Origin: Candidatus Chloroploca mongolica
GTDB lineage: Bacteria; Chloroflexota; Chloroflexia; Chloroflexales; Chloroflexaceae
Assembly: GCF_004762035.2 (NCBI RefSeq)
Contig: NZ_SIJK02000056.1
Coordinates: 1-34,032 of the forward strand
Direction of reading: 5' to 3'
DNA: 34,032 bases
Shown: piece by piece, positions 1 through 34,032 of the stretch
How the letters are laid out: every line of letters starts with the position of its first letter
Numbering within the stretch: the stretch's first letter is position 1
Program-made: the position numbers and the translations under genes
Notes under the pieces: generated by a model
Seen by the model: only the letters and a program-made list of their open reading frames with translations
The model's database searches: none
Told to the model about the DNA's origin: nothing

Positions 1-4
1 GAAC

Positions 5-45
5 CGGCAAATCTAGTTGACACCAGGCGGCAAATCTAGTTGACA
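5..45. repeat. Two tandem copies of an 18-bp sequence at the left edge
   Basis: The sequence CGGCAAATCTAGTTGACA occurs at 5-22 and again at 28-45, a 23-bp period. The stop codon of the secreted protein gene (13-15) lies inside the first copy, so that protein's last residues are encoded by the repeat. Read on the minus strand the block starts TGTTAAATGTCAACTAG, which has the look of an insertion-sequence terminus, but no transposase is in view. The identification as a mobile-element end is inference; the repeat itself is directly visible. Confidence 0.55.
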
Positions 46-2109
46 TTTAACAGGCAACTCCCTGGCTGGGGTAGCCAGCCCGGTCGCCAGGCTCCAGCGC
101 CGCACCAGCGCGCCGTCTGCGCTGCGATCAGCCGTAGGGATCGGCATGGCCGTCCAGGTGAGCGCCGGACTGGTGGCAGGATCGGCCACGGGGGTCAGGC
201 TGCTGGCGATCCAGGCCCCCCAGTAGCCGCCGGGGTATGCGTCTGTGACCTCAAGGTTCTCGATGCGCAGGTCGGCCAGGATCGTCGCCTGAGGATCCGG
301 TGTGAGTGTGAGTTCAGCGCCGGCGGCAACCACGGGCCGGATCGAGTCGAAGGTGATCACGCTGGTGGCGTCGATCTGGTTGCCAACCTGGTCTGTGAGC
401 CTGGCGATGATTGTGCGCGTCCCCTGGCTTAGGTCAGACGGGTCGGGTAGGGCGATGGCCTCGGCGAGGGTATTGCCGACCAGCGGGATCGGGTCGCCAA
501 GTGCCTCGGGGCTGGTGCCGATCTGCAACTCGCGCAGGCCGCTACAGTCGTCCGTGCCGTCCACCTCGACGAAAGCGAGTGGTGCGCGGGTGTAGCCCGG
601 GTCGCCAGCGGGAGCACCGCCAGCACCAGCAGGGTCGTTCGGTACGCGGCCGGGCAGGAAGGGGTTGGACAGCCGCGCCGTGCCTGTGGCGCGCTGATCG
701 ATGGTGATGCTGGCGGGCAGGATCTCAGCCTGTACCGTATCGCCGTTCCGCACCTGGGTGTAAAGGGTTTCGAGCGAACACTCACGGCTCCCAGCGGGTG
801 AGGGTGCCGGAATCGCGATCGGGTTGCTGAACGGCACCCAGCCGTCGGAATCGCTCGCAGTGTCGGTCGGTGGGACGCCCCAGCGCCAACGAAGTTCCGT
901 CGGGGGATCGCCGGTCACGTTGAAGCTGACGGTCAGGGTGGGCCTGGGGCCGACGATCGTGGCGCCATTCTCGATGATTGGCGCGAGGGTGCCCGGGTCG
1001 GTGCTGTGGGGGCTCAGGAGGAGATAGTCGATCACCAGACCGCTGCCATTGAAGCGCTCGGCGGCCACGTGGACGAAGCTACGTTCGCCGACGTTGGCGA
1101 CGGCCTGAACCTTGAAATAGACGCCATCCCGACCAGAGAGAACCAGCGGTGTCCACGGGTTTCCACCGTTCGCCGACTGGTAGGCCACGAACAGGCTGCC
1201 CCTCTCGTCGATCCAGGTGTAGACGACATTGCCGAGCTCGTCGGCGGCCACGGAGGGGGCGTCGGCGATCGCGGAGTCCGTTAACCGGGTCGCTGTCCAG
1301 GTGCCGTCAGCCTGGCGTTGGGCGGCAAAAAGACCCTGCCCAATGCGATGCCATGCTACCAGGGGTGTGCCATCGGGCAGGTATGTGAGCGACGGGTTGG
1401 CGTCGAAGGGCTCGCCGCCGCTGTTCGTGGTTACGGACGATAAGCCAAGGCTCTGCCCGTCCCACTCGCCATACTGGATTGCGCCGCTAGTCGTTCCGAA
1501 GACAAGTCCGATCCGTCCGCTGGGGCCAGTCGCGAGCAGAGGCTGGCCGATCACCCCCGGGGTGGGAATCTCGACCGGCGCACCCCAGGCCCCGCCGGTC
1601 GCGGGGGAGCGGGAGCGATACCAGAGGCGCTCGGGGTCGCGCCAGACGACGACCACGGTGCCGTCGGCGGTTGCGGCGACGGCGAGGGCCACCGGGAGGG
1701 TGTCGCCGTTGTGGATCGGCTCGGGCGGCCCGAGGCTGCCACTCGGGTCGATCGAGCGGCCCGTGATCGTGCTAGTGGCGAGGTCGGCCCATACCAGGTA
1801 AGCGCCGCCGTCGGGAAGGGCGCTGAGGGCAACCCTGGTCGCGGTCGGCAGCGACGGAGGCGGCTCCAGGGTCGGCGGCCCAAAGCTCAGCGCAGCATCA
1901 GCCTTGCGCCAGAGGGTACCGTTGTCAGCGGCGACCGAAACCGTGCGCCCACCGACAGCAATGCCGCCAAGCTGTGCGCCGGACGACGCTGGAAGGGTTT
2001 GCAATGCCAGCACCGCGAGCGCATTGGGCTGCGGCGAGGCGGCAGCGGGGGGGAGGGTGGACAGAGCGAGGGTGACGGCGAGCAGGATGATCAGTGTGAG
2101 ACGTGCCAT
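13..2109 (-). CDS. Secreted propeller-like/Ig-like repeat protein, probably 3'-truncated
   Basis: 698 residues from the chosen ATG at 2109, which has AGGGG five bases upstream and opens a clear signal peptide (MARLTLIILLAVTLALS...AAAS). An open frame continues to 2385 but adds 92 residues with no export signal, so that longer start is rejected. Residues about 40-400 hold repeated short blocks of the type 'P.vAvaadG.v.vvW', as in BNR/sialidase-like beta-propellers. The C-terminal part has Ig-like stretches, such as the one around VTDAYPGGYWGAW. No catalytic residues are recognised, so a binding or structural surface role is likely. Most other exported proteins in this window carry a YLPLV motif. 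This one instead ends in residues encoded by the 23-bp repeat at the window edge, suggesting its original C-terminus was lost. Exact family not identified. Confidence 0.75.
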   Translation of the reverse strand: MARLTLIILLAVTLALSTLPPAAASPQPNALAVLALQTLPASSGAQLGGIAVGGRTVSVAADNGTLWRKADAALSFGPPTLEPPPSLPTATRVALSALPDGGAYLVWADLATSTITGRSIDPSGSLGPPEPIHNGDTLPVALAVAATADGTVVVVWRDPERLWYRSRSPATGGAWGAPVEIPTPGVIGQPLLATGPSGRIGLVFGTTSGAIQYGEWDGQSLGLSSVTTNSGGEPFDANPSLTYLPDGTPLVAWHRIGQGLFAAQRQADGTWTATRLTDSAIADAPSVAADELGNVVYTWIDERGSLFVAYQSANGGNPWTPLVLSGRDGVYFKVQAVANVGERSFVHVAAERFNGSGLVIDYLLLSPHSTDPGTLAPIIENGATIVGPRPTLTVSFNVTGDPPTELRWRWGVPPTDTASDSDGWVPFSNPIAIPAPSPAGSRECSLETLYTQVRNGDTVQAEILPASITIDQRATGTARLSNPFLPGRVPNDPAGAGGAPAGDPGYTRAPLAFVEVDGTDDCSGLRELQIGTSPEALGDPIPLVGNTLAEAIALPDPSDLSQGTRTIIARLTDQVGNQIDATSVITFDSIRPVVAAGAELTLTPDPQATILADLRIENLEVTDAYPGGYWGAWIASSLTPVADPATSPALTWTAMPIPTADRSADGALVRRWSLATGLATPARELPVKCQLDLPPGVN

Positions 2110-2218
2110 TATTTCCCCTGTAATCCAGTCTGAATGTTGATACGGCGCTGTAGCATATTTAAGGGTTCCAAAACCAGCCCTGGACAGCGGGCTGCACCAG
2201 TCGAGTACGCTCTCGCAT

Positions 2219-2258
2219 AGGGGTGGGGATGCCCAATGTGGAGGCATCCCCCACCCCT
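2219..2258 (-). terminator. Strong hairpin between amidase and secreted-protein genes
   Basis: A 15/16-bp inverted repeat, left arm AGGGGTGGGGATGCC and right arm GGCATCCCCCACCCCT, with one bulged base and a 9-base loop. It lies 42 bases beyond the amidase stop codon in the direction of transcription. It has no T-tract, so it is not a textbook intrinsic terminator. It may still end or attenuate transcription, or protect the amidase mRNA 3' end. Confidence 0.5.
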
Positions 2259-2299
2259 GACCAGCCGTGGTAGAGCCTACGATTGCAGCGTGATCGAAG

Positions 2300-3361
2300 C
2301 TAGCCCTGCTCAAGAGGGCGCAGGAGATGCTCGTGGACGAAGCCCTGCGGGTCGGCCAGAGCCACCCAGTTAGCGCTGTCGCCAAGGGTTTCGCCGCTCA
2401 CGAGCCCGTTTGCCACCAGGGTTTCGCCCTGGCGCAAGGTCGTGACAACCACCGCATCGACGCTGGGTTCGGCGCGGACGTGCAGCTCGTCGAAGAGAAC
2501 AAGGTAGCGCAAAGATTGTTCCGGCCCGTCCGCTGACGGAGGAGGCTGCCAGGACTTATCCGCGTCGACCAGCTCGACAATGCTGGTGTGAACAAAGCCG
2601 AGCTCGTCGGTACGATGCAGCCAGCGGTCGTTGCCCCCAATGTTCTCGCCCCGCACTTCATGGCCGGCGGCAAAAATCTCGCCAGGCTGCATCTGGAGGG
2701 CGGCCGGGTAGATCCGCCCGGGTCCCTGGCGTACATTCGCATTCTCGTAGAGCACGCGATAGAGGCGGGGCGCTGGAAACTGCTCACTGTCCCGCCATTG
2801 CATCAGGCGAAACATCAACCTGGGTCCCGGGCAGTGGGAGTCAGACCACTCCTCGTGGCCGAGAACCCTACGGCGCCCTGCCATGCCGAAACGTGCGATG
2901 AGTTCATCGAACAGGCGGGTCGTCGCCTCCCACTGGGCAGGCGTGGCGTCCTGGTTACCGCCGAGGGGCAGCTGGACAGCGATGCTCATGTTGTTGCCCT
3001 CTTCGTGACGGCAGTGCCATAGCGTATCCTCCAGGTCGCGGGTCTGGGCAATGCTACCGTCGCTGAAGACGACCAAGTGGTACTGTAACCCATCACCTCC
3101 GTCAGGTGAAAGAATATAGGGCTTCATATGCCAATGTGCGTTGCTGACAGTTTGTGCTAGCTCACCCTCCAGGGAGCGGTTACGTACCACCGTTCCATTA
3201 TAATGGAGGGTGATGCTGGTGGGTGGCTGACTACGGGTGTCGATCGGCCGGTTCCGGCGCGGCAGGCTCTTGCGCAAATCGCGCATTACGATCCCGGCGA
3301 CGCTGATCTGGGGCGACGCCGTGTTCTTACCTGTGCCGGTGGGTGACTCTTGAGTGGTCAC
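2300..3361 (-). CDS. N-acetylmuramoyl-L-alanine amidase (Amidase_2/PGRP) with two SH3b domains
   Basis: 353 residues. The start is GTG at 3361, preceded by TGAGGT about five bases away. Residues about 45-185 form a type-2 amidase/PGRP domain. The expected zinc ligands are H53 (ITLHYNG), H169 (LGHEEW) and C177 (SHCPGP), with a WHCRHE segment at 115-120. Enzymes of this family cut the bond between MurNAc and L-Ala in peptidoglycan. Two SH3b-like domains follow (about 203-265 and 285-350), each with an 'N/HVRxxPs' strand and a 'W..v...GFVH' end; such domains usually bind cell-wall material. There is no signal peptide, as in phage endolysins and some released lysins. It lies 169 bp downstream of the beta-helix gene on the same strand, so it is probably cotranscribed from the AraC-box promoter at 4923-4989. 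A phage or tailocin origin is possible, but no other phage genes are present. Confidence 0.88.
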   Translation of the reverse strand: MTTQESPTGTGKNTASPQISVAGIVMRDLRKSLPRRNRPIDTRSQPPTSITLHYNGTVVRNRSLEGELAQTVSNAHWHMKPYILSPDGGDGLQYHLVVFSDGSIAQTRDLEDTLWHCRHEEGNNMSIAVQLPLGGNQDATPAQWEATTRLFDELIARFGMAGRRRVLGHEEWSDSHCPGPRLMFRLMQWRDSEQFPAPRLYRVLYENANVRQGPGRIYPAALQMQPGEIFAAGHEVRGENIGGNDRWLHRTDELGFVHTSIVELVDADKSWQPPPSADGPEQSLRYLVLFDELHVRAEPSVDAVVVTTLRQGETLVANGLVSGETLGDSANWVALADPQGFVHEHLLRPLEQG

Positions 3362-3530
3362 TCGTTACCTCATTTCTTGCTACGCGTGCTGCTTTCAAGC
3401 AGGTTATCGGCTTGACGCTACAGACAAGGCAGGCGACTGGGCTTGCTGCAACAGGCAAGGCAGCCAGTTGAATGCGGCTGCATGTCCAGTACGTTACCTC
3501 ACTTGCGGATCTTGCAGTCTCGCACGGAAC

Positions 3531-4847
3531 TCACGGCATCCAGACAGTCGCGACCCAGGTTAGTGTCTCGTCTGCGGCGCGCTCAGTGCAGATATATTCG
3601 AGCGGCTCGCCACTGGCGGGTGGCGGCGATACGAACCAGCGGTCGCCCCGCTGCCAGACATCCTCGGCGTCGGAGGCAGCAGGGGGCGCCTCGCCGCTGC
3701 CAAGCCGTACCTGCGCTTTTCCCGTGATTATTCCTCGTCGCGCAATGGCATGGCCACGGTTGCGAGCATGGCCCGGCTTTGTGAACGCGAGGGGGGAGTA
3801 CGTCGCCGATCCCTGGTGCATCCAGGCCCAGGTCTCAGCCTGGGGCCCGGCTGGCGATAGCTGAAACTTATAGCCCTGCGGGTCACCCTTACTCCAGAAG
3901 TGCATGAGCTCGGTTGTGCCGTGGCGGGCAAAGCGTGCTTCGACTGTTTCAACGCCGTCGACTTCAATACCGCCGGCGTGGAAGTCGGTGAGGCGCATCG
4001 GATTATGGCGGCGTAGGCCATCCACCCGGGCGTCCGGCGCCGGTGTAAGGGTGCCGAAAACATTGAAGTTGGGATACGTGATCTCATCGCAGCCGATTCC
4101 GCCTGGTCGCTGCTCCGAGTAGCAGGCGACGACGACACTGCCGGCCGACACCTTGGTGCATTTATAGCCGCGGCCACTGTTGCTCGCTGCATGGCAGCCA
4201 AAAAAGTAGTTGCCGATAAAGCTGTCGTCGTGAAACCCGTGGTTGGCATCAGGCAGATCGCGCGCCCCGTTAAGCGTCGCATCGCAGGCAATAATCGTAG
4301 AGGCGTTTGCGTCGCCGCCCTGGAAGTAGAAGCCGCAGCGCCCATTGCCATAGCTGCGGACGCGGTAGAACGCGCAGATGTTTGCGCCTGTCCTCGGCGT
4401 CCTCCTTACGTCACCCTGCACCCGCACACCATCGCCCGGGAATCCGGTCACGAATACGTGCGAGAGTGAGCAAGTGCGTTGCACGAGAATGCCGTGATGG
4501 TCAACTTCATCAGTCGGCTTGCCCCCATAGATCAGCACCAGGCGCTCCAGGGTACAGAAGCCGCCGTGCGCATCTGGATAGGCCTCATCATCGGGAAAGA
4601 CCACGCGCACCCCCGGACATCCGATGAATCTCAGCCGCGTTCCCGCCTCGGCACTCAAACCGACATCGGCGCCGCGGATTGCGACCCGACGAATAATCGG
4701 GAGTTCGCTGCGGAACGTGTATTCCTCTTGCTGCAAAAGCGTAATCTCACCGCCCTTCTCAATAGCGCGTTGCGCGCGGAGCAGTGCCGGCGCCCAATCG
4801 TCGCCGTCCTCAGTGCGCCAGTAATCTTCAGCAGCCAGTATCGGCAT
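3531..4847 (-). CDS. Right-handed beta-helix protein, tailspike/pectate-lyase-like
   Basis: 438 residues from the ATG at 4847. An almost perfect anti-SD match, GGGAGGTGAT, sits four bases upstream, so this start is preferred to an in-frame one at 4934. The N-terminus (DDWAPALLRAQRAIEKGGEITLL) resembles the 'DDt.alq.Ai..gg.v.lp' opening of phage tailspikes and pectate-lyase-3 superfamily proteins. Residues about 40-330 contain the short repeated strands of a parallel beta-helix (VAIRGADVGLS, LERLVLIYGG, HGILVQRTCSLSHVFVTGF, IIACDATLNGA). There is no signal peptide. The most likely role is binding or cleaving a surface polysaccharide, but no catalytic residues can be assigned. It is the first gene after the AraC-box promoter and is followed by the amidase, so the pair may act on cell envelopes. 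Confidence 0.75.
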   Translation of the reverse strand: MPILAAEDYWRTEDGDDWAPALLRAQRAIEKGGEITLLQQEEYTFRSELPIIRRVAIRGADVGLSAEAGTRLRFIGCPGVRVVFPDDEAYPDAHGGFCTLERLVLIYGGKPTDEVDHHGILVQRTCSLSHVFVTGFPGDGVRVQGDVRRTPRTGANICAFYRVRSYGNGRCGFYFQGGDANASTIIACDATLNGARDLPDANHGFHDDSFIGNYFFGCHAASNSGRGYKCTKVSAGSVVVACYSEQRPGGIGCDEITYPNFNVFGTLTPAPDARVDGLRRHNPMRLTDFHAGGIEVDGVETVEARFARHGTTELMHFWSKGDPQGYKFQLSPAGPQAETWAWMHQGSATYSPLAFTKPGHARNRGHAIARRGIITGKAQVRLGSGEAPPAASDAEDVWQRGDRWFVSPPPASGEPLEYICTERAADETLTWVATVWMP

Positions 4848-4922
4848 GCGTATCACCTCCCTTGTGTAATAGTTTTTACCTGGTTGATTTTCGTGATTGA
4901 TGGAATACATATTGATATAACA

Positions 4923-4989
4923 GTAATACCACATCTATCTGCCATAATGCCTTGAAGATTCGTGCGCTACCTGTGGAAGATCGTGCGCT
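4923..4989 (-). promoter_or_regulatory. Candidate AraC-type operator and promoter of the beta-helix/amidase pair
   Basis: On the minus strand AGCGCACGAT (4980-4989) is followed by AGCGCACGAA (4959-4968), exactly 21 bp apart. That is two helical turns and the classic spacing of AraC half-sites. Thirty bases downstream is a -10-like TATTAC (4923-4928) inside GTGGTATTAC. The position expected for a -35 box reads GGCATT, unlike TTGACA, as expected for an activator-dependent promoter. The distal box overlaps the 3' end of the upstream araC-type gene. The same layout recurs at 7308-7373. Which protein binds here is inference. Confidence 0.55.
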
Positions 4990-5893
4990 TTTGGGTCACG
5001 GCGGAGGGCGAGATACCGTAGCGGCGCTTGAAGTGCAGGTTGAAGTGGCTGTGGTCGGCAAAACCAACCCGTGCCGCTACCTCGCGAACCGTGTGCTCGC
5101 CGCGCTCGAGCAGCGCCCGCCCACGCTCTACTCGCTGCGCGATCAGGTACTGGTGCAGCGACATCCCCATCGCCCGTTTGAAGACCCGTCCAAGGTGGTA
5201 CTGGCTGAGGTGTGCCGCAGCCGCGATCTCGCCCAGGGTGAGAGTCTGGTGCAGGTGGGTGTCGATGAACTCCAGCACCCGCCGCAGTCGGAGATCTGGC
5301 TGCGCCTCGGCCCTCGCCAGGGTGTGGCACGCCATGGTGCTGTGCTGCCGCAACAGGTGTATCGCCAGGGTCTGGGTCAGCGCTTCCAGGTACAGCTTCC
5401 CAACAACACTGCCGCTCATGAGCTCGTCCAGAAACGCTCGGCAAAGCTCATACAGGAAGGCATCAGGCTCGGCCGTGCGCGGCAGCAGATTGACCTGGTT
5501 GGGGTCGCCGTCGAGCGTTTCGTGTGCGACCTGCGCCAGCACCCGCGGTGCCAGATAGATGATGCCCATGGTCGGCGTCTCCTGGCACCGGTAGTGGTAT
5601 GCCGCTGGCTCGCCGCGGGGAACAATGTGGATCGTGCCGGGCCGCAGCGTCGTGTGGAACGGGCGGCCCAAGGTGCCGCGCAGATCGACCACTGCCTGCA
5701 GCGGGCCGGTGATGATGTACTGCTCGTGCATCGGCAGTTGCAATGTCAGGTCACGATGCACGAACGTTGCTCCGAACACATGGATGCCGTCGGGCATATG
5801 CTCGGAATCTTCGGTCAGACGCTGGTGAGGGGCGATGCTGTCCAGGTCGAAGTCGGTGCTGGAGACCAGGGGGGCCTGCACCGCGTTACTCAT
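4967..5893 (-). CDS. AraC-family transcriptional regulator (copy 1)
   Basis: 308 residues from the ATG at 5893 with AAGGAG six bases upstream; an upstream in-frame start at 5944 is not needed. The N-terminal ~190 residues form a cupin-like effector-binding/dimerisation domain (TLGRPFHTTLRPGTIHIVPRG). The C-terminal ~100 residues contain the two helix-turn-helix motifs of AraC/XylS proteins: LTLGEIAAAAHLSQYHLGRV, then VREVAARVGFADHSHFNLHF, ending in the typical FKRRYGISPS. It is a close paralogue of the regulator at 8218-9159. The first 17 residues differ only at one position and the untranslated leader is nearly the same. Its stop codon lies inside the candidate operator for the next gene, so it probably activates the beta-helix/amidase pair. 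The effector is unknown. Confidence 0.93.
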   Translation of the reverse strand: MSNAVQAPLVSSTDFDLDSIAPHQRLTEDSEHMPDGIHVFGATFVHRDLTLQLPMHEQYIITGPLQAVVDLRGTLGRPFHTTLRPGTIHIVPRGEPAAYHYRCQETPTMGIIYLAPRVLAQVAHETLDGDPNQVNLLPRTAEPDAFLYELCRAFLDELMSGSVVGKLYLEALTQTLAIHLLRQHSTMACHTLARAEAQPDLRLRRVLEFIDTHLHQTLTLGEIAAAAHLSQYHLGRVFKRAMGMSLHQYLIAQRVERGRALLERGEHTVREVAARVGFADHSHFNLHFKRRYGISPSAVTQKRTIFHR

Positions 5894-5926
5894 TGTTTGC
5901 TCCTTCTGGTGACTACCGTCGAAGTT
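5894..5926 (-). promoter_or_regulatory. araC copy 1 leader, shared with copy 2
   Basis: The 33 bases before the start codon, including the AAGGAG ribosome-binding site and CTTCGACGGTAGTCACC, match the leader of the second araC-type gene (9160-9192) with one difference. Similarity stops abruptly upstream. The duplicated segment therefore began here, and translation of both copies is probably controlled alike. Confidence 0.6.
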
Positions 5927-5992
5927 GGTGGCGGTGCCTGCCAACCTGGTTGACTCGTCCTCTGAAGCCCCGGCCCTCGGGCTTGGGAGCCG

Positions 5993-6304
5993 TCACTGAG
6001 GGGCGGATGTCGTTAGCAAGGGCAGATACAGACGATGTTTCTCACTGCTGGCCTGGGGCGGTGGCAGGGCATCCTCACTGAGTTGGTAGATTCCGCCAGC
6101 GGCCTGCTCATTGCTCACATTGCCCACAGCACCATCCAGGCGATACTTCTCCGATGCGCTCACGCTAGCCCCGCCGGCGGCAGTGCTCCACCAGACGATC
6201 CTGAAATTGTTGCCCTGGGCCTCGGCTGACAGCGCACCGAAGATCACGAGCCCTGCCAGAACCATCGAGAGCAGAACGGTCTGCCACATAATAGCCTTGT
6301 TCAC
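5993..6304 (-). CDS. Small secreted protein with C-terminal YLPLL motif
   Basis: 103 residues from a GTG at 6304 (AAAGGGGG six bases upstream), giving the signal peptide MNKAIMWQTVLLSMVLAGLVIFGALSAEAQ. An alternative ATG is at 6289. The mature part has the pattern 'kYrLdGavGnvs..qaaGGiYqLs', a small-protein pattern I associate with Chloroflexota surface proteins ('sY.L.G.iGq...g...gG.Y.l..GF'). It then has LYLPLL followed by six more residues. It starts 12 bp after the stop of the FTYxGxL gene, so the two form an operon under the AraC-box promoter at 7308-7373. No enzymatic function is apparent. Confidence 0.7.
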   Translation of the reverse strand: MNKAIMWQTVLLSMVLAGLVIFGALSAEAQGNNFRIVWWSTAAGGASVSASEKYRLDGAVGNVSNEQAAGGIYQLSEDALPPPQASSEKHRLYLPLLTTSAPQ

Positions 6305-6315
6305 CAAAGCCCCCT

Positions 6316-7272
6316 TTAGTTCGTCACCATTACCCACCCATGCACAAAGCCGTTGTTGCGTAATTCCAACTGCTGCGCTCCTGTGTTGTCGGTGTTTTGC
6401 AAACAAATACCTACCAGCCACGTACCAGGGCCAGGCGTAATGGTCGTGGCGGCCGGGAGAAGTGACTGTGAGGGGTTGACTTCGACCTCCTGAATGAATT
6501 GAGCTGAAGCACCTTGTGATGACCCTTCTGGAAGATAACAGAGCAGAAGCAGCAGGGTCGCTGTGTCGCTTAATGTGGCTACAGATACCGATGCGCTCAT
6601 CGTAATGCGCTGACTAACGGTCGTCGTAACGGTCACGAGTGGTCCTACCCACAACTCACCGGGGCTAGCTGTGGTGATCGAGCCTTCGAGAAGCGCAGTT
6701 GTCGCGATATCAGTCGGCAAAGTCTGTGGTAGCCACTGGGTGCCATCCCAACCAAGCACCTGGCCTTCCGCAGGCTGAGCGTCGCCCACCGGGTGCCCCC
6801 GTAACCCGTTGGCCGAGGCGCTGGTGATGGCGTAGGGCGAGGCCGTCAGAGCTTGCCGCGGAGCGAGTATCGTGAAGAGGGCGTCCTGAGGGCAGCGAAC
6901 ACTTATCTCAAGCCAGCGTGCTGCACCTGAAAAGGCGTCGGGGCCAAACTCACCGCCACCATTGAGCGTGACCGCAAACAAGCCCTCCTGGACGGCGACA
7001 CTGTTGATGCTTTGCGTCGCACCAATTTGCGCACCATCCGACTCTGCATCCCATAGCTCAAACTGGAAGTCGCAGGTTGTAGACACCGGGCCGTCGGCGC
7101 TTTGGAGTTGGCCACGATACGTGAAGCTTGACCCGATAGCATCAGCTGTAGACACTGTGCCTTGAACCCGGCTCGCTGCGATGCCGAACCCAGAGAAGAA
7201 GATTGCGAAGATTGCGACGACAACCACTGTCAAGATAAGCGAGGAGGACAAACTCCGTCTGAGCCAAACCAT
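6316..7272 (-). CDS. Secreted FTYxGxL-type surface protein
   Basis: 318 residues, ATG at 7272 with GGAG eight bases upstream. A hydrophobic segment (SLILTVVVVAIFAIFFSGFGIAAS) acts as signal peptide or anchor. Then comes the domain 'SFTYRGQLQ..dGPVsttcDFqFeLWDA...GaqiG' through 'GaARWLEISVRCP...LAPRQALTASPYAI'. This is a widespread bacterial surface or fibre-like domain of unknown function. A GWDGTQWLPQTLP stretch follows, resembling the 'W.G..W.p' elements at the ends of phage-fibre-like domains. The C-terminal half is rich in beta strands. It is the first gene behind the second AraC-box promoter and is followed after 12 bp by the small YLPLL protein. Confidence 0.75.
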   Translation of the reverse strand: MVWLRRSLSSSLILTVVVVAIFAIFFSGFGIAASRVQGTVSTADAIGSSFTYRGQLQSADGPVSTTCDFQFELWDAESDGAQIGATQSINSVAVQEGLFAVTLNGGGEFGPDAFSGAARWLEISVRCPQDALFTILAPRQALTASPYAITSASANGLRGHPVGDAQPAEGQVLGWDGTQWLPQTLPTDIATTALLEGSITTASPGELWVGPLVTVTTTVSQRITMSASVSVATLSDTATLLLLLCYLPEGSSQGASAQFIQEVEVNPSQSLLPAATTITPGPGTWLVGICLQNTDNTGAQQLELRNNGFVHGWVMVTN

Positions 7273-7307
7273 ATCTCGTGCTCCATTCTGATAGAATCGG
7301 TACCAAA

Positions 7308-7373
7308 CTTATACCACCCCCCGTGCCAGTGCGCCTTCAATAATCGTGCGCTATCCTTGCGGAATCGTGCGCT
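7308..7373 (-). promoter_or_regulatory. Second candidate AraC-type operator and promoter
   Basis: AGCGCACGAT occurs twice on the minus strand (7364-7373 and 7343-7352), again exactly 21 bp apart. Twenty-nine bases further lies TATAAG (7308-7313) within GTGGTATAAG. Between boxes and -10, AAGGC, TGGCA and GTGGTAT are shared with the site at 4923-4989 at the same spacing within one base. The start codon of the FTYxGxL gene is 36 bases downstream of the -10. An alternative is that similarity reflects a duplicated 3' end of an araC gene, because CAAAAGCGCA also ends both araC reading frames. Confidence 0.55.
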
Positions 7374-7411
7374 TTTGTCCCGTCGATGGAACGTGCTGCC
7401 CTGCTCGGGCG

Positions 7412-7855
7412 TTATGCGTCGGCGGGCTCCGCGTTTTGCGGTAGCCCGCTCCCAACCACCGCCACCGCCTTCACCTCTACCAGCAGCTCGGGCAAGGCCA
7501 GCGCCGTTACGCCGACGACTGTCCAGGTGGGGTAGTTCTGGGGGAAGAACTCGGCTTTCACTGCGGCAAAGTGTGGCAGTTCATCCATCGCCAGGTGATA
7601 GGTCACCAGTTCGACGACGTCGGCGAGCGAGCTGCCGCCGGCTTCCAACACGCTGCGCAGATTAATAAAGGCCAGCCGCGCCTGCTCTTCAAGTGTGGTG
7701 CCGAAGCGACCCTCACCGTCAACCCCGAGTTGGCCCGCGGTCCAGATCATTTCGCCAACTCGCACGCCTTGCGAAAACTGCCACGTCGTGTACAATCCCT
7801 CTGTGCCTGCGGGATTGATCAACATCCGCGGCTGCGGACTGAGCGTCTCACGCAT
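7412..7855 (-). CDS. Rid (YjgF/YER057c/UK114) family protein lacking the RidA arginine
   Basis: 147 residues from the ATG at 7855, with AAGGA eight bases upstream. A GTG at 7879 is also in frame but that site would then lie inside the gene. The Rid fold is clear: 'GEMIWTAGQLGVDGEGRFG.TLEEQARLAFINLRSVLEAGGSSLADVVELVTYHL' and 'ELLVEVKAVAVV'. RidA itself hydrolyses reactive enamines/imines released by PLP enzymes, using an arginine in PARS/T. Here that position is tryptophan (YPTWTVVGV, W111), so it is probably not a canonical imine deaminase and fits one of the other Rid subfamilies. It sits between the second araC-type gene and the second AraC-box promoter. Confidence 0.88.
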   Translation of the reverse strand: MRETLSPQPRMLINPAGTEGLYTTWQFSQGVRVGEMIWTAGQLGVDGEGRFGTTLEEQARLAFINLRSVLEAGGSSLADVVELVTYHLAMDELPHFAAVKAEFFPQNYPTWTVVGVTALALPELLVEVKAVAVVGSGLPQNAEPADA

Positions 7856-7879
7856 TGTGCATTCCTTTCTCAATACCAC

Positions 7880-8240
7880 TGCTCAGCTTTTCTTCGTGCT
7901 CTACGGCGCGAAACAGCGCGACCAGCTCGCGCAGAGCCTGGCAATCGCAGCCACGCCGGAAGAGCAGCAGGTACTCTTGCCGCTGGTCGCGAACTTCCTG
8001 CTGGTGCATCTGGGCAACGCACAGGCAGCGGCGCAACTGCTCGCAGTGAGCGCGCACCTCGGCCCGGCGAACGGGAACTGGCTCCTGCAGCTCCCCGAGA
8101 TCACCGATCTCCCGGCGCGGCTGCTCAGTGTGCCTGGCCAGGAGGGCTTTACGGCAGCCGGTATGGCGGCACAGGTCTTACCGCTTGCAGATGCAGTCGC
8201 GCTGGCGCAGCGGCTGATTACCCAGGCCAGTGAGGTGCCA
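7880..8240 (+). pseudogene. C-terminal remnant of a STAND/TPR regulator
   Basis: In the plus frame around 7902-8232 the codons have strongly GC-rich third positions and encode about 110 residues (KQRDQLAQSLAIAATPEE..., QAAAQLLAVSAHLG..., ending in FTAAGMAAQVLPLADAVALA). This resembles the last TPR helices and the 'F.aAwaeGralsleeAvalA' tail of bacterial STAND ATPase regulators. There is no start and no ATPase domain. The frame runs on into the antisense of the araC copy 2 gene, so the fragment is cut at both ends. An open frame on the opposite strand (7848-8057) has weaker codon character and no recognisable similarity. Confidence 0.45.
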
Positions 8241-9159
8241 ACCCAACCCTGCGCTTTTGCCCCACTGCCGAGGGCGGCACGCCATAGCGGCGCTTGAAGT
8301 GCAGGTTGAAGTGGCTGTGAGCGGCAAAGCCGACCAGGGTGGCGACCTCGTTGATGGTGTAGTCGCCGCTTTCCAGCAGCGCTCGCCCGCGCTCCAGGCG
8401 CTGCCCGATCAGGTACTGGTGCAATGATACTCCGGTGGCCCGTTTGAAGACCCGGCCGAGATGGTACGGGCTGAGGTGTACTTCCGCTGCAATGTCGGCC
8501 AGGCTGATCTGCCGGTGCAGATTGGCCTCGATGAACTCCTGCACCCGCCGCAGTCGCAGTTCCGGCTGCGCCTCGGCCCTCGCCAGGGTGTGGCAAGCCA
8601 TGGTGCTATGCCGGCGCAGCAGATGCACCGCCATGGTCTGGGTCAGCGATTCCAGGTACAGTTTGCCGGCGATGCCTCCGTTCAGCAATTCGCCCAGAAA
8701 GGCCTGGCAGAGCTCGTAGAGCAGTGCGTCGGGCTCGGCCGTGCGCGGCAGCAGGTTGAGGTGGGCCGAGTCACACTCGATTGTCTCCTCAGCGACCCGC
8801 GCCAACACGCGCGGCGCAAGGAAGAAGACGCCCATAGCCGGTGGTTCCTGGCAGCGGTAGTGATAACTGCCCGCCTCACCGCGTGGAACGATGTGCACCA
8901 TGCCGGGCTGCAAGGTCGTGTGGAACGGGCGCCCCAGGGTGCCGCGCAGCTCCACAACTGACCGCAATGGACAGGTGATGGTGTATTCCTCGTACATCGG
9001 TAGCTCAAAGCCGTGGGCGCGGTGTACAAACTCAGCGCCCATCACCTGGATGCCGTCGGGCATATCAGCGTGCTCGGCGTGCAGCAGCTGAAAGGGTGCG
9101 ACGCTGGCCAGGTCGAAGTCGGTGCTGGAGACCAGGGGGGCCTGCACCGCGTTACTCAT
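8218..9159 (-). CDS. AraC-family transcriptional regulator (copy 2)
   Basis: 313 residues from the ATG at 9159, with AAGGAG six bases upstream; an in-frame start at 9267 is not supported. Same architecture as copy 1. The cupin-like sensor includes RGTLGRPFHTTLQPG, and the C-terminus has two helix-turn-helix motifs (ISLADIAAEVHLSPYHLGRV and INEVATLVGFAAHSHFNLHF). Copies 1 and 2 share long identical stretches (for example RQ/RHSTMACHTLARAEAQP) and the leader. The last eight residues (GLAPHWPG) have no counterpart in copy 1 and are antisense to the STAND remnant, so the 3' end runs into foreign sequence. Probable target: the downstream AraC-box promoter at 7308-7373. Confidence 0.92.
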   Translation of the reverse strand: MSNAVQAPLVSSTDFDLASVAPFQLLHAEHADMPDGIQVMGAEFVHRAHGFELPMYEEYTITCPLRSVVELRGTLGRPFHTTLQPGMVHIVPRGEAGSYHYRCQEPPAMGVFFLAPRVLARVAEETIECDSAHLNLLPRTAEPDALLYELCQAFLGELLNGGIAGKLYLESLTQTMAVHLLRRHSTMACHTLARAEAQPELRLRRVQEFIEANLHRQISLADIAAEVHLSPYHLGRVFKRATGVSLHQYLIGQRLERGRALLESGDYTINEVATLVGFAAHSHFNLHFKRRYGVPPSAVGQKRRVGLAPHWPG

Positions 9160-9192
9160 TGTGTGCTCCTTCTGGTGACTACCGTCGAAGAC
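9160..9192 (-). promoter_or_regulatory. araC copy 2 leader, shared with copy 1
   Basis: Leader with AAGGAG ribosome-binding site, one mismatch from 5894-5926. Upstream of CTTCGACGG the two sequences diverge; here the next bases belong to the 3' end of a hydrolase fragment. This marks the edge of the duplicated araC unit. Confidence 0.6.
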
Positions 9193-9200
9193 GGTACTTG

Positions 9201-9440
9201 CTACGCACTGCGCCGAACCAGATGGCGCTCCAGAAACTCCACCTGCACCGCCACGACCTCGTCCCACAGCGGGGGCACGAAGACGTCGAAGTGTCCGCCG
9301 GGATAGCGCTTGAGCTCAGCGTGTGGGGCGTGCCTCGCGGTGTCATAGACAAACCGGGCGGGGGCAATCCGATCTTGCTCGGCAGCGATGTAGAGGATCG
9401 GGCAGCGGATGCGGTGCGCTGTTGTGATCTCAGTTCGCAT
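9201..9440 (-). pseudogene. C-terminal fragment of an alpha/beta hydrolase
   Basis: 79 residues, 'RCPILYIAAEQDRIAPARFVYDTARHAPHAELKRYPGGHFDVF...EFLERHLV'. These are the last strands of an alpha/beta hydrolase, with the acid (EQD) and the catalytic histidine (GGHFD). The nucleophile elbow and all of the N-terminal ~200 residues are missing, so it cannot be active. An ATG at 9440 with GAGGAG just upstream could still allow translation, though the spacing is only three bases. It lies directly upstream of araC copy 2. Confidence 0.65.
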
Positions 9441-9684
9441 GATCTCCTCTTGAATACCAGTTTTTCGCCATTTCCCAGACTATTCCGGCACCCAGGTAGA
9501 GCATGTGCAGTAAATCAGATCACACCCGCTGCCGCAAGAGAAGAAGGTGCACAAACGGGTGGACAAAAGGTGTCCTCTTCCGCACGGTACATGTTCCCTG
9601 GTTATGCTATACTGGAACTATCCTGTAAATAATTCGCTTCTATAACTATTTTTTTACCCGTTGAAACACCGAGGAACTACGCCT

Positions 9685-11346
9685 ATGAGTCCCCCGGAGC
9701 GCTTCAACCAGGCGATGCGGCGACTGCGCCGCAGCCGTGGGGTGACCCAGCGTGAGCTAAGCCAGCGTGCTTTCTGCTCGCTTGATACGGTCAAGAAGTT
9801 GGAGACCGGTGCGCGCCAACCTTCGCGTCACCTTGCCGAGCAGATCGCTACGGTGCTTGCCCTCGTCGGCGATGAACGCGACGCTTTTCTTGCCCTCGTC
9901 GGGACACGTTCCCCCCTTTCCAATGAAGCGTCCTCTACGCCGCTGATCACGCCAGCGCCTCAGCCTTCACCGATCGGCCCCTTCTCGAACATCCCTCTGC
10001 TTGGGCGCAAGGCTGAGCTCGCCGCGCTGCAGGATCTGCTCGCCGACCCCCAGGTTCGCCTGCTTACCATTCTTGGCCCCGGCGGCAGTGGCAAGTCGCG
10101 CCTGGCCCTGGCCCTCGCCAAAGAGGTGATTGGCCATTACGCCGACGGCATCAGCCTCGTTCCCCTGGCTCCGGTCACCGACGCGGCCCTGCTGCCCCAG
10201 GCAATTGCCGTCGCCCTCGGTGTTGGCCTCGCACCCGAGCCGGACCCGGGTACCCAGGTGCTGGCCTGGCTCCACCACCGGCAGTTGCTGCTCGTGCTGG
10301 ATAATATCGAGCAGTTGCGTGCGGCGACTCCCTGGCTGCAGGAGTTGCTTGTCACTGCCCCCGGCGTTCAATTGCTCGTCACCTCGCGTGAACGGCTTCA
10401 CCTCCCGGCCGAGTGGGTCTTCGATCTGCACGGCCTGGCCGTTCCCCCGCCTGGCGGCACGACGTTCGTGCAAGATCAGGCCGCCACGCTGGATCATCGG
10501 TACAGGGACGCGGTTGATCGCCCTGACCTCACCTCCCGCCTCCCGCTTCCTTCGCTCGAGGACTGGCCGGCGGTGGCGCTCTTCACGCACTGGGCGCGCC
10601 GCACTCGAGCCGGTGCGCCGATCAGCCCGGAGGAACTGCCAGCGATCGCCGCGATCTGCCGACTGGTTGAGGGCTTGCCCCTGGCGATCGAACTGGCCGC
10701 GAGCTGGGTGCGAACCTTGAGCCCGGCCGAGATTGCCCGCGAACTTGCCAGGGGTATCGACCTGCTCGCGGCGGCAGCGCCAACGGTCACCGGGCGTCAC
10801 GCCAGCATGCGCGTCGTCTTTGCCCACTCGTGGCAGCTGCTTACCGAACACGAACGGGTAGCCCTCGAGCGCTGCGCCGTCTTTCGGGGTGGTTTCACTG
10901 CCGAGCAAGCAGTTGCGGTTGCCGACGCACCGCTTCCGATGCTCGCCACCTTGATCGACAAGACCTTGCTACGGCGCGGATCGGCGGGCCGTTATGAACT
11001 CCACGAGTTGGCGCGCCAGTACGCCGAGGAGCAACTGGCGCGGCGCAAGGAACTGGCAGCAACGCGTGACCGACACCTGGCGATGATGATCGCGCTTGCC
11101 GAGGCGGGTGACCGGGGGCTGCGCGGGCACGAGCAGTTTGCCTGGTACCAACGGCTCGCTGCCGAGGAGGATAACCTGCGCGCAGCGCTAGACTGGGCGA
11201 CAGAGAGCGGCCAGGCCGCCGTTGGGCTCCAGCTCGCGGGGGCCTGCGGACTCTTCTGGCTAATGCGCTCGCATATCCTGGAGGGCTTCCAACCCCTGCG
11301 TGAGGCTGGTGCTCCCAGAGTCTGTGCCGCTGGTAACAAGCGCTAG
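9685..11346 (+). CDS. XRE-STAND ATPase regulator lacking its C-terminal TPR sensor
   Basis: 553 residues from the ATG at 9685; a TTG at 9661 is in frame but GAGGA lies between the two. Residues about 5-70 are an XRE-type helix-turn-helix (TQRELSQRAFCSLDTVKKLETG). Residues about 105-450 are a STAND/NB-ARC-like ATPase: LLGRKAEL, Walker A GPGGSGKS (131-138), Walker B LLLVLDNIEQL, sensor-like VTSRERLHL, and EGLPLAIELAASW. A winged-helix part follows (CAVFRGGFTAEQA...YELHELARQYAEEQL). Such proteins normally continue with several hundred residues of TPR repeats that sense a ligand. This one stops soon after FWLMRSHILEGFQPLREAG, inside a 40-bp palindrome. It is probably truncated and may be unresponsive or constitutive. 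Confidence 0.85.
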   Translation: MSPPERFNQAMRRLRRSRGVTQRELSQRAFCSLDTVKKLETGARQPSRHLAEQIATVLALVGDERDAFLALVGTRSPLSNEASSTPLITPAPQPSPIGPFSNIPLLGRKAELAALQDLLADPQVRLLTILGPGGSGKSRLALALAKEVIGHYADGISLVPLAPVTDAALLPQAIAVALGVGLAPEPDPGTQVLAWLHHRQLLLVLDNIEQLRAATPWLQELLVTAPGVQLLVTSRERLHLPAEWVFDLHGLAVPPPGGTTFVQDQAATLDHRYRDAVDRPDLTSRLPLPSLEDWPAVALFTHWARRTRAGAPISPEELPAIAAICRLVEGLPLAIELAASWVRTLSPAEIARELARGIDLLAAAAPTVTGRHASMRVVFAHSWQLLTEHERVALERCAVFRGGFTAEQAVAVADAPLPMLATLIDKTLLRRGSAGRYELHELARQYAEEQLARRKELAATRDRHLAMMIALAEAGDRGLRGHEQFAWYQRLAAEEDNLRAALDWATESGQAAVGLQLAGACGLFWLMRSHILEGFQPLREAGAPRVCAAGNKR

Positions 11347-11364
11347 CGCTTGTTGCCAGCGGCA
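11325..11364. terminator. 40-bp palindrome between convergent genes
   Basis: GCCGCTGGTAACAAGCGCT is followed immediately by its reverse complement with one mismatch, extended by one T-A pair. The palindrome covers the last codons and stop of the STAND gene and lies nine bases beyond the stop of the minus-strand gene. It could terminate transcription from both sides. The absence of a T-tract and the near-zero loop are unusual. It may have been the native terminator of the large secreted-protein gene, at which the STAND gene was broken. Confidence 0.5.
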
Positions 11365-11372
11365 TCACTTGC

Positions 11373-14300
11373 TCACCGCCGCACGAGCGGCACATACACG
11401 GTCGGGATATGCACCACGATCGCCGCCGACTCGCCGCCGCCCGGCTCCGGATTGATCACTCGAACGAGGGCGAAGCTCCGCGCGTCTTCGGGTTGCAAGG
11501 CTACCTGGAGCGTGGTTGGGGTGACGTTGGTGGCAGCGCGGCTGACCCCGTTCCAGCTTACGATCGCACCCGGTACAAAGTCGCTGCCCGCCAAGGTCAC
11601 GATGAGTAGCTCACCATTGCGCCCCAGACCAAGCAGGCCCTGCACACTCGGACGTGGGTTGCTGCCCGGGGCTACGATGCTAAAACTTAGTCCGTTGGAG
11701 AGTTGGCCGTCGGGGTTGCGTACCCGTAGTTCACCGGCCCCCGGCGTCAGCAGATCGGCCGCCGAGAGGCTGATCACGACTTCGTCTGCGCTGATCAGCC
11801 GGGTTGGGCGCGTGCCTCCGTTCCACTGACCTTGGGTGCTCTCGACGAACCCGCTGCCACGAAGGTTCAGCTCAAGACCGGTGCCCGTTCCGGCGACCAC
11901 ACTGGCAGGACTCAGGCTGATCAGGGTTGGTGGCGGTGGCGCACTGGGGCTGCCCACGTTCAGGGTAAGCACCTCTGAGGTGCCGCCGCCCGGCCCGGGG
12001 TTGACGACCCGCAGGCCCCGCGCCCCCGGTTGGGTCAGATCGGCGGCACTCAGGTCAACGTCGAGCAGTTCTGGCCCGCGGTAGCTCGTTGGGCGCTGCT
12101 GACCATTCAACTCGACGTGCGAACTGGGGATGAAGCCGCTGCCTTGCAGACTGATCCGCACTGGCCCGCTGCCCGCGAGCAGGCTCGTGGGCGTAAGACT
12201 CGCCAGCGCGGGCAGCGGATTGGCCTGGGCGTCACTCACCACAAAATTGCGTGCGCTACTTTCGCCGCCGCCCGGGCTAGGATTGCGTACCGTCACGGCC
12301 ACATTGCCGGCGCTGCTCAGCAGATTGGTCGCCACGGTGGCCCGCAACTCGCCCGATCCAAGCCGCTCGGTGGGCAGATCGCTGCCGGCCCAACGCACCA
12401 CCGCCCCCGCCGCAAAACCCTCACCGAGCACACGCAGACTCAGCGCGGTGCTGCCAACGGGGGCGGATGCGGGCAACAGGCTATCGAGGGCGGGCAGCGG
12501 ATTGACCGGCCCCAGGGTCAGGGCCACATTGTCGCTAAAGCTGGCGACAAACACCTGGTCGCCCTGCGGATCAACTGCCAGCCCACGCGCTCCGCCCAGG
12601 AAGGGGCCGGTGGTGATCCCGCTGGCAGGAATGCGTACCAGGGCTTGCACAAACTGGAGCATACCATCCGGCGTGCGGGCAAACGCCGCGATCCCATTGG
12701 CACTCTCGCCACTCACATAGACGTAGCGTCCATCGGTACTGGCCGCCACAAACAGTGCTCCCGCCAGCCCGTCAAGCGTGCGTGGGCCACCGGTTTGGGG
12801 ATCGAGCACCGTGTCACCCTGGCGCCAGGCTTCCTGAAAACGCAGGCGGCCCTGCTCGGCCAGATTGCGTTGGAAGACGGTCACCGCATTGGCTCGCTGG
12901 CTGGCCGCATAGACGTGCTGGCCATCGGGGCTGACCGCCACCCCAAAGATGCCGTCCAGCCCTGCGATCCTCCCGCCATCATTCAGGGCCTCGTTGAAGC
13001 TGAGGTGGCCGTTGGCTGGGTTCCGCGTAATGCCAACCAACTGATTGTTGGTATAGCCGGCTACATACAGATTGCTGCCCTCTGGGCTTATAGCGAGCCC
13101 GCGTGCCCCGGCCAACTCGCTGCGGTTCAGGCTCATCACAAAGCGCGGCCCGGCGGGGAAGAGGCCGCGTAGACCGCCATTCTCTGCCCGGCTCAGCACA
13201 GTCAAGTGGCCGGTGGCACTCGCCACGATGACATGCAGCCCGTCGGGACTGACCACAAGGCCCTGGGGATTATCAAGGCTGCTGATCGTGCCAGCACATT
13301 CGATAAGCTGGGGTGGCGGGCGCACGCGGCAACCATAACTATCACCCTGCTGCACCGTATCAATCAGGGTCAGCAACCCGGTGGTTGTCTCACGCGCAAA
13401 AGCGGTGACAGTGTCGCTGGCACTAGCTGTCACATACACAGTGCGCCCATCAGGGCTGATCGCCACATAACGCGGGCCGTCCAGTTGCAGCGTGCCTTCG
13501 GGCAGGGTTGCATTGTGCTGGTAGGTGGCCCCAACTTGCAACGCCCCACTGGGGCTACGCCGCAGCATGATCAAACGGTCGCCGGTCTGGGCTGCCAGAT
13601 AGAGGTGCTGTCCATCGGGGCTGATCGCCAACCCGTGCGGCCCGCTGCTGGCCCCGGTGCCGGCCTGCCCAAGGGCGAACGGGGCCAGCGGTGGTTGCAG
13701 TGGACGCACGCCCTGGCAACTCACGTCGAAACTGACCGTGGGTTGTTGCGGGTCGTTGGTGCTCATGCTGAGCGTGGCGGCACGCAGGCCCGGCGCACTC
13801 GGCGTGCAGCGCAGGCCAAGATCCATCGGCGCACCGCCATCAGGGATGGTGATCGGATCATTGCCATTCCAGCCCACCAGGCTAAAATCGCCGGGATTGA
13901 GCCCACCCAGACTGAGGCCGCTGATCGTCAGGCTCGCCCCGCCAACCTCACGAAGACTCAGGCTGCGGTCACGGCTCCCACCCACCAGAGCCTGGCCAAC
14001 ATCAAGCGGGCCAGGAGCTGCCGGGCTGCTCGCAAAACCAGGCGTCGGTGCGGCGACGGCGTTGCAACTCAGGGCATAGTTCAGGGTCGGCTGAGCCGGG
14101 TCGTCACTGCTCAAGCTCAGCGTCGCGCTACGCAGCCCCGGTGTCCCTGTTGGCGCACAAGCCAGATTCAGGCTGCCACTCGTGCCCGGATCAAGCGTGA
14201 GCGGGATGCTTGACATAATACTGAAACTTACTGCATCTGGCCCACTGAGCTGGGCCGTGCTCAGCGTGAGCGGAGCATCGCCCGTATTAGAGAGCTCGAT

Positions 14301-15980
14301 GCTCAGTTGCTGGCTATTGCCCACCGTCACATTGCCAAAATTGAGCGGCCCGGGTGGCAGCGGGGTCAGGCTGGTCACCGGCGCCGGGGCGGGGAGCTCG
14401 AAGGCCCCAATATCGCAGCGATTGCCTTTGGGGCGACTGAAACCCCGTACATCCTGGTTATCAACCGGTGGATTGGCACAAGTGGCCGGATCGCCCGCAT
14501 CACGCAACGGACTGGCCCCCGTTGGACGGCTGGTCAGCATCGGACTGAGCGGCCCACCATTGAAACTCGGCGCCTCAAAGCTCGCGCTGGTCGCACTCAG
14601 GTCGCCGGGTTGGTTCAACCCACAACTGCTGCCATCATCCAGGTTATGGCCGAGCGAGGTGAGGCTGCCCCCCGCGCAGCCGCCCACCAGCGCCGTATTT
14701 ACCAACCGCAGCGTACCATCAGGCTGGTTGAACAGCGCCGCCCCCTGGCCTCCGGCACTATTGGCGGTGATCGTCACGTTGCGCAGATCCACAATAGCAG
14801 CGCCGCCGCCAGGGTCTTCATTGAACAGCCCGCCGCCATTGGCGGTCGCTGCATTGGCGGTCAATTCCACATTCGCGAGGCTCAGCCCAAAGTCGCCACT
14901 GTTTGCAATGGCACCGCCGCTGCCCGTCACCAGATTGTTGAGCAGCACACTGCGCACAATGGTCGTAAGGCCGCCAAAATTGGCTACGGCCCCACCCCGG
15001 CGATCATTGCCAGCCGAACCAGCGATATTGCCACTCAGCACACTATCACGCACGGTGACGGCACTGTTGGGGCTCACGTGCAAGCCACCACCATTGCCAC
15101 GCAGGCTCAGGTTACCGGTCATGATCACGCGGGTAAGGTGAGCGGTATCCGGGTTGGCCCCATTGTTCCGCACATAGAGTGCGCCGCCGCCCTGGGCATC
15201 ATAGTTATCACCGGGATCGCCCTCGACCCCATTGTTATTGGGATCGCTGGCGAAAGCCAGGTTGCCATCAAGGATCACATCGGTCAGTTCGAGCGGCGCG
15301 ATCGCATAGATTGCGCCACCACTGCGCAAGGCCCGATTGCCCGAAAAGATCGACCCAGCAATCCGGGCCGGATCACTGCCCGCCGCCCAGATCGCGCCGC
15401 CGCCATCACTGCCGTCGGCCCCATTGCCCGTAAACAAGCTCCCGGCAATCTGCAGGGCCCCCTCGCTGCGAATGGCCCCGCCATCGCCAACGGTGGCGAC
15501 ATTATCAAAAAAACTGACCCCGGCTGCATTGAGCGTGCCACCAATGGCGACCCGGATGGCTGGCGCGCCCTTGGTCAGCGTCAAGTTGGTAAGACTCAGG
15601 CTGCCACCGCCATTGATCACAAAGATCGGGCTGCTTCCCCCGGGTCGTCCCACAATGGTGACCGGGCCAACCATCAGAAGATCGGCACTAATGCTGGGCA
15701 GATCCTTCAAAGGATCGCTCAATTGAAGTGGGCCGGGGGTGCTGAAACTGATCGCATATGGCCCGTTACCGCTGGCGTCGCACTGATGGTAGACGCCCTG
15801 GTCGGCAATGGCCTGCAACGCCTCGTAGAGCGAACACTTGCCATCACTATTGTTGTCAGCATCCCCGGCACTTGGATCAACCACGATGCTAACGGCCGCA
15901 TTGGCCCTGGGCGCAGGCCAACCTAGACCCACCAGGATGAGGCTCAGCGCCAGCACCAGCCGGGCAAGCAAACGGCTCAT
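11373..15980 (-). CDS. Large secreted beta-helix/ASH/beta-propeller/IPT protein, YVPLVRR tail
   Basis: 1535 residues from the ATG at 15980, with AAGGAG six bases upstream; the frame is open to 16025. Signal peptide about 1-28 (LARLVLALSLILVGLGWPAPRANA). Residues about 30-480 are a right-handed beta-helix with Pmp-like repeats (DGGAIRSEG, GGGAIWAAG, SGGAIYAIA, FSGN/LTAN). Two ASH/choice-of-anchor-D-like domains follow, about 490-760 (LNFGNVTVGNSQQLSIELSNTGDAPL). Residues about 770-1190 are a YVTN/lactonase-like propeller with repeated 'ISPDGqhvYvAs'. About four IPT/TIG domains (LTPTSLLAGSGPVRISLQGSGF and similar) lead to the final VYVPLVRR. No catalytic site is seen; an adhesive or structural surface role is likely. 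TATAAT at 16075-16080 is a plausible promoter. Confidence 0.9.
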   Translation of the reverse strand: MSRLLARLVLALSLILVGLGWPAPRANAAVSIVVDPSAGDADNNSDGKCSLYEALQAIADQGVYHQCDASGNGPYAISFSTPGPLQLSDPLKDLPSISADLLMVGPVTIVGRPGGSSPIFVINGGGSLSLTNLTLTKGAPAIRVAIGGTLNAAGVSFFDNVATVGDGGAIRSEGALQIAGSLFTGNGADGSDGGGAIWAAGSDPARIAGSIFSGNRALRSGGAIYAIAPLELTDVILDGNLAFASDPNNNGVEGDPGDNYDAQGGGALYVRNNGANPDTAHLTRVIMTGNLSLRGNGGGLHVSPNSAVTVRDSVLSGNIAGSAGNDRRGGAVANFGGLTTIVRSVLLNNLVTGSGGAIANSGDFGLSLANVELTANAATANGGGLFNEDPGGGAAIVDLRNVTITANSAGGQGAALFNQPDGTLRLVNTALVGGCAGGSLTSLGHNLDDGSSCGLNQPGDLSATSASFEAPSFNGGPLSPMLTSRPTGASPLRDAGDPATCANPPVDNQDVRGFSRPKGNRCDIGAFELPAPAPVTSLTPLPPGPLNFGNVTVGNSQQLSIELSNTGDAPLTLSTAQLSGPDAVSFSIMSSIPLTLDPGTSGSLNLACAPTGTPGLRSATLSLSSDDPAQPTLNYALSCNAVAAPTPGFASSPAAPGPLDVGQALVGGSRDRSLSLREVGGASLTISGLSLGGLNPGDFSLVGWNGNDPITIPDGGAPMDLGLRCTPSAPGLRAATLSMSTNDPQQPTVSFDVSCQGVRPLQPPLAPFALGQAGTGASSGPHGLAISPDGQHLYLAAQTGDRLIMLRRSPSGALQVGATYQHNATLPEGTLQLDGPRYVAISPDGRTVYVTASASDTVTAFARETTTGLLTLIDTVQQGDSYGCRVRPPPQLIECAGTISSLDNPQGLVVSPDGLHVIVASATGHLTVLSRAENGGLRGLFPAGPRFVMSLNRSELAGARGLAISPEGSNLYVAGYTNNQLVGITRNPANGHLSFNEALNDGGRIAGLDGIFGVAVSPDGQHVYAASQRANAVTVFQRNLAEQGRLRFQEAWRQGDTVLDPQTGGPRTLDGLAGALFVAASTDGRYVYVSGESANGIAAFARTPDGMLQFVQALVRIPASGITTGPFLGGARGLAVDPQGDQVFVASFSDNVALTLGPVNPLPALDSLLPASAPVGSTALSLRVLGEGFAAGAVVRWAGSDLPTERLGSGELRATVATNLLSSAGNVAVTVRNPSPGGGESSARNFVVSDAQANPLPALASLTPTSLLAGSGPVRISLQGSGFIPSSHVELNGQQRPTSYRGPELLDVDLSAADLTQPGARGLRVVNPGPGGGTSEVLTLNVGSPSAPPPPTLISLSPASVVAGTGTGLELNLRGSGFVESTQGQWNGGTRPTRLISADEVVISLSAADLLTPGAGELRVRNPDGQLSNGLSFSIVAPGSNPRPSVQGLLGLGRNGELLIVTLAGSDFVPGAIVSWNGVSRAATNVTPTTLQVALQPEDARSFALVRVINPEPGGGESAAIVVHIPTVYVPLVRR

Positions 15981-16074
15981 AGGTGGCTCCTTATGACTAT
16001 TTTGGATTGCCGTGCTGGTCATCATAACGCCTCAACGTGGCTTGGTGGACGCAGGGTGACCAACGCTCATTGGT

Positions 16075-16080
16075 ATTATA
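16075..16080 (-). promoter_or_regulatory. Perfect -10 box upstream of the large secreted-protein gene
   Basis: TATAAT on the minus strand, 94 bases upstream of the start codon at 15980. The hexamer 17 bases upstream (GATGCA) is far from TTGACA, so the -35 is weak or an activator is needed. Confidence 0.4.
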
Positions 16081-16243
16081 ACGTACCGTTCGCGAGTGCA
16101 TCCGACGTTTGTCATTTCACGCGCCGTGATCGCGGTGACGATATCGCGACCAGCGCGGCGAGAGAGCACCGGTTGCACCTTCGCTTGGCGTCCAGATACG
16201 CTCCCAACACCCTTTGCGCCTTTGCGTCACAGCATCAGAAAAC

Positions 16244-16292
16244 GTAGGGGACACACCACGCAGCGTGCGCAATGTTTGGCACGCACCCCTAC
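16244..16292. repeat. Inverted repeat bounded by GTAGGGG/CCCCTAC
   Basis: A 49-base element with outer arms GTAGGGG (16244-16250) and CCCCTAC (16286-16292) and an inner stem GCGTGC/GCACGC (16263-16268, 16279-16284). It lies downstream of the minus-strand gene ending at 16375. It could be a REP-like element or an mRNA-stabilising hairpin; a T-tract is lacking. Confidence 0.4.
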
Positions 16293-16407
16293 AGCGTGAT
16301 CACCTTTTGGGCACCCCACTGAGCCGCGATGATATCGGGCATGCCGCCGATGACCCCAACGGCCAGTTGTTTGGTCAGGCCATAATAGTCGAGGCAGGTG
16401 CGACATC
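16289..16407 (-). pseudogene. Possible C-terminal remnant of an unidentified gene
   Basis: About 35 codons ending in TAG with the codon bias of a real gene encode LDYYGLTKQLAVG, then VIGGMPDIIAAQWGAQKVITL. The frame differs from that of the secreted protein that overlaps its upper end, and a TGA blocks it upstream. Family not recognised. It may be a fragment left when the neighbouring gene arrived. Confidence 0.3.
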
Positions 16408-16875
16408 AATCTCTTTGCGCTGACCTTCCGGCCAGCTTGCGCTGACGCTCAGGCTATGATAACGTGCCTCGGCGAATCCGGGCAGCTTCACGGCAAACTG
16501 GCCATCGTTCGCCACGAGATCGCCTGCCTGACCATCATCACGCATAGTGAACTGTGGCCCGTCCGGCTCAATGCTCACCTGCATGATCACGCCTGAACTA
16601 AAGGCGTTCTGGCCATCAAGCAGGCGGGCAAGGATGCTCCCCACTGGCGCGGCCTGGCCAAGCTTCTGGGGCGTCACTGCTGCGCCCGGCGCAGCCGCCG
16701 CGAAGCGGTAGCGCTGCCCGTTTGCGCTGTAGCTCAGCCCGGCACCAGAGTTGGCCCACGGCTCGGCTTGCGCCGCTGGCACCGGCGGTGCCGCACTCCA
16801 GCCGACCGATGCGATCACGAAGATCATGGTTAGCAACCGCCACCAGTGGCGGGGAGCATTGAGTTGGGTGCGCAT
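16375..16875 (-). CDS. Small secreted protein with choice-of-anchor-X-like motif
   Basis: 166 residues from the ATG at 16875, which opens a good signal peptide (RHWWRLLTMIFVIASVGWSAAPPVPAAQA). An upstream start in the same frame at 16914 would bury it. The C-terminal half has 'FTMRDDGQAGDLVANDGQFAVKLPG', the 'DdG.agD.vagDG.yt' motif of choice-of-anchor-X and related beta-sandwich domains, then a final strand pair (YHSLSVSASW). It lacks a YLPLV motif, and its frame ends abruptly at a TGA next to coding debris. It lies 58 bp downstream of the truncated YLPLVRR protein on the same strand. Confidence 0.7.
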   Translation of the reverse strand: MRTQLNAPRHWWRLLTMIFVIASVGWSAAPPVPAAQAEPWANSGAGLSYSANGQRYRFAAAAPGAAVTPQKLGQAAPVGSILARLLDGQNAFSSGVIMQVSIEPDGPQFTMRDDGQAGDLVANDGQFAVKLPGFAEARYHSLSVSASWPEGQRKEIDVAPASTIMA

Positions 16876-16933
16876 AGACTCTGGCCTTTCCCTCAGCAGG
16901 TGGCAGGTGAGCAAGCAATCGAGGTGTTGCTGG

Positions 16934-17782
16934 CTACCGCCGCACCAGCGGCAGGTAGATGGTGGGCGCTGCCGTCGCCGCTAGGCGGCGCAGCTCACGC
17001 TGTTGCAACTCGTGAACAACCGGGATGAGGGCTGGCTCAGGCCAATCCTCAACCGTAAGCGCTAAGAGATACGCTTTCAAGGCCTCTTGCTCAGCGCTCA
17101 CGACACCGACATCGGCAAAGACGGTCTGGGTCGTTGGATCAAACCCGTTCGCAGTGAGATCAGCCTTGTAGGCAGCGATCGCGCTTGCGGTCATTGGTTC
17201 TAGATCAGCCGTCAGGACTTCAGCCTGACGGCGTATGTCGCCCGTGCGCGCGGCCGCTTCTTCGAGGAATGCCCGTGCCCGTTGACGCTGCCGCAGGTTC
17301 CAGGATCCATCGCCAGCAGCCTCGGCCAGCGCCGCCCGCCGTAGCGACTCCAACGCCGCGCGCCGTAGCGCATCAACCGTAAGCTGCTGCTCAAGATAGG
17401 TGCGCTGATCAGGATCAGTCAAGCCAGCCAGCGCTGTCAGCGTGATCGGTTGCGGGGTCACCAACTCGCGATAGGCGTTGCTTTGGGCAGGCAGCGCCGT
17501 AAGACTCACCTCGCCGTAAGCCGAAAGATAGAGCGCTTTACTAGTTGCCAGCGCAAAGATACACCCTGGGGTCATCCAGGGAAGGTTCGCCCATGGACAT
17601 ACGAGCATCGCCTCTAGCGTAGCCACAAGGCTCCCGCGATAAAAACCACGCTGCAGTTCATTCACCCGCACTTCGACTGTTTTGGGCACAGGTGGTGCGA
17701 GTCCCTGGCGATCCACCGCCGATTGCTGGGCGTTGAGCACCGCCATGTGGCGCGCGGTCTGAATCGGCTCGGGCTCATGCAC
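16934..17782 (-). CDS. 5'-truncated protein with C-terminal YLPLVRR
   Basis: 282 residues if translated from the ATG at 17782, but the first ~27 (MHEPEPIQTARHMAVLNAQQ...) are exactly antisense to a TPR-coding fragment and are not native. Genuine sequence seems to begin at about 17700 (APPVPKTVEVRVNELQRG). The body is largely alpha-helical (RTYLEQQLTVDALRRAALESL..., RQRARAFLEEAAARTGDI) and ends in IYLPLVRR. There is no signal peptide, unlike other proteins with this tail, consistent with loss of the 5' end at a rearrangement. Function unknown; possibly a dead gene. Confidence 0.55.
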   Translation of the reverse strand: MHEPEPIQTARHMAVLNAQQSAVDRQGLAPPVPKTVEVRVNELQRGFYRGSLVATLEAMLVCPWANLPWMTPGCIFALATSKALYLSAYGEVSLTALPAQSNAYRELVTPQPITLTALAGLTDPDQRTYLEQQLTVDALRRAALESLRRAALAEAAGDGSWNLRQRQRARAFLEEAAARTGDIRRQAEVLTADLEPMTASAIAAYKADLTANGFDPTTQTVFADVGVVSAEQEALKAYLLALTVEDWPEPALIPVVHELQQRELRRLAATAAPTIYLPLVRR

Positions 17783-18159
17783 CAGGCGCTTGGCGAAGCG
17801 GACGCGGCCCGATCCTCTTTGCGCGAGGCCTTGGCGATCCGCCGACGCATCCTGGGCGAGTTACACCACGATACGGCCAACACCCTGGGGCACCTGGGGA
17901 TGCTCCACCTGACCGCCGGACGCCCGCAACAGGCCCGGCCCCTGCTCGCCGAGGCGCTGCGCCGTCACCTGGCCCGCCTGGGCGGCGCCACCCCTACACT
18001 GCGCGCAGCCTGCTGCGCATGGGGCAGGTCTGTGCCGCGCTGGGCGATCAACCGCAGGCCCGTGCGTTCCTCAACCGAGCGCTGCTCGTCTACACGGCGG
18101 TGCTTGGCCCCGATCACCCCTCTACACTGGCGGCGCGGACGCTCGCTTACGCGGGATAG
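17699..18159 (+). pseudogene. TPR-repeat fragment (kinesin-light-chain type), frameshifted
   Basis: From about 17699 the plus frame encodes ESLAIHRRLLGVEHRHVARG, then LNRLGLMHQALGEADAARSS, and a second repeat with 'AIRRRILGELHHDTANTLGHLG'. These are classic TPR_12 repeats as in NB-ARC/TPR proteins. Near 17990 the reading frame must shift by one base. The next frame continues with YTARSLLRMGQVCAALGDQP and VYTAVLGPDHPSTLAART and stops at 18157-18159. There is no start and no ATPase part, so this is the broken C-terminal end of a larger gene. Confidence 0.75.
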
Positions 18160-18189
18160 CCCGCAGACGTGTGGCGCATCGTGTGATGA

Positions 18190-18399
18190 TGGGAGCGCAT
18201 CAGGCTGCGCAAATACCTCCACGCCTATCGGGCGATCTTCACCAAGAATCCACGCGCCGCAATGTTGCGCACCACGTTTGTCGATGCCTTTGCGGGAACA
18301 GGCTACCGGCAAAGCCCAAAGGCAGCGTCGGCACAAACACTCCCGCTTCGGCTCGATGACCTCCCTGTTTACGATGATGTGTCAACATCAATAGGCTGA
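18190..18399 (+). pseudogene. N-terminal fragment of a three-Cys-motif partner (TcmP)-like protein
   Basis: About 69 codons: WERIRLRKYLHAYRAIF, then TKNPRAAMLRTTFVDAFAGTG, then YRQSPKAAS, stopping at 18397-18399. The 'KYl.aYr.if....f...YvDaFAGtG' pattern is the start of TcmP, a methyltransferase-fold family often found in mobile or defence neighbourhoods. Two TGA codons sit just upstream in frame and no start is present. The rest of the usual protein, including most of its catalytic domain, is absent. Family call from memory of the motif. Confidence 0.6.
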
Positions 18400-18426
18400 C
18401 GTCAGAATGCCGGCTCATTGTTGCGA

Positions 18427-18626
18427 TGATTGATTGCGTCGCAGCGAGCTCGATCGCTAACGGCAGACCATCAAGCCGGGTGCAGATCGCCGTTACACTG
18501 CTTAAGGCATGCGCATCAGGCACGAACGCTGGGTTGAAGGCCTGCACGCGATCAATAAACATCTGGACGGCGGCTGAATCAGCCGCATGTTCAGCCGCCT
18601 GCGGTAAGCGGTATCTTGCTCATGAG
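18427..18626 (-). pseudogene. Internal fragment of a STAND ATPase domain
   Basis: On the minus strand: QAAEHAADSAAVQMFIDRVQ, then AFNPAFVPDAHALSSVTAIC, then TRLDGLPLAIELAA. This is the stretch of STAND/NB-ARC regulators between 'saavqLFveRa' and 'rLdGLPLAIELAAar'. It matches the corresponding part of the complete regulator at 19180-21699 in style but lacks Walker motifs and the rest of the gene. The frame has a start codon at 18562 by chance. Confidence 0.65.
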
Positions 18627-18770
18627 CCTGCGCCAGAGTGGGCGGACGTTGAGACGCTTCTGCACGCACTAGGTGCCGACATTGGCGAGCGTTGGATCAT
18701 TTCTTCAGAAGCATCCACGTTGGGCCACCACTTTGACGTAGCCCTAATTCCCAGACTTCGCCGTGCTTGA
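18618..18770 (+). pseudogene. Unidentified C-terminal coding fragment
   Basis: About 50 codons, AHEPAPEWADVETLLHALGA, then DIGERWIISSEASTLGHHFD, then VALIPRLRRA and stop. The codons look real, but the frame upstream is antisense to the STAND fragment. Family not recognised. It overlaps the Rpn fragment start by a few bases. Confidence 0.35.
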
Positions 18771-19056
18771 TTTCCAATTCCGCGTGGTACAATTGAACCA
18801 GCTCCGGTGGCGCGATTATCTTGAGAATCCCAACCCGCTGGTGGCGGCACTGCTCACCCGGATGCAGGTCGCACCACGTGAGCGGCGTGCCGTCAAGGCG
18901 GCGTGCATGGCGTATCTCGTGGGATTGCCAATCAGTACGAAGCGGCGGCGCATGCTTCGGCAGTTTCTGGAGGTCTATCTGCCATTACAGCCAGCAGAGG
19001 AGCGCTTGCTACAGGAAGAGCTCGCTGATCTGGTGCCAAGGGAACCGGAGGATTAG
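18763..19056 (+). pseudogene. C-terminal half of an Rpn-type nuclease/transposase-like protein
   Basis: 97 residues from a GTG at 18763: LDFQFRVVQLNQLRWRDYLE, NPNPLVAALLTRMQVAPRER and FLEVYLPLQPAEERLLQEEL. This is the C-terminal half of Rpn-family (PD-(D/E)XK, formerly transposase_31) proteins, with the typical 'W.dyl..pNPvaaaLl.rM' line. The nuclease half is missing, and an in-frame TAA lies at 18745-18747. Rpn proteins have been linked to recombination and phage defence; this piece should be inactive. Its VYLPLQP is unrelated to the YLPLV tag. Confidence 0.65.
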
Positions 19057-19179
19057 TAGATACCTGCATTGCCGAATGCCAGCGCTCAGCGAGGGCTGCG
19101 GCGGGGCGCTTTCCACGCTGGCCGATCTCGAAGCCTGGCTGACCACCAAGCTAGTACCGCCCCTGCCTGGAACTACCGA

Positions 19180-21699
19180 CTATGCATACTCGGCGAGCAC
19201 TTGCGCCAATGATAGCATGCTGCCTGCTGCATAGTCAGCCTGCCAGGTTGGATGCACTGCGATCAAGGTGCGCACCTGCACACGTACATGCAAATCGTTC
19301 GGCTCGGTGCCCAGTTCATAGAAACGCTGCAGATGCTCAGCGGCCCCGAGCAGTCGTGCGGCTTCAGGCACATTGCCCCGGTGTGCGGCGAGCAGCGCCA
19401 GACCAGCGATGGCATGGATGGCGATGTCGGCCAACCCCGACAGATGGGCGTTGTGCATACTGGCACGGAACCAGCGCTCGGCTGTCGTTGCATCGCCCTG
19501 CTGGAGCGCCAGGTAGCCCAGGTTACGCCGTACGCGGACGATGGCAAAGACGAGGCCCTGGGTTTCATAGGTATTGAGGCTCTGGGTGAGTAACTGCATA
19601 GCCTGCGGGTAATCGCCGCACGCAAGGACGATCAGGCCCAAGCCATCCTGCGACTCAGCGATGATCTCGGGTATGCCGATCTGTTCGGCAAGGACGAGAG
19701 CCTGTTGAAAGGTGGCCTCAGCTTGCGTGTAATCGCACTGTAGACGCAGCGCATTGCCGAGATTAGCCAGTGTACCGGCGATCCGTACGTGATTACCACA
19801 GGTACGCGCATAGGTAATTGCGTCGTGAAAGCAGGTGATCGCATTAAGGTAATTGCCCTGAGCGACGTAGGTCATGCCCAGGTTGTTGAGGATCGTGGAT
19901 AACAAAAAGGCATCACCGGTTGAGTGCGCCAGGGCGAGACTCTGTTGATGCAGTTCGACCGATTGCGCATATTTGCCAGGAATGCGTGCAAAGATGCCCG
20001 CGAGGTTGAGGCTGCGGGCGAGGCCAATTGGATCGTCGCAGGCGCGAAAGAGCGCGATCGCCTGATCGAGATACGCATAGCAACTGGTGTCTGACTGCTG
20101 TGAGATAAGAAAGCTCGTGGCATAGTTGGCGCGTGCCTGGAGATCAAGATCGCCGGGCGGCGGATGCGCCACCAACGGTTCGAGCCAGCGGCGCCCTTCA
20201 CTGAAGAGACCGCGTGTGCGCCAGTAGGCGAAGAGAGCGGTACTGATGCGCAACCCAGCCAGGCCACCATCGTGGGCAAGCGACCAGGTGTAGGCGGCCC
20301 GCAGGTTGGGTAACTCGGCGTCAAGATGCACAAGCCAGGTCTGCTGTTCTGGGCCATCAAGCGAGACCTCGGCCTGCTCAGCCAGATTGACGAAGAATGC
20401 GGCATGCCGGGCCTGTTGCGTTGCCAGTTCACCGCTGGCGTTCAGTTGCTCGAGCGCAAAGGCACGCAACGTTTCCAGGAATTCGTAGCGATCATCTTTG
20501 ACCGTCACCAATTGTTGTTCCACCAGTTGGGGAAGGGCCTGCGCGATGGGCATAGAACCATTGATGGCCTGCGCTGCGTGCCGTGTCCAGCCGCCCTCGA
20601 AAACACCTAAGCGATCAAAGATCTGACGGGTGGCAGGATCGAGCAACTGGTAGCTCCACATGATCGCGCGATGGAGCGTGCGCTGGCGTTCGGGCAGATC
20701 GTACGGGCCGTCAGCGAGGGCAGGCAGCAAGGGCGAAAGCTGGGCCAGGAGTTCAGCGGGTGTAAAACGATAACAACGGGCGGCAGCGAGCTCAATCGCA
20801 AGGGGGAGGCCGTCGAGACGGCGGCAGATCGTGGCCACTTCGGAAGCTGCATCGGCAAGTTTGAAGCTCGGACACACTGCGCCAGCGCGCTCGGCAAAGA
20901 GTTGCACGGACGGGGCCTGGACAATCGCCTCGGCCTGATCTGTGGCGGGCAAACCGAGCGGCTCGACCGCAAAGAGGCGTTCGGCACGCAGGCGCAACGG
21001 CGCACGACTCGTCGCAATAACCTGGAGCAGAGGGCAGAGTGCGAGCAATTCAGCCACATCGTGAGCTGAGGCAAGCAGGTGCTCGAAGTTATCGAGGATA
21101 AGCAGGGTCGACTGATGATACAGGCGATCGGCGAGTTGATTGAGCAGGGAGGTTCCGGGCTGTTCTGTAAGCGCCAGGGCACGGGCAAGCGCGGGGAGCA
21201 ACTGGGTCGGCTCGCTTAGCGAGGCAAGCGCCAGATAGACGACATGGTCGTCAAAGAGCGGGCGTACGTTGAGTGCGGCATGCTGCGCGAGGCGGGTTTT
21301 CCCAACACCGGGCGGGCCAAGCAGGGTGAGCAACCGTGTGCCGTCACGCAACAGACGGCGCTGGATAGCGGCAAGCACCGCCTCACGCCCAAGCAAGGGA
21401 TTAGGCGGCGCAGGTATCGCCCCTGGTGGGCGCGAGCGTGGTGGGTTGATGCCAACGGCGCGGCTCGCGGGGAGCGGCACCGTGCTCTCAGGCAAAAAAG
21501 CCGCCTGCTCAGCCGGGGTAGCCTGGAGCAGATCGAGCACCTGCGGCAACATCGCCGGTGGCAACGTACGCTCGCCGCGTTCAATTTTGCGCACCAGCGA
21601 GAGCGAACAGGCAATCTGATCGGCAAGCGCCGCCTGAGTCAGACCGAGGGAAGTGCGGCGGCGGCGCACCCATTCACCAAAAACAGAGGAACGAACCAT
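19180..21699 (-). CDS. XRE-STAND-TPR transcriptional regulator, complete
   Basis: 839 residues from the ATG at 21699. No clear Shine-Dalgarno precedes it, so weak initiation is possible. Residues 1-62 are an XRE helix-turn-helix (LTQAALADQIACSLSLVRKIERG). Residues about 100-400 are a STAND/NB-ARC ATPase: LLGREAVL, Walker A GPPGVGKT (128-135), Walker B LLILDNFEHLL (about 199-209), ATSRAPLRLRAE, RLDGLPLAIELAAARC. A winged-helix/linker region follows. Residues about 480-830 are TPR repeats (ARSLNLAGIFARIPGKYAQS, ILNNLGMTYVAQGNYLNAIT, GTLANLGNALRLQCDYTQAE). Length and order are those of a full-size regulator, in which the TPR part senses a ligand and ATP exchange switches DNA binding. It is divergent from the surface-protein operon at 21851 and probably regulates it or itself; that is inference. 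Confidence 0.92.
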   Translation of the reverse strand: MVRSSVFGEWVRRRRTSLGLTQAALADQIACSLSLVRKIERGERTLPPAMLPQVLDLLQATPAEQAAFLPESTVPLPASRAVGINPPRSRPPGAIPAPPNPLLGREAVLAAIQRRLLRDGTRLLTLLGPPGVGKTRLAQHAALNVRPLFDDHVVYLALASLSEPTQLLPALARALALTEQPGTSLLNQLADRLYHQSTLLILDNFEHLLASAHDVAELLALCPLLQVIATSRAPLRLRAERLFAVEPLGLPATDQAEAIVQAPSVQLFAERAGAVCPSFKLADAASEVATICRRLDGLPLAIELAAARCYRFTPAELLAQLSPLLPALADGPYDLPERQRTLHRAIMWSYQLLDPATRQIFDRLGVFEGGWTRHAAQAINGSMPIAQALPQLVEQQLVTVKDDRYEFLETLRAFALEQLNASGELATQQARHAAFFVNLAEQAEVSLDGPEQQTWLVHLDAELPNLRAAYTWSLAHDGGLAGLRISTALFAYWRTRGLFSEGRRWLEPLVAHPPPGDLDLQARANYATSFLISQQSDTSCYAYLDQAIALFRACDDPIGLARSLNLAGIFARIPGKYAQSVELHQQSLALAHSTGDAFLLSTILNNLGMTYVAQGNYLNAITCFHDAITYARTCGNHVRIAGTLANLGNALRLQCDYTQAEATFQQALVLAEQIGIPEIIAESQDGLGLIVLACGDYPQAMQLLTQSLNTYETQGLVFAIVRVRRNLGYLALQQGDATTAERWFRASMHNAHLSGLADIAIHAIAGLALLAAHRGNVPEAARLLGAAEHLQRFYELGTEPNDLHVRVQVRTLIAVHPTWQADYAAGSMLSLAQVLAEYA

Positions 21700-21732
21700 A
21701 TGGTGCTAGTCATCCGAATTGTGTCACTTTTG

Positions 21733-21750
21733 TGTTACCTAAGTATAACA
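21733..21750 (-). promoter_or_regulatory. Candidate promoter/operator of the STAND regulator
   Basis: The minus strand has TATACT (21742-21747), a good -10 box, inside an imperfect palindrome with arms TGTTA/TAACA (21733-21737 and 21746-21750). A dyad overlapping the -10 fits autoregulation by the gene's own XRE domain. The -35 position is not consensus. The same 151-bp region must also hold the promoter of the divergent gene at 21851, for which no clear boxes were found. Confidence 0.35.
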
Positions 21751-21850
21751 ATAAACTGGTTTAATTGGGGAAGCAATTGCTTGCTACATTATGCAGGTAT
21801 GCGCTCAATGGTAAAGACTGTGTTAAGAAGATGCTAGAAAGCAGAGTTCA

Positions 21851-24800
21851 ATGCAGCGTCATCATATTCGAGTCCTGTTGACCCTCTGTGCATTGCTCCT
21901 CATCGCCACACTGCTACCACAGGCACGAGGTTTAGTCGAGGCCCAGAGTTCCTTGGCAACCACACCCTCTGATCCGGCCCCCTTCGCCCGCCTCGCCGGT
22001 ACAGCCTCGCCTGATGGCTTGGCCCAGGCTGGCCTGCGGGTCGAGCTTGCCCAGGACGGCGTACGCCCCGAAGCGACCACCACCGATGGGGATGGCGCAT
22101 ACTTCTTCGCGATGGTTGCAGGCGGTGCCTATACCGTGACTGCGTTTGACGGCACGGGACTGCCCTTTGCAAGCGAGACGCTGCTCCTCACGTCGGGCGA
22201 AACGCTTTATGTGGATCTTGGCGAACCCTTGCGCCCCAGGAGGGCAAGCCTTGCCAATAACGAGACAAGCCCCTGCGCCTACAATGCCCCGCCGGGAACC
22301 GCGATCATCCGCGGTACTGTTACCGATGCGCTGACCGGCCAACCAGTCAGCGACGTTTTCGTCTCGGCTTTTGGGCCCCGCAATGCCTCGGCCACGACCA
22401 GTGCGACAGGCACTTATACGCTCACCGAGCTTGCGGCTGGTGCTTACAGGATCAGTTTCAGACCTCCGTCGAGTCAAAATTACCTACTGCAATACTATAA
22501 CGGTAAAGACGATTCCGCTGAGGCTGATCTGCTCACGGTTCCTGAGGGGGCCACGCTCACCAACATCAATGCGGCCCTGACCCCCGGCGCGATCATCAGT
22601 GGGCGGGTGAGTGGCGTTGGCAATGAAGCGCTCAGTGGGGTCGCTGTTACGGCCTATCGCCTCGTTGGCGAGGCGCGCTACGCTGAAGCGAGTGATCGCA
22701 CCGAGAGTGATGGGAGCTTCAGCATTGATCGCTTGCCTGCTGGTACCTATCAGCTCGAAACGTGGATTACCGATAGTGACAACGCTACTGTGCGCGCCTA
22801 TCTCAACGGCACCTCGAACGAAGTAAGCATTGCGCCCTCTAGCACCAATCCGAACGTCAACCTGAACCTTGTGCGGGGAGCCCAGTTTAGCGGGCGCATC
22901 ACCGATGCGAATGGGTCAGGAATTAGCGATATCAGGGTGACTGTGTACGATGCCACCAATGATCGCTATGTGAAGGATGTAGCGCGATCTGAGTTTAATG
23001 GCAGCTACACGTCGCTTGCGCTCCCGGCTGGCAGCTATAAGGTGCGTTTTTGGTCGAATAGCTACGCTAGTCAGGTTTACCTTGATACGTACTACAACAA
23101 CCAGCCCAGCCTTGAACTCGCCACCCCGCTTGTGCTTGGCGCTAGTGGGGTGACGCCCAACATTGACGCTCAGTTGACCCTAGGTGGCGTCATTGCAGGC
23201 AAAGTGACGGGTGCCAACGGCGTACCGCTGAACAGGGTGAGCGTCTGGGCCGGGCCAGCCGCAGGCGGCAGTGGCTCTTATGTATCAACCTCGACCGGCT
23301 CTGACGGCACCTACACCCTACGCGGGCTAGCTACAGGGCAGTACCAGGTAAGTTTTGCTACTTTAGATTCGTACGATACCGAAACTCAGCGCTACCTGGG
23401 GGAGTATTACAATAACCAGAGCACGAGCGCTACGGCGAATCCGGTCACGGTGACCGCACCGAACACCGTTGCCAACATCAATGCTGAACTGACCCGTGGC
23501 GCAATCATCAGTGGCTGTGTCAGTGGCAGTGATACTGGTCGTGGGATCAGCCGTCCCAGACTTGAGATCAGACCGGTCGGTGGCGGCTCTTCCGTCGCTA
23601 CCCGGAGTGATTCGAATGGCACCTATCGCACCCAGGCGCTGCTCCCGGGCAGCTATCGGATCACCTTCAGCGACGACTCTACCTCAAACAACTCCACCCG
23701 TCCCGGCTATGTCAGCCAGGACTATGCCACACCGGTCGTGGTAGCCAGCGACAGTCTCACCGGGATCGACGCGGTGCTGAATCCCGGCGGAGCGTTTCGG
23801 GGCACGATTACGGGCCTGGATGGGGTACCGCTGGACGGCATTGATGTGTCGATCTACACCCCATCCTCTTATGTAGCACGCGGTTCTACGTATGAGGATG
23901 GGGTGTATACCACGCGGACAGTGGCCCCTGGCCGCTACACCCTACGCCTAAGACCCTACTCGTCCAGCCCCAGTGCGGCCTATGCTAGCGTAGAGATCGG
24001 CCCCTTTGATGCGACGCTCAACGCCTTCACCATTGTGAATTACCAGATGAGCTTGGGCGGCCAGATCAGCGGACGGATCACCAATCGGGATGGTGCGGCG
24101 CTGAGTGATCTTTCGGTAGCGATCTACAACGAGGCCGGATATTTTGTGGACAGCACCTACTATGTTGACGACAGCGGCGTCTATACCACGACGGGGCTGG
24201 CCCCTGGAAACTACCGGCTTGAGTTTCGGCCTTATGGGGATGCGAATCAGTATGCGCCCCAGTTTTACAACAACAAACCTGACCTTGCCAGCGCCGATCC
24301 GGTCACGGTGAGCGAGCCGGGGATCATCCCGAATATCAATGCGGCCCTCGACATTGGCAGCGTCATCGCGGGCCAGGTCACGGTGGCAGGGGGGGCCGAA
24401 CTGGGCGCTGTTGAGGTTGCAGTCTACAATGCCGAGGGAAGGTACATCAGGACTACCTGGGTCGCGAGCGACGGCAGCTACAGTACGCCAGCCCTCGCCA
24501 GTGGCAGCTACCGGCTCTGTTTCACCCCACAGGCGAGTCGCCTGATCGCCGAGTGCTACAACAACCAGGCCACGCCAGACAACGCCACCCCGATCGTCGT
24601 CACGGCCCCCACGCCAGTCGAGAACATCAATGTCGAACTAGCCGTGGGCAGTCAACTCAAGGGCCGGGTGGTTGATGCGGCAGGGGATGGGGTTGCTGGC
24701 GTCCAGGTCGTGGTTGTCGCGCGCACGAGTACCGCGCAGGAAAACCTTATCCTGGCGCGGGCCTTCAGCGCGAGCGATGGCAGCTATACGACTAGCCCTG

Positions 24801-24967
24801 GCCTCCCGGCAGGTGCCTACCAACTCTCTTTCTATGCGCCGACCGGCAGTAACCTCGGGTTTGCCAACCTGGACGCGACGGTCGCGAGCAGCGGCACCGA
24901 TGTTGAACTCGCTGACGTCACGCTCAGCAGCGTACGGCGGGTTTACTTGCCGTTGGTGTGGCGCTAG
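21851..24967 (+). CDS. Secreted carboxypeptidase-regulatory-like repeat protein, YLPLVWR tail
   Basis: 1038 residues. Signal peptide about 1-32 (HIRVLLTLCALLLIATLLPQ). Then about nine or ten ~100-residue beta-sandwich repeats of the CarboxypepD_reg/prealbumin-like type. Each has 'GG.I.G.VT...G..L..V.V..Y', 'sdG.Yt...L..G.YrL.F' and a linker with 'YYNNqps...A.pv.V......nINa.L' (QYYNGKDDSAEAD, TYYNNQPSLELAT, EYYNNQSTSATAN, QFYNNKPDLASAD, ECYNNQATPDNAT). These domains are structural and common in large surface proteins. The protein ends RRVYLPLVWR. Ribosome-binding site weak. First gene of a plus-strand set of four, divergent from the STAND regulator. Confidence 0.9.
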   Translation: MQRHHIRVLLTLCALLLIATLLPQARGLVEAQSSLATTPSDPAPFARLAGTASPDGLAQAGLRVELAQDGVRPEATTTDGDGAYFFAMVAGGAYTVTAFDGTGLPFASETLLLTSGETLYVDLGEPLRPRRASLANNETSPCAYNAPPGTAIIRGTVTDALTGQPVSDVFVSAFGPRNASATTSATGTYTLTELAAGAYRISFRPPSSQNYLLQYYNGKDDSAEADLLTVPEGATLTNINAALTPGAIISGRVSGVGNEALSGVAVTAYRLVGEARYAEASDRTESDGSFSIDRLPAGTYQLETWITDSDNATVRAYLNGTSNEVSIAPSSTNPNVNLNLVRGAQFSGRITDANGSGISDIRVTVYDATNDRYVKDVARSEFNGSYTSLALPAGSYKVRFWSNSYASQVYLDTYYNNQPSLELATPLVLGASGVTPNIDAQLTLGGVIAGKVTGANGVPLNRVSVWAGPAAGGSGSYVSTSTGSDGTYTLRGLATGQYQVSFATLDSYDTETQRYLGEYYNNQSTSATANPVTVTAPNTVANINAELTRGAIISGCVSGSDTGRGISRPRLEIRPVGGGSSVATRSDSNGTYRTQALLPGSYRITFSDDSTSNNSTRPGYVSQDYATPVVVASDSLTGIDAVLNPGGAFRGTITGLDGVPLDGIDVSIYTPSSYVARGSTYEDGVYTTRTVAPGRYTLRLRPYSSSPSAAYASVEIGPFDATLNAFTIVNYQMSLGGQISGRITNRDGAALSDLSVAIYNEAGYFVDSTYYVDDSGVYTTTGLAPGNYRLEFRPYGDANQYAPQFYNNKPDLASADPVTVSEPGIIPNINAALDIGSVIAGQVTVAGGAELGAVEVAVYNAEGRYIRTTWVASDGSYSTPALASGSYRLCFTPQASRLIAECYNNQATPDNATPIVVTAPTPVENINVELAVGSQLKGRVVDAAGDGVAGVQVVVVARTSTAQENLILARAFSASDGSYTTSPGLPAGAYQLSFYAPTGSNLGFANLDATVASSGTDVELADVTLSSVRRVYLPLVWR

Positions 24968-25127
24968 GGATGGTTCGTAACCAATAGGCAAGCCTGCCCT
25001 GCGTGTGCTGCCCCTCTCCGCTAACGGCACATTTTTGTTTAGCTTGTGGACAAACGGCTACATCTTTGGCAGCTTCGCCCTGATGCTGAAGCGTTCGCAG
25101 CAGTAATTGGTTTGAGGAGCCATATCT

Positions 25128-26609
25128 ATGTGCTTACTGATCAGTCAGCGAAACGGCCTCCTACTCACCCTCGCTCTCGTTTTGTTCCTGGCTCTGGCCA
25201 GCGCCGTTCGCGCCGACGAAACGCCCGTACCAATCCTGGCCACTGCCTGCCCGCCCAGCATCCCCTTTGGCGAGTTGTTCGACTGCTCGTTGGAGGCAGC
25301 CGGTGAGGTTGACCGTTACACTTTTACCGCTACGACCAACGATAGCTACATCATCCGTATCGTGCGCACCTCGGGCACCTTTGAACCCAGTATCGTCGTG
25401 CGTAACCCGAATGGGGTAGCAGTGTGTGAACGTTATACCTTTGGCAACAAGATCGAGCTTGATTGCACGGCAACAAGTAGTGGTGCCTATAGCTTTGAAG
25501 TGCAATCGTCGGGGACGAATCGCTCCACCATCGGTGGCTACCAGGTCTATATGCAGCGGCTCAATGGCGTTGGTAATGCCACCCCGCTCAGCATCGGCAG
25601 CTTCACCCAGGGTAGCCTGGCGGCACCGATTGAGAGCAAGACCTACAGCTTTACGGCGGCGCAAAATGATCTGATCCGCTTGCGGCTCTTTCCTACGGCT
25701 GGTACAATCCATCCGCGCATGCGCGTCTACAATGCGGCGGGGGTTGAACAGTGCGCGGTCTACCGCGTCTCGACCAGCCTGGCAACCATCGAAACGTGTG
25801 CGATTACGGCGGCGGGTACCTACAGCCTGTTGGTAGACGATAACACCACCAGTCGCACTGGGGCCTACGACCTACATTTTCAGCGCCTGAACAATCCGGG
25901 CAATGCCACCCCGCTGACGCTGGGCAGTGTCACCACAGGTAATCTGGAACGAGTCGCTGCCATGAATGTCTATCGTTTTGACGCAGAAGCCAATGATCAA
26001 GTAATCCTCCGCTTGATCAAAGAAGCCGGGGCTTTCCTGCCGCAAATGACGCTCTTTGACCGCGCTGGGGTGAGTATTTGTAGTACGTATAGCTTGCGAG
26101 CCCTAGCGCGAATCGAGCCGTGTGCCATTCCGGCGACAGGCCAGTACAGTCTTTTGATTGAGGATCAGCGCCTGGAAAATACTGGCGCCTACCGGCTGCA
26201 CCTACAGCGGCGCAATAATCCAGGGAATCCGACCGCCATCGCCTTTGGACAGAGCCGTCAGAGCAGCATTGCTTCGATCGCAGACTTCGGTACCTTCAGC
26301 TTTGAGGGCGTTGCGGGCGGGCAGGTGCGCCTGACGATGCTGCGTACCAATGGCAGCTTCTGGGCGCAGGTGAGCGTTTACGACCCGGCTGGCCTTGAAC
26401 TCTGCACTGGCCGATCATTTAATCCGGGAGTGGAGGACGTGACGCTCAACTGTACGCTGAAGACGACCGGGCAACATACGATCATCACTGAAGATAGGAA
26501 CAATACAGGTGTTGGTGACTATACACTCACCCTGGCCTGTCTCAGCGGGAGTTGCAGTCCGGCCGCGCCGCGCAACGAACGGGTCTATCTGCCGTTGGTG
26601 CGGCGCTAA
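25128..26609 (+). CDS. Secreted four-repeat PPC-like protein, YLPLVRR tail
   Basis: 493 residues from the ATG at 25128, with GAGGAG nine bases upstream. Signal peptide about 1-29 (GLLLTLALVLFLALASAVRA). Four ~110-residue beta-sandwich repeats follow, each with 'Y.F.a...d...lrl......f.p.m.vy...G...C', a second cysteine near 'i..c.i...G.ysllv.d', and a joining phrase 'LNnpGNaTPl.lGs...g.l'. This resembles bacterial pre-peptidase C-terminal (PPC) domains. The paired cysteines per repeat may form disulphides outside the cell. Ends in RVYLPLVRR. It lies 160 bp after the previous gene with no terminator between them. Role probably structural or carbohydrate-binding. Confidence 0.87.
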   Translation: MCLLISQRNGLLLTLALVLFLALASAVRADETPVPILATACPPSIPFGELFDCSLEAAGEVDRYTFTATTNDSYIIRIVRTSGTFEPSIVVRNPNGVAVCERYTFGNKIELDCTATSSGAYSFEVQSSGTNRSTIGGYQVYMQRLNGVGNATPLSIGSFTQGSLAAPIESKTYSFTAAQNDLIRLRLFPTAGTIHPRMRVYNAAGVEQCAVYRVSTSLATIETCAITAAGTYSLLVDDNTTSRTGAYDLHFQRLNNPGNATPLTLGSVTTGNLERVAAMNVYRFDAEANDQVILRLIKEAGAFLPQMTLFDRAGVSICSTYSLRALARIEPCAIPATGQYSLLIEDQRLENTGAYRLHLQRRNNPGNPTAIAFGQSRQSSIASIADFGTFSFEGVAGGQVRLTMLRTNGSFWAQVSVYDPAGLELCTGRSFNPGVEDVTLNCTLKTTGQHTIITEDRNNTGVGDYTLTLACLSGSCSPAAPRNERVYLPLVRR

Positions 26610-26634
26610 TGCACGACGCTTTGGAGTCAGGGCG

Positions 26635-26780
26635 TCATGATACCTTCGCCGCAACGCTCACTACCATGCGCTGGATCAGGTCAGCAGGCATGGGTGCGCT
26701 GAGGATGGACGTCGCGAGCATGGTCTGGAAGAGCCGCTCAAACAGGGTCAGGCTGGCCGGATCGGTCAGCTTGCATAGGA
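26635..26780 (-). pseudogene. C-terminal fragment of an unidentified gene, antisense in the operon
   Basis: About 45 minus-strand codons with strong coding bias: LTDPASLTLFERLFQTMLAT, then SILSAPMPADLIQRMVVSVA and AKVS, stopping at 26635-26637. No start and no recognised family. It lies between two plus-strand genes and probably is leftover sequence from an earlier arrangement. Confidence 0.35.
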
Positions 26781-26787
26781 TAATAAT

Positions 26788-28761
26788 GTGATCAAGCGTT
26801 CCAGTCCTGTGCCATGGCTGGTTGTCCTAGGTAGTGGGCTCTGGCTCATCACTCTGGTACTGATTGGGCATACGCAGGCTCAGCAAACAATTCTGGGCCG
26901 CGTCTACCTGCCACTGGTCATACGCGAAGATGTGCGTCAGGCAGGTGCTACCTGGAGTGGGCCGCTAGCGATAGCACCCCATGATGGGTTGCTCTGGGTA
27001 GTGAATCCTGATGCTGGTAGTGTGAGCGCCCTCGACCTCGATCAATTACGTCTCGTGGTGACTCTACCGGTTGGGGGCGAGCCATGGTCGTTGGCCTTCA
27101 CGCCCGATGGGGCGACGTTGTTGGTACTGGATCGAGCCAATGGCGAACTGATTGCGCTCGACCCGCTGCGCTTGATTATGCGGGCACGTATCAGTGTTGG
27201 GCCGGAGCCCGCTCACGTCGTAGTACATCCGACCGGCCAACTCGCCTACGTCAGTGTCGGCGTGGCCCACCACCTCGTCATCATTGATCTAGCTACGCTG
27301 CAGATCGAGCGTCAGGTCGCCACTGCCGCCCATCCCTACGCACTCGCCATCAGCGCCGATGGAGCCCAAGTCTACCTGACCCACTTCCTCGCTCAGCCCC
27401 TCCAGTCGGGCGGTATGGGGCTTGATGACGGAGCACTGGGGCTGATCAGCGTGTTCGGCCCCCTGGGGGATTTGCAGCGTGTGATCAGCCTGCCGCCCGA
27501 CCAACACGGCTTTGCCAATCAACTGGCAGGGATTAGCCTCTTTGGCGAACGGGCCTGGGTGCCGCAGATTCGCGCTGCACCCGAGCAGCCCAACACGCTT
27601 AGCACAACCGTCTTTGCGGCCGTCTCAAGTCTCGATCTGGCCGCTGGCCGCGAAGACGAGCACGCCAAGTTGAACCTGAACGACGAAGAGGTCTTCGGTT
27701 CGCCGGTCAATAACCCGGTCGCCGCTGTCCCCAGCCCCGATGGGCAGACGCTGTACGTTGTGCTGGCGGGCAGCAACCTGATCGAGCTCGTGGATGTAGC
27801 CCAGTCGGATCGTCCACGCTTGCTCGGGTTCATCGCCACAGGCTTGAATCCGCGTGGCATGGTGCTCAGCGCCGATGGGCAGCGTGGCTATGTGTGGAAC
27901 TACCTGGCGCGCTCGGTGACGGTACTTGATCTAGTACAACGGACGCCGATCGCCGAAATTGTCGTTACTCCCGAGACCTTGCCGCCTGATCTGTTGCGGG
28001 GCAAGATCCTCTTCAACACCGTCGCTGATCCGCGCATGGCCAAGTCGTCATGGGTCTCGTGTGCGAGTTGCCACGCTGACGGTGGCACTGATGGCGTGAC
28101 CTGGAGCCTCGCCGACGGTCCGCGCCAGACCCCGGGGATCTGGAATGCGGGCGCAACCTTGCCCTGGCACTGGTCGGCAGCCCTTGATGAACCTCAGGAT
28201 GTCGAGGATTCGATCCATACGCTGCAATTTGGCCTGGGCTTAGCGCCCGGGGCCGACCCGCCGCTGCTCGGCACTCCGAACGACGGGCGCTCAGCGGATC
28301 TGGATGCCCTGGCCCGCTTCTTGGTCGAAGGCATCCGCACCCCACAGGGAGTACTGCCAACGGCAGCCAGCCATCAGGGGCGTGCGCTCTTTCAAGAACT
28401 TGGTTGCGTGAGTTGTCATGGTGGCCCCACCTGGACAATTAGTAGCATCCCAGGGGTGGTGGGGCAACTCGACCCCGATGGCAATGGCATGGTTGATCAG
28501 CTCTTGCACGACGTCGGTACCGCGACCGCTGCCGATATACGTGGCGCAACCGGCTTCGATGTGCCCGCACTGCTTGGCCTGGCCTTCACCGCACCCTACA
28601 TGCACGCTGGCTCGCTGCCTGATCTCAAGGCCGTCCTGGATTCAGGCCACCCAATGCCGGGCCAGCCCCGCGTGCGGCCCCTGAGTAGGCTTGAACGGGA
28701 AGCCCTGATCGCCTTCTTGCTGACGATTGACCTAGAGACTGAGCCTCTGTTTGCGCCGTAA
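26788..28761 (+). CDS. Exported YVTN beta-propeller fused to a di-heme cytochrome c peroxidase-like domain
   Basis: 657 residues from the GTG at 26788, AGGA about nine bases upstream. Signal peptide about 1-31 (WLVVLGSGLWLITLVLIGHTQA), then RVYLPLVIR at 38-46, the YLPLV motif placed at the start of the mature protein. Residues about 60-400 are a YVTN-like propeller ('VnPdaGSVSALDLDql', 'GGEPWSLAFTPDGATLLVLD', 'AVPSPDGQTLYVVLAGSNLI'). Residues about 405-650 are a CCP/MauG-like cytochrome with two heme sites, CASCH (425-429) and CVSCH (540-544), and the family signature 'FDVPALLGLAFTAPYMHAGSLPDLKAVLD'. It probably carries out peroxide reduction or heme-based oxidation of a partner outside the membrane; the substrate is unknown. 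It is followed after 29 bp by the last gene of the set. Confidence 0.9.
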   Translation: MIKRSSPVPWLVVLGSGLWLITLVLIGHTQAQQTILGRVYLPLVIREDVRQAGATWSGPLAIAPHDGLLWVVNPDAGSVSALDLDQLRLVVTLPVGGEPWSLAFTPDGATLLVLDRANGELIALDPLRLIMRARISVGPEPAHVVVHPTGQLAYVSVGVAHHLVIIDLATLQIERQVATAAHPYALAISADGAQVYLTHFLAQPLQSGGMGLDDGALGLISVFGPLGDLQRVISLPPDQHGFANQLAGISLFGERAWVPQIRAAPEQPNTLSTTVFAAVSSLDLAAGREDEHAKLNLNDEEVFGSPVNNPVAAVPSPDGQTLYVVLAGSNLIELVDVAQSDRPRLLGFIATGLNPRGMVLSADGQRGYVWNYLARSVTVLDLVQRTPIAEIVVTPETLPPDLLRGKILFNTVADPRMAKSSWVSCASCHADGGTDGVTWSLADGPRQTPGIWNAGATLPWHWSAALDEPQDVEDSIHTLQFGLGLAPGADPPLLGTPNDGRSADLDALARFLVEGIRTPQGVLPTAASHQGRALFQELGCVSCHGGPTWTISSIPGVVGQLDPDGNGMVDQLLHDVGTATAADIRGATGFDVPALLGLAFTAPYMHAGSLPDLKAVLDSGHPMPGQPRVRPLSRLEREALIAFLLTIDLETEPLFAP

Positions 28762-28790
28762 AAGGAAGTCTACGCTGAAAGGACACGCTG

Positions 28791-31700
28791 ATGAATCGGT
28801 TCCTGCGCTCCGCACCAACCGTGCTTGCCCTGATCGCCATCTTGTTGCTCAATTCATGGCCGGTGGCACCGTTACGTGCCCAGGTGCCCCAACCACAACC
28901 ACAGGCTGCGGCTAGCCCCGCCCAGAATAGCCAACGGGCGTACCTCCCGTTGGTCATTCGCCCCACGGGTCCACCCAACTTCACCCTGAGTAGTCCGCTC
29001 GCTGGCTCAACCGTGGGCGGCACCACGCTGGTCGTGGCGCAAGTACTGGATGCTGGCTCGGTCAGCAGCGTCAGTTTCCGCGCAGGTAACCTGGATCTGG
29101 GCACCGATAGTACGCCTGCGGATGGCTTTCGGGCCTTTTTGGATGCTAGCAGGTTGCCAGCGGGTTCGGTGACGATTACTGCTACCGCCCGCGGGCCAGC
29201 CGGTGAGGCAAGCCAGAGCGTGGAGGTCATTGCGCAGCCCAACCCGCCAGCGAGCGCAACCATTGGTAGTCAGGGCGGCGTGCTTGGCAGCGACTCGGGG
29301 GCGACGATTACGATTCCGCCGGGCACAGTCAGCGATAACACCACTGTGAGCATCCGCGAGCGTACCCAGGCCCAGGTGACCACCGAATCCGGGATCGTCT
29401 GGGACGACATCGGCGTGACCTTCCTCGGCGACATCGCCATTCAGTCAAACCAGCCGCTCTCGCGGCCAGTGGAGATCAGCACCCAAGGCTTTGCCAATCG
29501 CATTCAGCCCGGCCAGGCGGTGGTCACCTACAATCTGTTACCTGACCAGGATGGCGACGGGATTGGTGAATTGGTGGTCGCGAGTACCGCCGAGGTGGCA
29601 CCGAACGGGGCGATTGTGAGTACGCCCGTTAATAATACCGCTGTTATTCGCAGTGCAACCGTGCGCAATGCTTCCGGGCGCACTACTTTGCTGACGCGTG
29701 ATAATCGTGTTGTCGTCGCGCCAGGGGAACTCCTCACAGTAATTACTGAAGGGCTTAACGCAGTCTCATTGCAAGGAAATGTGTTAACCTTCAGATCGGC
29801 AACAGGCAAGAGCTACAGCATTGCCGCCCTTATACTACCCACCCAGGCCAACCCCTTACAACAGGAACTGAAGACTCTGCTCCCATCATTGCCACCCGGC
29901 GACGTAACTATCTCGCTCTTTGACGCGAGTAGTGGTACAACTATTGAAGTTGGCCTCGTAACAATCACTACCGCGCCCGCCCTTACTCGACCCGCCTCTG
30001 AGATTATTGAGGCGTACTACGCCCAGCATCTGATCTTCCTGAGTTCGCTTCCGACAGTTACCCCTGAGGCTGTCGAGGAGCGAGATTCTCTGGTGAGCGC
30101 AACAACTCAAATGCGCGATGCCTTCCGCCAACTGTTCACTCTTTCGGATCCTCAAGTTCAGGGCGGGCTAGTCGAGTTTGCTACGATAATCGAAGGGTCA
30201 GGGGTGCTCAAGAGCGAGGGGGCTCAACAGCGAGAGCTGTTAATGTTAGCAGCTAACGGCTGCTTTACCCCTGAAGAGCGACAGCGTCTCCAAGATGATT
30301 TTGACAATGCGATCATTGTAGGTACTGTTGCTTGTACAATATTCACTGCCATCGCCGCAGCTGCTGGCGGGGTTCCGGGTGTCATCGTGGGTTCTATTTG
30401 TGCGGGAGCACTTATCACAGGCGATAAGAAGCTTAATCGCGCAATTGATCGAGCTCCAACGTGTCCGAATGAGTCTCCACCACCACCTCCTCTCCCACCC
30501 TGCCAGCCCACGCCTAGTGGCGGCGTCCCATCTAGCCGCGGTATCGGCGGTGCGCCGCCCCCCGGCGGGAATGGCTGTGGCAATGCAGCAGGGAGTGGGG
30601 GTGGCACTGCAGCCTTAGCCCAGGTCGGGAGTGGGAGCCTCCAGGGGCGTTACATCGTCAAGGTCTTCCCGCAGGCGGGCGGCCGGGCGCTCAGCCCCTT
30701 CACTGGCGCGACCGACGCGGGCGGCTACTTCTTCCTGCCCTTCATCCCGCAAGGCGAACCCTTCCGTGCCGTGGCTGTTGATACGGTTACGGGCGCTTCA
30801 CGCAGCTTCGAGGGCGTCGGCCCGGCGACTGGTGAATCGGCCTACATGTTTTTCGACTTCTTGGATGCCGAAGACAACCGGGTTGCGATCAATATCGGCG
30901 ACACAGTCAGCGATGGGGAGCCGCAGGCGGGGGCGGGGAATATCGAGAACCCCGGGGCCTTCGATGTCTACACGTTTGAGGCCGAACCCGACCGCGAAGT
31001 GATCTTCGAAGTGCTCAACAAAGCCGCTGGCCTGAGCCAGACACGCTGGAAGTTGGTCAGCCCCACGGGCACCGAAGTCTTTAACCGCGTCATGGCGACG
31101 ACCCAACTGATCGCTCTGCCCGAGCCCGGCACTTATACCCTGACGGTCGGTGATGATACCAGCGGTGGCACCGGCACCTACTCGTTCAAACTCGTTGGCA
31201 TTCCGTTGCCGGATCGTTTCAACATTGCCATTGGCGACACGGTTGCCCCTGGCATCCCTGGGCCTGGGGCTGGCACGATTGAGCAGTCGTTGGTCAAGGA
31301 TCGCTATACCTTTACCGCCACGGCGGGACAGCGGATCTTCTTCGATGCGATCAGCAACTCGGTCTCCTACTTCCGCCTGAACTGGACGCTGCTCGATCCC
31401 AACGGGAATCGGGTGGGAAGTGTGAACTCCTTCGTCGACACCGACCCGATTACCCTGGTCGCCGCTGGCAGTTACACCATCGTCATTGATGCTGATGCTG
31501 ATCTCGTGCCCACCTATAGCTTCAAGCTTTGGGATGTGCCCCCGCCGCAGCAGTTCAACATCGCGATTGGCGCTACGGTCGCCAATGGGATACCTGCCGC
31601 TGGGGCGGGTAATATCGAGACCCCGGGCGTGATTGACCGCTACACCTTTACCGCCACGGCGGGACAGCGGATCTTCTTCGATGCGATCAGCAACTCGGTC

Positions 31701-32885
31701 TCCTACTTCCGCCTGAGTTGGACGCTGCTCGACCCCAACGGGAATCCGGTGGGGAATGAGAACTCCTTCGACGACACTGACCCGATTACCCTGGTCACCG
31801 CTGGCAGTTACACCATCGTCATTGATGCGGATACTGATCTCGTGCCCACCTATAGCTTCAAGCTTTGGGACGTGCCAGCGCCGCAGCAGTTTGCCATCGC
31901 GATTGGCGATACGGTCGCCAATGGTATACCTGCCGCTGGGGCTGGCAATATCGAGACCCCGGGCGTCATTGACCGCTACACCTTTACCGCCACAGCGGGA
32001 CAGCGGATCTTCTTCGATGCGATCAGCAACTCGGTCTCCTTCACCCAACTGAGTTGGACGCTGCTCGACCCGAACGGTAATCAGGTGGGGAATGAGAACT
32101 ACTTCGCCGACATCGACCCGATTACCCTGGTCGCCGCTGGCAGCTACACGATCGTCATTGATGCTGATGGGGATCGCGTCCCCACCTACAGCTTCAAGCT
32201 TTGGGATGTGCCCCCGCCGCAGCAGTTCACCATCGCGATTGGCGATACGGTTGCTGATGGGGTGCCTGCCGCTGGGGCTGGCAACATCGAGACCCCGGGC
32301 GTGATTGACCGCTACACCTTTACGGCCACCGCGGGGCAGCGGATCTTCTTCGATGCGATCAGCAACTCGGTCTCCTTCACCCAACTGAGTTGGACGCTGC
32401 TCGACCCGAACGGTAATCAGGTGGGGAATGAGAACTACTTCGCCGACATCGACCCGATTACCCTGGTCGCCGCTGGCAGCTACACGATCGTCATTGATGC
32501 TGATGGGGATCGCGTCCCCACCTACAGCTTCAAGCTTTGGGATGTGCCCCCGCCGCAGCAGTTCACCATCGCGATTGGCGATACGGTTGCTGATGGGGTG
32601 CCTGCCGCTGGGGCTGGCAACATCGAGACCCCGGGCGTGGTTGACCGTTATACCTTCACAGCCACGGCGGGGCAGGCGATCTTCTTTGATGCGATCACGC
32701 CTACAAGTTCGTCACTTTTGCGCTGGTCACTGCGTGACCCGAACGGCAATCTCGTAGGCTCCCAAAGTCGTCGTTTCGCTGATACCGACCCCATTACCCT
32801 CAATCTTGCCGGTTCGTATACCCTTGAGGTGACGGCTGAAGGTGATCGCACGCTCGTCTACTCGTTCCGCCTCGAGCCACGTTAG
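28791..32885 (+). CDS. Giant secreted multidomain protein with N-terminal YLPLVIR and six PPC-like repeats
   Basis: 1364 residues, ATG at 28791 with AAGGA nine bases upstream. Signal peptide about 1-30, then AYLPLVIR at 50-57. Domains in order: Ig-like (about 58-150, 'LSSPLAGSTVGGTTLVVAQV'); ZU5-like (about 165-250, 'GGVLGSDSGATITIPPGTV'); a mostly helical region with a hydrophobic stretch near 505-540 (VGTVACTIFTAIAAAAGGVPG) that could span a membrane; a Pro/Gly-rich linker (PPPPPLPPC); a carboxypeptidase-regulatory-like domain (about 620-680); and six 112-residue PPC-like repeats from residue 699 to the end. ZU5 domains elsewhere precede autoproteolytic or death-type modules, but no such module is seen here. 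The C-terminus has no YLPLV tail. Last gene before a strong terminator. Confidence 0.9.
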   Translation: MNRFLRSAPTVLALIAILLLNSWPVAPLRAQVPQPQPQAAASPAQNSQRAYLPLVIRPTGPPNFTLSSPLAGSTVGGTTLVVAQVLDAGSVSSVSFRAGNLDLGTDSTPADGFRAFLDASRLPAGSVTITATARGPAGEASQSVEVIAQPNPPASATIGSQGGVLGSDSGATITIPPGTVSDNTTVSIRERTQAQVTTESGIVWDDIGVTFLGDIAIQSNQPLSRPVEISTQGFANRIQPGQAVVTYNLLPDQDGDGIGELVVASTAEVAPNGAIVSTPVNNTAVIRSATVRNASGRTTLLTRDNRVVVAPGELLTVITEGLNAVSLQGNVLTFRSATGKSYSIAALILPTQANPLQQELKTLLPSLPPGDVTISLFDASSGTTIEVGLVTITTAPALTRPASEIIEAYYAQHLIFLSSLPTVTPEAVEERDSLVSATTQMRDAFRQLFTLSDPQVQGGLVEFATIIEGSGVLKSEGAQQRELLMLAANGCFTPEERQRLQDDFDNAIIVGTVACTIFTAIAAAAGGVPGVIVGSICAGALITGDKKLNRAIDRAPTCPNESPPPPPLPPCQPTPSGGVPSSRGIGGAPPPGGNGCGNAAGSGGGTAALAQVGSGSLQGRYIVKVFPQAGGRALSPFTGATDAGGYFFLPFIPQGEPFRAVAVDTVTGASRSFEGVGPATGESAYMFFDFLDAEDNRVAINIGDTVSDGEPQAGAGNIENPGAFDVYTFEAEPDREVIFEVLNKAAGLSQTRWKLVSPTGTEVFNRVMATTQLIALPEPGTYTLTVGDDTSGGTGTYSFKLVGIPLPDRFNIAIGDTVAPGIPGPGAGTIEQSLVKDRYTFTATAGQRIFFDAISNSVSYFRLNWTLLDPNGNRVGSVNSFVDTDPITLVAAGSYTIVIDADADLVPTYSFKLWDVPPPQQFNIAIGATVANGIPAAGAGNIETPGVIDRYTFTATAGQRIFFDAISNSVSYFRLSWTLLDPNGNPVGNENSFDDTDPITLVTAGSYTIVIDADTDLVPTYSFKLWDVPAPQQFAIAIGDTVANGIPAAGAGNIETPGVIDRYTFTATAGQRIFFDAISNSVSFTQLSWTLLDPNGNQVGNENYFADIDPITLVAAGSYTIVIDADGDRVPTYSFKLWDVPPPQQFTIAIGDTVADGVPAAGAGNIETPGVIDRYTFTATAGQRIFFDAISNSVSFTQLSWTLLDPNGNQVGNENYFADIDPITLVAAGSYTIVIDADGDRVPTYSFKLWDVPPPQQFTIAIGDTVADGVPAAGAGNIETPGVVDRYTFTATAGQAIFFDAITPTSSSLLRWSLRDPNGNLVGSQSRRFADTDPITLNLAGSYTLEVTAEGDRTLVYSFRLEPR
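30885..32882 (+). repeat. Six in-frame 336-bp tandem repeats
   Basis: Units begin near 30885, 31221, 31557, 31893, 32229 and 32565, an exact 336-bp (112-codon) period marked by 'IAIGDTV'. The first is the most diverged. From about 32003 to 32302 units 3/4 and 4/5 are base-for-base alike when shifted by 336 bp, which points to very recent duplication or gene conversion. Each unit encodes one PPC-like beta-sandwich (DRYTFTATAGQRIFFDAI, then LLDPNGN, PITLVAAGSYTIVID, YSFKLWDVP). Confidence 0.9.
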
Positions 32886-32896
32886 CCAGCCAAAGC

Positions 32897-32928
32897 AAAG
32901 AGGGACGGCCCATGGGCCGTCCCTCTTT
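32897..32928. terminator. Bidirectional intrinsic terminator
   Basis: A perfect 15-bp inverted repeat, AAAGAGGGACGGCCC, two-base loop AT, and its reverse complement. It lies 11 bases after the stop codon of the giant secreted protein. The GC-rich core is flanked by AAA and TTT, so it could work in both directions. It closes the plus-strand set. Confidence 0.85.
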
Positions 32929-32980
32929 CGCCCTCACCCTCTGACCCTACGCCTCCACGCCCCAGGCAAGGCTCCTGCCA

Positions 32981-33076
32981 GCGCACCGCTACGATCGCGT
33001 CACCGAAGCGAGTCGTAAGGCCGCCGGCGAGCACACGCTGGGCAGCCTGTTCGACCATGCCACCAGGGCCATCTGA
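32981..33076 (+). pseudogene. Short C-terminal coding fragment of unknown family
   Basis: 31 codons, AHRYDRVTEASRKAAGEHTL and GSLFDHATRAI, ending in TGA. Codon use looks genuine and the helical, charged sequence resembles the tail of a small DNA-binding or antitoxin-type protein, but this is not secure. No start is visible upstream. Confidence 0.3.
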
Positions 33077-33127
33077 GGAAACCGAAACAAGACCACGAGT
33101 CCGGCTTGCTTCATGGAAACACCATCT

Positions 33128-33440
33128 TCACGTCAGCAGTGGTGTCGTGTGGCGTGGCTTCATCTTCCATGGGGGCAACTTCTGCATGTGCTGTTGAATG
33201 TGCTCGCTCACCTGCGTCGCCAACCCATCGAGCGCTGCCAGGACACCTTCGCGGCTCGCCGCTGTGGCATCAGAGAGCAGCGTCACCTGCTCCAGCGGGT
33301 AGCCGCAGAACTAACTGTGGGTCGCGGAGAACAGCAGTTACAGCGTTCGCATCGGTGGCAGTGATTGGCACGGCGAACTGCGGCGCGTGGGTGTAGCTGC
33401 CGGTGGCGATCAGCAGGGCGTGGGCGGCGGGGAAGGACAT
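33128..33440 (-). pseudogene. Caspase-like (metacaspase/C14) gene, frameshifted and truncated
   Basis: The ATG at 33440 has AGGAG upstream. It encodes SFPAAHALLIATGSYTHAPQ, FAVPITATDANAVTAVLRDP: the first strand and 'ALLIG...Y....p.l..a..DA.av..vL.dp' of bacterial caspase-like proteins. Near 33310 one base shifts the frame (the old frame ends at 33270). The next frame continues with CGYPLEQVTLLSDATAASRE, GVLAALDGLATQVSE, then unrelated residues to a stop at 33128. The His-Cys catalytic part is missing, so the gene is dead. Full-length relatives are proteases of prokaryotic signalling or defence. Confidence 0.7.
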
Positions 33441-33491
33441 TGTCCTTGCTCCTGTGCGTTACGCGGCTAACGTGACGGGGATACGGTTGGG

Positions 33492-33764
33492 TCAAGACGT
33501 CTCGGCAGTGATGGCGGCCAACGCTCCTACTAGCGTCTGGATAGTCAGCATGCTATCCAAACGAAGGCATTGCTCATCATCCAGACTTACCAAGGTACAG
33601 CCATAACGCCGCGACTCAACGGCATAGGTCACATCTGCACCACGCAGAAAATAATTTGCCGCCAGTTCCTCAGCCTCTCGGCTGAAGGCACTATCAATAG
33701 TCCGTTGGTACGACGGTAAACCACCAGACATGGCAACGCCCACATCAGAGTACGATGCCACCAT
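33492..33764 (-). pseudogene. PIN-domain (VapC-like) C-terminal fragment
   Basis: 90 residues in an open frame from 33764. The part FSREAEELAANYFLRGADVT, YAVESRRYGCTLVSLDDEQC is the second half of a PIN-domain RNase: 'lRgaDa.yva.A...g..LvtlD.eq', with two of the conserved acidic residues. The N-terminal half with the first catalytic aspartate is missing. A possible ribosome-binding site (GGGGAG) is only three bases from the ATG. No antitoxin gene is adjacent. Confidence 0.55.
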
Positions 33765-33765
33765 A

Positions 33766-33931
33766 GGCTCCCCGTGGGTGTCGTTGTCGTCAGGCTCCTC
33801 GTGGTTGCCGTTGGTTGTCGTCAGCCTCCCTGTGGGTGTCGTTGTCGTCAGGCTCCTCGTGGTTGCCGTTGGTTGTCGTCAGGCTCCCCGTGGGTGTCGT
33901 TGTCGTCAGCCTCGCTGTGCTTGTCGTTGCG
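33766..33931. repeat. Minisatellite with 27+31-bp alternating units
   Basis: A 27-bp unit (33766-33792, 33824-33850, 33882-33908) alternates with a 31-bp unit (33793-33823, 33851-33881), giving a 58-bp period. A degraded unit follows to about 33931. All units share the start G(G/C)CTC and the end TTGTCGTCA. Neither strand gives a convincing protein, and there are no unique spacers, so it is not CRISPR. Confidence 0.8.
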
Positions 33932-34032
33932 ACCCCCGCCCGTGCTGCCCGAGGCGCGCCCCGCGCCGCCCTTCCGCGCGCGTGGGGCCGGTGGTCGTCC
34001 AGGTGCGGGGGACAGCTCCCTGGATGCCCGTA
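33932..34032. other. GC-rich edge sequence, no feature assigned
   Basis: About 100 very GC-rich bases up to the window end. No supported gene, terminator or repeat was seen. Confidence 0.4.

What the first reader, a model, noticed from the sequence alone, without database searches (positions are those of the whole stretch)
26899..28961. Same motif moved to the mature N-terminus in two proteins
In the propeller/peroxidase (residues 38-46) and the giant repeat protein (50-57) the motif R[VA]YLPLVIR sits just behind the signal peptide, and the C-terminus lacks it. A short strand that works at either end of the mature chain argues for a docking or polymerisation strand recognised by a partner, rather than a classical C-terminal cleavage signal.
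Basis: partly seen in the sequence, partly recalled or inferred. Interest (0 to 1): 0.75.

Follow-up and report, generated by a model that had tools for sequence, protein, structure and literature searches.

The report
Export tag working from either end
Dozens of exported proteins in Chloroflexota bacteria carry the same nine-residue tag, usually as their last residues but in a clear minority just behind the signal peptide or between domains, which suggests that the tag is grasped by an unknown partner rather than being a tail that is cut off.

Summary
P0001 (propeller/peroxidase) has RVYLPLVIR at residues 38-46 and P0002 (giant repeat protein) has RAYLPLVIR at residues 49-57, both just behind a signal peptide and both absent from the C-terminus. 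NCBIfam already lists the motif as the 'YLP-box putative sorting motif' (NF050076; also NF053834 'ultrashort_CTERM'). In this genome 39 of 50 model hits are C-terminal and 5 N-terminal. In exported proteins the N-terminal zone is enriched about 16-fold over the interior (7 of 28,559 against 2 of 132,699 positions); reversed controls give 0. N-terminal copies recur in other Chloroflexota genomes and keep the C-terminal consensus, including the last Arg. Homologues carry the tag at opposite ends: CAP proteins, CBM96 proteins, a GH39-like enzyme, and weakly P0001's own family. Tagged proteins rarely have another membrane anchor, and no C-tag sits beside a clear transmembrane helix, so this is not a tripartite CTERM signal. 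The N-tag of P0001 is predicted unstructured. Exclusion of the two ends is not shown: one protein has both, and the data are underpowered. Best reading: a position-independent docking peptide for an unidentified envelope or secretion receptor. The partner and the lack of cleavage are inferred.

The parts
26788..28761 (+). P0001: exported YVTN/lactonase-type beta-propeller fused to a di-haem cytochrome c peroxidase/MauG-like domain, 657 aa, with an N-terminal YLP tag
   Evidence: relatives
26899..26925 (+). N-terminal YLP tag RVYLPLVIR, residues 38-46, a few residues behind the predicted signal peptide
   Evidence: (15.9 bits, over the cut-off of 15; 12.2 bits in the whole-protein scan); pLDDT below 50 at residues 28-52
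28791..32885 (+). P0002: exported 1364-aa protein with Big_7 and PPC-type repeats and an N-terminal YLP tag
28935..28961 (+). N-terminal YLP tag RAYLPLVIR, residues 49-57
   Evidence: (15.6 bits; not listed in the whole-protein scan)
21851..24967 (+). P0003: exported protein of carboxypeptidase-regulatory-like repeats with a C-terminal YLP tag (RVYLPLVWR at 24938-24964)
   Evidence: (13.9 bits, below cut-off)
25128..26609 (+). P0004: exported PPC-repeat protein with a C-terminal YLP tag (RVYLPLVRR at 26580-26606)
   Evidence: NF050076 15.5 bits; 19.1 bits
16934..17782 (-). P0006: open frame ending TIYLPLVRR* (C-terminal tag); no clear signal peptide in the frame as read
   Evidence: (15.9 bits)
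5993..6421 (-). P0007: short frame with a signal-peptide-like stretch and a weak C-terminal tag (RLYLPLLTT, 4 residues before the stop)
   Evidence: not among the NF050076 matches

Best explanation
The YLP box ([RTQ]-V-[YF]-L-P-L-[VI]-x-R, often with an aromatic residue just before it) is a short docking peptide of exported Chloroflexota proteins that works from the C-terminus, from the mature N-terminus or from an inter-domain linker. After export it sits on a flexible linker and is captured, probably as an extended strand, by a dedicated receptor in the cell envelope or in a secretion apparatus, which retains or routes otherwise soluble proteins. Shown: the tag, its strong enrichment in genes with a signal peptide, its shared consensus at both ends, its end-swapping between homologues, and the absence of a clear helix beside it. 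Inferred: the receptor, the strand geometry, and that the tag stays on the mature protein.
For: N-zone enrichment and zero reversed controls. Same logo at both ends: L and P of LP 99-100% in both, final R in 75% of 32 N and 90% of 147 C copies, preceding Y/F in about a third of both. Homologues with opposite ends: CAP proteins L252 (N-tag) and L186 (C-tag), E 7e-26, both PF00188; CBM96 proteins L161 (N) and L143 (C), 43.7% over 451 aa; GH39-like L123 (N) and L177 (C), 30% over 496 aa. Of 101 tag-masked homologue pairs (E up to 1e-10, alignment at least half of the shorter frame, identity up to 97%), 82 are C-C, 6 C-N, 6 C-internal, 6 N-N and 1 internal-internal. P0001's Roseiflexaceae relative L273 lacks the N-tag and ends TVFVPLIGQ* (weak, score 7.5). 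N-tags conserved in P0001, P0002, DPBB and L163/L191 families. P0001's tag has pLDDT below 50 and no strand, next to a mostly confident propeller. No 18-aa window of KD 1.8 or more beside any of 145 C-tags; 2 of 53 tagged against 129 of 293 untagged signal-peptide genes have another TM-like segment.
Against: No receptor found: in the regions held, the families that recur in 5 or more genomes look like ABC-type ATPases and one dehydrogenase by eye. The C-terminus is strongly preferred in this genome (39 of 50), and 101 of 147 C-tags end exactly at the stop, so a free C-terminus may matter for most clients. Some tags lie in genes for which my rule finds no signal peptide (own: 3 hits; relatives' regions: 19 hits, false positives included). 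Both structure models are single-chain and shallow (6 and 2 sequences); that of P0002 is poor overall (mean pLDDT 47.5). Nothing here shows that the tag survives on the mature protein.
Confidence: 0.6

Rival explanations
1. Processing signal: a protease or transpeptidase recognises YLPLVxR. C-terminal copies are trimmed or ligated to the envelope; N-terminal and internal copies mark removal of a propeptide.
For: NCBIfam calls it a putative sorting motif. The final R is conserved. Two internal copies (C83, C160) lie between a long N-terminal region and a C-terminal domain that looks catalytic by eye, and are followed by GG. Sortase genes are present in 21 of 22 genomes tested, 4 matches in this one.
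Against: The residue after the tag is Pro in 19% of N copies, poor for cleavage after Arg. Cleavage would untag P0001 and P0002. No clear helix beside C-tags. Sortases are also in 9 of 10 comparison genomes without NF050076 matches at E 0.2; exosortase is absent from this genome and over cut-off in only 1 of 12 tag-bearing genomes.
Confidence: 0.22
2. Export-stage signal: the tag is read transiently by a chaperone or secretion machine (for passage across an outer-membrane-like layer) rather than by a surface anchor.
For: Tagged proteins mostly bear a signal peptide, rarely another TM-like segment, and belong to several folds. Two of three Chloroflexales strains imaged had a diderm-like envelope (PMC7332563, abstract and passages).
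Against: No machine identified. It cannot be told apart from the best explanation with sequence alone; it differs in where the receptor sits.
Confidence: 0.13
3. The N-terminal copy is simply the first strand of the neighbouring domain, and the resemblance to the C-terminal tag is coincidence.
For: The tag looks strand-like, and beta-propellers can be closed by an N-terminal strand (recalled).
Against: P0001's tag is outside the predicted propeller, with pLDDT below 50; the same peptide precedes unrelated folds (DPBB, CAP, CBM96, GH39-like); four non-Chloroflexota relatives of P0001 that I examined show no score above 4.1.
Confidence: 0.04

Closest known systems
NCBIfam NF050076 sort_motif_YLP and NF053834 ultrashort_CTERM ('YLP-box putative sorting motif-containing protein')
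   Same: The same motif; P0004's C-terminal copy passes both cut-offs, and the P0001 and P0002 N-terminal copies pass that of NF050076 as stretches (15.9 and 15.6 bits).
   Different: The second model's name implies a C-terminal tag. The N-terminal and inter-domain copies, and the swapping of ends between homologues, are not in anything I could read; the models' own descriptions were not available to me, so the curators may know of them.
Tripartite C-terminal sorting signals: LPXTG/sortase, PEP-CTERM/exosortase, GlyGly-CTERM/rhombosortase, MYXO-CTERM/myxosortase
   Same: Many otherwise unrelated exported proteins per genome share only a short tag.
   Different: Those consist of motif, transmembrane helix and basic residues at the C-terminus (abstracts of PMC11980579 and PMC3237569). 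Here there is no clear helix, 101 of 147 C-tags have nothing after the motif, and the tag also occurs at the N-terminus.
Type IX secretion sorting domain (TIGR04183) of Bacteroidota
   Same: C-terminal routing of many exported proteins (recalled).
   Different: A 72-position domain model, not a 9-residue peptide; the only match among P0001-P0004 is far below cut-off (P0003, 10.1 bits against 23).
Short linear docking motifs in general (analogy, recalled)
   Same: Short, unstructured, position-independent, recognised by a partner.
   Different: No partner domain is known for the YLP box.

Membership tests
YLP-box putative sorting motif (NF050076) | Score at or over the curated cut-off of 15 bits | tested here: met
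   Stretch scores 15.9 (P0001) and 15.6 (P0002); in the whole-protein scan P0001 gives 12.2, below cut-off, and P0002 is not listed, so it is met only as a stretch.
ultrashort_CTERM (NF053834) | Motif at the C-terminus (as the model's name says) and score over 10 bits | tested here: not met
   P0001 and P0002 have it at residues 38-46 and 49-57 and not at the end; P0001 scores 8.4. P0004 does meet it (14.0 bits).
Tripartite CTERM signals (LPXTG, PEP-CTERM, GlyGly-CTERM, MYXO-CTERM) | Transmembrane helix next to the motif, then basic residues | tested here: not met
   0 of 145 C-tag frames have an 18-aa window of KD 1.8 or more in the last 60 residues plus tag; 3 reach 1.6.
PEP-CTERM/exosortase | Exosortase gene in the genome | tested here: not met
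   PF09721: none in G000; over cut-off in 1 of 22 genomes tested (G049), one more match below cut-off (G209).
LPXTG/sortase | Sortase gene co-distributed with the tag | tested here: inconclusive
   Sortases in 12 of 12 tag-bearing and 9 of 10 comparison genomes: present but not discriminating.
T9SS sorting domain (TIGR04183) | Match over the curated cut-off | tested here: not met
   Among P0001-P0004 only P0003, 10.1 bits against 23, in a repeat at 851-887, not at the tag.
Docking peptide of a cognate receptor | Identified receptor and uncleaved tag on the mature protein | not testable with these tools
   No proteomics and no complex prediction; no recurrent neighbour suggestive of a receptor.

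The most novel reading that the evidence does not exclude
Chloroflexota possess a terminus-independent protein-attachment system: one unidentified receptor captures a 9-residue strand wherever it is exposed on an exported protein and so holds or routes dozens of unrelated soluble enzymes without a membrane helix, lipid or covalent sorting step.
Probability: 0.4. Interest if true: 0.8.

Novelty: new variant of a known kind. Interest (0 to 1): 0.62.

Why it matters
The layout of the multilayer Chloroflexota envelope has long been debated (PMC7332563, passages), and how proteins are held in it is, as far as my searches went, open. A tag that occurs at both ends shifts the likely mechanism from cleavage to capture, gives a list of clients and end-swapped homologue pairs for direct test, and could serve as a small portable surface-display peptide.

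Tried and rejected
Rejected as false positives: six loci whose hit lies in a protein that does not look exported (L120, L129, L152 and L154, one homologous family that looks like a methyltransferase by eye, though my signal-peptide rule called L120 exported; L166, membrane protein; L170, Nudix-like by eye). They were dropped before the logos and the counts, but are in the relatives' counts. L121 and L153 (probable chance frames) are in the N count (32) and were dropped. Of the 50 own-genome matches, three look like chance (C33:33589, C130:9802, C138:69023).

Limits: genes and signal peptides were called by my own simple rules, not by a trained predictor. 'N' means within 160 residues of the open frame's start. 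The L151/L180 copy follows a small domain and is better called internal; the C79 copy lies about 90 residues in. My first pass over genome-search loci read minus-strand loci on the wrong strand; one search corrected it. Relatives' regions were chosen through NF050076 matches, so their rates are not unbiased.

Led nowhere: literature on the motif (none of the papers listed is about it; some of these lists were cut: 20 of 41 papers, 12 of 353); recurrent neighbours; sortase as discriminator; structure of the P0002 N-terminus (too poor to interpret).
Full report
OBSERVATION. The window is contig C112 of a 6.3-Mb genome related to Candidatus Chloroploca: a contig of a same-genus genome, G015, has the same length, 158,208 bases, as record NZ_RYFF01000008 of Ca. 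Chloroploca sp. Khr17, and both hold a P0001 relative at 67% identity. P0001 (26788-28761, +) is a signal peptide followed by RVYLPLVIR (residues 38-46), a YVTN/lactonase-type propeller and a di-haem cytochrome c peroxidase-like domain. Neither ends in the motif. The two genes upstream, P0003 and P0004, do. The four neighbouring genes thus carry the tag at C, C, N and N.

KNOWN NAME. NCBIfam holds the motif as NF050076 (sort_motif_YLP) and NF053834 (ultrashort_CTERM), both 'YLP-box putative sorting motif-containing protein'. None of the papers listed by my searches is about it (open PubMed Central papers only, some lists cut). The models' descriptions were not available, so I cannot say whether the curators already knew N-terminal copies.

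CENSUS. NF050076 gives 50 matches in this genome at E up to 10. Read in context: 39 are C-terminal, 5 N-terminal (P0001, P0002, C72:317799, C55:111752, and C79:2051 about 90 residues in), 3 internal, and 3 look like chance. In other genomes, for the best-scoring matches with loci (contexts): G186, 30 of 41 matches read, 21 C, 7 N (one of them, L180, behind a small domain), 2 internal; G221, 15 of 18 read, 5 C, 5 N, 5 internal; G129, 15 of 17 read, 7 C, 5 N, 3 tiny chance frames; G032 with G033, 30 of 31 read, 26 C, 2 N, 2 internal. The N-terminal form is therefore recurrent, and its share differs between genomes. Among 201 phylum genomes of at least 90% completeness, 47 have a match at E up to 0.2, and 0 of 14 control genomes do. 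At looser E-values control genomes match too: 12 of 14 at E up to 10 with 2 over cut-off, 1 of 14, over cut-off, at E up to 0.4. Weak single hits therefore mean little.

CHANCE. Over 1.44 Mb of the genome (1,050 called genes, 361 with a signal peptide by a simple rule), a PWM trained on the genome's C-terminal copies finds, at score 15 or more, 7 hits in the first 80 mature residues, 2 in interiors and 43 within 12 residues of the end; genes without a signal peptide give 0, 1 and 2; reversed proteins give 0. N versus interior: odds ratio 16, p = 1.4e-4; collapsed to 5 hits, p = 2.7e-3. In 1.0 Mb of relatives' regions, chosen for holding hits, the counts are 7 N, 5 interior and 38 C in 217 signal-peptide genes, and 2, 6 and 11 in genes without one; the latter include the false-positive family and genes whose start my rule missed. 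The tiles of this genome favour contigs known to hold tags, so the absolute frequencies are not genome-wide rates.

SAME TAG AT BOTH ENDS. After dropping six false-positive loci, 32 N, 13 internal and 147 C copies share one logo: [RTQ]-V-[YF]-L-P-L-[VI]-x-R, with Y or F just before it in about a third of N and C copies. The final R is kept at N (75%) as at C (90%), so it is not merely a chain end. N copies are followed by Pro/Ala/Ser-rich linkers. In the P0001 family (three relatives, 60-67% identical to P0001) the LPL of the tag is invariant while most of the leader and linker around it varies. The tag is also kept in P0002's relatives, in a DPBB family across two bacterial families (L128/L262, 52.5% identity; L179, the same G186 gene as L128, is PF03330) and in L163/L191 (65% over 180 aa). 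P0001 itself is sporadic: 4 of 41 genomes of the family, this one included. The G020 relative matches only residues 204-655 and shows no tag in its frame, which may be a loss or a broken assembly.

END-SWAPPING. With the tag masked, homologues have it at opposite ends: CAP proteins L252 (signal peptide, tag, linker, CAP) and L186 (signal peptide, CAP, linker, tag), both PF00188; CBM96 proteins L161 (N) and L143 (C; a DUF11 domain stands before the tag); GH39-like L123 (N) and L177 (C; an fn3-like stretch before the tag, below Pfam's cut-off). In P0001's own family the Roseiflexaceae relative L273 aligns along the propeller and peroxidase, has no N-tag, and ends TVFVPLIGQ*. That tail scores only 7.5, a level reached by 2 of 361 reversed zones and 3 of 689 C-zones of non-signal-peptide genes in this genome (0 of 217 and 13 of 489 in relatives' regions), so this single case is suggestive only. 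Of the non-Chloroflexota relatives, L270, L271, L272 and L274 (Porticoccus, Verrucomicrobia, Wenzhouxiangella) show no score above 4.1 in the frame read; L275 was not examined.

EXCLUSION. Not demonstrated. In the genome's own set 1 protein has both (C84), 6 N only, 42 C only, 282 neither, p = 1.0; in relatives' regions 0, 7, 38 and 155, p = 0.35. Pooled, 1 of 27 N-tagged frames with a visible stop has a C-tag; binomial P is 0.12, 0.09 or 0.025 for assumed C-tag rates of 13, 14 or 19%.

MECHANISM. C-tags have no clear helix beside them (0 of 145 at KD 1.8; 3 at 1.6), and tagged proteins rarely have another TM-like segment (2 of 53 against 129 of 293 untagged signal-peptide genes in this genome; 3 of 53 against 50 of 154 in relatives' regions; the untagged sets surely include membrane proteins). 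That argues against the tripartite architecture of LPXTG, PEP-CTERM, GlyGly-CTERM and MYXO-CTERM signals (abstracts). Exosortase is absent from this genome; sortases are in 21 of 22 genomes tested and do not track the tag. In the P0001 model the propeller is mostly confident (block means 87-94 for residues 61-200, with weak patches between 201 and 310), residues 28-52 including the tag are below 50, and the C-terminal half is poor (mean pLDDT 57.8); the P0002 model is too poor to use. I infer capture of an exposed peptide by a receptor. The main rival is proteolytic processing; the internal copies of C83 and C160, between a long N-terminal region and a C-terminal domain and followed by GG, are its best support.

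CONTEXT. Cryo-tomography of three Chloroflexales strains reports a diderm-like envelope in two, and in Ca. Viridilinea an S-layer that forms only at the cell apices (PMC7332563, abstract and passages). Whether a tag receptor sits in any of these layers is unknown.

VERDICT. Real, recurrent and conserved; the motif itself is already catalogued, while its terminus independence appears to be new in the sources searched. The partner is unknown.

Noticed in passing
window 26788-32885 and G000:C55 (locus L072:7789-14337): The P0001-P0002 gene pair is duplicated at C55 in the same genome; both copies of both genes have the N-terminal tag (HLFLPLVLH and RVYLPVMVR at C55).
   Followed up: yes
G000:C84 (locus L046, C-tag at contig 50889): A protein with a tag-like motif near both ends (QVWLPLIRH and RVYLPLIRR); it contradicts strict exclusion.
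   Followed up: partly
G000:C83:156764 and C160:59650 (loci L055, L064): Internal tags followed by GG, lying between a long N-terminal region and a C-terminal domain that looks like a cysteine-protease type by eye (Pfam: none, and DUF6345). A possible processing site.
   Followed up: partly
L127 and L207: Internal tags each followed by a homologous C-terminal domain of about 150 residues (44% identity): an inter-domain position shared by two bacterial families.
   Followed up: partly
window 16934-17782 (-): Open frame with a strong C-terminal tag (TIYLPLVRR*) but no clear signal peptide; its start may be misjudged or in another frame.
   Followed up: no
L120, L129, L152, L154: A conserved RVYLPLV-like stretch inside a family that looks intracellular by eye: a source of false positives for the NF050076 model.
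   Followed up: partly
L161/L143 and L123/L177: In the C-tagged homologues an extra Ig-like domain (DUF11, or fn3-like below cut-off) sits between the shared core and the tag.
   Followed up: partly
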